Below, piece after piece: positions 1 to 64,000 of a DNA stretch of 64,000 bases. The DNA is taken from NCBI GenBank assembly GCA_003216835.1, contig QCIF01000005.1, positions 1 through 64,000 of the forward strand. The letters run 5' to 3'. Source of the stretch: Prochlorococcus sp. AG-402-K10. GTDB taxonomy: Bacteria; Cyanobacteriota; Cyanobacteriia; PCC-6307; Cyanobiaceae. The translations under genes and the position numbers were made by a program. The notes under the pieces are model-generated. The model was not told where the DNA came from, searched no databases, and saw only the letters and a list, made by a program, of their open reading frames with translations. Each line of letters starts with the position of its first letter. Positions within the stretch are counted from its first letter, which is position 1.

Positions 1-653
1 CTTGTAAATAAACCTAGGAACATCACAGGTATTGGTAAAATTAGAGGAACTAGAAAAACTAAAACACCTACAACAAGTTCATCAGCCAAAATATTTCCAA
101 ATAACCTGAAAGATAGTGATAAGGGTTTAGTAAAATCTTCTAAAATTTTAAATGGGAGCATAATAGGTGTTGGATGCACATAATATTCAAAATATCTCCA
201 ACCCTTGTTACTTAAACCAGCATAAAAATAAGATAATGAGACCAAAAGTGCTAATGCAATAGTTGTATTAATATCTGCTGTTGGGGCGCCTAATTCGCCA
301 CTTGGTAACTTTATCAATCTCCAAGGGATTAAAGCACCTCCCCAATTACTTACGAATACAAATAAGAATAAAGTTCCTATAAATGGCATCCAATCTCTAT
401 AAACTTTCTCTCCTATTTGTGTCCTAGCAAGATCTCTTATGTAATCCCATAAAAACTCAAGTAAATTTTGTAATCCTTTCGGATCATTTTCCATTTTTTT
501 AGTTCCTAAGGAAATAAAAACTAATAATGCACCCAATAGAATCCATGATGTTAAAAAAACTTGTCCATGAATTCTTATATTTCCGATTTGCCAATAAAGA
601 TGTTGACCAACTTCTAATGCTGCAAAATTTGTTAGCAAGGAATTAAAGTACAT
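1..653 (-). CDS. atpB: ATP synthase F0 subunit a (AtpB), C-terminus cut by window edge
   Basis: Subunit a of the thylakoid F-type ATP synthase, which forms the proton half-channels facing the c-ring. The ORF track misses it because it runs off the left edge. Reading the minus strand from an ATG at 653 gives 217 codons with the family pattern: a short lumenal N-terminus, several membrane helices, and the conserved proton-path region [11 protein letters not shown] containing the essential Arg. The family is usually about 240 residues, so roughly the last 20-25 are missing. The start [18 protein letters not shown] is typical of picocyanobacterial AtpB. It lies 44 bp downstream of the atpI-like gene on the same strand, the normal head of the atp operon. 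Confidence 0.95.
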
Positions 654-697
654 TGATTTTAAAAAAGATTATTAAATTTTGATTAAACAAAATTTAC

Positions 698-1174
698 TTA
701 GGAAAGTGAAAAATAAAATATGAGAGAAGGCTTATAGATGAAAAAGCCTATCATTGCTGGCAAAATTTCAATAGATCCTAGCTTACTTGCAAAAATAAAG
801 AGGCAAACTGGAATCAAAAGTTGCAATTTTGATACACCTGTAGATTCTCTACCTATCTTTCCTACACTTTTAGCGAGCAAACGTAAGTAAAAAATACCAG
901 CAAGGGAGCCTATAAAAACACTGAAACCAAAAGTAAAACCAAGAATAATTCCTGTTAAAGATGCAATTATGATAGAAACGATAAAAGTTATACCAAAAAT
1001 TGTTAATTGCAATTTTGTATACTCATCATTTTTGGAAAGTAATTTATCGAATTGACTGGCAAAACCTGATTTACTTTCTTTTTTGCATGAATTATCTAGG
1101 AATTGATGGCTTGGAACATTCTCGTTAGAAAGATGTTCAACTGTTTTTCTATTTGAGTCCACTGATGTGAACAT
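698..1174 (-). CDS. atpI: ATP synthase protein I-like membrane protein
   Basis: Small hydrophobic protein encoded immediately before atpB, in the position of ATP synthase protein I (uncI/atp1), thought to help assemble the F0 c-ring. It has 158 residues. A polar N-terminal stretch of about 55 residues is followed by four hydrophobic segments at roughly 57-75, 78-100, 118-135 and 138-155. The identification rests on position and topology, because this family is poorly conserved in sequence. The ATG at 1174 is the first in frame; a later start would shorten only the polar leader. Confidence 0.8.
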   Translation of the reverse strand: MFTSVDSNRKTVEHLSNENVPSHQFLDNSCKKESKSGFASQFDKLLSKNDEYTKLQLTIFGITFIVSIIIASLTGIILGFTFGFSVFIGSLAGIFYLRLLAKSVGKIGRESTGVSKLQLLIPVCLFIFASKLGSIEILPAMIGFFIYKPSLIFYFSLS

Positions 1175-1242
1175 AACTTAGAAAGCCCCCACTAGATGGT
1201 TATAAGTAAGTATATAAACTCACGGAATCTATCATGGAGAGG

Positions 1243-1266
1243 GACCTTTTAGCTAGGTTTTTTTTT
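1243..1266 (+). terminator. Candidate intrinsic terminator in the atpI-ftsW gap
   Basis: GACCT, a 7-nt loop and AGGTT form a short stem (one G-U pair) followed by an uninterrupted run of eight T residues on the plus strand. No plus-strand gene is annotated upstream, so it would end a short transcript that starts upstream of the atp genes and runs away from them. The stem is weak, so the call is tentative. The rest of the 272-bp gap (1175-1446) holds no convincing gene. Confidence 0.3.
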
Positions 1267-1446
1267 ATAAATGGTGAATTCTTAAAATTTGTTGTGAATG
1301 TATTACCCATTTTTAGGTTTATATCAAAGCAATAAAATCTTATAAACCACCTAATTTAATTTAATATGAAAACACTTAAAAATATTGCTAAAAGACTTGG
1401 CAAAGGTTGAATTTAACGTCTCAATAGTATATTTAGAACTCGAAAA

Positions 1447-2682
1447 TTGGAGATAAGTCAAGAAAAAATAAAATATAAAAGAATTTTTAAAAGAAAAAAA
1501 TCTTTTAATTCTAGTGATAAAAATAATCCCATAAATATAAGTGAATCTATATTTCCTTTGCCTTGGAAAATTTGGCCTTATGAAGCGAAAATCCTCATAA
1601 TGTTTATTGGAATTTGGTCAATCTTAGGATTGTTTATCCTTGGATCATCAAGTTGGTGGGTAGCTAGTAAGGAAATGGGACATTGGGCGTACTATTTAAA
1701 AAAACAAATTATTTGGTCAATTCCAGGTTTGTGTGTGTTTTATTTAGTCCTTAATACAAATATAAGAAATCTTTTAAAATTTTCAAAACTTTTTTTCTAC
1801 TTATTCTTCTTGTTAATAGTACTCACAAACATTCATGGTCTTACAGTTAATGGGTCTTCAAGATGGTTAGTACTTGGAAATTTACTTCTTCAACCTTCTG
1901 AATTAATTAAACCTTTCCTAATTTTAGAGGCATCTAACCTCTTTGCTCATTGGAATTTAGTGAAAAACCATAAAAAATTAATTACAATAATCACCTTTGG
2001 GTTATTAATTCTGTTAATACTTAAACAACCTAATTTAAGTACTGCAGCATTAACTGGAATTCTTTTTTGGATTATGGGTTTATGCGGAGGAGTCAAACTT
2101 ATTTCACTTGGCTCTTTTGCCTCATTAGGATTCTTTACTGGATACATAAGTATCCTTAATAATGAATATCAAAAGCTAAGAGTTATATCATTTATTGATC
2201 CTTGGAAATATCAACAAGATACAGGATTTCAATTAGTTCAGAGTTTATTAGCAATAGGTTCAGGCGGTCTTTTTGGCCAGGGTTTTGGTCTCTCTATACA
2301 GAAACTACAATATTTACCCTTTATGTATACGGATTTTATTTTTGCAATCTTTGCAGAAGAATTTGGATTATTGGGATCTAGTTTATTCCTAGCATTTTTG
2401 GTTATTTTCTCATATATCAGTTTACGCATTGCCTTAAAGTGCAGAAACAACTACACAAAATTAATTGCTATTGGATCTGGCACTTTATTAATAGGTCAAT
2501 CAATAATGCATATAGCAGTAGCCACAGGGTCAATGCCTACTACAGGCTTACCATTACCATTTATAAGTTATGGAGGGAATTCATTAATTGCATCATTTTT
2601 TATTGCTGGAATGTTATTAAGATGTTCATTAGAATCAACAGGCTTTATTGGAATTCTTAGTGCAAGAAAGACTCTTAATTAG
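1447..2682 (+). CDS. ftsW: Cell division SEDS peptidoglycan glycosyltransferase FtsW
   Basis: SEDS-family polytopic membrane protein of 411 residues that polymerises septal peptidoglycan from lipid II with its partner class B PBP. About ten membrane helices follow a basic cytoplasmic N-terminus of about 45 residues. Family signatures are visible: LLQPSELIKP, the loop FIDPWKYQQDTGFQ, YTDFIFAIFAEEFGLLG and the C-terminal GLPLPFISYGG motif. RodA is the paralogue. I prefer FtsW because of the TDFIFA..EE segment and the usual cyanobacterial position beside ccdA. The start is TTG at 1447, with no good in-frame ATG nearby. ccdA follows within 20 bp, suggesting cotranscription. Confidence 0.87.
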   Translation: MEISQEKIKYKRIFKRKKSFNSSDKNNPINISESIFPLPWKIWPYEAKILIMFIGIWSILGLFILGSSSWWVASKEMGHWAYYLKKQIIWSIPGLCVFYLVLNTNIRNLLKFSKLFFYLFFLLIVLTNIHGLTVNGSSRWLVLGNLLLQPSELIKPFLILEASNLFAHWNLVKNHKKLITIITFGLLILLILKQPNLSTAALTGILFWIMGLCGGVKLISLGSFASLGFFTGYISILNNEYQKLRVISFIDPWKYQQDTGFQLVQSLLAIGSGGLFGQGFGLSIQKLQYLPFMYTDFIFAIFAEEFGLLGSSLFLAFLVIFSYISLRIALKCRNNYTKLIAIGSGTLLIGQSIMHIAVATGSMPTTGLPLPFISYGGNSLIASFFIAGMLLRCSLESTGFIGILSARKTLN

Positions 2683-2698
2683 TTAGAATTAAAGAGAT

Positions 2699-3421
2699 TT
2701 GAGTCTTGTTATCGTATCAATTAATTTAGTTATTTCTGAATTAGCTCAAAAGGGCAATTTAATCATGCAGCAAGGCCTGAATCATACTGGGCCTTTTACA
2801 GTATTTTTAGTTTTCAGTGCAGGCCTTTTAACAAGCCTAGGTCCATGTTCATTATCCTTACTGCCTGTAACTATTGCTTATATCGGAGGAACAGAGAAAA
2901 ATCAATATAAACTTCTTAGTTTTTCAGGAGGAGTTGTTTGTGCTCTTGTTACATTAGGAGCCTTAAGTGGATTTTTAGGGAAAATATACGGACAAATTCC
3001 TCACTATTACACCTCTATCGTTGCCTTAATAGCAATAATAATGGGTTTTAATTTATTAGGACTTTTAAAATTCCAGTTGCCAAATGGACCCGATTTAAAA
3101 ATTATTGAAGATAAAATACCCTCCTTCCTAACACCTTTTGCACTAGGAACTACTTTTGGACTTGCCTCTTCACCTTGTATTACACCAGTATTAGCTAGTC
3201 TGTTAGCTTGGGTATCACAAGCCAAAAACCCCACTATCTCAATTATCTTTCTATTTTTCTTTGGTTTGGGACAAGTGACACCAATAATCATTGCAGGTGC
3301 TACAACAGAAAATCTAAAACAATTTCTAGAACTTAGAAAATATAGTCAAGTGATTCCTAAATTAAGTGGAGTATTTTTAGTTGCCCTTGGAGGTTTAAAT
3401 TTACTTTCAAATTGGATTTAA
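2699..3421 (+). CDS. ccdA: Cytochrome c biogenesis protein CcdA
   Basis: Membrane thiol-disulfide transporter that carries reducing power across the thylakoid or plasma membrane to keep apocytochrome c haem-binding cysteines reduced (system II). Six hydrophobic segments are visible. The two redox cysteines sit in the expected contexts: GPCSLSLLPV in the first helix and SSPCITPVLAS in the fourth. The track start is TTG at 2699. An ATG at 2765 (MQQGLNHTGPF) would give a 218-residue protein nearer the usual CcdA length and may be the true start. The gene abuts ccs1 with no gap, matching the functional pairing of CcdA with Ccs1. Confidence 0.92.
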   Translation: MSLVIVSINLVISELAQKGNLIMQQGLNHTGPFTVFLVFSAGLLTSLGPCSLSLLPVTIAYIGGTEKNQYKLLSFSGGVVCALVTLGALSGFLGKIYGQIPHYYTSIVALIAIIMGFNLLGLLKFQLPNGPDLKIIEDKIPSFLTPFALGTTFGLASSPCITPVLASLLAWVSQAKNPTISIIFLFFFGLGQVTPIIIAGATTENLKQFLELRKYSQVIPKLSGVFLVALGGLNLLSNWI

Positions 3422-4708
3422 ATGATTAGTTTTCAAAATTTTATTTTAAAGATATCAAGTTTAAGGTTCGCAATTTCATTAATAATTTTTATTGCCATTT
3501 CAAGTAGTATTGGTACTTTTATCCCTCAAGGGAATAATAAACAAACTTATATTGATTTATTCGATGAATCACCAATTTTTGGATTTATAAATAGTGAAAA
3601 AGTCCTAAAACTGCAATTAGATCATATATATACAAGTTTTTGGTTTTTATTAGCATTAATCCTTCTTTGCATTTCTCTGGCAGCTTGTAGTTTGAGAAGA
3701 CAAATTCCTGCATTAAAAGCGTCTTTACAATGGACTGACTACAAAAATGAAAAAAGGTTTGAAAGATTGCAATTAATATCAAATCACCAAGTAAATTATG
3801 ATGGAGACTATATATCAAAAACTAATTTATTTCTTAAGAAAAATGGTTGGAGCACATCCAGATTTGAAAATCGCCTTTCTGCTAGAAAAGGGTTAATTGG
3901 AAAACTAGGGCCTATTATTGTCCATATCGGACTAATAGTGTTACTTATAGGTTCCGCTTACGGAAGTTTCACTAGCGAATCCAAAGAACAATATTTGATT
4001 CCAGGAGAAAGCTTAGACTTGATAAATGAGAGTACAAATTCCACAGCAACAATAAAATTAGAGAATTTCGTAATAGAACGCGAAAGTGATGGCATACCAA
4101 AACAATTTATTTCAAGGCTAGATTTTTTTTCTGAAAATCCCAAATTAAATGAAATCAAAACAACCAAAGTTAATCACCCAATCAGATATAAAGGATTAAC
4201 TATTTATCAAGCTGATTGGGCAGTTTCAAATATAGTTATTGAAATAGATAAGATTCTTTACCAGCTCCAACTAAAACCAATACCTGAAATAGGTAATCAA
4301 ATTTGGGGCATATTGCTTGAATTAGGAATAGATACAAAAAAAAATTATCTCTTGACAATAGATAATGAAAATGGTCCTATTAAAATCTCTAATCTTGAAA
4401 ATTTTGCTGAAAAAAAACTCTATTTAAATGGCGATTCACTAGAAATTAATTCTTCTGAATTATCTTTAAAAAAGATCGTCTCTAGTAGCGGTTTGATAAT
4501 TAAAAATGATCCTTCAATTCCATTTATTTACTTCTCTTTTATCTTGATAATCTTTGGAACGATAGTAAGTCTTATACCAACGAATCAATTATGGATTCTA
4601 TTTAATAAAGAATCTAAACAATCATTAATTGGTGGTCTTAGTAATAGAAATCTACTTGGTTTTAAAAAAGAATTTTTTAAATTAGCAGAGGAAATTCAGA
4701 AGTTTTAG
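3422..4708 (+). CDS. ccs1: Cytochrome c biogenesis protein Ccs1 (CcsB/ResB family)
   Basis: ResB/Ccs1 component of the system II cytochrome c synthase, which works with CcsA to move haem and attach it to apocytochromes c6, f and c550 on the lumenal side. It has 428 residues. Three N-terminal hydrophobic segments (about 13-32, 65-88, 162-180) are followed by a large soluble domain and a final helix around residues 368-388, the standard Ccs1 topology. The motif [10 protein letters not shown] after the first helix is typical of the family. The ATG starts directly after the ccdA stop. The 3' end overlaps convergent queF by 4 bp. Confidence 0.92.
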
Positions 4709-5115
4709 TTTTTTTTCTGTCCACTAAAAATATCTAACTTCATAGACACATTCCCTCTAGGATTAAATTCTGCATTTAAATGTATCCAATGAGGTGAGCC
4801 GGCATTCACTAGATCATCCATTACTCTGTTAACAACTTCTTCATGGGATATTTTCATATCTCTAAAATTATTAATATAAAGTTTTAAGGATTTCAACTCA
4901 TAGACTTTCATCTTGGGTTGATAAAAAATATTTAATTTTGCAAAATCTGGATAACCAGAGAATGGGCATTTACATGTAAATTCAGGTAACTCAATAGAAA
5001 CTTCATAAATTCTTTTCTTATTGGGATTCTCAAAACAAATTATTTTTGATTCTTCAATTAATCTTTCTCCATACAAGGGCCTTTCAGTTGAATCATTTAA
5101 ATTAGTTGAACTCAT
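4705..5115 (-). CDS. queF: NADPH-dependent 7-cyano-7-deazaguanine reductase QueF
   Basis: Reduces preQ0 nitrile to preQ1 amine in queuosine synthesis for tRNA wobble modification. It is 136 residues, the short single-domain class. The catalytic region reads [14 protein letters not shown]: Cys50 is the likely thioimide nucleophile and Asp57 the proton donor. The C-terminal region [14 protein letters not shown] and the ending NPRGNVSM fit the QueF family. The usual TGQPD motif is SGYPD here, keeping the catalytic Asp. The gene converges on ccs1 with a 4-bp overlap. Confidence 0.92.
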
Positions 5116-5226
5116 TTTGCAAAAACTTATTTACTAAAACTATATAAAAAGATAAGAATCCGCAAAAAATTTAAACCTTAACAACTATTACAAATAACTA
5201 AAAATAGAATATAAAATCTTTATTTT

Positions 5227-5240
5227 GTATCAACAGTAAC
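5227..5240 (+). promoter_or_regulatory. Possible NtcA half-site pair upstream of the glnB transcript
   Basis: GTA-N8-AAC (GTATCAACAGTAAC) departs by one base from the NtcA consensus GTA-N8-TAC. An AT-rich TTATAT lies about 23 bp downstream, near the spacing of activated NtcA promoters. glnB is a known NtcA target in cyanobacteria. The match is imperfect, and the -10-like box would overlap the track's first ATG of the 5268 ORF, so this is only a candidate. Confidence 0.22.
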
Positions 5241-5267
5241 ATTAATGTTGTCATTTAAAAGGTTTAT

Positions 5268-5537
5268 ATGTGTTTAGTTAAAAAAAAATTAATGGACATT
5301 TGTTTGATCAATATAGATAACAACTTAAATAAATCTATTCAACCTTCAAGTGTGCTTGGGATGTTATGGCTTCAAACACATTTTGAAAATGATAAGTGGG
5401 AAGCATTATCAAACAATTCAGTATTAATTTCTCAAGAAAACTCTAAATTATTAATTGAAGATGCAACTAGTGCTGGGCTAAATATTAAATCAATTTCTGA
5501 AGTTTCAAAGGTGGATGTTTTTCAAAAAAACAATTAA
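5268..5537 (+). CDS. Small conserved-looking protein upstream of glnB, function unknown
   Basis: An 81-89 residue soluble protein with no motif I recognise. It contains a WLQTHFENDKWEAL segment and alternating helix and strand character, with no membrane segment or signal peptide. The track starts at ATG 5268, preceded by an AAAAGG at good ribosome-binding distance. A second ATG at 5292 (MDICLINIDNN) removes a basic leader and is also plausible. It ends 24 bp before glnB on the same strand and is probably cotranscribed with it, so a link to nitrogen signalling is possible but unproven. Confidence 0.65.
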   Translation: MCLVKKKLMDICLINIDNNLNKSIQPSSVLGMLWLQTHFENDKWEALSNNSVLISQENSKLLIEDATSAGLNIKSISEVSKVDVFQKNN

Positions 5538-5900
<363 letters not shown>

Positions 5901-6713
5901 CTAAAGCGTATCTTTTACTAAATTTTCAATATATTTTTTATTTATAATTGAATCTGAAATATATCTTTTACACATCCAAGCTAGGTATTCATGATTTCCT
6001 GCAGGTCCTACTAATGGAGAAGCTATCAAACCCTTAATATTCCATTGAAATTCTTTAGCAGCATTAACAACTGAATCTATCGCCTCTATATGATACTCAG
6101 GTTTTCTAACAACGCCCCCTTTGCTTACTCGATCTTTTCCTACTTCAAATTGCGGCTTGATAAGAAATATTCCCTCTATACAATCTCCAAATAATAAATT
6201 GTTAATAGATTGAAAAACTAACTTTAATGAAATAAAAGACAAATCAGCTACAACGAAATTGGGTAATGAATTATCTTTAAACAAAAAATCATCAGGCTTT
6301 AAATTACGAATATTTGTTCTTTCCAGAAGTATTACTTTTGGATTATTTCTAATCTTCCATGCCGTTTGTCCGTAACCTACATCTATCCCATAAACCAACT
6401 TTGCCCCTTTTTGTAATAAGCAATCTGTAAAACCACCGGTTGAGATGCCAGCATCTATACAAACTTTATCTTTTACATTAATTTCCAGTTTTTTAAAGGC
6501 CTCTAATAATTTTTCTCCTCCCCTTGATACAAATTGAGGTTCAGACTCAATAAAAAATTCAGATCCAATTATCACTTGCTGTCCAGGCTTATCGTAAATC
6601 TTGCCATTTATATCTTTAACTTTCCCTGCGAGAATAATCCCTTGAGCCTTCTGACGAGTTTCACATAAACCCTTATTAAGAAGATAAAGATCTAATCGAC
6701 TTTTTTTAATCAT
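5901..6713 (-). CDS. tlyA: TlyA-family rRNA 2'-O-methyltransferase (hemolysin A-like)
   Basis: S4-domain plus FtsJ-like methyltransferase. Family members 2'-O-methylate cytidines in 16S and/or 23S rRNA; the haemolysin name is historical. It has 270 residues. The N-terminal S4 domain (about 3-62) begins KSRLDLYLLNKGLCETRQKA. The SAM-binding domain has SRGGEKLLEAF and CIDAGISTGGFTDCLL, with later VADLSFISL and FLIKPQFEVGKD motifs carrying the catalytic Asp and Lys. It converges on glnB with adjacent stop codons. Some cyanobacterial genomes label such genes only as FtsJ-like. Confidence 0.88.
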   Translation of the reverse strand: MIKKSRLDLYLLNKGLCETRQKAQGIILAGKVKDINGKIYDKPGQQVIIGSEFFIESEPQFVSRGGEKLLEAFKKLEINVKDKVCIDAGISTGGFTDCLLQKGAKLVYGIDVGYGQTAWKIRNNPKVILLERTNIRNLKPDDFLFKDNSLPNFVVADLSFISLKLVFQSINNLLFGDCIEGIFLIKPQFEVGKDRVSKGGVVRKPEYHIEAIDSVVNAAKEFQWNIKGLIASPLVGPAGNHEYLAWMCKRYISDSIINKKYIENLVKDTL

Positions 6714-6997
6714 CTATACATCAAGAAAATTGTTTAGTTAAAAAACTACTGATTAAAGGAGATCAAAACTTTTAAACATATTTTAATTTTAAATTTAAAA
6801 TACAAAGAAAAGAAATAACATTCACAAAGATAACTCAATCCCAAAATTTGGTATTTTTAAGAATTTTTATATGCAAAAAATTTGTTACATAAAAAAATAA
6901 TCTTAATCAAATATCTTCAATGGCAAGTAGATCTTAAAAGCATAGAGCAATTATGGGATTTTAGTTATAAAGTTTAAATTGAAGATGTATAAAAGTT
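6714..6997. other. tlyA-purB divergent intergenic region
   Basis: 284 bp between two divergent genes, very AT-rich. I checked for short ORFs and found none longer than about ten codons. It should contain promoters for both genes, but I could not fix any box with confidence. Confidence 0.5.
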
Positions 6998-8293
6998 GTG
7001 ATTGAACGTTACACATTACCCGAAATGGGTAAAATCTGGACTGAAAATGCAAAATTCCAGAGTTGGCTTAAAGTTGAGATTGCCGCATGTCAAGCAAATT
7101 GCTCTCTTGGGAGAATTCCTGAAGAGGCTTTAACAGAGATTCGCTTAAAGGCAAAATTTGAAGAATCCAGAATAAAAGAAATTGAGAAAGAAGTTAAACA
7201 TGATGTAATAGCCTTTCTTACAAATATTAATGAATTTGTGGGAGACTCTGGAAGATATATTCATGTTGGGATGACAAGTAGTGATGTACTTGATACTGGC
7301 TTATCTCTACAGCTAAAAGATTCATGTGAATTGTTATTAGAGGAAATAGATAAGCTAGAAAACGAAGTCAGATTATTAGCTAGACAACACAAAAATACTT
7401 TAATGATTGGGAGATCCCACGCAATTCACGGAGAGCCGATTTCGTTTGGGTTTAAATTGGCTGGATGGTTAGCAGAAATTATCAGAGATAAAAAAAGATT
7501 ATTAACACTTAAAGATTCTGTTGCCATTGGACAAATAAGTGGAGCCATGGGAACTTATGCCAATACAAATCCAGAGGTAGAAAAAATTACTTGTGATTTG
7601 TTAGGTTTAAAACCAGACACAGCAAGTACTCAGGTTATATCAAGAGATAGGCATGCAGAATATGTTCAAACTATTGCACTAGTGGGTGCTTCGCTTGATA
7701 GATTCGCAACTGAAATAAGGAATCTTCAGAGAACAGATGTTTTAGAGGTTGAAGAGGGATTCTCAAAAGGACAAAAAGGTAGCTCGGCTATGCCACATAA
7801 AAGGAATCCTATACGTAGTGAAAGGGTAAGCGGTTTATCAAGAATTTTGAGGAGTTATGTTTTAACAGCTCTTGAAAATGTGGCACTCTGGCACGAAAGA
7901 GATATTAGCCATAGTTCTAATGAACGCATCATGTTACCTGATGTATCCATATGTTTGCATTTTATGCTTAGGGAGATGAAAGAAATTATAAGTAACTTGA
8001 AAGTTTATCCTGAAAATATGCTCAAGAATTTAAATATATATGGGGGTGTTATCTTTAGTCAAAAAGTTTTGCTTTTACTCGTAGAAAAAGGTTTATCAAG
8101 AGAAAAGGCTTATAGTTTAGTCCAAAAAAATGCTCATCAAGCTTGGAATAATGAGGCTGGAAATTTCAAACAAAATATTGAGCAGGACCCTGAGATTATG
8201 GAATTAGTAAATGAGGATGATTTAAGAGAATGTTTTGACCCCTCCATTCATCTAAACAATTTAAATGTAATATGGGAAAAGCTAAGTATTTAG
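6998..8293 (+). CDS. purB: Adenylosuccinate lyase
   Basis: Catalyses two steps of purine synthesis: cleavage of SAICAR to AICAR, and of adenylosuccinate to AMP, each releasing fumarate. It has 431 residues, normal for the short bacterial type. The fumarase/aspartase signature GSSAMPHKRNP is in the flexible catalytic loop, TSSDVLDT and RSHAIHGEP are in place, and SHSSNER follows. The GTG start at 6998 reads MIERYTLPEMG, the usual N-terminus. fumC, another fumarate-handling superfamily member, follows 52 bp downstream, so the two may be cotranscribed. Confidence 0.97.
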   Translation: MIERYTLPEMGKIWTENAKFQSWLKVEIAACQANCSLGRIPEEALTEIRLKAKFEESRIKEIEKEVKHDVIAFLTNINEFVGDSGRYIHVGMTSSDVLDTGLSLQLKDSCELLLEEIDKLENEVRLLARQHKNTLMIGRSHAIHGEPISFGFKLAGWLAEIIRDKKRLLTLKDSVAIGQISGAMGTYANTNPEVEKITCDLLGLKPDTASTQVISRDRHAEYVQTIALVGASLDRFATEIRNLQRTDVLEVEEGFSKGQKGSSAMPHKRNPIRSERVSGLSRILRSYVLTALENVALWHERDISHSSNERIMLPDVSICLHFMLREMKEIISNLKVYPENMLKNLNIYGGVIFSQKVLLLLVEKGLSREKAYSLVQKNAHQAWNNEAGNFKQNIEQDPEIMELVNEDDLRECFDPSIHLNNLNVIWEKLSI

Positions 8294-8345
8294 ATGTTCC
8301 AAATTCTTATTTTAAGTTTAACGACAGTTTTTAAAACAAATAACG

Positions 8346-9728
8346 ATGAAAAACTTTAGGCTTGAAAAAGATAGTATGGGAACAATTCAAGTTCCTGCAA
8401 GAGCTTTATGGGGGGCTCAAACTCAGAGATCGATTATCAATTTTTCGATTGGCGAAGAGTTAATCCCAATTGAATTGGTTTATTCACTTACATTAATTAA
8501 AAAAGCTGCTGCAATAGCCAATTTCAATTTAGGTTTATTAAATAAAGAAAAAAAAGAACTGATTATAAAGGCCTCTAATGAAATACTTAATGGAATGCAT
8601 GATTCACAGTTTCCTTTAAAAATTTGGCAAACAGGTAGTGGTACACAAACGAATATGAATATAAATGAGGTAATATCAAATATTGCCTCTTTAAAAACAA
8701 ATTCAGAACTAGGTAGTCATTATCCGCTTCATCCTAATGATGATGTTAACAAATCACAATCTACAAATGATACTTTCCCCGCAGCTATTCAAATCTCTGT
8801 AGTAACTGAAATACTAAATAAATTAGTCCCATCAATAAAAGAACTTACCAATGCTCTAGATAAAAAAAGTGCCGAATGGGAAAATATTATAAAAATAGGT
8901 AGAACGCATTTTCAAGATGCTGTCCCAATAACTCTTGGCCAAGAAATATCTGCATGGTCTCAACAGATCAAAGATGCTGAAGATTCTCTCGTAATGAGTC
9001 TTGACGAATTATATTTCTTACCTTTGGGTGGAACTGCTGTAGGCACAGGAATTAATTGTCCAAAAGAATTTTCAGAAGAATCTATTAAATCAATTTCAGC
9101 CGATACTAATATTCATTTCTATGAATCAAAGAATCACTTTTCTCGGATGGCGGCACATGATCGATTAGCACAAGTTATGAGCCAAATAAAGATATTAGCA
9201 GGTGCATTATTTAAAATTTCAAATGATATTAAAATATTATCTTCAGGACCTAGGGCAGGTATTTATGAGTTAATCATTCCCCAAAATGAGCCAGGTAGTT
9301 CTATTATGCCAGGCAAAGTTAACCCAACTCAATGTGAAGCATTAACAATGGTATGTACTCAAATAATGGGTTTTGAATATGCTGTATCAATTGCTAATTC
9401 CAGCGGGACATTACAGATGAATGAATACAAGCCACTAATTGGGTTTAATATACTTACAAGTTTAAAATTGCTTAAAAATACAATTAATAACTTTAGGCTT
9501 AAGTTAGTTGAAGGGATGGAACCCAACTATCAAAAAATAAATTCTAATCTAGAAAATTCACTCATGCTAATTACAGCTTTAGTCCCAAAAATAGGGTATG
9601 AAAAAGCCGCTGAAATTGCAAATCTAGCCTTTAATGAATCAATAAATTTAAAAGAGGCAACTGTTAAATTAGGTTATTTAAATGAAGATCAATTTGATGA
9701 ACTAATGAATACTGATTCAATGATTTGA
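8346..9728 (+). CDS. fumC: Fumarate hydratase class II
   Basis: Reversible hydration of fumarate to malate; in a cyanobacterium it salvages fumarate released by purine and arginine synthesis. It has 460 residues, full length for class II. Conserved blocks are MGTIQVPARALWGAQTQRS, GSGTQTNMNINEV, NDDVNKSQSTNDTFP, GRTHFQDAVPITLGQE and the signature GSSIMPGKVNPTQCEA with the catalytic Ser. The start MKNFRLEKDSMG is well supported. It follows purB on the same strand and converges with the helicase gene; an inverted repeat covers both stop codons. Confidence 0.97.
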   Translation: MKNFRLEKDSMGTIQVPARALWGAQTQRSIINFSIGEELIPIELVYSLTLIKKAAAIANFNLGLLNKEKKELIIKASNEILNGMHDSQFPLKIWQTGSGTQTNMNINEVISNIASLKTNSELGSHYPLHPNDDVNKSQSTNDTFPAAIQISVVTEILNKLVPSIKELTNALDKKSAEWENIIKIGRTHFQDAVPITLGQEISAWSQQIKDAEDSLVMSLDELYFLPLGGTAVGTGINCPKEFSEESIKSISADTNIHFYESKNHFSRMAAHDRLAQVMSQIKILAGALFKISNDIKILSSGPRAGIYELIIPQNEPGSSIMPGKVNPTQCEALTMVCTQIMGFEYAVSIANSSGTLQMNEYKPLIGFNILTSLKLLKNTINNFRLKLVEGMEPNYQKINSNLENSLMLITALVPKIGYEKAAEIANLAFNESINLKEATVKLGYLNEDQFDELMNTDSMI

Positions 9729-9755
9729 TTGATAGTTATTAAGAACTATCATCAA
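9725..9755. terminator. Bidirectional hairpin between fumC and the helicase gene
   Basis: TTGATTGATAGTT, a 6-nt loop (ATTAAG) and AACTATCATCAA form an 11-12 bp stem with one bulged base. It lies exactly between two convergent genes and overlaps both stop codons. On the plus strand it is followed by CCCTTTT and on the minus strand by an AT-rich stretch. The location and symmetry suggest a shared terminator or 3'-end stabiliser, although the U-tract is short. Confidence 0.55.
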
Positions 9756-12465
9756 CCCTTTTGGTTGCAGGATTACTCTTATCAGAAACTTTTATAAGCT
9801 CATCAGATTCGGAAACAGGAAATCTATTAATAGCTTTTAAGGCTTGCTTTGCTTTGTTTTTTAATTTATTGCTAACTCCTACGCAGTATTGGATTTGAGA
9901 AAGAACATCTATAGATCTTCTTAAAATCCGTACAACATCTCCTTCATCTAAAGAAGTATTAAATATCAGGTCCTGCCATTTTTTACCCCTTGCCCACTCT
10001 GAAATGATTCCGGTTAACTCTATGTCTAAATAAATTGGTGTATCAATATGGAACTTATTTTGTTTAGATAAAACCAATTTTCTCAAGCCCTCCAATTCAT
10101 TAAAAACGTCTATAACCTTTAAGGAAGGTTTAAAATTACACCAAAGATTTGGTCTTCTAACATCAACACATATTGCTTGAATAATTGATGCCAAATCAGG
10201 TGGATCTAAATCATCTAAATAACCACTAATTAACACAAGTCCCACCCATAATTCATTTTCACTTCTTATTGAGCTAACTGATTGTCCTACTTCAGTTAGC
10301 TCTAAATCATTTAAACATCCAAAATGATTCAAGATCTTTATTAAATCAGTAAATATTCTCCAGTTATGATTTTCTTTATCTTCAAGAATATTAGTTCTAG
10401 AAATTATTTCTTGCTCCACCTCAATAATCTTTTTCCTATATTTCTTTACTCTTCTAGTGTCCCCAAATCTATGAGCAGGGTGATTATTTATTGTTGTTTC
10501 TAAATTAAAAATTAGTCTCTTTTGTTCCAAAACTTCAGTTGTTAAATCATATTGAGGAGTAAGCAAATCATTTTTTTCAGAAACAGCCAATAATCTCTTT
10601 ACAATGATCTGAGATTGATTATCACCTCTTACAAGTTCTCCTGAAAAATGCATCTTTGGTTCCTGAAGGTTTAAAATATCTACCACTTCTAAATCAGGGA
10701 AAATATTGACCAAATAAGATGGCTTTATAAGAATAAATAAATTATCAATTGTTAAGCAGAGCAAACTTTTAATTTTTTTTCCATCATATATTTTCTTGCA
10801 AATCAAGGCTGGTACTACCTTCATATTGATTTGAGGTGCTTTGATAGAAATTAAACTTCCATCTTTTATAAAAGGAAGTGCATTAGTTATCTCTTCTGAT
10901 AATTTTTCTGCTGCTTGTTTTTCCAATATTTTTAACAATCTTCTTTCTTCTTTTAAACGGTTCTTTAACTTTTCGTAGTTATCAAAATCTTGCCATGAAA
11001 AATTAGATGTACTTTTTTTTAGTTCTGCCAAATCCTTATCTAAATTATTAAGAATAATCTTTTCCGCTGAAGATTCTCCTAAATATAAAAAGCTACCAAA
11101 ACTTCTTTTGATTAATTCTTTAGACTTATCTAAACTATAGTTTTGCAAAAGATTAAGGACCATACCATAGCTTGGAGTGAATTGACTTTGTAGTGGAGTT
11201 GGCTTACTAATGGCTAGAGCGCTAGCTTCTTTTGCTCCCTCAAATCTAGTTTGTAATGTCACAACATATCCTTGGGAATCCTTTCCTCTTCGTCCAGCTC
11301 TACCTGACATCTGTAAGAATTCACTGCTGAATAATAATCTATGCCCATCCTCAGTCCGTTTGGATAAGGATGAAATAATGGTAGTTCTAGCAGGCATGTT
11401 AATACCTGCTGCCAAAGTTTCAGTCGCAAAAACAACTTTTATCAATCCTTTCTGAAATAGTTCTTCAACTAATTCTTTCCATGCTGGAAGCAAACCCGCA
11501 TGATGAGAAGCTATTCCTCTTCTTAAGGCCTCGCAATGAGAGTTATCTTTAATTCCTTCTTTATTATTTTCAAGATAAATATCTAACCTTTGAGAAATAA
11601 GGTTTGCTTCTGAATAACTTACTAAAGATAAATCTTTTATATTTTCCACAGCCTTATCACATCCTCTTCTACTAAAAATGAAATATATTCCTGGCAACAT
11701 ATTTCTCTCTGCCAGTTTAGAAATAACAAAGGCAATTGTTGGAGATTTTGGTTGAGTTATTCTTCCTTGTTTACCTCTCTTTTTCTGTCCTTTTGGAGAT
11801 CTCCAAATCTTGCAGTTTGGATGAATTCCATTACCCTTATTATTTAAAAGTGGGTGAAGACCCTTTGCACTACAGAAATTAAATTCTAGAGGAACTGGTC
11901 TTTTATCACTATTAACCAGGGCTGTAGGACCATGGACTTTTTCTATCCAACTTTGAAGTTGATCTGCATTCGATATTGTCGCTGATAAAGCTATTATTTG
12001 AGTTCTAGTAGGACAATGAATTATAGTCTCTTCCCAAACTGTTCCTCTCTGTGGATCATTCATATAATGGCATTCATCAAGAATTACAGATTCTAAATTC
12101 AATAATGGGTCATCAAATTCATCAAATTCTCCATATAGCATGTTCCTAAAAATCTCAGTTGTCATAACCAAGATCGGTGCATCTCGATTGATATTAATAT
12201 CTCCTGTTAAAAGGCCAACTGAGCTTTCACCAAATTGATTAGCAAAATCCCTAAATTTTTGATTTGATAGGGCTTTCAAAGGCGTTGTATAAAACACTCT
12301 GCTTCCATGAGATAAGCCTCTATGAATAGCAAATTCACCAATTAATGTTTTGCCTGAACCAGTTGGAGCAGTTAAAACAAGAGAATTACCGCTATTTATA
12401 GCTTTTATTGCCTCTATTTGGAAATCATCTAGAGGGAAAGGAAAAAATTCCTCTAAATTAAGCAA
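9739..12465 (-). CDS. Ski2-like DExH-box helicase with DSHCT-type C-terminus
   Basis: A 908-residue superfamily 2 helicase. RecA domain 1 carries the Q-like FQIEAI, Walker A APTGSGKT (33-40) and DECH (130-133), with SAT around 185. RecA domain 2 has HHAGLLPAWKELVE, ATETLAAGINMPARTT and QMSGRAGRRG. The C-terminal portion resembles the Mtr4/Ski2 winged-helix and helical DSHCT region. Eukaryotic relatives feed RNA to the exosome; the cyanobacterial homologues have no settled role, and an RNA remodelling job is inference. The start is a TTG at 12465, with no in-frame ATG just upstream. It is convergent with fumC and divergent from the biotin operon. Confidence 0.9.
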   Translation of the reverse strand: MLNLEEFFPFPLDDFQIEAIKAINSGNSLVLTAPTGSGKTLIGEFAIHRGLSHGSRVFYTTPLKALSNQKFRDFANQFGESSVGLLTGDININRDAPILVMTTEIFRNMLYGEFDEFDDPLLNLESVILDECHYMNDPQRGTVWEETIIHCPTRTQIIALSATISNADQLQSWIEKVHGPTALVNSDKRPVPLEFNFCSAKGLHPLLNNKGNGIHPNCKIWRSPKGQKKRGKQGRITQPKSPTIAFVISKLAERNMLPGIYFIFSRRGCDKAVENIKDLSLVSYSEANLISQRLDIYLENNKEGIKDNSHCEALRRGIASHHAGLLPAWKELVEELFQKGLIKVVFATETLAAGINMPARTTIISSLSKRTEDGHRLLFSSEFLQMSGRAGRRGKDSQGYVVTLQTRFEGAKEASALAISKPTPLQSQFTPSYGMVLNLLQNYSLDKSKELIKRSFGSFLYLGESSAEKIILNNLDKDLAELKKSTSNFSWQDFDNYEKLKNRLKEERRLLKILEKQAAEKLSEEITNALPFIKDGSLISIKAPQINMKVVPALICKKIYDGKKIKSLLCLTIDNLFILIKPSYLVNIFPDLEVVDILNLQEPKMHFSGELVRGDNQSQIIVKRLLAVSEKNDLLTPQYDLTTEVLEQKRLIFNLETTINNHPAHRFGDTRRVKKYRKKIIEVEQEIISRTNILEDKENHNWRIFTDLIKILNHFGCLNDLELTEVGQSVSSIRSENELWVGLVLISGYLDDLDPPDLASIIQAICVDVRRPNLWCNFKPSLKVIDVFNELEGLRKLVLSKQNKFHIDTPIYLDIELTGIISEWARGKKWQDLIFNTSLDEGDVVRILRRSIDVLSQIQYCVGVSNKLKNKAKQALKAINRFPVSESDELIKVSDKSNPATKRVDDSS

Positions 12466-12606
12466 TAATTGTGATTGAAGAGAGGATGAGTTAACTTCTT
12501 AAGATATGATCTATATAGATATTAATAAACAATAAATACCTTGCAAACATTAAAAGTAAATCTAGATCTTTAAAAATTAAATCCATTTATTTTTAATTAC
12601 ATAAAA

Positions 12607-13746
12607 ATGAATAAAATCAACATCCCGAAAAATAGAATTCGTAAATTAAAAACTTTTGCATTGGGTAAAAAACCATATGAACTTCAAAACCTAAATTCGT
12701 ATAATAAAACCCTCATAGACTTATGTAGTAATGATTATTTTGGATTAAGTAGAGATGAAGATTTAATACAAGCTTCATACGAAATAAGCTTATTGCAAGG
12801 ATTAGGTTCAGGTAGCTCAAGATTTATAACTGGTTCAAGGCCAATACACAAGTTATTAGAATCACAACTTGCAGAATGGCTTAATCAAGAAAAAGTTCTC
12901 CTATTTCCTAGCGGTTTCCAAGCTAATATTGCTGCCATCCAAGCTTTAGCCAATAGGAATAGCATTGTAATAGCTGATAAATTTATTCATAACTCTTTGT
13001 TGGTTGGGGTAAAAGCTGCTCAATCAAAACTAGTGAGATTTGCTCACAATGATTTAAAAGATTTAGAAAATAAAATTATTAAATTCAAGACAACTCACAA
13101 CTCTATTCTTATAGTTGTTGAATCTCTATACAGCATGGAGGGTTCTGTTGCTCCTCTAAAAGAAATAACGAAAATTGGTCAAAAATATAATGTTGAATTA
13201 TTAGTGGATGAAGCTCATGCTATCGGTATTTTAGGACCTGAAGGCAAAGGTCTGAGTTTTAATTATTCTGATTACATCACTCTTATTACAGGAACATTTG
13301 GTAAAGCATTTGGAAGCGGAGGGGCTTTTATCGCTTGTAACTCAAAAATTGGTGAGCATATTATCCAAACAAGTGGAGCATTTAGATACACAACTGCTCT
13401 TTCGCCAGCTTTAAGTGCAGGTGCATTAACAGCTCTTCAAAAAATTAAAAATAATAAAGAATGGGGTGCTGATTTGTTAAACGCTGCGCAAAAATGGAAA
13501 GCTGAAATTCTTAAAAATTTTAGTTACTCTGTTCGAGGAGAATCTCAAATTTTATCTATCATTGTTGGGCAAGAAGAAAAGGCAATTCATCTCCAAAGAT
13601 ATCTTGAAGAACATGGATTTTTAGCCGTTGCGATAAGGCCGCCAACTGTTCCAGTTGGCGAATCCAGAATTCGAATAACAATTAGAAAAAATTTAGATCT
13701 AAACATAATGAGACAATTTATATCTGTTTTAAAAAATTTCAAATGA
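12607..13746 (+). CDS. bioF: 8-amino-7-oxononanoate synthase
   Basis: PLP enzyme that condenses pimeloyl-ACP with L-alanine, the first step of biotin ring assembly. It has 379 residues. The PLP lysine is Lys233 in ITGTFGKAFGSGGAF. DEAHAIGILGPEG, carrying the Asp that contacts the pyridine nitrogen, and GSGSSRFITGSRPIH are family signatures. First gene of a five-gene biotin cluster on the plus strand; its stop overlaps the next ATG (ATGA), so translational coupling is likely. The leader to 12466 is 141 bp with no other gene. Confidence 0.96.
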   Translation: MNKINIPKNRIRKLKTFALGKKPYELQNLNSYNKTLIDLCSNDYFGLSRDEDLIQASYEISLLQGLGSGSSRFITGSRPIHKLLESQLAEWLNQEKVLLFPSGFQANIAAIQALANRNSIVIADKFIHNSLLVGVKAAQSKLVRFAHNDLKDLENKIIKFKTTHNSILIVVESLYSMEGSVAPLKEITKIGQKYNVELLVDEAHAIGILGPEGKGLSFNYSDYITLITGTFGKAFGSGGAFIACNSKIGEHIIQTSGAFRYTTALSPALSAGALTALQKIKNNKEWGADLLNAAQKWKAEILKNFSYSVRGESQILSIIVGQEEKAIHLQRYLEEHGFLAVAIRPPTVPVGESRIRITIRKNLDLNIMRQFISVLKNFK

Positions 13747-14447
13747 AACAAATTATTACTCAACATGGATGGGGTTTAGATCAAAATTTTTGGAATATTT
13801 ATAAAGTTCAATTTCAGAAAAATAATTGGTATTGGCAAGATAATGAAAGAGGATATTTTTCCAAAAATGCCAAACAATCAAAATGGATTAAAAATTTATC
13901 GAATCGAAAAATTAAAATGGTTTTATGTCATTCTTTTGGTTTTAATTTAATCCCAAAAAGACTTTTACAAGAAGCTACTCATATAGTATTCATAAATTCA
14001 TTTAATAATTTCCTGCCCATAAGCAATAAAAGAAATTTAATTCTAAGATCGCTCAAAAGAATGGAAAAGAAAATAATGAACTATCAAACAAAGGATATGT
14101 TGAAAGAATTCATATATAGATCATTTATGCCTAATAATATAAATATTGATTTCAAAAAAATATTCTATAAAAGTCTAGATAATGCAAACAATTCACTCCT
14201 TTTGGAAGATTTAAAAGAACTCTCTACTGATAGAGATTTCCCAGAATTCTTAAATAAAAATTGCGACACTATTTTTATAAAATCAGAAAATGATTTCATT
14301 CTTGATAAAGATGCAAACAAAAACTTTTTTGAGTTATTAAGTCAAGCACTTCATAAAAAGCCAAAATTAATTAAATTATCAAATCAAGGCCATTGCTTAA
14401 CTAATTTGAATTTGTACGAAATAATAAATAATACTATGGATTATTGA
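13743..14447 (+). CDS. bioK: Probable pimeloyl-ACP methyl ester esterase, BioK-like
   Basis: Small alpha/beta hydrolase placed between bioF and bioC. It would do the job of BioH/BioG, removing the methyl ester from pimeloyl-ACP methyl ester. It has 234 residues. It starts with the BioH/BioG-like QHGWGLDQNFW. The likely nucleophile is Ser64 in VLCHSFGFN, a non-canonical elbow with Cys in place of the first Gly. Asp184 (KSENDF) and His217 (NQGHC) complete a plausible triad. BioK is the esterase reported for marine picocyanobacteria (established knowledge). Assigning this gene to it is from position and length, not alignment. It overlaps bioF by 4 bp. Confidence 0.75.
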   Translation: MKQIITQHGWGLDQNFWNIYKVQFQKNNWYWQDNERGYFSKNAKQSKWIKNLSNRKIKMVLCHSFGFNLIPKRLLQEATHIVFINSFNNFLPISNKRNLILRSLKRMEKKIMNYQTKDMLKEFIYRSFMPNNINIDFKKIFYKSLDNANNSLLLEDLKELSTDRDFPEFLNKNCDTIFIKSENDFILDKDANKNFFELLSQALHKKPKLIKLSNQGHCLTNLNLYEIINNTMDY

Positions 14448-14448
14448 A

Positions 14449-15207
14449 ATGCATAATCAAGAGTGGGGTGACAAAATAAGAACTAATTTCGATAATGCAG
14501 CAATCAACTATTTAGATTCTTCAAACATCCAGAGAGTTTTTGCGGAAAAAATTGTTTTATATCTAAAAGAATTAAATACTCAAAATGGTGAATGGATAGA
14601 TCTTGGTTCGGGAACAGGATTATTAGCTGATGAGATAGAAAAAGAATTCTCTACACAAAAAGTTTCCAGAATTGATTTCAGCAAAAAAATGCTTCTTCAA
14701 AATAAATCATCTAGTAAAAAAATATTGTGGGATTTAAATAATGATTTACCTCCCTCAATCAAAAACTGTGCTCTAATTACATCTAATTTTTGTATACACT
14801 GGTTGGATAACCCAGGGAAAATAATAAAAAATTGGTTTAATAAATTAAGATCTGGAGGTTTTTTAATAATTTCATATCCTACAAAAGAATCTTTCCCCGA
14901 ATGGAAAAAAACTTGTAGAAAAATTGATAGCGAATATAGTGGACTTCGCTTTCTTAACTCAGAAGAATTATCAAAGAATTTCAACTCTAATGAGATATAT
15001 TTTTCAAAAAACTACACTTATTTAGAACAATTTCCAGATGTTTATAAGCTTTTTAGAAGTATAGTTAATGTTGGTGCTCAATCCACAAAGTCTAAACGTA
15101 AAACAGTTAAAGAGTTAAAAGCAATGCAAAAGTTTTGGCCTAAGCATTTCAATAATAAAGTTAATCTCTCTTGGGAAATTGCTATCCAAATAATGAGAAA
15201 ATTATGA
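14449..15207 (+). CDS. bioC: Malonyl-ACP O-methyltransferase BioC
   Basis: SAM-dependent enzyme that methylates malonyl-ACP so that fatty-acid synthase can extend a disguised pimelate precursor. It has 252 residues. The N-terminal block DKIRTNFDNAAINYLDSSNIQ matches BioC style, the SAM motif is IDLGSGTGLLADEIE, and the later SNFCIHWLDNPGK corresponds to the conserved region with Trp. It sits one base after the bioK stop, and its stop overlaps the bioD ATG. Together bioC and bioK supply the pimelate moiety consumed by bioF. Confidence 0.9.
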   Translation: MHNQEWGDKIRTNFDNAAINYLDSSNIQRVFAEKIVLYLKELNTQNGEWIDLGSGTGLLADEIEKEFSTQKVSRIDFSKKMLLQNKSSSKKILWDLNNDLPPSIKNCALITSNFCIHWLDNPGKIIKNWFNKLRSGGFLIISYPTKESFPEWKKTCRKIDSEYSGLRFLNSEELSKNFNSNEIYFSKNYTYLEQFPDVYKLFRSIVNVGAQSTKSKRKTVKELKAMQKFWPKHFNNKVNLSWEIAIQIMRKL

Positions 15208-15869
15208 GCAATATTAATAACAAATTCCAATTTGTAATATGCGGAACAGATACTGATATTGGAAAGACATTAATCAGCTCTTTTTTTGTTAGAGGATTAA
15301 ATGCTTTTTACTGGAAGCCTATTCAAAGTGGTATAGAGACTTCAACTGATAGTCAAACTTTAGAAAAACTTGCAAGAATAAATAAAGCAAAAATTATAAA
15401 TGAAGCATATGTCTTTACGAAACCTTTATCGCCCCATTGGGCTGCAGAAATAGATCAAAAAACTATTGATTTCAATTTTTTGCAATTACCAAAAGTTAAT
15501 GACCCATTAATAGTAGAAACAGCAGGAGGATTAATGGTCCCGCTCACAAGGAATTTTTTACAGATAGATCAAATTAAGACATGGGGTCTGCCTGTAATAC
15601 TTGTATGTAAGAGCTCACTTGGTACTCTAAACCACACTTTACTAAGTATTGAAGCCTTACAAAAAAGAAAAATTAATATTTTAGGTCTAATTGTTAATGG
15701 AGAAAAACACTTGGACAATCCCAAAACATTAGTTGAATTTAGTCGTATACCAGTTATTGCTGAATTTCCTTACCTTCCCAAAGTTGACTCAAATAATTTA
15801 GATATACTATGGGAAGAACTTAATATTAAAAACAAATTAGTCTCAATCTTAAATTCAAAAGCACTCTAA
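15204..15869 (+). CDS. bioD: Dethiobiotin synthetase
   Basis: ATP-dependent carboxylation of 7,8-diaminononanoate to dethiobiotin. The P-loop is GTDTDIGKTLIS, the diaminononanoate-binding region is YWKPIQSG, and VETAGGLMVPL is a conserved BioD segment. I moved the start from the track's TTG at 15171 to the ATG at 15204. That ATG gives MSNINNKFQFVICGTDTD and forms the ATGA overlap with bioC seen between other genes of this cluster. The result is 221 residues, normal for the family. It is followed 9 bp later by bioA. Confidence 0.94.
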   Translation: MSNINNKFQFVICGTDTDIGKTLISSFFVRGLNAFYWKPIQSGIETSTDSQTLEKLARINKAKIINEAYVFTKPLSPHWAAEIDQKTIDFNFLQLPKVNDPLIVETAGGLMVPLTRNFLQIDQIKTWGLPVILVCKSSLGTLNHTLLSIEALQKRKINILGLIVNGEKHLDNPKTLVEFSRIPVIAEFPYLPKVDSNNLDILWEELNIKNKLVSILNSKAL

Positions 15870-15878
15870 ATTAAATCT

Positions 15879-17171
15879 GTGGTTCCAAAAACGAAAAATC
15901 AAAATTGGCATCCTAATATATGGCCACCTTTTACGCAGATCACCAACAGCAAACCTCAACAAGAAGTTACTCATGGAAAAGATGCACTTCTATTTACTAA
16001 AGATCCTCAAAAAGAACTTATCGATGGAATAAGTAGTTGGTGGGTAACTCTTCATGGCCATAGTAATGAATACATTGCAAATGCTATTTTCAATCAAGCT
16101 AAAAGTCTTGAGCAAGTTATATTTGCCGATTTCTTACACCCACAGGCTAAAAGATTAGCAGAAAGACTCAGCAAGTTAACACAATTAGAGCGACTATTTT
16201 TTTCGGATAATGGATCTACTGCTGTGGAAGTGGCTTTAAAAATTGCTTACCAATCATGGCAAAATCAAGGAGAAACAAGAACCCAAATAATTGCTTTTGA
16301 AGGGGCATATCATGGAGACACATTTGGAGCAATGGCTTTAGGCGAAAGAAATATTTTTAATGAGAATTTCGATAATCTAATGTTCCCAGTAAAAAGAGCT
16401 CCATGGCCTTCTACCTGGATAAACGATGACGAAGTTGAAAGAAAGGAGCATCAAGCAATCCAAAAATTAATTACTCTTCTTAAAGTTCCAACTGTGGCAG
16501 TAATACTCGAACCCCTTGTACAAGGTGCTGGAGGGATGAATATGGTTAGGCCTGAATTTATTAAAAAAGTTTCAGAAGTAGTAAAAAATAATAATTCTTT
16601 ATTAATTGCCGATGAAGTATTGACTGGTTTTGGAAGATGTGGAAGCCTTTTTGCATTTAAAAGAGCCAACATAATTCCTGATTTAATTAGTATTTCAAAA
16701 GGTTTAACTGGTGGATTCTTACCCATGGGAATAACTCTAACTAAAGAAAAAATTTTTCAATCCTTTATAGATGAGTCCCCTAGAAAAACTTTTTGGCATG
16801 GCCATAGTTTCACTGCTAATCCTTTAGGTTGCGCAGCAGCTAATGCAAGCCTTGATTTATTAGAAAAGGAACCAATGAAATATCTGTCATTAGAGAAAAA
16901 GCATTTTGATCATCTACTTAAATTTAGAAAATTGCCATTCATAAAAAAAATTAGGATCACTGGAACTATAGCTGCTTTTGATTTAGAACTTGGGAATAAG
17001 GTTGGTTACTTAAATGATATTGGAAAAAAAATAAAGAGCTTATCAATGGAAAAAGGTTTATTTATTAGGCCTCTTGGAAATGTAGTTTATCTTTTGCCGC
17101 CAATTTGTATTACCGATGATCAATTAGACAAAAGTTATCAGATAATATGGCAAACTTTGAATGATCTATAG
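15879..17171 (+). CDS. bioA: Adenosylmethionine-8-amino-7-oxononanoate aminotransferase
   Basis: PLP aminotransferase converting 8-amino-7-oxononanoate to 7,8-diaminononanoate, classically with SAM as amino donor. It has 430 residues. IDGISSWWVTLHGH near the N-terminus, FSDNGSTAVEVALK, AYHGDTFGAMALG, IADEVLTGFGRCG and the PLP lysine Lys274 in ISKGLTGGFLPMG are all visible. The start is GTG at 15879, reading MVPKTKNQNWHPNIWPPFTQ, a typical BioA beginning. Last gene of the biotin cluster. bioB, the final enzyme, is not in the window. It converges on the DUF3143 gene with a gap of only 8 bp. Confidence 0.95.
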   Translation: MVPKTKNQNWHPNIWPPFTQITNSKPQQEVTHGKDALLFTKDPQKELIDGISSWWVTLHGHSNEYIANAIFNQAKSLEQVIFADFLHPQAKRLAERLSKLTQLERLFFSDNGSTAVEVALKIAYQSWQNQGETRTQIIAFEGAYHGDTFGAMALGERNIFNENFDNLMFPVKRAPWPSTWINDDEVERKEHQAIQKLITLLKVPTVAVILEPLVQGAGGMNMVRPEFIKKVSEVVKNNNSLLIADEVLTGFGRCGSLFAFKRANIIPDLISISKGLTGGFLPMGITLTKEKIFQSFIDESPRKTFWHGHSFTANPLGCAAANASLDLLEKEPMKYLSLEKKHFDHLLKFRKLPFIKKIRITGTIAAFDLELGNKVGYLNDIGKKIKSLSMEKGLFIRPLGNVVYLLPPICITDDQLDKSYQIIWQTLNDL

Positions 17172-17179
17172 AGATGAAT

Positions 17180-17437
17180 TTAAGGGCCTTGTAAAATTGC
17201 ATTTTCTACATCCTCTCTATTAATACAATATGAAAATAGTCTTTTAGTTTCTTCCCCTTCACTCTGCCAGACGACACTTAAATCCTCCTGTTCAAAACAA
17301 ATCGTAGCTTTCCAATTTGATAATAATAAATACCATTTAGAAGGATTATTAGTATCCTTTTTTGCACCTAAGTCATTAAGCCATAATTCTAATGATTGTA
17401 GCGAATGTTGGTTGATTGGCGTGTTAGGAGAATTCAC
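17180..17437 (-). CDS. DUF3143 family small protein
   Basis: 85-residue soluble protein resembling DUF3143, a family limited to cyanobacteria and plastid-bearing relatives. Visible features are the amphipathic N-terminus LQSLELWLNDLGA, a strand-rich middle with WYLLLSNWKATICFEQEDL and an acidic C-terminus FSYCINREDVENAILQGP. No catalytic motif or membrane segment. It lies 19 bp downstream of a J-domain gene on the same strand; the two are probably cotranscribed. Function unknown. Confidence 0.75.
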   Translation of the reverse strand: MNSPNTPINQHSLQSLELWLNDLGAKKDTNNPSKWYLLLSNWKATICFEQEDLSVVWQSEGEETKRLFSYCINREDVENAILQGP

Positions 17438-17456
17438 AAAACTTTCTTATCAAGAA

Positions 17457-17903
17457 TCATTTTACAAGCCAAGGAGGTATAGTATCTAATTCTTTCCCAG
17501 TCAAAGAAGCAATGACAATAGATAACGTTAAACAAACAAAAATAATCATTATCAAGAGAAATAATGAAAAAATCTCTCCATTTGAAAACGGTCTCCTATT
17601 GCCTACTAAATTTTGATTACTAGAATTTATTAGAAAAGAATTAAAAACATTTTTTTTATTTTCATACGCAATTTTAGATTTTTCTTTTAATTTTTCATCA
17701 TATATTTTCCTGAAACTACTATTATTTAGATTTTCATAAGCCTCTAATACTTTTTGAAATTTATTTTTAGCTTCTTCTAAGTCTAAAGAAGTAGTATCTG
17801 GGTGTAATTCAATAGAAAGTCTACAAAATGCCTTTCTTAATTCATTATTAGAGGCATTTTCATTAACACCTAAAATCTTATAGTAGGATAAATCTCCTTT
17901 CAA
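17457..17903 (-). CDS. Membrane-anchored J-domain protein
   Basis: 148-residue protein with an N-terminal J-domain (about 5-70). It has YYKILGVNENASNNELRKAF and the HPD motif at residues 34-36 that stimulates Hsp70 ATPase. The J-domain is followed by a basic linker and one hydrophobic helix at about 113-135, then a short tail, GKELDTIPPWLVK. There is no Gly/Phe or zinc region, so it is a type III DnaJ-like co-chaperone anchored to a membrane. Its client is unknown. Paired with a DUF3143 gene and divergent from rsmG. Confidence 0.85.
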   Translation of the reverse strand: MKGDLSYYKILGVNENASNNELRKAFCRLSIELHPDTTSLDLEEAKNKFQKVLEAYENLNNSSFRKIYDEKLKEKSKIAYENKKNVFNSFLINSSNQNLVGNRRPFSNGEIFSLFLLIMIIFVCLTLSIVIASLTGKELDTIPPWLVK

Positions 17904-17993
17904 AATATTTTTTTTATTTTTGAAAATATTCTAATCAATTTTAATGAAATAGAATGTTTTTAATGCAAGCAAAAAGCAAATATTAATAACGCA

Positions 17994-18713
17994 ATGAGAA
18001 AAGAAAGCATACCTGTTGAACTTTTTGAATTAATAACTGAAGAAGAAATACTAATGTTCAAAGAATTGCAAATAAAACTCCGAGAATTAAATAAGAGAAT
18101 CAACCTCACACGATTGATTGAAGGAGATGATTACTGGATATCACAAGTTTTTGATAGCATCTGGCCATTTAAATTTATTCCAAACTACAATTTCAATAAT
18201 AAAAAATTTCTAGATATTGGATCAGGCTGTGGTTTTCCAGGATTTGCTTATGCAATAACACATCCTGATTCAGAAATATACTTACTTGATTCATCCAAGA
18301 AAAAAACAGATGCATTAAAAAGTTTAATCAAAATTATTAACTTCAAAAATAATATATTTGTAATCAACGACCGAGTTGAGAATATCGCACATCAATCTTC
18401 ATTTAGAAACAGCTTTAATATTGCAACTACAAGAGCTGTAAGTATTCCTTCAACAGTTTCAGAATATATTTTACCTATGTTGAAGACAAAAGGACTAGGA
18501 GTCTTATATTGCGGCAAGTGGAATAATGAAGATGAAAATAGTTTAAAAAAAACCCTAAAAATATTGGAAGGAGAAATTAAAGAAAGAAGAAAAATTTTAT
18601 TACCAAAAAATAAAGGTACAAGAAATATTATTTTTATTCAGCCAAACAGAGCTTGTCCAGGAACTTATCCAAGAAGCATTGGCACGCCTGAAAAAAAACC
18701 ATTATCAAGCTAA
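17994..18713 (+). CDS. rsmG: 16S rRNA (guanine-527-N7)-methyltransferase RsmG
   Basis: GidB/RsmG methylates G527 of 16S rRNA near the decoding site. It has 239 residues. The SAM motif is FLDIGSGCGFPGFAYA, preceded by the substrate-side INLTRLIEGDDYWISQVFDS typical of GidB. ATTRAVS and a C-terminal TRNIIFIQP segment complete the pattern. The C-terminus (PGTYPRSIGTPEKKPL) matches the usual ending. The stop overlaps the convergent aldo/keto reductase by 4 bp. Confidence 0.95.
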   Translation: MRKESIPVELFELITEEEILMFKELQIKLRELNKRINLTRLIEGDDYWISQVFDSIWPFKFIPNYNFNNKKFLDIGSGCGFPGFAYAITHPDSEIYLLDSSKKKTDALKSLIKIINFKNNIFVINDRVENIAHQSSFRNSFNIATTRAVSIPSTVSEYILPMLKTKGLGVLYCGKWNNEDENSLKKTLKILEGEIKERRKILLPKNKGTRNIIFIQPNRACPGTYPRSIGTPEKKPLSS

Positions 18714-19909
18714 TTATTTGACAATCTTTGAATTGTTTGTTTTCCAAACTTATCTTTTAATATTCTCAATTTTTTTAAAACCTTCGTTGGACTGATATGA
18801 CCTTCCAAAACACTTAATAATTGACTTTCTGAAACATTGATATCTAATAAATTTGCATTATTACCTTGAAACCAGTGGCTTCCATTACCAAGTAATTGAT
18901 ATCTCGATCTTGCAAATCCCTCCAAATCTAACCAATCTATTAAATTAGAAAGCCATAGAAGAACAGGGATATTAATACCTCCTGGTGTATTTTGCCAACT
19001 TGGTAAATTTTTATTCCAACATTGATACCATTCAAGACCTAAACTTTTTATTGATTCTTCTCTTAATCTATTTACTATCTTTGGAATATATTTTTCAGAT
19101 TCTGAAAGTAAAGAAACTGCGCTTAAATGCAAATCAAAATCACTCTCCTTCGCAATTCCAACGCTTATTGTATGTACATTTTTATTCCTTAAGCAAAAAA
19201 GGTCATTAAAAACTATGGGATGAAGGGGGCTACAAAATTCCAACATTTTTGTTGAAGGCGTATGAAGATGACCTCCTTTATCAGTAGGACTGATTATAAA
19301 AACTCCAAGATCATATTTATGTGCCAATTCAATTACTTTTGAATTCGATTGGTTGATGTAATACCAGTGCAAATTAACATAATCAAATAAATTAGTTGAT
19401 ATTGCCTTTTCTATAAGTGATAATTCTCCATGCGTTGAGAAACCAATAGAACCAATTAAATTTGCTTTTTGCAATTTTCTCAAAACTTCAACACAACCTC
19501 CATCTCTCACAGCATGATCAAGATGTTCAGGTAAATTCATTCCATGTATGGCTAGTAAATCAATTTTCTTTACTTGTAATTTCTCAAAGCTTCTCATAAC
19601 ATTTTCTTCAAAGATTTTCGGATCACGATTAGGAGGGATTTTTGTTTGAATTATTCGTGGTACTTTTTTTATATTCTTAAAACACATTCCCAGCTGAACT
19701 TCTGAAGTACCATAATCCTTTGCAGTCTCTACATGACTTAAGCCGTATTTATCTGCAAGATTTAAAATATTTTCAACTTTCTTTTGTTCCTTAAATGAAA
19801 TCTTAGAAAAATCTAATTGCTCCCAACTTTTTTGAAATCTCATACCCCCTAATGATAAAACGGGTATCTGTAAATTTGTTCTCCCAAATCTACGGTTAGG
19901 CAAATTCAT
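18710..19909 (-). CDS. Aldo/keto reductase family oxidoreductase
   Basis: NAD(P)H-dependent oxidoreductase of 399 residues with an N-terminal aldo/keto reductase barrel of about 280 residues and a C-terminal extension of about 110. It begins RRFGRTNLQIPVLSLGGMRF. VETAKDYGTSEVQLG supplies the Asp and Tyr, IQTKIPPN the Lys and LLAIHGMN the His of the catalytic tetrad. The extension lacks the clustered cysteines of ferredoxin-containing relatives, but a separate ferredoxin gene lies 6 bp upstream. That suggests an electron-transfer partnership, although the substrate is unknown. Last gene of a DUF2997-ycf35-ferredoxin-AKR run. Confidence 0.85.
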   Translation of the reverse strand: MNLPNRRFGRTNLQIPVLSLGGMRFQKSWEQLDFSKISFKEQKKVENILNLADKYGLSHVETAKDYGTSEVQLGMCFKNIKKVPRIIQTKIPPNRDPKIFEENVMRSFEKLQVKKIDLLAIHGMNLPEHLDHAVRDGGCVEVLRKLQKANLIGSIGFSTHGELSLIEKAISTNLFDYVNLHWYYINQSNSKVIELAHKYDLGVFIISPTDKGGHLHTPSTKMLEFCSPLHPIVFNDLFCLRNKNVHTISVGIAKESDFDLHLSAVSLLSESEKYIPKIVNRLREESIKSLGLEWYQCWNKNLPSWQNTPGGINIPVLLWLSNLIDWLDLEGFARSRYQLLGNGSHWFQGNNANLLDINVSESQLLSVLEGHISPTKVLKKLRILKDKFGKQTIQRLSNN

Positions 19910-19915
19910 TGAAAA

Positions 19916-20281
19916 TTAATGCTTATTTATTCTTGGTAGTTTTCCTAATGATTGAAACATATCTCTATCAAGACTATTTTCTAAATTTTCCAATTCTTCA
20001 AATTTAACCCAGTGGATACAATCTACAGGACATGTATCTATAGCTTCTTGCAAAATTTCAAGGCTATCACCATCTTGCCTAATTGCTCTACTTCTTCCAT
20101 ATTCTGGATCAATTATGAAAGTATTAGTAGCAACATGTGCACAGTATCTACAGCCTATACATGCACTTTCATCAACCCAAACGGCTTTTTCACATAAGGT
20201 ACCACCCAGTACTGGTTCTAAACCAGTAATATTATTATTGTCTTCAAAATTATCTATATTTTTAGTGAGATTAAAGCCCAA
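19916..20281 (-). CDS. Single-cluster [4Fe-4S] ferredoxin
   Basis: 121-residue ferredoxin-like protein. Cys41, Cys44 and Cys47 (ACIGCRYCAHVA) together with Cys84 in TCPVDC make one CxxCxxC...CP [4Fe-4S] site. The fourth Cys of a normal 2x[4Fe-4S] motif (CxxxCP after the first triad) is absent, so a second cluster is unlikely. A basic and acidic tail of about 25 residues follows. Similar ferredoxins are widespread in cyanobacteria and plastids. It sits 3 bp after ycf35 and just before an aldo/keto reductase, probably in one transcript. Confidence 0.85.
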   Translation of the reverse strand: MGFNLTKNIDNFEDNNNITGLEPVLGGTLCEKAVWVDESACIGCRYCAHVATNTFIIDPEYGRSRAIRQDGDSLEILQEAIDTCPVDCIHWVKFEELENLENSLDRDMFQSLGKLPRINKH

Positions 20282-20284
20282 ATA

Positions 20285-20677
20285 TTAATTTTCCCATTTA
20301 GTTAAAACCAATTCAATGGATCCGTCATTTTTATTTTGTTGCTCAACAACTTGGTAACCATCCTCTTCTGTTTTTGCAATAATTGTGTGATATGCATACA
20401 TTTGTGTCACTTTAGAAATAAATCTTTCCACAGGCAAATCTAAATTCCAAAGATCTATATCAGTCACTAACTCATATGAGTTAGAATTTTTATTAAATTT
20501 AAATCCCACCATAGTATCCCCTTGTAATTCCATACTTATGTCTACATCTGTAACTTGACCTTTATATCCCTTAACATAATTTTTCTCTTGATTAATAGAA
20601 TAACCAAGTTGATTTAAAGCTTTAATTAAGGGTTTTACTTCCTTAAGCTCAGTTTTAATAGTACTAAAATGTGACAT
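20285..20677 (-). CDS. ycf35: Ycf35 / DUF1257 family protein
   Basis: 130-residue soluble protein of the DUF1257 family, encoded as ycf35 in red-algal plastids. The start SHFSTIKTELKEVKPLIKALNQLG and the GYKGQ...VGFKFN strand region are diagnostic. The C-terminus ends VLTKWEN. No catalytic residues are known. DUF1257 genes commonly travel with DUF2997, as here: the ycf35 start overlaps the end of the DUF2997 gene by 14 bp, indicating tight coupling. Function is unknown. Confidence 0.88.
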   Translation of the reverse strand: MSHFSTIKTELKEVKPLIKALNQLGYSINQEKNYVKGYKGQVTDVDISMELQGDTMVGFKFNKNSNSYELVTDIDLWNLDLPVERFISKVTQMYAYHTIIAKTEEDGYQVVEQQNKNDGSIELVLTKWEN

Positions 20678-20879
20678 TAGATTCGTTGTTAAGTTTACTT
20701 GAATTTTTAACTTGGTTGGTTATAAATGCATCTGATGATGGATTTCTTACCTTTACTTCACCAAGAGCATGTTCAAGATGTTTTGTTGCATCGTTACATG
20801 CCTTTCCTATGAAACCTTCCACAGTTTCCTCAACTCTTCCATCTTGATGAATTTTGAATCTTAATGTTCTTTGAGGCAT
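20664..20879 (-). CDS. DUF2997 family small protein
   Basis: 71-residue protein starting MPQRTLRFKIHQDGRVEETVEG, typical of DUF2997, a partner of DUF1257. I use the ATG at 20879 rather than the track's TTG at 20888, because the family begins directly at this sequence. A central GKACNDATKHLEHALGEV helix is followed by a polar tail. It overlaps ycf35 by 14 bp. No function is known; the conserved pairing suggests a complex. Confidence 0.8.
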   Translation of the reverse strand: MPQRTLRFKIHQDGRVEETVEGFIGKACNDATKHLEHALGEVKVRNPSSDAFITNQVKNSSKLNNESNVTF

Positions 20880-21015
20880 TAAATTCAAGAAATTAGTATT
20901 TACACTTTATATACAATAACGAAAAATATTGGTTTCAGTTGGTACAAATTAATATTTTTTTTATTTTTATATGGATTGTCTAAAAAATAATATTATCTTA
21001 TCAAGAATTGCAGGT

Positions 21016-21786
21016 CTAATTATAAAAACTTTCCATTCCCATGGAGTCTAGAGCAGTTTTTGCTTCTTCCATGACTGAGGGTTCTTTATCAAATAGCGCT
21101 ATCTTAGTACATTCATCAACAAAACTCTCTTGAAATGTTTCGTTTAACTTGTCAAACAATCTAGACAAAGACCATATACAATTGCTTCTAACTCCTGTCT
21201 GATTATCTATTTTTAAACTTATCAAAAGTTGTTCAGCGGCCAATTGAGCATTTTCTGATGAGATACTTCCAATTTCCGCTAAAGAACTAGAAGACCATAA
21301 TCTAACTGCAGCTACATCATTCTTCAATGCATTTATTAAAGGCTTTAAAACAATTTGATTATCATAGTTAGCTAAACTCCAAGCAGTAGCTCTTCGTACA
21401 TAAGCGTTATCATCTGTTTCTAAAAGATCAACTAGTTTTTGAACTGCACTAGGACAAGGATTTCTACCTAAAGCATATACTGCACTCATTCTTTCCACAG
21501 GGCAGGGTTGATCCAGTAGAGGAAGTAAAAAGGGAAAAGATCTTTTATCCCTATATTCACAGAATATTCTTAATCCTTGTATTCTTTGTTCTCTATTGCC
21601 CTTAAGCAACTTGAGGGCCTCATTGCATTCTGAAATTATATTTAAATTACCTTTTGAGAAATTTTCTGAATCTATTTGGTCTAAAGGATCTATTTCAAGT
21701 TCAAAAGCTAATTCTTTAGCTAGAACGTCAGGATCAATTGCTATTTCTGCTAAACTTTCTTTTTTGGGATCACTATTGTTTGTCAT
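21016..21786 (-). CDS. HEAT-repeat protein, possible IaiH-like
   Basis: 256-residue protein made mainly of HEAT/PBS-lyase-type helical repeats from about 75 to 250, for example VERMSAVYALGRNPC, AYVRRATAWSLANYD and AAVRLWSSSSLAEIG. An acidic N-terminal region precedes them. Such repeats occur in bilin lyases and in scaffold proteins. Synechocystis IaiH, a HEAT protein that binds IscA in Fe-S metabolism, is of similar size and is my best guess. Without alignment I cannot exclude a phycobilin lyase relative. It sits 24 bp downstream of a small membrane ORF on the same strand. Confidence 0.7.
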   Translation of the reverse strand: MTNNSDPKKESLAEIAIDPDVLAKELAFELEIDPLDQIDSENFSKGNLNIISECNEALKLLKGNREQRIQGLRIFCEYRDKRSFPFLLPLLDQPCPVERMSAVYALGRNPCPSAVQKLVDLLETDDNAYVRRATAWSLANYDNQIVLKPLINALKNDVAAVRLWSSSSLAEIGSISSENAQLAAEQLLISLKIDNQTGVRSNCIWSLSRLFDKLNETFQESFVDECTKIALFDKEPSVMEEAKTALDSMGMESFYN

Positions 21787-21810
21787 TTAATTTACAAGTA
21801 TTGATAAATA

Positions 21811-21936
21811 TTAATTAATTGGAGCAGGTGACATCATATCTCCTGGCAACCAAATTCTTGCACTCACTGCAATAAATGCAATCCCAAAAAGGCTAACAAT
21901 TGCAAAAGGTAAAACTTTTGTTTTAAGAAACCCCAA
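21811..21936 (-). CDS. 41-residue single-helix membrane protein (missed by ORF track)
   Basis: A 42-codon frame, too short for the track. It starts at TTG 21936, directly after an in-frame TGA and TTA, and ends at TAA 21811. It encodes a short basic N-terminus (GFLKTKVLP), one clear hydrophobic helix (PFAIVSLFGIAFIAVSARI) and a polar tail, WLPGDMMSPAPIN. The architecture is that of the small accessory subunits of cyanobacterial photosynthetic or NDH-1 complexes. I do not recognise the family and give no name. It sits between rlmN and the HEAT-repeat gene, filling an otherwise empty gap of 218 bp. Confidence 0.6.
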   Translation of the reverse strand: MGFLKTKVLPFAIVSLFGIAFIAVSARIWLPGDMMSPAPIN

Positions 21937-22004
21937 TAATCAAAAAATAATTAAATTAATAATAACGTGTTTAAGATAAATTTAAAAAATAATTTTCAAT
22001 ATGA

Positions 22005-23063
<1,059 letters not shown>

Positions 23064-23081
23064 TTAGATTAGATACTACTT

Positions 23082-23237
<156 letters not shown>

Positions 23238-23282
23238 CTAAAAGTAAAAATATATTCTAGTGAATGCAAATAAGAATGGTTT

Positions 23283-27389
<4,107 letters not shown>

Positions 27390-27418
27390 TTAATAATTGA
27401 ATAGTGAGTTTTTCAAAA

Positions 27419-32655
<5,237 letters not shown>

Positions 32656-32878
32656 CCAATAAAACCCGTTATTATGTAAGATTTACTGTTTACTATAAAT
32701 GTACTTAATTTATTAATTTGTAATTGAACTCTTAGATTTTGAAACCAAGATTTATTCTTGATTTTGATATATACCCAAAAAATAAACGTGAAATTTAATT
32801 TCTAGATATACTGGCTTTTAGCCATGTTTCAGAGATCTAATACTAAATAATTAAGAAAATTTCCAGTAATTTTGTATT
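32656..32878 (-). promoter_or_regulatory. rpoB upstream region
   Basis: 223 bp between tatD and rpoB, very AT-rich, with no ORF longer than seven codons. It contains one small inverted repeat, TGGCTTTTAGCCA (32812-32824), with no adjacent T-run. Its length and composition suggest the leader and promoter for the rpoB-rpoC1-rpoC2 transcript, but I cannot assign -10/-35 boxes reliably. Confidence 0.4.
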
Positions 32879-33688
32879 CTAACACCCGTTGACCCTGTTT
32901 ATCAAGTCAAATTTAAACAAATCTTCAGCATTCCTAGATGACTCTGCAGCGATATTACTCAATTCAGTTGAGCGTAATTTCGAAAGAAAATTAGCTACGT
33001 TTTCTACAAAAGCTGGCTCATTTCTTTTACCTCTATGAGGGACAGGAGCTAAAAAGGGTGAGTCAGTTTCAATCAAGTATCTATCACAAGGGACTATTTT
33101 TGCACACTCATGAATTTCATGTGCTTTTGGAAATGTAACTATTCCACTAAAACTTATATAGAAACCAAGATCCAAAAATTGCTTCATTTCATTAGGAGTT
33201 CCCGTCCAACAATGAAGTACTCCTCTTGGGCATCTTCCTTTTTTATTTAGGTCACTACATATATTAATCATTTCATTTGCTGCATCTCTGCAATGAATAA
33301 TCACCGGTAAGTCTAGTTCAAATGCTAACTCCATTTGCGGGATAAGTGCATCAATCTGGTTTTTTTTATTTTCGCTTTTAAAAAAATCTAGGCCTAACTC
33401 TCCAATAGCAACAACTCTATTATCTTCTTGAACTGCATTATTTAATAAAGATTTGTAGTTTCTTTCCCATTTATTTGCTTCAAGAGGATGTAAACCTACG
33501 GAATAATAAATTTCATCAAATTGTTGGGAAATTTTTTTTAATTTAGGAATTTCTGATAATTCACAACAAGCATGAAGTAGTTTCTTTACACCTCTAGAAC
33601 GCCATCTAGAAACAACATCTTCAAGGTCTTGTGCAAAATTTTCAAATATTAAATGACAATGTGAGTCTATGAGTTCAATATCCCTCAT
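32879..33688 (-). CDS. tatD: TatD-family metal-dependent deoxyribonuclease
   Basis: 269-residue TatD-type amidohydrolase fold nuclease. The metal ligands are visible: IDSHCHL (His10, His12), IGELGLDFF, PVIIHCRDA, GVLHCWTGTPNE and IETDSPFLAPVPHRGKRNEP. Homologues process 3' DNA ends and act in DNA repair or degradation; a precise role in cyanobacteria is not established. It lies 16 bp downstream of rpsT on the same strand and is probably cotranscribed with it. Confidence 0.93.
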   Translation of the reverse strand: MRDIELIDSHCHLIFENFAQDLEDVVSRWRSRGVKKLLHACCELSEIPKLKKISQQFDEIYYSVGLHPLEANKWERNYKSLLNNAVQEDNRVVAIGELGLDFFKSENKKNQIDALIPQMELAFELDLPVIIHCRDAANEMINICSDLNKKGRCPRGVLHCWTGTPNEMKQFLDLGFYISFSGIVTFPKAHEIHECAKIVPCDRYLIETDSPFLAPVPHRGKRNEPAFVENVANFLSKLRSTELSNIAAESSRNAEDLFKFDLINRVNGC

Positions 33689-33704
33689 ATTATAATCCGT
33701 CTAT

Positions 33705-33998
33705 TTAGTTTGTTGTGAGAGTAGTTTTTACTATTTTATTAATTCTAGATTTTTTATTAGCGCCATTATTCTTATGCAGAACATTCTTTTTAACTGCTTT
33801 ATCAATTAAACTAAAAGCAATACTAAGGCTTGATTGAACCAAGTTTTTGTTCTCAGCATTCGGTTCTTGTTTATACTTTTCACAATTTTCTAATGTTTTT
33901 TTTGTCAAAGTTCTAACCGTTGATTTATAAGACTTATTGATTAAACGATTTCTTTCGGCAATTTGAATTCTCTTTTTCGCTGATTTGGTATTGGCCAC
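33705..33998 (-). CDS. rpsT: 30S ribosomal protein S20
   Basis: 97-residue, Lys/Arg-rich helical protein that binds 16S rRNA early in small-subunit assembly. ANTKSAKKRIQIAERNRLINKSYKSTVRT at the N-terminus and DKAVKKNVLHKNNGANKKSRI near the C-terminus are the family blocks. It heads the run rpsT-tatD-rpoB-rpoC1-rpoC2. Upstream lies the divergent hisD, with 123 bp between. Confidence 0.97.
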   Translation of the reverse strand: MANTKSAKKRIQIAERNRLINKSYKSTVRTLTKKTLENCEKYKQEPNAENKNLVQSSLSIAFSLIDKAVKKNVLHKNNGANKKSRINKIVKTTLTTN

Positions 33999-34121
33999 AG
34001 AGAGTAATTTTTATAGTAGAAAATTATCATAACAAATAAATAGACTACTAATCAATAATATATAATTTGAAAAGGTTATTAAATTAGTGCTTTAGGCTTA
34101 AAAGTTCCAAAAATTAAGAAT

Positions 34122-35408
34122 ATGAAGATCATAAATAATAGGCAGAATGCTATTAACGAATTAAATAGAATTTCTGCTAGAACTACTTCCGAAAACAATA
34201 AAAAGATAACTTCAATTGTTGAGGAAATTCTTCAAGAAGTAAAAAATCATGGAGATCATGCCGTAAAAAACTATACAAAAAAATTTGATGGTTTCAATCC
34301 TGACCCTATGCAAGTTAGCTTGAATGATTTAAAGAATGCATGGAATGACATTGACAGCAATTTAAAAAGTTCATTAGAAGTTGCCTATAAAAGAATTAAA
34401 AAATTTCATGAAAAAGAGATCCCAAGATCTTTCACAATTAAAGGTGAACATGGTGACTTGGTTCAAAGGAAATGGAAGCCAGTAAAAAATGCAGGTATAT
34501 ATATCCCTGGAGGCAGAGCTGCTTATCCAAGCACAGTTTTGATGAATGCAATACCAGCAAAAGTCGCAGGAGTAGAAGAAATAACAATGGTTTCTCCTGG
34601 CAATAAAGAAGGTTTAATAAACAAAACTGTTTTAGCAGCAGCTTACTTATGCGGTGTTGATAAAGTTTTTAGAATTGGAGGAGCCCAAGCAATTGGCGCA
34701 TTAGCATTTGGCACTAAGCAAATTAAAAAAGTTGATGTAATCTCAGGGCCAGGAAATATCTATGTAACTAATGCTAAAAAACTAATTTATGGATCTACCG
34801 GAATTGATTCCCTAGCTGGTCCAAGTGAAATATTAATCATTGCAGATGACACTGCTAAAAGCTCGCAAATAGCATCTGACTTGCTAGCTCAAGCAGAACA
34901 TGATCCTTTAGCTTCCTCAATACTTCTTACTACATCGCAAGCTAAGGCTAAAGAAGTTTTTGATGAGGTTTATAAAACAATGGAGGATCACCCAAGAAAA
35001 GAAATTTGTATGCAATCAATCAACAATTGGGGATTAATAGTTATTTGCGAAAATTATGAATCATGTATTGAACTAAGCAATCAATTCGCCCCAGAACACT
35101 TAGAAATTATTACTTATGATCCAAAAGAAATTATTAAAGGTATTGAAAATGCAGGAGCGATATTTTTAGGGAAATGGACCCCTGAAGCTGTTGGAGATTA
35201 TCTGGCTGGGCCAAATCACACTTTACCAACATCAGGGAATTCAAGATTCAATGGGTCACTGGGAGTTGAGACTTTCATGAAAAATACTTCAATAATAGAA
35301 TTTAACGAAGAAAGTTTAAAAGCTCATAGTTTAGACATTATAAATCTCGCTCTAAGTGAAGGGCTTCAAAGTCATGCTAATTCTGTTCAAATAAGATTTG
35401 AAGATTAA
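34122..35408 (+). CDS. hisD: Histidinol dehydrogenase
   Basis: Zinc- and NAD-dependent enzyme that oxidises L-histidinol to L-histidine in two steps. It has 428 residues. [27 protein letters not shown] is the family signature, followed by [14 protein letters not shown]. Zinc ligands lie in [11 protein letters not shown], and the catalytic Glu-His pair is in [10 protein letters not shown]. The C-terminal [13 protein letters not shown] is also conserved. It converges on rpiA with a 4-bp overlap of stop codons. Confidence 0.97.
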
Positions 35409-36118
35409 CAAACTTTGGAAGGTGAGTAAACTACTGGCGTATTGTTCTCAATTTTACCAACTAAGACTTTATCTGTAATATCAACAAATAATCCATTTTC
35501 CAAGACCCCGGGAATATTATTTATACTCCTTTCTATATCTTTGGGATTCTTAATACCATGATTAAATAATACGTCCAGGATTAAGTTACCCTGATCAGTA
35601 ACAACAGGACCTGCTTTTTTTGTGGCCATCCTGAGAGTAGAAGATCCATCCATTTCTGAAATCTTATCCTTAACCTGCTTCCAGGCATTTGGAAGGACTT
35701 CTACAGGGAGAGGAAAAGTTTTATTTAAATTTTGTACCATTTTAGATTCATCAACGACAATTAACAATTTCTCAGCTTTAGATGCCACTAACTTTTCTCT
35801 AACATGGCAAGCTCCTCCTCCTTTAATTAATTGGAAAGCAGGATCTACTTCATCTGCGCCATCAATAGCTAAATCAATTCGAGAAACCGATGCCAAGTCA
35901 ATAAGAGGTATGTCAAGTTCTAGTGCGAGGACTTCTGATTGAAAGGAGGTTGCGACTCCTCTTATATGTTTCAATTTGCCTGAGTGAATTTCATCCGCAA
36001 GACTTTTTATCATAAGTGCAGCAGTTGATCCAGATCCTAAACCAAGTATCATTTCACTTTCAACTTCTTTAATAGCTGCATCAGCAACTATTTGCTTCAT
36101 TTGAGTCTGAGAATCCAA
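35405..36118 (-). CDS. rpiA: Ribose-5-phosphate isomerase A
   Basis: Interconverts ribose-5-phosphate and ribulose-5-phosphate in the Calvin and pentose phosphate cycles. It has 237 residues. [18 protein letters not shown] binds phosphate, [30 protein letters not shown] carries the catalytic Asp, Glu and Lys, and the C-terminal [11 protein letters not shown] follows the family. It is 44 bp downstream of the Deg protease gene on the same strand. Confidence 0.97.
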
Positions 36119-36162
36119 AATTTTTTTTTATATTTATAGATTATTTAATTTCAATGGGTGAT

Positions 36163-37293
<1,131 letters not shown>

Positions 37294-37452
37294 TTACCTA
37301 AATAGTTTCTGAATTTATTAAAGTAAATCTACTTGAATAAAAAGATAAGTGTTGTTTATTTGTTTACATCCATAAAATACAAATCTTTCAATTTTCTCAA
37401 AAAATAATATTTAAATATGTGAGAATAAAACTAAATAAATAAATTAAAAAAA

Positions 37453-37920
37453 TTGAATAAAGAAAACAAAAATAAACTAGAAATAATTCTTCAAAAAGTT
37501 GCCAAGGAATATGATTTTGAGATTTGCAGTTTAGATATAAAAACTAATCAAAATCCAATTATTTTGCAAATTACAATAAAAAAAACTAATGGAAATGATA
37601 TTTCAATTGATGATTGTTCAAAATTTAATACCCCAGCATCTAATGAAATTGAAAATTCAAATCTTTTAAATTGTTCATATGTCTTAGAAATTAGTAGTCA
37701 AGGGGTCAGTGATGATTTAACCTCAGAAAGAGACTTCAAAACTTTTAAAGGTTTTCCAGTTAATGTTGAGTTAAACCAAAAGAATTCTAAAATTAAAAAT
37801 TTGAATGGTTTACTTTATGAAAAGTCTAAAGATTATTTAGCCATTAACATAAAAGGTAAGATAAAAAAAATCCCTTTTAATGAAGTACTAAGGATTAGTC
37901 TTTGCACATTAAAAGATTAA
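37453..37920 (+). CDS. rimP: Ribosome maturation factor RimP
   Basis: 155-residue RimP, needed for 30S maturation. The N-terminal alpha/beta domain has [17 protein letters not shown], and the [18 protein letters not shown] and [20 protein letters not shown] blocks are the family core. The canonical EVSSPG(L/V)DRPL motif is degenerate here ([13 protein letters not shown]). Start is TTG at 37453. First gene of the rimP-nusA-ylxR-infB operon, whose order is widely conserved in bacteria. Confidence 0.88.
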
Positions 37921-37956
37921 TTAATTTTCAACCATTATTCATTTTCCCCATCATAG

Positions 37957-39360
37957 ATGGCATTAGTTATTCTCCCAGGTTTAAACAATCTTATTGAAGA
38001 CATTAGTGAGGAAAAAAAATTACCTCCTAACGTTGTAGAAGTAGCTCTACGCGAAGCTTTACTAAAAGGTTATGAAAAATATAGAAGAACTTTCTACATT
38101 GGTGTTCACGAAGATCCATTTGATGAAGAATATTTTAATAATTTTGATGTTGGATTAGATTTGGATGAGGAAGGTTATAGAATATTAGCAAGTAAAATAA
38201 TTGTAGAAGAAGTTGAAAGCGAAGATCATCAAATCTCTCTTCTAGAAGTTAAACAAGTTGCTGATGATGCTCAAGTAGGTGATACGGTCGTTTTAGACGT
38301 TACTCCAGAAAAAGAAGATTTTGGACGTATGGCTGCTTCAACAACAAAACAAGTTTTAGCTCAAAAATTGAGAGACCAACAACGCAAAATGATCCAAGAA
38401 GAATTTGCAGATTTGGAGGACCCTGTTTTAACTGCAAGAGTTATAAGATTTGAAAGGCAATCAATCATTATGGGAGTAAGTTCAGGAATCGGCAGACCTG
38501 AAGTAGAAGCAGAACTTCCGAAAAGGGATCAATTACCTAATGACAACTATAGAGCAAACGCAACATTTAAAGTGTTTTTAAAAGAAGTTAGTGAAATAGC
38601 TAGAAAAGGACCACAATTATTTGTAAGTAGAGCTAATGCTGGTTTAGTAGTCTACTTATTTGAAAATGAAGTACCGGAAATTCAGGAAGGGACAGTAAAA
38701 ATTGTAGCCGTTTCTAGAGAAGCTAACCCACCTTCAAGAGCCGTGGGTCCAAGAACAAAAGTAGCCGTAGATAGTGTCGAACAAGAAGTTGACCCTGTTG
38801 GAGCTTGTATTGGTGCAAGAGGTGCAAGAATCCAACAAGTAGTAAATGAATTAAGAGGAGAAAAGATTGATGTTATTAAATGGTCATCTGACCCTATTCA
38901 ATATATTTTAAACTCTTTAAGTCCAGCAAAAGTTGATTTAGTTAGACTAGTTGACCCAGAAGGGCAACATGCACATGTATTAGTTCCCCCAGATCAATTA
39001 AGTCTTGCCATTGGAAGAGAAGGACAAAATGTAAGACTCGCTGCAAGGTTGACTGGTTGGAAAATTGATGTCAAAAACTCACATGAATACGATCAAGAAG
39101 CGGAAGATGCAGAAGTTGCTAAATTAATAATACAAAGAGAAGAGGAAGAGAATCTCCAAAGAGAAGCTGAAAAAAGATTAGAAGCTGAGCAAGCAGAGCG
39201 AGCAGCAGAAGATGCAAGATTAAGAGAACTCTATCCTCTTCCTGAGGATGAGCAAGAATATGGAGATGAACAATATGAAGGAGACTTCTCTTCTGTAACT
39301 GATCAACAAGAAAATAAGAAAGAGAATGAAATATTATCTAAAGAGGAGAAGACACGGTGA
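37957..39360 (+). CDS. nusA: Transcription termination/antitermination factor NusA
   Basis: 467-residue NusA. It has an N-terminal polymerase-binding domain (about 1-125), an S1 domain (about 130-205) and two KH domains (about 225-370) including [29 protein letters not shown] and [20 protein letters not shown] charged acidic and helical C-terminal tail (about 380-467) replaces the acidic repeats of enterobacteria. Its stop overlaps the ylxR GTG start by 4 bp (GTGA), a coupling signature. Confidence 0.97.
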
Positions 39361-39638
39361 TAAACAAATCTCCTGTTATGCGTATATGTATCTCATGCAG
39401 ACAAACTTATGACAGGAAAGATCTTTTCAAAATTACAAAGGATCACAAGCAAGGAATTATGTTTCACAAAGGAATAGGACGTTCTGCTTACATTTGCAAA
39501 TCTAAAAATTGTTACGCAGATTCTAAAATTAAAAAAAAGCTTCAAAAAGCTTTAAAAACATTTTTAGATCCTGAATTTTTTGATATTTTTGAAAAGGAAA
39601 TGGAAACTATAATTAACTATCCCAATGAGGGAATATAA
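39357..39638 (+). CDS. ylxR: YlxR-family RNA-binding protein (DUF448)
   Basis: 93-residue YlxR-type protein usually encoded between nusA and infB. The signature RICISCRQTYDRKDLFKI and GRSAYICKSKNCY are present, providing four Cys that may bind metal or stabilise the fold. The GTG start overlaps the nusA stop. YlxR homologues are nucleoid- or RNA-associated regulators in some bacteria; the role here is unknown. It ends 47 bp before infB. Confidence 0.93.
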   Translation: MINKSPVMRICISCRQTYDRKDLFKITKDHKQGIMFHKGIGRSAYICKSKNCYADSKIKKKLQKALKTFLDPEFFDIFEKEMETIINYPNEGI

Positions 39639-39685
39639 TTAAATTAAATTCTCTTTAATTAAAAAGAGTAAAATACAGATTATTA

Positions 39686-42600
39686 ATGACCATCAGCGAT
39701 AAAATCAGAATTTATGAACTTTCCAGAGATTTAAAACTGGAAAATAAGGATATTTTGGATGCTGCTCAGAAACTTTCAATTTCGGTAAAGAGTCACAGCA
39801 GTTCTATAAGCTTGGCGGATGCAAAAAAGATTAAAAATCTTATCAGTAAAAAAAATTCAGTTGAAAAAATAATTTCTGTTAATAAACCTTCATTTAAAGA
39901 ACGATCTGATAATCTAAAAAATATTGATAAACATAATATAAATAACAAACCTAAAATTAACACACAAAATCAAGAGGGGGCTATCAAAGAAAATTTAAAT
40001 AGCAAGCCCCTATTAATAAGACCAGTAACCAAACCAGAGAGTCCAGAAAGAATAGCGAACAAAACAGTTTCAAATACAATAAATCACCCCAAAAAACCAA
40101 CTATTGTTGCTAACAATAAATCTCAAGACAATCTAAGAAATCAGAATAGAAGAAATAATTCAGACAAATCAACAACAAAAATTCCTTCCAAACCCCTCTT
40201 ACAAAAATCTAACCAAGATAAAAAAACCTTTTCCAAAAGCACAACCCCTTCTATAAAAAGCGCTGTAAGACCTTCAATTCAGTTAATAGAAAAGCCTAAA
40301 AATTTAAATAATAATAATATTAAAGGGAATGATTCAATCATAAAAAATAATTCTCTCAACAGAAATCGCGTTTCAAACAAATCTGATCAAAATTCTAATA
40401 AATCTACTAAAAAGAATCTAAACAATATCCAAGACAAAAACACCCCAGAGCTTGTAGGAGCTCCTATAAGAAGAGAAGAACCTAGGATAAATCCTAATAT
40501 ACAAAATAATCGGAAAATATCTAATCCACATACTCCCCCTAATAGATCTAATACAACTAATAGACCTAGTAATTCCAGTAGACCTATTAATTCCAGTAGA
40601 CCTATTAATTCCAGTAGACCTAGTACTCCCAGTAGACCTAGTACTCCCATTAGACCTAATACTCCCATTAGACCTAGTACTCCCAGTAGACCTAGTACTC
40701 CCAGTAGACCTAATACTCCCAGTAGGCCTGGATTACAAAATAGACCTGGCACATTTAATAGACAAGGTAATCGAAATAGGCCTGGTGCGCCTAATAGACC
40801 TAATGGCAATTACAGACAAGGAGGACCACTTAGACAAGGAGATTTCAACAAAACTGGTTCAAAATTTAATGATCAAAAGTCCTCAGGTATAAGGAAACCG
40901 GTTGCCCCCAATGAATTAATGCAACTGCGAAAAACAAATGCATCAGATAAAGATAAAATCAATAAAACTAATGCTGAAAAAAAAGAGATTCAGTCTCCCA
41001 AACATAAGGCAAAATCTCCAAATGTTCGTCCAAGTACTACACCTCCTTCCAAAAAGGCCCCTCACAGATCATTTGCCAATAGTTCGAAGAAACCTGGCAG
41101 AAAAGATTGGGACGATAGCGCAAAACTAGAAGCATTAAGAAATAAAAACCCTCAAAAGCAAAGACAAAAAGTTCACATTATAGGTGAGAATGATGATTCA
41201 TTGACCTCTGAGACTAGTGGATATTCAGGTGAAAAAATCTCTATTTTATCCGCTAGTTTGGCACGTCCGAAAAAAGAAACATCTGATGAAACTAAATCAC
41301 CAACAGCTTCAAGACAATTTAAGAAAAAGAAAAAAGAAACTACAAGACAAAGGCAAAAAAGAAGAGCTATGGAATTAAAGGCAGCCAAAGAGGCTAAACA
41401 AGTAAGGCCGGAGATGATTATCGTACCAGAAGATAATTTAACGGTTCAAGAACTAGCTGATAAATTAAGCCTTGAAAGTTCTGAAATAATAAAATCTCTT
41501 TTCTTTAAAGGAATAACTGCGACAGTAACTCAAACTCTTGATTTGGCAACTATCGAAACCGTAGCAGAAGAATTTGGAGTCCCTGTTTTGCAAGACGATA
41601 TTCAAGAGGCTGCGAAGAAAACGGTTGATATGATTGAAAAAGATGATATTGATAGTCTAATCAAAAGACCACCAGTAATTACAGTTATGGGTCATGTGGA
41701 TCATGGCAAAACAAGCCTTTTAGATTCAATAAGACAATCAAGAGTAGCATCAGGAGAGGCAGGAGGAATCACTCAACATATAGGAGCTTATCAAGTTGAA
41801 TTTGAACATGAATCCAAAAAGAAAAAATTAACTTTTCTGGACACTCCTGGTCATGAAGCCTTTACTGCTATGCGAGCACGAGGTACTAAGGTTACTGATG
41901 TAGCTGTACTGGTAGTAGCAGCAGATGATGGCTGTCGGCCTCAAACTCTTGAAGCTATTAGTCATGCACGAGCGGCAAAAGTACCAATAGTAGTAGCAAT
42001 AAATAAAATCGATAAAGAAGGAGCCTCCCCAGATAAAGTCAAGCAAGAGTTATCAGAAAAAGATTTAATTGCTGAAGATTGGGGAGGAGATGTAGTTATG
42101 GTCCCGGTAAGTGCCATCAAAAAACAAAACATTGATAAATTACTGGAAATGATTTTATTAGTTTCAGAAGTTGAAGATCTGCAAGCTAACCCTGAGAGAT
42201 TAGCTAAGGGAACTGTTATTGAAGCTCACTTAGATAAAGCTAAAGGACCGGTTGCTACTTTACTAGTCCAAAATGGAACATTAAAATCTGGCGATGTTTT
42301 AGCTGCAGGTTCAGTACTTGGGAAAATCAGAGCAATGGTTGATGAACATGGCAGTAGAATCAAAGAAGCAGGGCCTTCCTTCCCAGTAGAGGCTCTAGGA
42401 TTCAGTGAAGTGCCAACAGCAGGGGATGAATTTGAAGTCTACCCCGATGAAAAAACAGCTAGAGCTATTGTTGGCGACAGGGCTACTGATGCGCGAGCAA
42501 CAAAATTAGCACAACAAATGGCATCTAGAAGAGTTAGCTTATCCTCTTTATCAACTCAAGCAAATGATGGAGAGCTGAAAGAGTTAAACTTAATTCTTAA

Positions 42601-43195
42601 AGCTGATGTTCAAGGAAGTGTTGAAGCGATACTGGGCTCATTGGAACAATTACCAAAAAATGAAGTTCAAGTCAGAGTTTTACTATCCGCACCAGGCGAA
42701 ATAACTGAAACAGATATAGACCTTGCAGCTGCATCTGGATCTGTGATAATCGGTTTCAATACATCATTAGCTTCTGGTGCAAAGAGAGCAGCTGATGCTA
42801 ATAATGTTGACATAAGAGAGTATGAAGTAATCTATAAACTTTTAGAAGATATTCAGTTAGCAATGGAAGGTCTACTGGAACCTGATCTTGTCGAAGAATC
42901 ATTAGGTCAAGCCGAAGTTAGAGCAACTTTTGCAGTTGGCAAAGGTGCTATAGCTGGGTGTTACATACAAAACGGTAAGCTACAACGAAATTGTTCTCTA
43001 AGAGTTCTTAGATCAGATAAAGTAATTTTTGAAGGTAATTTAGACTCTTTGAAAAGGTCTAAAGATGATGTAAAAGAAGTAAATACAGGATTTGAATGTG
43101 GAGTTGGCTGCGATAAATTTTCTTCTTGGAATGAAGGAGATATAATCGAGGCATTCAAGTTTGTTACTAAAAGAAGAACCTTAAATAAAAATTAA
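39686..43195 (+). CDS. infB: Translation initiation factor IF-2
   Basis: 1169-residue IF-2 with the long N-terminal extension typical of cyanobacteria. Residues 1-50 form an IF2-N-type domain, and about 55-560 are low complexity, basic and Asn/Ser/Pro rich, including an 18-bp tandem repeat. A second IF2-N domain (about 585-640) precedes the G-domain with P-loop GHVDHGKT (669-676), [15 protein letters not shown] and NKID. C-terminal domains II-IV follow. It places fMet-tRNA on the 30S subunit and drives subunit joining. Last gene of the rimP-nusA-ylxR-infB group; it ends 1 bp from the convergent DUF3493 gene. Confidence 0.97.
40574..40735 (+). repeat. 18-bp tandem repeat inside infB
   Basis: Nine or so consecutive 18-bp units of the form AGTAGACCTAGTACTCCC with small variants, encoding repeats of S/I-R-P-x-x-S/P within the disordered N-terminal extension of IF-2. 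The unit length is a multiple of three, so copy-number change would not break the frame. A 140-residue minus-strand ORF over this region is a repeat shadow. Confidence 0.9.
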
Positions 43196-43196
43196 C

Positions 43197-43436
43197 TTAT
43201 TCTTCTTTATTTCTATCGAGAAATAACAACATAGGAAACACTATACAAGCTCCAAGTTGTATCAACAGATTATTTTGCTGTAATTCATTTCCGCTAGCAA
43301 TTTTAGAAAGCATAATTAAAAGTCCTAAAAAAGCCGAACCACTAAAAGCTATCCACAATACTCTCCTTAATCCCTTGAAGGGAGCCTGGGATTCCTTTAA
43401 CAATTTCTTTTTTAATTCAGAATCTATTTTTGACAT
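43197..43436 (-). CDS. DUF3493 family small membrane protein
   Basis: 79-residue protein with a short charged N-terminus (SELKKKLLKESQAPFKGLRRVLW) and two hydrophobic helices at about 26-46 and 55-72. It resembles the cyanobacterial and plastid DUF3493 family, whose plant relatives are linked to photosystem II accumulation; that link is family knowledge and not shown here. It is convergent with infB and lies 55 bp from the tRNA-Thr gene. Confidence 0.75.
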   Translation of the reverse strand: MSKIDSELKKKLLKESQAPFKGLRRVLWIAFSGSAFLGLLIMLSKIASGNELQQNNLLIQLGACIVFPMLLFLDRNKEE

Positions 43437-43491
43437 AAATTTTTTTAATTATAATATGAAGTCTATATAAAAATATTAATATTTTAATATT

Positions 43492-43563
43492 GCCGGTATA
43501 GCTTAGCGGTAGAGCAACTGTCTCGTAAACAGTAGGTCATTGGTTCAATTCCAATTATCGGCA
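43492..43563 (+). tRNA. tRNA-Thr (CGU anticodon)
   Basis: Cloverleaf read directly: acceptor GCCGGTA pairs with TATCGGC (one G-U), the D-arm is GCTTAGCGGTAGAGC, the anticodon stem ACTGT/ACAGT encloses loop CTCGTAA with anticodon CGT, and the T-arm is ATTGG-TTCAATT-CCAAT. Total 72 nt including discriminator A; CCA is not encoded. It reads ACG codons. The glycosyltransferase gene starts 26 bp downstream. Confidence 0.95.
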
Positions 43564-43588
43564 TTTCAAAAGCAAAGTAAAAACAAAA

Positions 43589-45142
43589 ATGGCTAATAGA
43601 ATTTTTAAATTTAAATATCTTTATAAACTATTTATTTTTATTCCGCTAATATTTTATTTTGGCAAAAGAAGTTATATTGCGTACGATGAAGGATTTTATG
43701 CACTACAAGCTAGATGGATATTGGATAAAGGTAACTGGACAATTCCTCTTTGGTGGGACGAATATGTTTTAGATAGAACAATAGGTTTACAGTTTTTAAT
43801 TGCAAAGTCACAAGATATCTTTGGAAGAAATATGTTTTCCGCATATCTACCCACAACAATTGCTGCAATATTGATGCTATTTATCACTTACAAATTACAT
43901 GAAGAATTTTTTAATAAAAAATATGCAATTATATCTCCACTCATACTTTCCACTACATATCTATGGTTTGATTACTCACACTTAGCCACTCAAGATATTA
44001 TTTATTCATGTTTAGTATCTATTGGAGTATTTTCTTTAGTCAAAATAAAAAGTACAGATAACAAATTCTATATTCTGCTTTTTGGTATTTGGATTGGTTT
44101 ATCTTTTATGATGAAAACTTTTCTAGTATTTGTCCCTTTATTTTCACTCTTACCATATTTATATATAAAAAAGTATCTTTTATTCAATAAATTCTTTTGG
44201 CTTGGACTACTCATTGGATTTATTCCATATTTCTTTTGGTCCTTATCTATAAACCCTTATTTAGAGAAAAATATTATTCTTTACTTGGTTGAAAAGTTTA
44301 ACAGTCTTTCTAATAAAAATACGTTTACAAATCCTTTCTATTATTATTTTTGGAATATTCCCGCAACATTTCTACCATGGAGTATTTTTGCAATAATTGG
44401 CATAATATGCAATATATCTAAAAATAAAGAGAATAAATATATACTTACCTTCTTCCCCTTAATATTAATAGCAGTTCTAAGTATTTTTTCTACTAAAACA
44501 CCTTACTATCCACTACAAATCTCATCTATTCTCACACTAAATACTTATGTAGGAATAAAATATTTATTTAACTCTAAAAGATATAAACTAATTTTTATAT
44601 TTATTACTTCAAAAATAATTCCATTATTTTTAATAATTATAACTTTCACATATTATTTTTTCTATAAAAATATAAGTAACTTTACCTTTAAGGAAAATAC
44701 ATTTCTAATGCTTGGATTATTGTCTTTAGGAATATCTTGGGCATTCATAAAAAATAAAAACTCATTCAAAGAAATATTAATAACTCTCATAATTGGGCCT
44801 TACTTATTAACTTCATTTTTTTTGCAATCAGGATTATTCACTGATAGATCAAGAGAACTAAGAGAGAAAATGGAATATGTATCATCTCTTGATATCATAA
44901 AAAACCAACCAATAAAGGTTGATAAAAGTGGAATGAACAATTATGAATCCCAATCAAAAATCATAAGAATTTCGATATTAACTCCCAAACTGGATGAAGG
45001 TTTAGAGAGTATTGATCAGTTAAAAAAAGCAGAATTAGCATGGTCAACTGAATTTAAAGAAATAAAAAACAATAATTATTCTTATGAAGTGATATATGAA
45101 AATGATATTTTAAAACCATGGAAATTAATATTAAAAAAGTAA
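43589..45142 (+). CDS. GT-C fold glycosyltransferase (ArnT/PMT-like)
   Basis: 517-residue integral membrane protein with about ten to twelve hydrophobic helices in the first 420 residues and a soluble C-terminal tail. The first outside loop has AYDEGFYALQARWI (Asp33-Glu34), the typical acidic site of ArnT/PMT-type transferases that use polyprenyl-phosphate sugar donors. Acceptor unknown; lipid A-like glycolipid, glycoprotein or cell-surface polymer are possible. Extremely AT-rich. It is immediately downstream of tRNA-Thr and followed 45 bp later by a GT2 gene. Confidence 0.85.
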   Translation: MANRIFKFKYLYKLFIFIPLIFYFGKRSYIAYDEGFYALQARWILDKGNWTIPLWWDEYVLDRTIGLQFLIAKSQDIFGRNMFSAYLPTTIAAILMLFITYKLHEEFFNKKYAIISPLILSTTYLWFDYSHLATQDIIYSCLVSIGVFSLVKIKSTDNKFYILLFGIWIGLSFMMKTFLVFVPLFSLLPYLYIKKYLLFNKFFWLGLLIGFIPYFFWSLSINPYLEKNIILYLVEKFNSLSNKNTFTNPFYYYFWNIPATFLPWSIFAIIGIICNISKNKENKYILTFFPLILIAVLSIFSTKTPYYPLQISSILTLNTYVGIKYLFNSKRYKLIFIFITSKIIPLFLIIITFTYYFFYKNISNFTFKENTFLMLGLLSLGISWAFIKNKNSFKEILITLIIGPYLLTSFFLQSGLFTDRSRELREKMEYVSSLDIIKNQPIKVDKSGMNNYESQSKIIRISILTPKLDEGLESIDQLKKAELAWSTEFKEIKNNNYSYEVIYENDILKPWKLILKK

Positions 45143-45187
45143 ATAAACAATATATAGTAAAGTGTCGTTTGAAAACTGTATAAAATA

Positions 45188-46279
45188 ATGAAATCTGTTA
45201 ATACTTGGAATTTAACGAATAATAAACTTCATCAATTATTCAAAGATAATAACGAATTTATTTCCATTAAAGTACGGGGTAATACTTGGGAGCCAATAAC
45301 TAGATGGCTAAGATTAGATTCAAGAATTTTTAGAGAAACTACTAGCAGAGCAAGAATAACTTTATGTGATATTGAATCTCTAGCGGAAATTTATAACTAC
45401 AGATCCATTAGATGGAAAGCAAAAAAATTAACTCCTTTGCCAACTAAAATAATTCCAAAATCTTTAAAAAATATTTTTCGCAAGATACCAATCATAAAAC
45501 AACTTGCATATGAACTAGAAATAGTATTTTATAAATATAGTGAAAATATTTCTGATCAGTTAATATCAATAGTAATTCCTGCAAGAAATGAAGCTGGAAA
45601 TAAAGAACTTTTAATACAAGCATTAAATAAAATCAAAACAATACCAAATAAAGTAGAAATTATATTTATTGAGGGGAATAGCAATGATAATACATATGAA
45701 ATTCTACAAGAATTAAAAGAAAATTTCTCAGATTTCTTCAAGATATCTCTTTTAAAACAAACTTCTAAAGGGAAGAAGAATGCTGTTGTGGAGGGATTTA
45801 ATATTTCTTCCGGTGAAACCCTCGCAATAATTGATAGTGATTTTACTGTAGATATTGATGACAGTATCTCAGCAATTATGGAATCAACCAAAAATGAAAA
45901 TATCCTAATTAATTGTGCCCGCACAACTTTCCCAATGGAAAAAGATGCTATGAGATGGGCTAATTATATAGGGAATAGACTATTTGCAATATTTTTATCA
46001 ATTCTCATAAATAAGCCAGTTTCAGATTCGCTTTGTGGAACAAAAGTTTTTTCAAGAAAATTCTTTAAACTTATGAAAAAAAATGGAAGTTGGGATTCCA
46101 AATCTGACCCATTTGGAGACTTCACCATAATTTTTGAAGCAGCAAATAATAATATTAAAATACTTAATTATCCTGTTAGATATTACGCCAGAAAATCTGG
46201 GGCACCTAATATATCTAGATGGATTGATGGATTAAAACTCCTCAAAGTATGCTGGATTTATATGATTTCTGACATTTGA
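45188..46279 (+). CDS. Family 2 glycosyltransferase with N-terminal extension
   Basis: 363-residue protein. Residues 125-340 form a GT-A/GT2 domain: LISIVIPARNEAGNKE begins it, EGNSNDNTYEIL follows, and the metal-binding DxD is Asp216-Asp218 in IDSDFTVD. DSLCGTKVF and GDFTIIFEAA are typical of dolichyl-phosphate-mannose/polyprenyl glycosyltransferases. Residues 1-120 are unrelated to GT2 as far as I can see and contain RITLCDIESLAEIYNYRSIRW. It may build the polyprenyl-linked donor used by the upstream GT-C enzyme, which is inference from adjacency and family. Confidence 0.85.
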   Translation: MKSVNTWNLTNNKLHQLFKDNNEFISIKVRGNTWEPITRWLRLDSRIFRETTSRARITLCDIESLAEIYNYRSIRWKAKKLTPLPTKIIPKSLKNIFRKIPIIKQLAYELEIVFYKYSENISDQLISIVIPARNEAGNKELLIQALNKIKTIPNKVEIIFIEGNSNDNTYEILQELKENFSDFFKISLLKQTSKGKKNAVVEGFNISSGETLAIIDSDFTVDIDDSISAIMESTKNENILINCARTTFPMEKDAMRWANYIGNRLFAIFLSILINKPVSDSLCGTKVFSRKFFKLMKKNGSWDSKSDPFGDFTIIFEAANNNIKILNYPVRYYARKSGAPNISRWIDGLKLLKVCWIYMISDI

Positions 46280-46356
46280 ATTTAAATAAATTATCAGTAG
46301 TATTTTCTAAAGATTTTTAATTTCGCCAAATTAGTAATAAAATACTTAGATTCTTA

Positions 46357-48009
46357 ATGAAAATAAATTCATTAGAATTTAATGACATGAATTTTAAATT
46401 AGAGTTCAAAAAATTAAGTAAAAAAGATTTCCATAGAAAACACTACGGAAAAATTCTTACTGTAAGACTTCCATGTAATCCAATATTTCCTATAGGACCT
46501 ATTTATTTAGCAGACCATATTAATAAATGTTTTCCAAAAATTGAACAACAATTTATTGATCTGGCAATAATTCCATCTAATAAAGTGTCCAAATATTTAG
46601 CTAGAAAAATTGATCAATTTAGACCTCATCTAATTATTTTTTCATGGAGAGATATACAAATTTATGCACCTGTCGATGGCAGGAGTGGAAATCCCCTGCA
46701 AAACTCTTTTGAGGTTTTCTATTCAAAAAATATCCTTAAAAAGATTAGAGGTTCTTGGGGAGGATTAAAACTAATTGCATCACATTATGGAGAAATATAT
46801 AGAAATACTTCTTTAGTCAAGATGGGACTTAAAAGAGCACAAAAATACAACAAAGATGTAAAAGTAATTTTAGGAGGTGGAGCAGTTAGTGTTTTCTATG
46901 AACAATTAGGAAATTTACTCCCAAAAGGAACTATTATTTCTGTTGGAGAAGGAGAAAATCTCTTAGAAAAAATTATTAGGAATGATTCAATAGAAGACGA
47001 AAGATGTTACGTTGCTGGACAGAAACCTCGAAATAAATTAATACATGAACAACCTGCAGGCACTATTAAAACTGCCTGCAACTATAAATACATTAAATCC
47101 ATATGGCCAGAATTCAATTGGTATATAGAAGGTGGAGATTACTATGTAGGGGTTCAAACAAAAAGAGGTTGCCCTCATAATTGTTGTTTCTGCGTTTATA
47201 CAGTTGTAGAGGGCAAACAGGTTCGTGTTAATCCTGTTACCGAAGTAATCAAAGAAATGAAGCAATTATATGATCTAGGAGTTAGGGGATTTTGGTTCAC
47301 AGACGCGCAGTTTATTCCAGCCAAAAAACACATAGAAGATGCAAAAATACTATTGCAAGCTATCAAAGATCAAGGCTGGGATGACATTAAATGGGCCGCA
47401 TACATCAGAGCGGATAATATTGATGCTGATCTTGCTCAGCTTATGGTGGATACAGGTATGAGTTATTTTGAAATAGGTATCACTTCAGGATCTCAAGAAC
47501 TTGTTAGAAAAATGAGGTTAGCATATGACCTTGAAACGGTATTAAATAATTGCAGAATGCTAGTCAAAGCAGGTTTCACTAATCATGTCTCAGTCAATTA
47601 TTCATTTAATGTTTTTGATGAAACGCCAAGTACCATAAGACAAACTATTGCTTACCACAGAGAATTAGAAAATATTTTTGGGAAAGGCTTAGTTGACCCA
47701 GCTATATTCTTTATAGGTTTACAACCTCATACTCTTCTTGAGAAGTATGCCTTAGATCATAAGATTTTGAAGCCTAATTATAATCCAATGAGCATGATGC
47801 CTTGGACCGCAAGAAAGCTTTTATGGAATCCAGGCTCTCTAGGCAAGAAACTTGGACAAGTATGTTTAGAAGCTTTTGATAATAAAGAAGATGAATTTGG
47901 TAAAACAGTTATCAATATTCTTGAGAGAGAATATGGTAAGTCCTCCTTAAAAGAATCCTTAAAAGTTCGTCCCTTATCGGAAAGGAAATTAGCCCTTCAA
48001 AAAAAATAA
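46357..48009 (+). CDS. B12-binding-type radical SAM protein
   Basis: 550-residue protein. An N-terminal Rossmann-like region (about 25-210) with VKVILGGGAVSV and ISVGEGENLLEKII resembles the cobalamin-binding domain of the BchE/class B group. The radical SAM core begins at VGVQTKRGCPHNCCFCVYT, cluster ligands Cys272, Cys276 and Cys279 (CxxxCxxC). GVRGFWFTDAQFIPAKKHI and YFEIGITSGSQELVRKM follow the barrel pattern. I see no DxHxxG cobalamin motif. Substrate unknown; a second ATG nine codons in is an alternative start. Last gene of the tRNA-adjacent plus-strand block. Confidence 0.85.
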   Translation: MKINSLEFNDMNFKLEFKKLSKKDFHRKHYGKILTVRLPCNPIFPIGPIYLADHINKCFPKIEQQFIDLAIIPSNKVSKYLARKIDQFRPHLIIFSWRDIQIYAPVDGRSGNPLQNSFEVFYSKNILKKIRGSWGGLKLIASHYGEIYRNTSLVKMGLKRAQKYNKDVKVILGGGAVSVFYEQLGNLLPKGTIISVGEGENLLEKIIRNDSIEDERCYVAGQKPRNKLIHEQPAGTIKTACNYKYIKSIWPEFNWYIEGGDYYVGVQTKRGCPHNCCFCVYTVVEGKQVRVNPVTEVIKEMKQLYDLGVRGFWFTDAQFIPAKKHIEDAKILLQAIKDQGWDDIKWAAYIRADNIDADLAQLMVDTGMSYFEIGITSGSQELVRKMRLAYDLETVLNNCRMLVKAGFTNHVSVNYSFNVFDETPSTIRQTIAYHRELENIFGKGLVDPAIFFIGLQPHTLLEKYALDHKILKPNYNPMSMMPWTARKLLWNPGSLGKKLGQVCLEAFDNKEDEFGKTVINILEREYGKSSLKESLKVRPLSERKLALQKK

Positions 48010-48021
48010 ATTCAACACTTA

Positions 48022-48339
48022 TTAATCCTCTTTTTCAATTGAACTAGAAATTCCTTTGGATTTTAATGATTCTGAATAAAATTCTGCTGGTTCTAAGTCG
48101 CAAACAATGACTAAACCTATCCCAGTATTATGAGCTTCTAGCATAATAGCAATAGCATCTTGCTCACTTAATTGTGGGACAACCTCTCTTAGTGAAATAG
48201 TGACATACTCCATAGAGTTAATAGGATCATTATGAATTAAAACCTTATATTTAGGCGATTTGTTTTTTAATTCAGAAGGTTTCTTTTCTATAACAGCTGC
48301 ATTATTGTTTTCCATTTTCATTAACTCTGCACTTACCAT
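48022..48339 (-). CDS. clpS: ATP-dependent Clp protease adaptor ClpS
   Basis: 105-residue N-end-rule adaptor that delivers substrates to ClpC/ClpAP. The core YKVLIHNDPINSMEYV and AIMLEAHNTGIGLVIVC is characteristic, with the NDP and MLEAH residues lining the N-degron pocket. A flexible N-terminus of about 30 residues contains alternative ATGs at residues 7 and 9, so the start is uncertain. Cyanobacteria carry two ClpS paralogues; which this is cannot be told. It lies 35 bp downstream of dapL. Confidence 0.93.
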   Translation of the reverse strand: MVSAELMKMENNNAAVIEKKPSELKNKSPKYKVLIHNDPINSMEYVTISLREVVPQLSEQDAIAIMLEAHNTGIGLVIVCDLEPAEFYSESLKSKGISSSIEKED

Positions 48340-48374
48340 TTGATTGTTTTTGGGATTTTCATTAATCTTTAATA

Positions 48375-49601
48375 TTATATGCTAATTATTCTTTCCATTG
48401 CATCAATAACTTTTTTTCGAGAGTTAAAGGCTGACAAACGGAAATAACCTTCTCCTGACAATCCAAATCCGCTTCCAGGAGTCCCTACTACATTTGCTTT
48501 TTCTAGCAGATAGTCGAAAAAGTCCCAAGAGGTCATTTGATCTGGAACTTTTATCCAAATATAAGGAGCGTTATCCCCACCATATACGGTAAAACCTGCC
48601 TTCTGAAGTTTATTTTTCATAATCTTGGCATTTTCCATATAAAAACCAATCAGATCTTTCACTTCTTTTTTACCATCAGAAGAATAAACCGCCTCAGCTC
48701 CCCTTTGAACAATGTAGCTCACTCCATTAAATTTAGTGGATTGTCGCCTATCCCAAAGAGACCATAAATCAATTTTTTCACTTTTTGAATTCAAACCTGA
48801 AAGATTTTTAGGGATTACTGTATAAGCACATCTTACTCCTGTAAAACCAGCATTCTTTGAAAAGGATCTAAACTCTATAGCACAATCCTTTGCTCCCTCT
48901 ATCTCATATATTGAATGAGGAAGATCCTTATCTTGAATAAAGGCTTCATAAGCGGCATCAAAAAGTATTAATGAATTGTTTTGGTTTGCGTAATCAACCC
49001 ATTTCTTCAAATCTACTTTAGTAATTGTTGCTCCAGTAGGATTATTAGGAAAACAAAGATATACAATATCAACTTTACTCGAAGGTATTTCAGGCAAGAA
49101 ATTATTTTCTTCATTTATTGGGAGATAAATTAAGCCCTGATAAGTTCCATCTTGGAGAGACTCTCCAGTTCTTCCAGTCATCACATTACTATCTACGTAA
49201 ACTGGGTACACAGGATCTGTTACAGCAATTGAATTATTATTACCAAGAATGTCTAAAATATTACTACTGTCGCATTTTGATCCATCTGAAACAAAGATTT
49301 CCTCTGGAGATATTTGACAGCCTTTTGAAATAAATTCATTATCGGATATTTTTTCTCTAAGCCAGGGATATCCTTGTTCTGGTCCATAACCTTTAAACCC
49401 ATCTTTTGTTCCCATCTCATTTAAGGCTTTACTCATTGCATCTCGGCATGATTGAGGTAATGGTTCTGTTACATCGCCAATACCAAGCTTAATAATGTCA
49501 CTACTACTATTATTCTGAATATAGGCATTAACTCTTTTAGAAATTTCAGGAAATAAATATCCTGCTTTTAGTTTTAAATAATTTTCGTTTACTTGAACCA
49601 C
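48375..49601 (-). CDS. dapL: LL-diaminopimelate aminotransferase
   Basis: PLP enzyme that makes LL-diaminopimelate directly from tetrahydrodipicolinate, the short lysine and peptidoglycan route of cyanobacteria and plants. It has 408 residues. [39 protein letters not shown] and the PLP lysine in [20 protein letters not shown] are all seen. The C-terminal [10 protein letters not shown] binds the carboxylate. The gene is read toward clpS and diverges from rne across the long rne leader. Confidence 0.96.
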
Positions 49602-49683
49602 TTTAGAGCAAAATGAAATTTAATCTTTAATAAGAATAATGGATCAATGTGCTTTAGTGATAATTAAATGTTAAAATAATACT

Positions 49684-49716
49684 AGTTATGATTTAATTAA
49701 AATAATAATCATAGCT
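49684..49716 (+). promoter_or_regulatory. Hairpin in rne leader
   Basis: AGTTATGATT and AATCATAGCT pair over 10 bp (one G-U) across an AT-rich loop of 13 nt. No T-run follows, so it is not a terminator. Its 5' end coincides with the start expected from the TAAAAT box, which would make it a 5'-end protective stem. Confidence 0.45.
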
Positions 49717-49751
49717 TACAATCAATTATAAATTGTTTGAAATTCCTCTAA

Positions 49752-49815
49752 AGCTAGTATAAGTAGCATAATTTAACTGCTAATAATTATTTAAAAAAGT
49801 CAAATAATCCTAGCT
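49752..49815 (+). promoter_or_regulatory. Predicted three-way junction RNA in rne leader
   Basis: An outer stem AGCTAG/CTAGCT (49752-49757 with 49810-49815) encloses two inner hairpins: TAGCA/TGCTA (49764-49768 with 49778-49782) and ATTATTT/AAATAAT (49786-49792 with 49802-49808). The three nested pairings fill the segment with little unpaired sequence, ending 86 nt before the rne ATG. Paired by eye; energies not computed. Confidence 0.4.
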
Positions 49816-49901
49816 AAAAATAATTGCTCATCGATTAAATAAAAATTAAATTATTTAATTTTAAATGATTTTAAAATCCAAAACCTTCTTAAATTTACTT
49901 T

Positions 49902-51746
49902 ATGTCTCAGCAAATTGTCATAGCTGAGCAGGCGCGAATTGCAGCACTACTCACAGATGATCGAGTTGATGAATTAATCGTCGCACAAGGTCAATATCAA
50001 ATTGGGGATATTTTCTTAGGAACTGTTGAAAATGTTCTTCCTGGAATTGATGCTGCTTTCATAGATATTGGTGAAAGTGATAAAAATGGTTTTATTCATG
50101 TCTCAGATCTAGGTCCATTAAAACTTAAAAAAGGTGTTTTAGGTATTACTGAATTACTAGAGCCAAAACAAAAAGTTCTTGTACAAGTGATGAAGGAACC
50201 TACTGGAAATAAAGGACCTAGACTTAACGGAAATATCTCAATACCTGGGAAATACTTAATTTTGCAACCTTATGGACAAGGTGTAAATATCTCTAGAAAA
50301 ATTAACACCGAGACAGAAAGAAGTCGCTTAAGAGCTCTCGGAGTTTTAATAAAACCACCCAGCACAGGTATACTATTTAGAACAGAGTCAGAAAATATAA
50401 AAGAAGAATTAATCATTGAAGATTTAGAAAATTTAATTCAAAAATGGGAAGAAATTTTAAAATTATCAGAGAATTCTAATCCGCCAAATTTAATAAAGCG
50501 AGATAATGATTTTTCCCTAAAAATATTGAGAGATCATGTTAATTCAGCAACTAAAAAAATCATTATAGACAATAAATTATTAGTAGATAAAGCAAAAGAC
50601 TTTTTAAAAAGTAATGAATCTAATGTAGAAATTGGATTCCACGATAACGACTTAAACGAACATATTTTAGAAAAATACGAAATTAAGAAAACTATTCAGA
50701 AATCTCTTCAACCTAGAGTAGACCTACCTTCAGGAGGTTATATAATTATTGAACCAACTGAAGCCTTAACAGTAATTGATGTCAATTCTGGATCTTTTAC
50801 AAGATCCGCAAACTCAAGACAAACTGTTTTATGGACAAATTGCGAAGCAGCACTTGAAATCTCAAGGCAAATGAAATTAAGAAATATTGGAGGAGTTATC
50901 GTCGTAGATTTTATTGATATGGAATCCAGAAGAGATCAATTCCAGTTACTTGAACATTTTACTTCAACCATAAAGGATGATTCTGCAAGACCTCAGATTG
51001 CTCAGTTAACTGAATTAGGGTTAGTAGAATTAACCAGAAGAAGACAAGGTCAAAACATATATGAATTATTTGGGCAGAAGTGTAGTTATTGCAATGGATT
51101 AGGACATGTGGAGAATTTATTGAATTACGAAAATTATAATTTAGCAAGCAAAAATATTGGGGGTCAACTTAATAAATCAAATACTGCAAAACCTCAAGTA
51201 CTAGACAATATAGCGTTAATTGATAAGCAGGGGAAAATAGTTGAAAAAGAATTGCAGAACACTAATAATTCAAATAAAGAAGATCTTCCTAATAAAAAGA
51301 AAAATGATGATGATATCTTGACATCTAATGCTAAAGAAAAAAACGTAATATCTATGGATCTTACTATTGATGAGAAAATTGTTTACAGTCAGTTAGGTAT
51401 TAATCCACTAATAAAATTAGGGAAAGAATATATAACTAATAATAATCATGTACTTTTAAAGGAGGATGAAAATAAAGAAAAACAAGCTCTTGTAAAAAGC
51501 ACTAAAAAATCAACAACAAAAAAATACACGAAAAAACAAAGTAAGCAAATCTTAAAATCAGAGGTGCAAGAAGAGATTGAGGAGAAAAGTAGCGATGAAG
51601 AAGTTAATACTATAAATACATTACCTAAAATAATTAATGAAAACGAGGAAGTTGAAGTAATAGACAAGGAAAGCGAACTTGAACTTACAGATGAGATAAA
51701 TAATACAAGAAAAAAAAGGCGAAGATCTTCAGCAAGTATTGAATAA
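49902..51746 (+). CDS. rne: Ribonuclease E
   Basis: 614-residue RNase E/G family endoribonuclease that controls mRNA decay. An N-terminal S1 domain (about 35-125, [24 protein letters not shown]) is followed by the DNase I-like catalytic region with [10 protein letters not shown] and VVVDFIDME carrying the metal Asp residues, and the zinc-link [10 protein letters not shown]. The C-terminal ~200 residues are charged and disordered, and end in [12 protein letters not shown]. That matches the Arg-rich nonapeptide through which cyanobacterial RNase E binds PNPase. rnhB overlaps its last 8 bp. Confidence 0.96.
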
Positions 51747-52320
51747 ATTTTCTGAAATAGGAATTGACGAAGTGGGCCGAGGAGCAGTTTTTGGACCAGT
51801 TTTCTCAGCAGCTTTATTTATAACAAAACAAAATGGATTAGCCCTAAAAAAATTAGGTGTAATGGATAGTAAAAAATTAACTCCAAAAAAAAGAGAATTT
51901 CTTGTACCCCATATAATTAAACTATCTTCAGATTACGGAATAGGGCAATCATCGGTAAGAGAAATAGATGCATTTGGTATAAGAGTTGCAACTGAGCTTT
52001 CAATGATTAGAGCTGTAAAGAAATTAAGAAATAAACCGTCTGAACTACTAATTGACGGCCCACTATTGTTGAGACCTTGGGAGGGAAATCAAAGAAATAT
52101 AGTTTCAGGGGATTCCAAATTTACTTCAATTGCTGCAGCAAGCATAATCGCAAAAGTATCTCGTGACATTCTTATGGAAAGATTAGAGAAGAAATACCCT
52201 GGATATATGATCTTTAAAAATAAAGGATATGGAACTAGAGAACATATTTGCAGTATCCGAGAAAATGGAATAACTAATCTTCATAGGAAAAGTTTCCTGA
52301 CAAAATCAAATCTGCTTTGA
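51739..52320 (+). CDS. rnhB: Ribonuclease HII
   Basis: 193-residue RNase HII, which cuts RNA in RNA-DNA hybrids and removes misincorporated ribonucleotides. The catalytic acidic residues are in [28 protein letters not shown] and LLIDGP, with [20 protein letters not shown] as the signature. The TTG start at 51739 lies inside the end of rne and gives a proper N-terminus ([15 protein letters not shown]). The 3' end overlaps the convergent DUF1997 gene by 15 bp, an unusually long overlap. Confidence 0.95.
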
Positions 52321-52824
52321 TTCACACCAATCTAAAAAATCTTTCACTAATTGTTGTTGAACCCTGGCCTTTATCCCTAATAAGATCCCATTTAAAACAG
52401 AATGGCCAGTAGATTCCAATATTGTCTTTGGAACGAGCTTCAATAAAGGGGGTTGACTTACCGAAACACCTAAAAGAGCTTCTCCCTCTAATCCAATATC
52501 AGTTGCTTGTAAATTTGCTTTCAAAATGAGCTTAAAATCATCTATCATCCCTAAACCGTCTAATTTACTATCAAGCGCGCTCATTGTTAAAACACCATCT
52601 TTATTCTCTACGCCAATTGATACAACAGGATTAATATCTAATTGAAAAACCTTAAAACTTGTTACTGTATACTTATACTTACCTTCCCCTTCATGAACTA
52701 ATTTTCTGGAGTCCAGCATTGCTCCAACAACTCTTTCTTCTTCCAAAAGATAGTTAGAAAGATATTCTTTATTACTTGTCACAGAAAGGTTTAATTTCTG
52801 TTTAGCATCAAAAGCCAATAACAT
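52306..52824 (-). CDS. DUF1997 family protein
   Basis: 172-residue soluble protein resembling DUF1997, found in cyanobacteria and plants. It is rich in alternating strands ([38 protein letters not shown]) and ends with a C-terminal helix [22 protein letters not shown], a layout reminiscent of START/SRPBCC-like lipid-binding folds. No signal peptide or catalytic motif. It converges on rnhB with a 15-bp overlap and diverges from pheA by 52 bp. Function unknown. Confidence 0.78.
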
Positions 52825-52876
52825 TTTCTATATACCTCCGATCCTTATTTGATTTCTTTTTTTCTTACAATTAATC

Positions 52877-53722
52877 ATGAGCAAACAAGTTGCATATTTA
52901 GGTCCTAAAGGGACATACGCAGAAAAAGCAGCTCATATTTTATCAAAGCTTGCCGGTTTTCAGACACCTATATTTGTACCATGTAATGGGCTAAATTCGG
53001 TCATTAAATCAATAGCCTACAACAATTGTGATGCTGCAGTAGTACCTATAGAAAACTCTGTAGAAGGAGGTGTTACAGCAACGTTAGATTCACTTTGGAA
53101 ATTTCCTGATATTAATATCAACAAAGCAATTGTATTACCGATAAAACATGCATTAATAAGTAATGGTGAAATTTCAGACATATCAGAAGTATTATCGCAC
53201 CCGCAAGCCTTAGCTCAATGTTCCGAATGGTTATCTGAACATCTTCCAAACGCAATCACTCTTCCCACCAATTCAACATCAGAAGCTGTAAATATGATAA
53301 AAAATAGTACATTTAGAGCTGCGATTGGATCAAAATCATTAATAGAAATAAAAGGACTAAAAGAATTAGCTTTCCCTATTAATGATGTACCAGGTAATTG
53401 CACACGATTTGTCTTGTTAAGCAAGGAAGCTATTTCTTCGAAAGTCAATATTGCCAGTTTTGCTTTCTCTTTGCTCTCTAATAAGCCTGGTGCCTTACTT
53501 AAAGCATTAAATTATATTGCAGAGTTTGGATTCAATATGAGTAAAATAGAATCAAGGCCTTCTAAGAGAGAATTAGGAGAGTATATAATTTATGTTGATT
53601 TAGAGATAAAAAGTCAAAAAAGTATTGAAACTATTTCAGATTTAAAACAACGCATAAAACCTTTATGTGAGCATTTCATAGATTTCGGTTGTTATTACTC
53701 TCAGAATATTGATTTAGATTAA
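52877..53722 (+). CDS. pheA: Prephenate dehydratase
   Basis: Converts prephenate to phenylpyruvate in phenylalanine synthesis. It is 281 residues, a monofunctional PDT without chorismate mutase. The catalytic domain (about 1-180) has YLGPKGTYAEKAA, PIENSVEGGVTATLD and GNCTRFVLL with the catalytic Thr-Arg-Phe. The regulatory ACT domain (about 195-275) has KPGALLKALNYIAEFGFNMSKIESRPSK, including the ESRP motif that senses phenylalanine. It converges with the methyltransferase gene. Confidence 0.96.
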   Translation: MSKQVAYLGPKGTYAEKAAHILSKLAGFQTPIFVPCNGLNSVIKSIAYNNCDAAVVPIENSVEGGVTATLDSLWKFPDININKAIVLPIKHALISNGEISDISEVLSHPQALAQCSEWLSEHLPNAITLPTNSTSEAVNMIKNSTFRAAIGSKSLIEIKGLKELAFPINDVPGNCTRFVLLSKEAISSKVNIASFAFSLLSNKPGALLKALNYIAEFGFNMSKIESRPSKRELGEYIIYVDLEIKSQKSIETISDLKQRIKPLCEHFIDFGCYYSQNIDLD

Positions 53723-53723
53723 T

Positions 53724-54662
53724 TTAGCCTCTACATTTATAAACTCCAAATTCCATTAAACCTTTTCTAAAGGCCCAATTCATAAGAAGTATTGTAGGAA
53801 TCTCTCTTATAGACTTTATTAATGCTAGAGGGCCAAGAGATAAAATTGCAATAGGTCTTCTGAATCCCTCAATAATTGAGTCATACCAAGATGGATTAGT
53901 ATAAGAATTCCAATTCTCAGAAATAACTTTACCTGAACTATTTTTATTCTGTTGAAGAATATTAACAAAGTCATTAATACTTATAAAATCTGGATGAACC
54001 CACTGTTCGAGTAATTGGTTTAGGATAATTTTTTCAAAAAAAGATGGAGGATTAGTTTTTAAATCTCTTGAGTTCCAATCAGCTAATGCCATATATCCAC
54101 CAGGCCTTAAAGCTCTTAACATTTCGTCAGCAAACTTAGTTTTATCATTCATATGGGCGCCTGCTTCTACACTCCAAATACCATCAAATGCTCCATCTTC
54201 AAATTCTAAATCCAAAGCATCCATAACTTGAAAGTTGCAATTAAGTTCATAAGGAGTAAGTTCTATTGCCCTTTTAACTTGAGCCGGACTAATGGTTATT
54301 CCTGTAACATTAAATCCATAATACTTTGCAAGAATCCTTGAACTTCCTCCAATTCCACAGCCTACATCCAATATCCGAGATCCTTTTGGTAATCTATCTA
54401 AACCACTCCAACGAACTAACTCATGAACGAAGTTTACTTTAGCCTGTCTAAAATCAGTATTATTCTCATCTAAGGCATAGAAACCCAAATGTATATGTTC
54501 ACCCCATAATCTCTCAAGTAGTTTATCTTGAGTCCATGAATCATATGCCGATGCCACTGTTCCAGAAGAAATAAATTTTCTAGTATTAATTCTCCAAAGT
54601 ATTAAAGAGACAGATACAAAAATAAATAATAAAAATATAAGTGGTAATAAAAATTCCAACAT
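53724..54662 (-). CDS. MPBQ/MSBQ methyltransferase, Sll0418 type
   Basis: 312-residue SAM-dependent methyltransferase with one N-terminal membrane anchor (about 3-24). It is like Synechocystis Sll0418, which methylates 2-methyl-6-phytyl/solanesyl-benzoquinol for tocopherol and plastoquinone. Matching features are VASAYDSWTQDKLLERLWGEHIHLG, ILDVGCGIGGSSRILAKYYGFNVTGI, SVEAGAHMNDK, ADWNSRD and the C-terminal REIPTILLMNWAF. My recollection of Sll0418 guides this call. In Prochlorococcus, which makes plastoquinone, this is the most sensible role. It starts next to the stop of the Lon-domain gene, so the two are probably cotranscribed. Confidence 0.85.
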   Translation of the reverse strand: MLEFLLPLIFLLFIFVSVSLILWRINTRKFISSGTVASAYDSWTQDKLLERLWGEHIHLGFYALDENNTDFRQAKVNFVHELVRWSGLDRLPKGSRILDVGCGIGGSSRILAKYYGFNVTGITISPAQVKRAIELTPYELNCNFQVMDALDLEFEDGAFDGIWSVEAGAHMNDKTKFADEMLRALRPGGYMALADWNSRDLKTNPPSFFEKIILNQLLEQWVHPDFISINDFVNILQQNKNSSGKVISENWNSYTNPSWYDSIIEGFRRPIAILSLGPLALIKSIREIPTILLMNWAFRKGLMEFGVYKCRG

Positions 54663-55319
54663 TTAATTTTCTTTAATATCAGGAAAACTCTCTTTCAAGG
54701 CCGTTCTTGCTGCTAACTGTTTTCTTGTATGATCTAGCATTTCAAACTCCCTTTGTAAACGTGTATAAGTATTTCTCTCTTCTAATAATCTTTGCTGTTC
54801 CTCCGCAACAGGTCCTCCTAGATGAGAACCTATCCAAAACGATAATTCCATTGGGTTATTAGGTAATTTCTCAGGAAGATTTTTTTTGGAATTGGTCAAT
54901 TTACTTGTTAATTTGACAACATCACTCAGTGCTTCAGTAACAGAATCTTTTAAAGCATCTAACTTCTGCAAATTATCAACATTTTCGTCATTAATCCAAC
55001 TCACCATTGCAGAGCAATATGGGGTTGAACGAACAATTTCTAAAATTTGAAATCTTTGTTGACCAAGGGTAATAATATTACTTCTTCCATCTTCTGCCGT
55101 TTGGTGCTTTATTATCTGGGCACAGCAACCTACATGTGCCATACTTTTAGTATTCGGATCCCATTTAATGACTCCGAACATAGAGTCTGTTTCAAGTACC
55201 GACTTCAACATTATTCTGTATCTTGATTCAAATATATGTAAAGGCAATACTTCTTGTGGGAAAAGAACTACCTCTGGCAAAGGAAATAAAGGTAATTCCC
55301 TTACTGAGAGCTCTCCCAT
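54663..55319 (-). CDS. Lon N-terminal-domain (LON substrate-binding) protein
   Basis: 218-residue protein with the substrate-binding domain of Lon but no ATPase or protease domain. The block ELPLFPLPEVVLFPQEVLPLHIFESRYRIML is diagnostic, followed by a strand core with QRFQILEIV and a C-terminal coiled-coil-like helix (AEEQQRLLEERNTYTRLQREFEMLDHTRKQLAAR). Stand-alone LON-domain proteins are common in cyanobacteria; their role is unknown. It is 57 bp downstream of rpsJ and abuts the methyltransferase gene. Confidence 0.9.
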   Translation of the reverse strand: MGELSVRELPLFPLPEVVLFPQEVLPLHIFESRYRIMLKSVLETDSMFGVIKWDPNTKSMAHVGCCAQIIKHQTAEDGRSNIITLGQQRFQILEIVRSTPYCSAMVSWINDENVDNLQKLDALKDSVTEALSDVVKLTSKLTNSKKNLPEKLPNNPMELSFWIGSHLGGPVAEEQQRLLEERNTYTRLQREFEMLDHTRKQLAARTALKESFPDIKEN

Positions 55320-55376
55320 TTAAACCTCATTTATTACAAGTTTATACTAGTAAATTAAAGTCCATTTCGGGCTTTC

Positions 55377-55697
55377 TTAAAGTTTCACTTCTATATCGAC
55401 ACCACTAGGAAGATCCAGCTTCATTAATGCATCAATAGTTTTAGCTGATGGACTATAAATATCAATTATTCTTCTATGCGTTCTTGTTTCAAAATGCTCT
55501 CTAGAATCCTTATCTACATGTGGAGATCTTAGAACACAATAAATTTTTCTTTTCGTGGGTAAAGGGATAGGACCAATAGCTGAGGCAGCTGTTGTATCAG
55601 CTGTTTGTATTATTTTGTCACAAGATAAATCAAGCATTCTTCTATCAAATGCTTTAAGTCTTATTCGTATTTTTTGTTGTGCAATAGATGCAGTCAT
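55377..55697 (-). CDS. rpsJ: 30S ribosomal protein S10
   Basis: 106-residue S10, which also joins NusB in antitermination. [22 protein letters not shown] starts the protein and [29 protein letters not shown] is the ribosomal and NusB-binding loop. It closes the str operon rpsL-rpsG-fusA-tuf-rpsJ. A 9-bp hairpin stands in the 98-bp gap between tuf and rpsJ. Confidence 0.97.
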
Positions 55698-55721
55698 AAT
55701 TTCAAATTAACTTCTAGTAGA

Positions 55722-55744
55722 AGGGTTGTTCATTAAACAACCCT
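55722..55744 (-). promoter_or_regulatory. Strong hairpin between tuf and rpsJ
   Basis: AGGGTTGTT, a 5-nt loop and AACAACCCT form a perfect 9-bp stem in the tuf-rpsJ spacer. In the transcribed (minus) direction it is not followed by a T-run, so it looks like an attenuator, processing site or stability element and not a full terminator. A smaller CTTCT/AGAAG inverted repeat lies just beyond it toward rpsJ. Confidence 0.55.
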
Positions 55745-55795
55745 AATCTATTTGTTTATTTTAAGTGATTGAGGGTAACTTCTAAGAAATAGAAA

Positions 55796-56995
55796 TTATT
55801 TAATTATTTTAGAAACAACACCGGCTCCAATAGTGCGTCCTCCTTCACGAATAGCAAAGCGCATTCCCTGTTCAATAGCTACTGGACAAATTAATTCTCC
55901 AGTCATTTTAATTCTATCTCCAGGCATAACCATCTCAACATTAGATCCATCATCAGAAGTAAATGCCGTAATTTGGCCTGTTACATCAGTTGTTCTAATA
56001 TAGAATTGTGGTCTATATCCCGCAAAGAAAGGCGTGTGTCTGCCACCTTCTTCTTTTTTCAGAACATAAACTTCTCCTTCAAATTTTGTATGAGGAGTAA
56101 TTGATCCTTTCTTGACAAGAACCATTCCTCTTTCTATATCTTCTTTTTCAACACCCCTAAGCAGTAGTCCAACATTATCACCTGCCATTCCTTCATCAAG
56201 CATCTTACGGAACATTTCTACACCAGTAACAGTAGTTAGTCTTGTTTCCTTAATACCAACAATTTCTACTTCCTCTCCTTTTAAGACTTTACCTCTCTCA
56301 ATTCTACCTGTAGCAACTGTTCCTCTACCTGTAATTGAGAATACGTCTTCAACCGCCATCAAAAATGGCTTATCAACTTCTCGCTCTGGTTCAGGGATAC
56401 TCTCGTCAACAGCCTTCATTAATTCTTCAATTTTTGATTCCCACGTAGAATCTCCTTCTAACGCTTTTAAACCTGAAACTTGAACGATAGGTATATCATC
56501 GCCTGGGAAATCATAACTATCTAGAAGTTCTCTAATTTCCATTTCAACAAGTTCAATGATTTCTTCGTCATCAACCATGTCACATTTATTCAAAGCAACT
56601 ACTAATGCTGGTACACCAACTTGTTTAGCTAAAAGAATATGCTCTTTTGTTTGAGCCATAGGACCATCTGTTGCCGCACAAACCAAAATTGCACCATCCA
56701 TTTGAGCAGCACCTGTGATCATATTTTTTACATAATCAGCATGACCTGGGCAGTCAACATGGGCGTAATGTCTTCCTGCAGTTTCATATTCAACGTGTGC
56801 AGTATTAATTGTAATGCCACGTTCTCTTTCTTCTGGAGCACCATCTATGTCTCCATAATCTTGAGCTTGTGCTTGACCTTTTTTAGCTAATACGTTTGTA
56901 ATAGCAGCAGTAAGGGTTGTTTTTCCATGGTCAACATGGCCAATAGTACCTATGTTGACATGTGGTTTGTTTCTTTCGAACTTCTCGCGAGCCAT
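55796..56995 (-). CDS. tuf: Translation elongation factor EF-Tu
   Basis: 399-residue GTPase that carries aminoacyl-tRNA to the ribosome. GHVDHGKT (P-loop), [20 protein letters not shown] and NKCDMVDD are G-domain motifs. [15 protein letters not shown] is switch I. C-terminal beta-barrel domains follow, ending [19 protein letters not shown]. It lies 45 bp downstream of fusA. A 123-residue ORF on the opposite strand here is a codon shadow. Confidence 0.99.
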
Positions 56996-57040
56996 TTGAA
57001 TTAAAGAATCGAGGGTTTAAGTTTGTTTATAGTTCAGAGA

Positions 57041-59116
57041 TCAGGAATTGCCCTGATTCTTGGAAATGATAGCTTCCGCCACATTACGAGGAACTTCCTC
57101 GTAATTTGCGAACTCCATTGAAAATATACCCCGACCTTGAGTCATTGATCGGAGTTGAGTGGCATAACCGAACATTTCGGCTAAAGGCACTTTGGCCTGC
57201 ACCTTGGACAATCCATCATCAACAGATTGTCCTTCGACTTGACCTCTCCTGGAGGAAAGATCGCCAATAACAGATCCAAGAAAGTCGTCAGGACTTTCGA
57301 CCTCAACTTTCATCATAGGCTCTAAAAGCACAGGGTTACATTTTTTAACCCCATCTTTAAAAGCCATGGATCCTGCTATTTTGAAGGCCATTTCAGATGA
57401 GTCTACATCGTGGAACGAACCATCGACTAGTGTTACTTTTACATCAATAAGTGGATAACCGGCAAGAACACCTGATTCGCATGTTTCCTTCATCCCATTT
57501 GATGCAGGTCCAATATACTCTTTTGGAACAGCTCCGCCAACAATTTTGTTAACGAATTCAAAACCTTTACCAACTTCAGCCGGTTCCATTTCAATTATCA
57601 CATGACCATATTGACCTTTTCCTCCAGTTTGCCTTGCATATTTACCTTCCCCAGTAGAACTTGTTCGTATGGTCTCCCTGTAAGAAACCTGAGGAGCTCC
57701 AATATTTGCTTCAACCTTAAATTCTCTTAACATTCTATCAACAAGTATTTCCAAATGTAATTCACCCATACCTGCGATAACAGTCTGATTTGTCTCCGGA
57801 TCAGTACTAACTCTAAATGTTGGATCTTCCTCTGACAAAGCTGTTAAAGCCTTGGATAATTTCTCCATATCGCCTTTAGTTTTTGGCTCAACAGCAACAG
57901 AAATAACTGGCTCAGGGATAAACAAAGTCTCCAGAACTATTGGATCCTCAGTGTTACATAAAGTATCACCTGTAGTGGTATTCTTTAGACCCAAAACTGC
58001 CCCTAAATCTCCAGCTCTTAACTCATCAACTTCTTCTCTTTCATCAGCTTTGAGTATAACCAATCTAGAAATTCTTTCTTTAGCGTCTTTTGTAGAATTC
58101 ATTACGTAACTACCCTTTGATAGAACACCTGAATACATCCTTACGAAAGTTAGTTTTCCATATGGGTCTGACATAACCTTAAAAGCTAAAGCACTGAAAG
58201 GAGCATTATCGTCGGAGGGTCTAACATCCTCTTTCCCACTTGGCAAAACACCTTGTATTGGCTTTACATCAACTGGAGCCGGCAAGTAATCAACCACAGC
58301 ATCCAAGACTAGTTGAACACCTTTATTTTTAAATGCAGAACCACATAAAACAGGAACCAATCCATGCTTTAAAACCCCTTCCCTAATACCCTTCTTTAGT
58401 TGTTCTTCAGATAGCTCTCCTGTTTCTAGAAATATTTCTATTAATTCCTCATCATTCTCTGCAACGCTTTCCATCAATTTATTGCGCCATTCTGAAGCTT
58501 CTTTCTGCATGTCGGAAGGAATAGGAGCCTCTTCAATATCAGTACCTAAATCATTTTTGTATAAATAAGCTTTGTTACCTACTAAATCGATAATGCCTGA
58601 TAGATCACCTTCTGCTCCAATAGGAAGCTGAATAGGAAGTGCATTAGCTTTAAGTCGATCTTTGATTTGCTTATTAACTTTCAAGAAGTCCGCTCCAGTT
58701 CTATCCATCTTATTTACGAATACCATTCTTGGAACAGAGTACCTATCAGCTTGACGCCAAACAGTTTCAGATTGAGGTTGAACTCCACCTACAGCACAAA
58801 AAACAGCTATAACACCGTCCAATACTCTCATTGATCTTTCAACTTCAATTGTAAAATCAACGTGTCCAGGAGTATCTATTATATTAATTCTATGATCCTG
58901 CCAGCTTGTAGATATTGCAGCAGCAGTAATAGTAATTCCTCTCTCTCTTTCTTGATCCATCCAATCTGTTACTGCAGCACCATCATGAACTTCTCCAATT
59001 TTGTGAACAACACCTGAATAAAACAAAATTCGTTCAGTAGTAGTAGTCTTCCCTGCATCAATATGAGCGGCTATACCTATGTTCCTTACTCGTTCTAGGG
59101 GAAAGTCGCGTGCCAA
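57041..59116 (-). CDS. fusA: Translation elongation factor EF-G
   Basis: 691-residue translocase GTPase. [24 protein letters not shown] (P-loop), [15 protein letters not shown] (switch I) and [18 protein letters not shown] form the G-domain. Domain IV has the tip region [12 protein letters not shown] and [10 protein letters not shown]. The C-terminus SKNQGNS is short. It sits between rpsG (99-bp gap) and tuf in the str operon. Confidence 0.99.
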
Positions 59117-59156
59117 TTTTAAAGCTCCAAATAGTAATGATTTACAAATAAATAGT

Positions 59157-59175
59157 GTTTACATTAAAAGTAAAC
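59157..59175. other. Inverted repeat in rpsG-fusA spacer
   Basis: GTTTAC, a 7-nt AT loop and GTAAAC form a 6-bp stem in the 99-bp gap between rpsG and fusA. TTTT follows on the plus strand only, which is antisense to the operon. It may be an internal processing or regulatory hairpin, or chance in AT-rich DNA. Confidence 0.3.
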
Positions 59176-59215
59176 TTTTCTAATAATAAACTAATTAAGT
59201 ACCTTTTTGAATAAA

Positions 59216-59686
59216 TTAATATCTGTAATGAGCAAAAGCTTTATTAGCCTCTGCCATTTTATGAGTATCCTCCCTTTTTTTCACCGCACTACCAGTTTCA
59301 TTGGCGGCATCCATTAATTCCCCAGCTAATTTTTGTGACATGCTTTTCCCATTTCTCGCGCGAGAAAATGTAACAAGCCATCTTAAAGCCATAGCAGTTC
59401 CTCTTTCTTGACGTACTTCCATGGGTACTTGATAAGTTGCTCCACCAACTCTTCTTGCTCTCACTTCAACAAGAGGAGTAGCATTCTTAACAGCTGTTTC
59501 AAACAATTCAACAGCATCAGAACCTGTCCTCTCACTTATTAAAGAAAAAGCATCAGATAATATTCTTTGCGCAGTAGATTTTTTGCCATGCTTCATAAGC
59601 CTAGAAATCATCATTGAGGCAAGACGACTATTAAACTTAGGATCTGGAAGAACTGGTCTTTTTACTGCTGCGTTACGACGTGACAT
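59216..59686 (-). CDS. rpsG: 30S ribosomal protein S7
   Basis: 156-residue S7, the primary assembly protein of the 30S head. [35 protein letters not shown] is the N-terminal family block, and [22 protein letters not shown] is the RNA-binding hairpin region. It ends [12 protein letters not shown]. It is 25 bp downstream of rpsL. Confidence 0.98.
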
Positions 59687-59711
59687 GTTTTTAGAAAGTG
59701 TTGTTTACAAA

Positions 59712-60086
59712 TTAATCTTTTGGAGCTTTGGCTCCATATTTAGATCTGGACTGACGCCTATCTTTGACTCCTGCAGTATCTAAAGTTCCTCTAATTATAT
59801 GATATCTAACTCCAGGTAAATCTTTTACTCTTCCGCCCCTTAAAAGTACAACAGAATGTTCTTGTAAATTATGACCAATTCCAGGAATATAAGCAGTAAC
59901 CTCAAAACCTGAAGTTAATCTTACCCTTGCAACTTTTCTTAAAGCTGAATTAGGTTTTTTAGGTGTTGAGGTATAAACCCTTGTACATACACCTCTTCTT
60001 TCAGGGCAAGATTTAAGAGCAGGGGATTTTGTTTTTCTTGTCAGACGTTTTCTTTCTGAACCAATTAATTGGGAAATGGTTGGCAT
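59712..60086 (-). CDS. rpsL: 30S ribosomal protein S12
   Basis: 124-residue S12, which sits at the decoding centre. [51 protein letters not shown] is typical. The Lys in TPKKPNS and the [12 protein letters not shown] region are the classic streptomycin-sensitive positions. First gene of the str operon, divergent from gltB, with 199 bp upstream. Confidence 0.98.
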
Positions 60087-60285
60087 CTATGTATTGTATA
60101 AATAAAATTAAATTTTCACTATCATAACCTTTTAAGAGCACCTAATAATAATTTTGTATGATATTTTTTTGTAAAAATTTTTTAATTAAAAATTGTTTAG
60201 TAATTATTCATTATTTTTAGATTTAGGTAGATATTTATTTTTATAATAGAAACACGTAAATATTCACAATTTAATTAAATAATCT
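60087..60285. other. rpsL-gltB divergent intergenic region
   Basis: 199 bp of very AT-rich DNA between divergent rpsL and gltB. No ORF, tRNA or strong hairpin seen. I looked for a GTA-N8-TAC NtcA site near gltB and found none convincing. Confidence 0.4.
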
Positions 60286-63200
60286 ATGGGAGAGAGTATC
60301 AAAAGAATCGTAGGGCCATATCAAGATAGTTACTCCCCAAATGGAATAATTGGTGAGAAAGATGCTTGTGGAGTAGGTTTCATAGCAAATGTTAAAGGAA
60401 GAGAAAGCAACTGGATACTAAAACAATCCCTTAAGGGTCTTAACTGCATGGAGCATAGAGGAGGTTGTGGAGGGGATAGTGATTCAGGAGATGGAGCAGG
60501 CATTTTATGTTCAATCCCATGGCAATACCTAGATGAAGAAATCAATCTAAAAAATAAACAAAACTTTGATAGAGGGTTAGGCATGGTTTTTATGCCTAAC
60601 AAAAAAGAGAAAATTGAAAAATGTAAATCAATATGTGACAAGGAAGCAGAAAAATTAAGAGTCAAAAAAACATTTTGGAGAACTGTACCTGTTAACAATG
60701 AAATCTTAGGCCCGTTAGCCAAGGCAAATGCTCCATTCATAATTCAGTGGATTTTATATATAGACAAAACAGATAATCAGGATATTGAAAGGCTATTATT
60801 CCAATTAAGGAAAAGAATTGAAAAAAAAATAAGAGAAACGTTGAAGAAGAACGATGAGTTTTGTGAATTTTATTTTGCCTCACTGAGTTCTCAAACAGTT
60901 GTATACAAAGGTATGGTTAGATCTGCAATATTATCTGAGTTTTATCAAGATTTACAAGAAGAGAGATTTAAGGTCTCATTTTCTGTTTATCATCGGAGAT
61001 TTAGTACTAATACATTACCAAAATGGCCGCTGGCTCAGCCAATGAGGTTTTTAGGACATAACGGCGAAATAAATACTCTGTTAGGCAATATAAACTGGGC
61101 TAAAGCTTCAGAAAGGCATATTGATGATTTTTGGGGAGAGTTGTCTAATGACATCAAGCCAATTGTAGATGTCAATAAAAGTGATTCATCAAATCTTGAT
61201 GCAACCCTTGAAATTAATATTCGTTCAGGCCAGCCAATTACTGACTCCTTATTAAAACTTGTGCCTGAAGCATTTAGAGATCAACCTGAACTTGAACAGA
61301 GAGAAGATATCAAAGCATTTTATGAGTATTCTGCGAGCCTTCAAGAAGCCTGGGATGGGCCTGCTCTCCTTGTATTTGCTGATGGAAATTTTGTAGGTGC
61401 AACGCTTGATAGGAATGGTCTAAGACCTGCAAGATATTCAATAACAAGTGATGGTTTTGTAATAATGGGTTCCGAAACAGGAGTGGTAGACCTTGAAGAG
61501 GAAAGAGTAATTGAAAAAGGTCGATTAGGGCCAGGTCAAATGCTGGCAGTTGATTTTCATCAAAATAGAATTCTAAGAAATTGGGAAGTAAAATCTGAAG
61601 CAGCTCAAAGACATAATTATAAGGATCTACTCAATAATAGAAATATAGAAATTGAAAATAATGAATGGTTTAAAGACTGCAAACTAAAAAACCTCGAGTT
61701 ATTACAACAACAAACTGCATATGGTTTTTCAGCAGAAGATAATGATCTTATCTTAGATTCAATGGCTTCATTAGCTAAAGAGCCTACTTATTGCATGGGC
61801 GATGACATTCCATTAGCAGTGCTCTCATCAAAACCTCATATTTTATATGACTATTTCAAGCAAAGATTTGCGCAAGTTACTAATCCTCCCATTGATCCTC
61901 TTAGAGAAAAACTAGTAATGAGTTTAGAAATGCATCTTGGAGAAAGATGTACACCATTTGAGATTAAAGATACTAAACCTTTTGTTCATTTACAAAGTCC
62001 AATTCTCAACGAGGAAGAACTTATATCAATAAAAAAATCAGAACTTAAATCTCAAACGATTTCAAGTTTGTTTGATATTGAGGAAGGTGTCCAAGGCTTA
62101 GAGAACCAATTACAAGCAATTTGTAAACAGAGTGAGCTCGCGATAAAAGAAGGTTGCTCTTTAATTATTATTTCTGATAAAGGAATTAATCCTAAAAAGA
62201 CTTTTATTCCTCCCTTACTTGCTGTTGGAGCAATCCATCATTATCTTCTTAAAAAAGAAATCAGGCTAAAAGCTTCTTTAATAATTGAAACAGGTCAATG
62301 CTGGAGCACACACCACTTAGCTTGCTTGATTGGTTATGGAGTAAGCGCAGTGTGCCCTTGGTTAACCTTTGAAGCAGGAAGACACTGGTTAAAACATCCA
62401 AAAACTCAAAAACTTATAGATAGCAAAAAAATAAATCCTTTATCAATAATTAATGTTCAAGAAAATATTAAAAAAGCTCTAGAAGACGGTCTAAGAAAAA
62501 TTCTTTCCAAAATAGGAATCTCACTTTTATCTAGTTACCATGGTGCACAAATTTTTGAAGCAGTAGGTCTTGGTTCCGACTTAATAAAAATTGCTTTTAA
62601 TGGAACAACAAGTCGAATTGCAGGCATAACATTAAAAGAATTAACTAATGAAACACTTTCAATACATACAAAAGCCTTCCCGGAGATCGATCTAAAGAAA
62701 TTAGAATTTTTAGGATTTGTACAATTTAGAAATAATGGAGAATATCACTCCAATAATCCAGAGATGTCTAAGGTTTTACATACTGCAGTAAAACAAGGGC
62801 CAGGATACGATCATTTTGAAACTTACAAAAAACTCATTAGTAATAGACCCACCACTTCTTTAAGAGATTTACTAACAATTAGTTCAAAAAGAAAAAGTAT
62901 TCCATTAGAGGAAGTTGAAAGTGTTGCATCAATTTGCAAAAGGTTTTGCACTGGAGGAATGAGTTTAGGTGCATTATCAAGAGAAGCTCATGAAGTTTTA
63001 GCTATTGCAATGAATAGAATTGGTGGGAAAAGTAATAGTGGAGAAGGGGGAGAAGATCCAGCTCGTTTTAATGTTTTAAATGATATTGATGACAATACTC
63101 AATCACCCACATTGCCTTTTATAAAAGGTCTACAAAATGGAGACACTGCATGCTCAGCAATTAAACAAATAGCATCAGGTAGATTTGGAGTTACACCTGA

Positions 63201-64000
63201 ATATCTAAGAAGTGGTAAACAACTCGAAATTAAAATGGCTCAAGGTGCAAAACCGGGAGAAGGAGGACAATTACCTGGTCCAAAAGTTGATTCTTACATT
63301 GCAAAACTAAGAAATAGTAAACCAGGCGTAGCATTAATCTCTCCTCCCCCTCATCACGATATTTATTCGATTGAAGATTTAGCTCAACTAATCCATGACT
63401 TGCATCAAGTACATCCAAAAGCGAAAGTGAGTGTTAAGCTTGTTTCTGAAATTGGTATAGGCACTATTGCTGCTGGAGTCAGCAAAGCAAATGCAGATGT
63501 CATTCAAATTTCAGGGCATGACGGAGGTACAGGTGCTTCACCTTTAAGTTCTATTAAACATGCAGGATTACCATGGGAATTAGGTGTCGCAGAGGTACAC
63601 AAATCTCTCTTAGAGAATAACTTACGTGAAAGAGTAATTTTGAGAACTGATGGAGGTCTTAAAACAGGATGGGATGTAGTTCTTGCAGCTTTACTGGGTG
63701 CTGAAGAATACGGATTTGGTTCAGTAGCGATGATTGCGGAAGGATGCATAATGGCTCGTGTTTGTCATACAAATAAGTGTCCTGTTGGAGTAGCCACTCA
63801 AAAAGAAGAATTAAGAAAAAGATTTAAGGGTATTCCAGAAAATGTTGTTAATTTTTTCTTATACATTGCTGAAGAAGTCAGAGAGATAATGAGTAACATC
63901 GGTGTTTCTAATTTGGAAGAACTTATTGGTAATCAAGAATTTCTTGCTGCAAGAAATATAGGTCTCCCAAAAACTTCTAATATTGATCTTTCTTCTTTAG
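60286..64000 (+). CDS. gltB: Ferredoxin-type glutamate synthase (GOGAT), 3' end cut by window edge
   Basis: Combines 2-oxoglutarate and glutamine to give two glutamates, completing ammonium assimilation with glutamine synthetase. The ORF track omits it because it has no stop in the window. From ATG 60286, 1238 codons of an expected ~1500 are present. Cys28 in EKDACGVGF is the class II amidotransferase nucleophile after a 27-residue propeptide. MAQGAKPGEGGQLPG belongs to the FMN-binding synthase domain. Cys1154, Cys1160 and Cys1165 (CIMARVCHTNKCPVG) hold the [3Fe-4S] cluster. It is probably the ferredoxin-dependent form (glsF), as usual in cyanobacteria. Confidence 0.95.
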   Translation, partial: MGESIKRIVGPYQDSYSPNGIIGEKDACGVGFIANVKGRESNWILKQSLKGLNCMEHRGGCGGDSDSGDGAGILCSIPWQYLDEEINLKNKQNFDRGLGMVFMPNKKEKIEKCKSICDKEAEKLRVKKTFWRTVPVNNEILGPLAKANAPFIIQWILYIDKTDNQDIERLLFQLRKRIEKKIRETLKKNDEFCEFYFASLSSQTVVYKGMVRSAILSEFYQDLQEERFKVSFSVYHRRFSTNTLPKWPLAQPMRFLGHNGEINTLLGNINWAKASERHIDDFWGELSNDIKPIVDVNKSDSSNLDATLEINIRSGQPITDSLLKLVPEAFRDQPELEQREDIKAFYEYSASLQEAWDGPALLVFADGNFVGATLDRNGLRPARYSITSDGFVIMGSETGVVDLEEERVIEKGRLGPGQMLAVDFHQNRILRNWEVKSEAAQRHNYKDLLNNRNIEIENNEWFKDCKLKNLELLQQQTAYGFSAEDNDLILDSMASLAKEPTYCMGDDIPLAVLSSKPHILYDYFKQRFAQVTNPPIDPLREKLVMSLEMHLGERCTPFEIKDTKPFVHLQSPILNEEELISIKKSELKSQTISSLFDIEEGVQGLENQLQAICKQSELAIKEGCSLIIISDKGINPKKTFIPPLLAVGAIHHYLLKKEIRLKASLIIETGQCWSTHHLACLIGYGVSAVCPWLTFEAGRHWLKHPKTQKLIDSKKINPLSIINVQENIKKALEDGLRKILSKIGISLLSSYHGAQIFEAVGLGSDLIKIAFNGTTSRIAGITLKELTNETLSIHTKAFPEIDLKKLEFLGFVQFRNNGEYHSNNPEMSKVLHTAVKQGPGYDHFETYKKLISNRPTTSLRDLLTISSKRKSIPLEEVESVASICKRFCTGGMSLGALSREAHEVLAIAMNRIGGKSNSGEGGEDPARFNVLNDIDDNTQSPTLPFIKGLQNGDTACSAIKQIASGRFGVTPEYLRSGKQLEIKMAQGAKPGEGGQLPGPKVDSYIAKLRNSKPGVALISPPPHHDIYSIEDLAQLIHDLHQVHPKAKVSVKLVSEIGIGTIAAGVSKANADVIQISGHDGGTGASPLSSIKHAGLPWELGVAEVHKSLLENNLRERVILRTDGGLKTGWDVVLAALLGAEEYGFGSVAMIAEGCIMARVCHTNKCPVGVATQKEELRKRFKGIPENVVNFFLYIAEEVREIMSNIGVSNLEELIGNQEFLAARNIGLPKTSNIDLSSL

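Follow-up and report, generated by a model that had tools for sequence, protein, structure and literature searches.

In the Prochlorococcus genus to which MED4 belongs, the rne (RNase E) mRNA starts with a hairpin of 9–10 bp, H1, which selection has clearly kept as RNA. The window, i.e., the whole stretch of 64,000 nucleotides that was analysed, lies in a 1.53-Mb Prochlorococcus assembly of this genus, with AG-363-P06, AG-409-A22, and AG-436-O11 as the nearest named relatives. The first-pass annotation of this DNA had proposed structured RNA in the rne leader, composed of a 5′ hairpin followed by a three-way junction. The hairpin has found strong support, whereas the junction is not a genus-wide functional unit and is at most a trait of the closest kin of the window's genome. 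The features of the locus are collected in Table 1.

Table 1. Features of the rne promoter, leader, and gene in the window.
Feature	Position	Strand	Basis
Main rne promoter, −10 element TAAAAT (most relatives: TGTTAAtAT)	49672–49677	+	near-invariant columns
Equivalent of MED4 TSS1 (−220)	49682 (C49682)	+	PMC9692554, aligned via L143
H1, 5′-terminal hairpin, 10 bp, 13-nt loop	49684–49716	+	fold z, pairing, substitutions
Equivalent of MED4 TSS2 (−200), inside the H1 loop	49702	+	PMC9692554, aligned via L143
AU-rich conserved linker 3′ of H1, putative RNase E cleavage zone	49717–49735	+	low substitution counts
P2, 5′ strand, window register	49730–49744	+	15-bp helix in minimum-energy fold
Predicted three-way junction	49752–49815	+	chance-level beyond nearest relatives
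P2, 3′ strand, 30 nt ahead of the start codon of rne	49857–49871	+	minimum-energy fold, complementarity
rne, RNase E, 614 aa	49902–51746	+	NCBIfam matches

The rne product matches the NCBIfam model "RNase E, cyanobacterial" with an E value of 3.6e-198, a match that is yet below the curated cut-off of that model, and the match to the Rne/Rng family TIGR00757 lies above cut-off. The divergent neighbour (48375–49601) encodes LL-diaminopimelate aminotransferase (dapL), and the gap of 300 nt between dapL and rne houses the rne promoter and the AT-rich leader of ~220 nt, which is present upstream of the coding sequence as had been claimed. Between the −10 element and dapL a strongly conserved block, GTGCTTtAGtGgtgATTAgATG (49648–49672), was observed, which is perhaps promoter DNA common to rne and dapL. 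The end of rne overlaps by 8 bases (51739–51746) with the next open reading frame, which has a TTG start and resembles ribonuclease HII. In one relative (L171, G024:C1:1373169-1374168) rne matches as two overlapping pieces in different frames, and this split is a frameshift or an assembly error. Two other readings of the leader were dismissed. A short upstream open reading frame (ending LKVV and stop) has an ATG that is not conserved, an in-frame stop in MED4, and no third-position pattern, while a transcription terminator found no GC-rich stem with a U-run to support it. A promoter-like TATAAT on the minus strand (49725–49730) is judged window-specific as relatives have ATTTCA at that site.

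The start sites of rne were reported for MED4 as TSS1 at −220, TSS2 at −200, and the phage-induced TSS3 at the G of the ATG (PMC9692554), distances which are possibly rounded. The MED4 leader of our set (L143, rne at G033:C1:1440558) fits the published MED4 coordinates exactly; the Pi+ segment start, 1,440,570, lies 10 nt past the G of that ATG. Through this leader the long 5′ UTR of rne obtains a mapped start, TSS1 being aligned with a position 5 nt downstream of the −10 element. H1 starts 2 nt past it, within ~3 nt of the transcript start, so that the earlier placement of the hairpin at the expected transcript end was right to ~2 nt, and a start downstream of 49815, which the same annotation had considered, does not agree with the published site. 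Since the TSS2 position falls in the H1 loop, transcripts from TSS2 would be without H1.

For the comparison, 233 rne upstream regions of the same genus were gathered, of which 168 were distinct and 158 remained after a 95% identity cut, along with 84 usable regions from other members of the family, i.e., LL Prochlorococcus, marine Synechococcus, and their relatives. Folding was expressed as z against shuffled sequence. Substitution events were placed on the tree and subjected to a binomial test, with the kept-pair expectation derived from the general substitution spectrum. A second, independent pairing count employed 29 divergent leaders and 500 shuffles.

The two arms of H1 (49684–49693 and 49707–49716) appear in the minimum-energy fold, and the 36 nt that open the transcript gave a mean z of −4.64 in the 62 leaders tested, with all values below −2. 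In the 158 non-redundant leaders 98% of the H1 pair cells are formed. The stem events on the tree comprise 73 pair-preserving and 12 pair-breaking changes, a preserving share of 86% versus 29% expected (binomial p 2e-27), which confirms the 10-bp hairpin of the first-pass annotation. The second count revealed 96.6% pairing with 7 double-change cells, equalled by none of the 500 shuffles, and pairing fell to 21–67% when the partner strand was slid by 1–3 columns. Double changes were observed at A49684–U49716, G49685–C49715, and A49691–U49709; in the deep lineages L170, L171, and L201 the outer stem switches from A-U to G-C and from G-C to A-U. The U-G pair 49686–49714 occurs in 146 of the 158 leaders. 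The tolerance of G-U pairs together with the rarity of A-C mismatches means that the constraint acts on RNA and not on a DNA palindrome. A conserved stem thus encloses a variable loop, and the 5′ arm, which varies even less than the 3′ arm, is conserved in sequence beyond the needs of pairing. It is H1, therefore, by which the leader carries a selection-conserved RNA structure.

The caution that short stems arise by chance in AT-rich DNA was well placed. The plus strand of the window, over which this control was computed, has 2.4 stems of at least 9 bp in each kb on average, so that H1 would be unremarkable in one sequence and conservation alone separates it from the junction. An R-scape-like scan of all pairs with a tree-based null gave no pair above background, H1 included, a scan which is without power as the signal of the clades prevails and H1 shows very little variation. 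An H1 regulon was also sought and rejected: the strict exact-type pattern, which misses the H1 of most relatives, has 1 match in the window's genome, at rne. In the linker, the consensus fold predicted another hairpin, H2 (UUUCAA/UUGAAA), but 43 breaking versus 7 preserving events led to its rejection, and the linker at this place is retained as conserved sequence only, without supported structure.

The three-way junction folds in the window as had been described, with a z of −1.27 and 19 of 200 shuffles folding equally well; the whole 132-nt stretch (49684–49815) reaches −2.0. In relatives the mean z of the junction region is −0.18. Breaking events exceed preserving ones in the outer stem (67 versus 23) as well as in the inner hairpins (41 versus 15 and 64 versus 10), and pairing in the 29 divergent leaders amounts to 68.8% versus 67.0% after shuffling. 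A conserved outer stem with both inner hairpins was sought in the relatives and not found. Folding energy against shuffled controls and compensatory changes across strains, the two tests that had been proposed for the leader, thus speak for H1 and against the junction. One could nevertheless regard the entire leader, three-way junction included, as a sensor specific to the window's clade, since the same fold is predicted in L001–L003 and in part in L004, where a single C to U change keeps a pair. We consider this very improbable: z is only −1.2 to −2.1 in those genomes, the changes are too few to test, and neither L013, the next relative, nor the remaining genus has the fold.

A long-range helix, P2, is a better candidate to take the place of the junction. 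In many relatives the block UUUGAAAAUCGUUUAAA near +55 is complementary to UUUAGAUGAUUUUCAAA near −35, and the helix measures 11 bp in MED4, 15 bp in a shifted register in the window, and up to 19 bp in relatives. The mean best helix across relatives is 13.2 bp versus 6.6 bp in shuffled sequence. The leader without H1 folds with a mean z of −2.31 versus −0.86 for 11 control upstream regions, and the long-range pairing is favoured in 89% of leaders. In the 29-leader count 89% of the P2 cells are paired, and as many double-change cells as were observed came up in only 1 of 500 shuffles. At one G-C pair several lineages have independently changed both bases, to A-U or U-G (p 0.04, tree-based null). 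The P2 substitutions overall, 41 preserving versus 99 breaking with 27% expected, reveal no bias toward pairing. P2 is therefore likely but unproven, being well supported by folding and complementarity and moderately by covariation.

The window's genome departs from the genus in both P2 blocks (49726–49744 and 49867–49880). A49728 and the loss of a C after 49872 break the common register and leave another in place, with a probability of only 0.38. In L170, L171, and L201, where H1 is kept via double changes, P2 is absent (predicted probability 0), and these deep lineages are useful for dating both elements.

Alternatively, the conserved block that precedes the start codon may be part of the internal phage-activated promoter. 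In a broader form of this idea the conserved blocks are DNA elements, with the 5′ arm of H1 (TATGAT/TATGGT, TAnnnT) serving as the −10 element of TSS2, the pre-start block belonging to the phage-activated promoter Pi, and the hairpin being secondary. The MED4 starts at −200 and at the ATG, the greater invariance of the 5′ arm, and the position of the block 49867–49880, 24–37 bases upstream of TSS3, are consistent with it. Nevertheless, DNA elements would hardly account for an H1 stem in which 86% of changes keep pairing and G-U is accepted where A-C is rare, and the spacing of 10 nt from TATGAT to TSS2 is long. Taken together, we regard this explanation as unlikely.

Outside the genus an extended −10 element, TG[CT]TAnnnT, lies ~240–470 nt upstream of rne in the 84 leaders, and start sites there were placed from this element. 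In 64 of the 84 leaders, all shorter than 300 nt, a stem-loop starts 4–10 nt past the −10, with a mean rank of 0.09 among shuffles and 48% of cases in the best 5%; the same signal is much weaker (15%) in the 20 longer leaders. The 5′ stems are unrelated, e.g., GACG/CGUC, GGAUAUG/CAUAUCC, and GGUUA/UAACC. Segments of 66 nt from LL Prochlorococcus and Synechococcus gave a mean z of −0.79 in the shuffle test, to which the 5′-anchored test is the more informative complement. By these sequence comparisons, a 5′-terminal stem-loop at the start of rne, with the start inferred from the −10, recurs in marine picocyanobacteria despite unshared sequence.

We note here that in LL Prochlorococcus and marine Synechococcus (L115–L141, L265–L324) an upstream radical SAM gene (TIGR03960/TIGR03936) forms the rne −10 element TG[CT]TAnnnT with its final Cys codon and its stop codon, the stop codon being present in 83 of 84 leaders and an open frame of at least 40 aa in 54. 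This gene was not found in 10 tested genomes of the window's genus, where the rne −10 has nevertheless retained TGTTAA (window 49670–49677).

The mRNA of ompA carries a stabilising stem-loop at its 5′ end, and H1 is similar to stem-loops of this type in that its stem lies no more than a few bases from where the transcript starts; it differs in sitting on the nuclease's own mRNA and in being conserved in sequence. H1 could then be a 5′-end stabiliser that sets the half-life of the mRNA without sensing RNase E, any feedback arising from unstructured AU-rich sites of the leader. The stem at the exact 5′ end, the variable loop, the stem-loops of unrelated sequence at the equivalent site in LL Prochlorococcus and Synechococcus, and the expected lack of H1 on TSS2 transcripts fit with this proposition, but the near invariance of the H1 sequence goes beyond the needs of a simple stem and the linker 3′ of H1 is likewise conserved. 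This explanation is held here as a tentative one.

The best explanation, to which we assign a probability of roughly 0.55, is that H1, the AU-rich linker, and P2 take part in RNase E feedback on the rne mRNA; H1 itself is probably involved in the control by RNase E of its own production. H1 would leave the 5′ end with only ~2 unpaired bases and thereby block decay that depends on this end, and it would present the conserved linker to RNase E as an internal site. Abundant RNase E would cut the leader, with loss of the mRNA, while the mRNA would survive when RNase E is scarce. P2 may join the far end of the linker to the region before the start codon and so close the AU-rich middle of the leader. 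In a more elaborate and, in our opinion, doubtful version, the genus would possess a unique two-part sensor: the choice of start site would decide on the presence of the protective H1 on the mRNA, and P2, shifted in register between clades yet paired, would close the domain targeted by RNase E over the translation start. Cleavage inside this domain would then lower both stability and translation.

The rne leader of E. coli is longer and has internal sensor hairpins. The enterobacterial rne 5′ UTR (hp1–hp3, RF00040 rne5) is similar to the leader studied here in being a structured RNase E leader with proposed self-control, while in Prochlorococcus the hairpin is at the very 5′ end of an AU-rich leader of ~220 nt. 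The RF00040 covariance model has no match on the leader at the gathering threshold, nor up to E 10, and no other Rfam family was found on it, a CRISPR-repeat match at chance level (E 1.5) being all that the search to E 10 gave.

Further likenesses come from cyanobacteria. RNase E of Synechocystis binds to short hairpins and cleaves the AU-rich sequence that directly follows them; it also cuts its own rne leader at a U-rich site, with autoregulation reported (PMC10989929). The Synechocystis 6803 leader thus resembles the present one as an RNase E-cut leader and in the substrate type of a hairpin with a downstream AU-rich site; it differs in its length of 583 nt and its U6 cleavage site. The MED4 leader is orthologous, with TSS1, TSS2, and reported autoregulation; RNase E of MED4 is feedback-controlled via the rne 5′ UTR, which holds an RNase E cleavage site (PMC9692554). 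The analogy with enterobacterial autoregulation drawn in the first-pass annotation is plausible, with H1 as a putative sensor, but the regulatory idea is not new, having been published for MED4 and Synechocystis (PMC9692554, PMC10989929). H1 and P2 are not described in the available text of PMC9692554, and their conserved architecture, which is absent from Rfam, appears to be undescribed in the literature compared.

What was known is the autoregulation of cyanobacterial rne, and the conserved architecture of its leader appears to be new. During phage infection of MED4 a leaderless rne transcript bypasses the autoregulation exerted through the leader (PMC9692554, PMC10989914), and it is by this leaderless mRNA that a phage evades RNase E control in picocyanobacteria (PMC9692554). 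As a small, defined, and conserved element on the normal mRNA, H1 offers a concrete point of attack for the questions of how RNase E is sensed by the host and of what it is that the phage evades.
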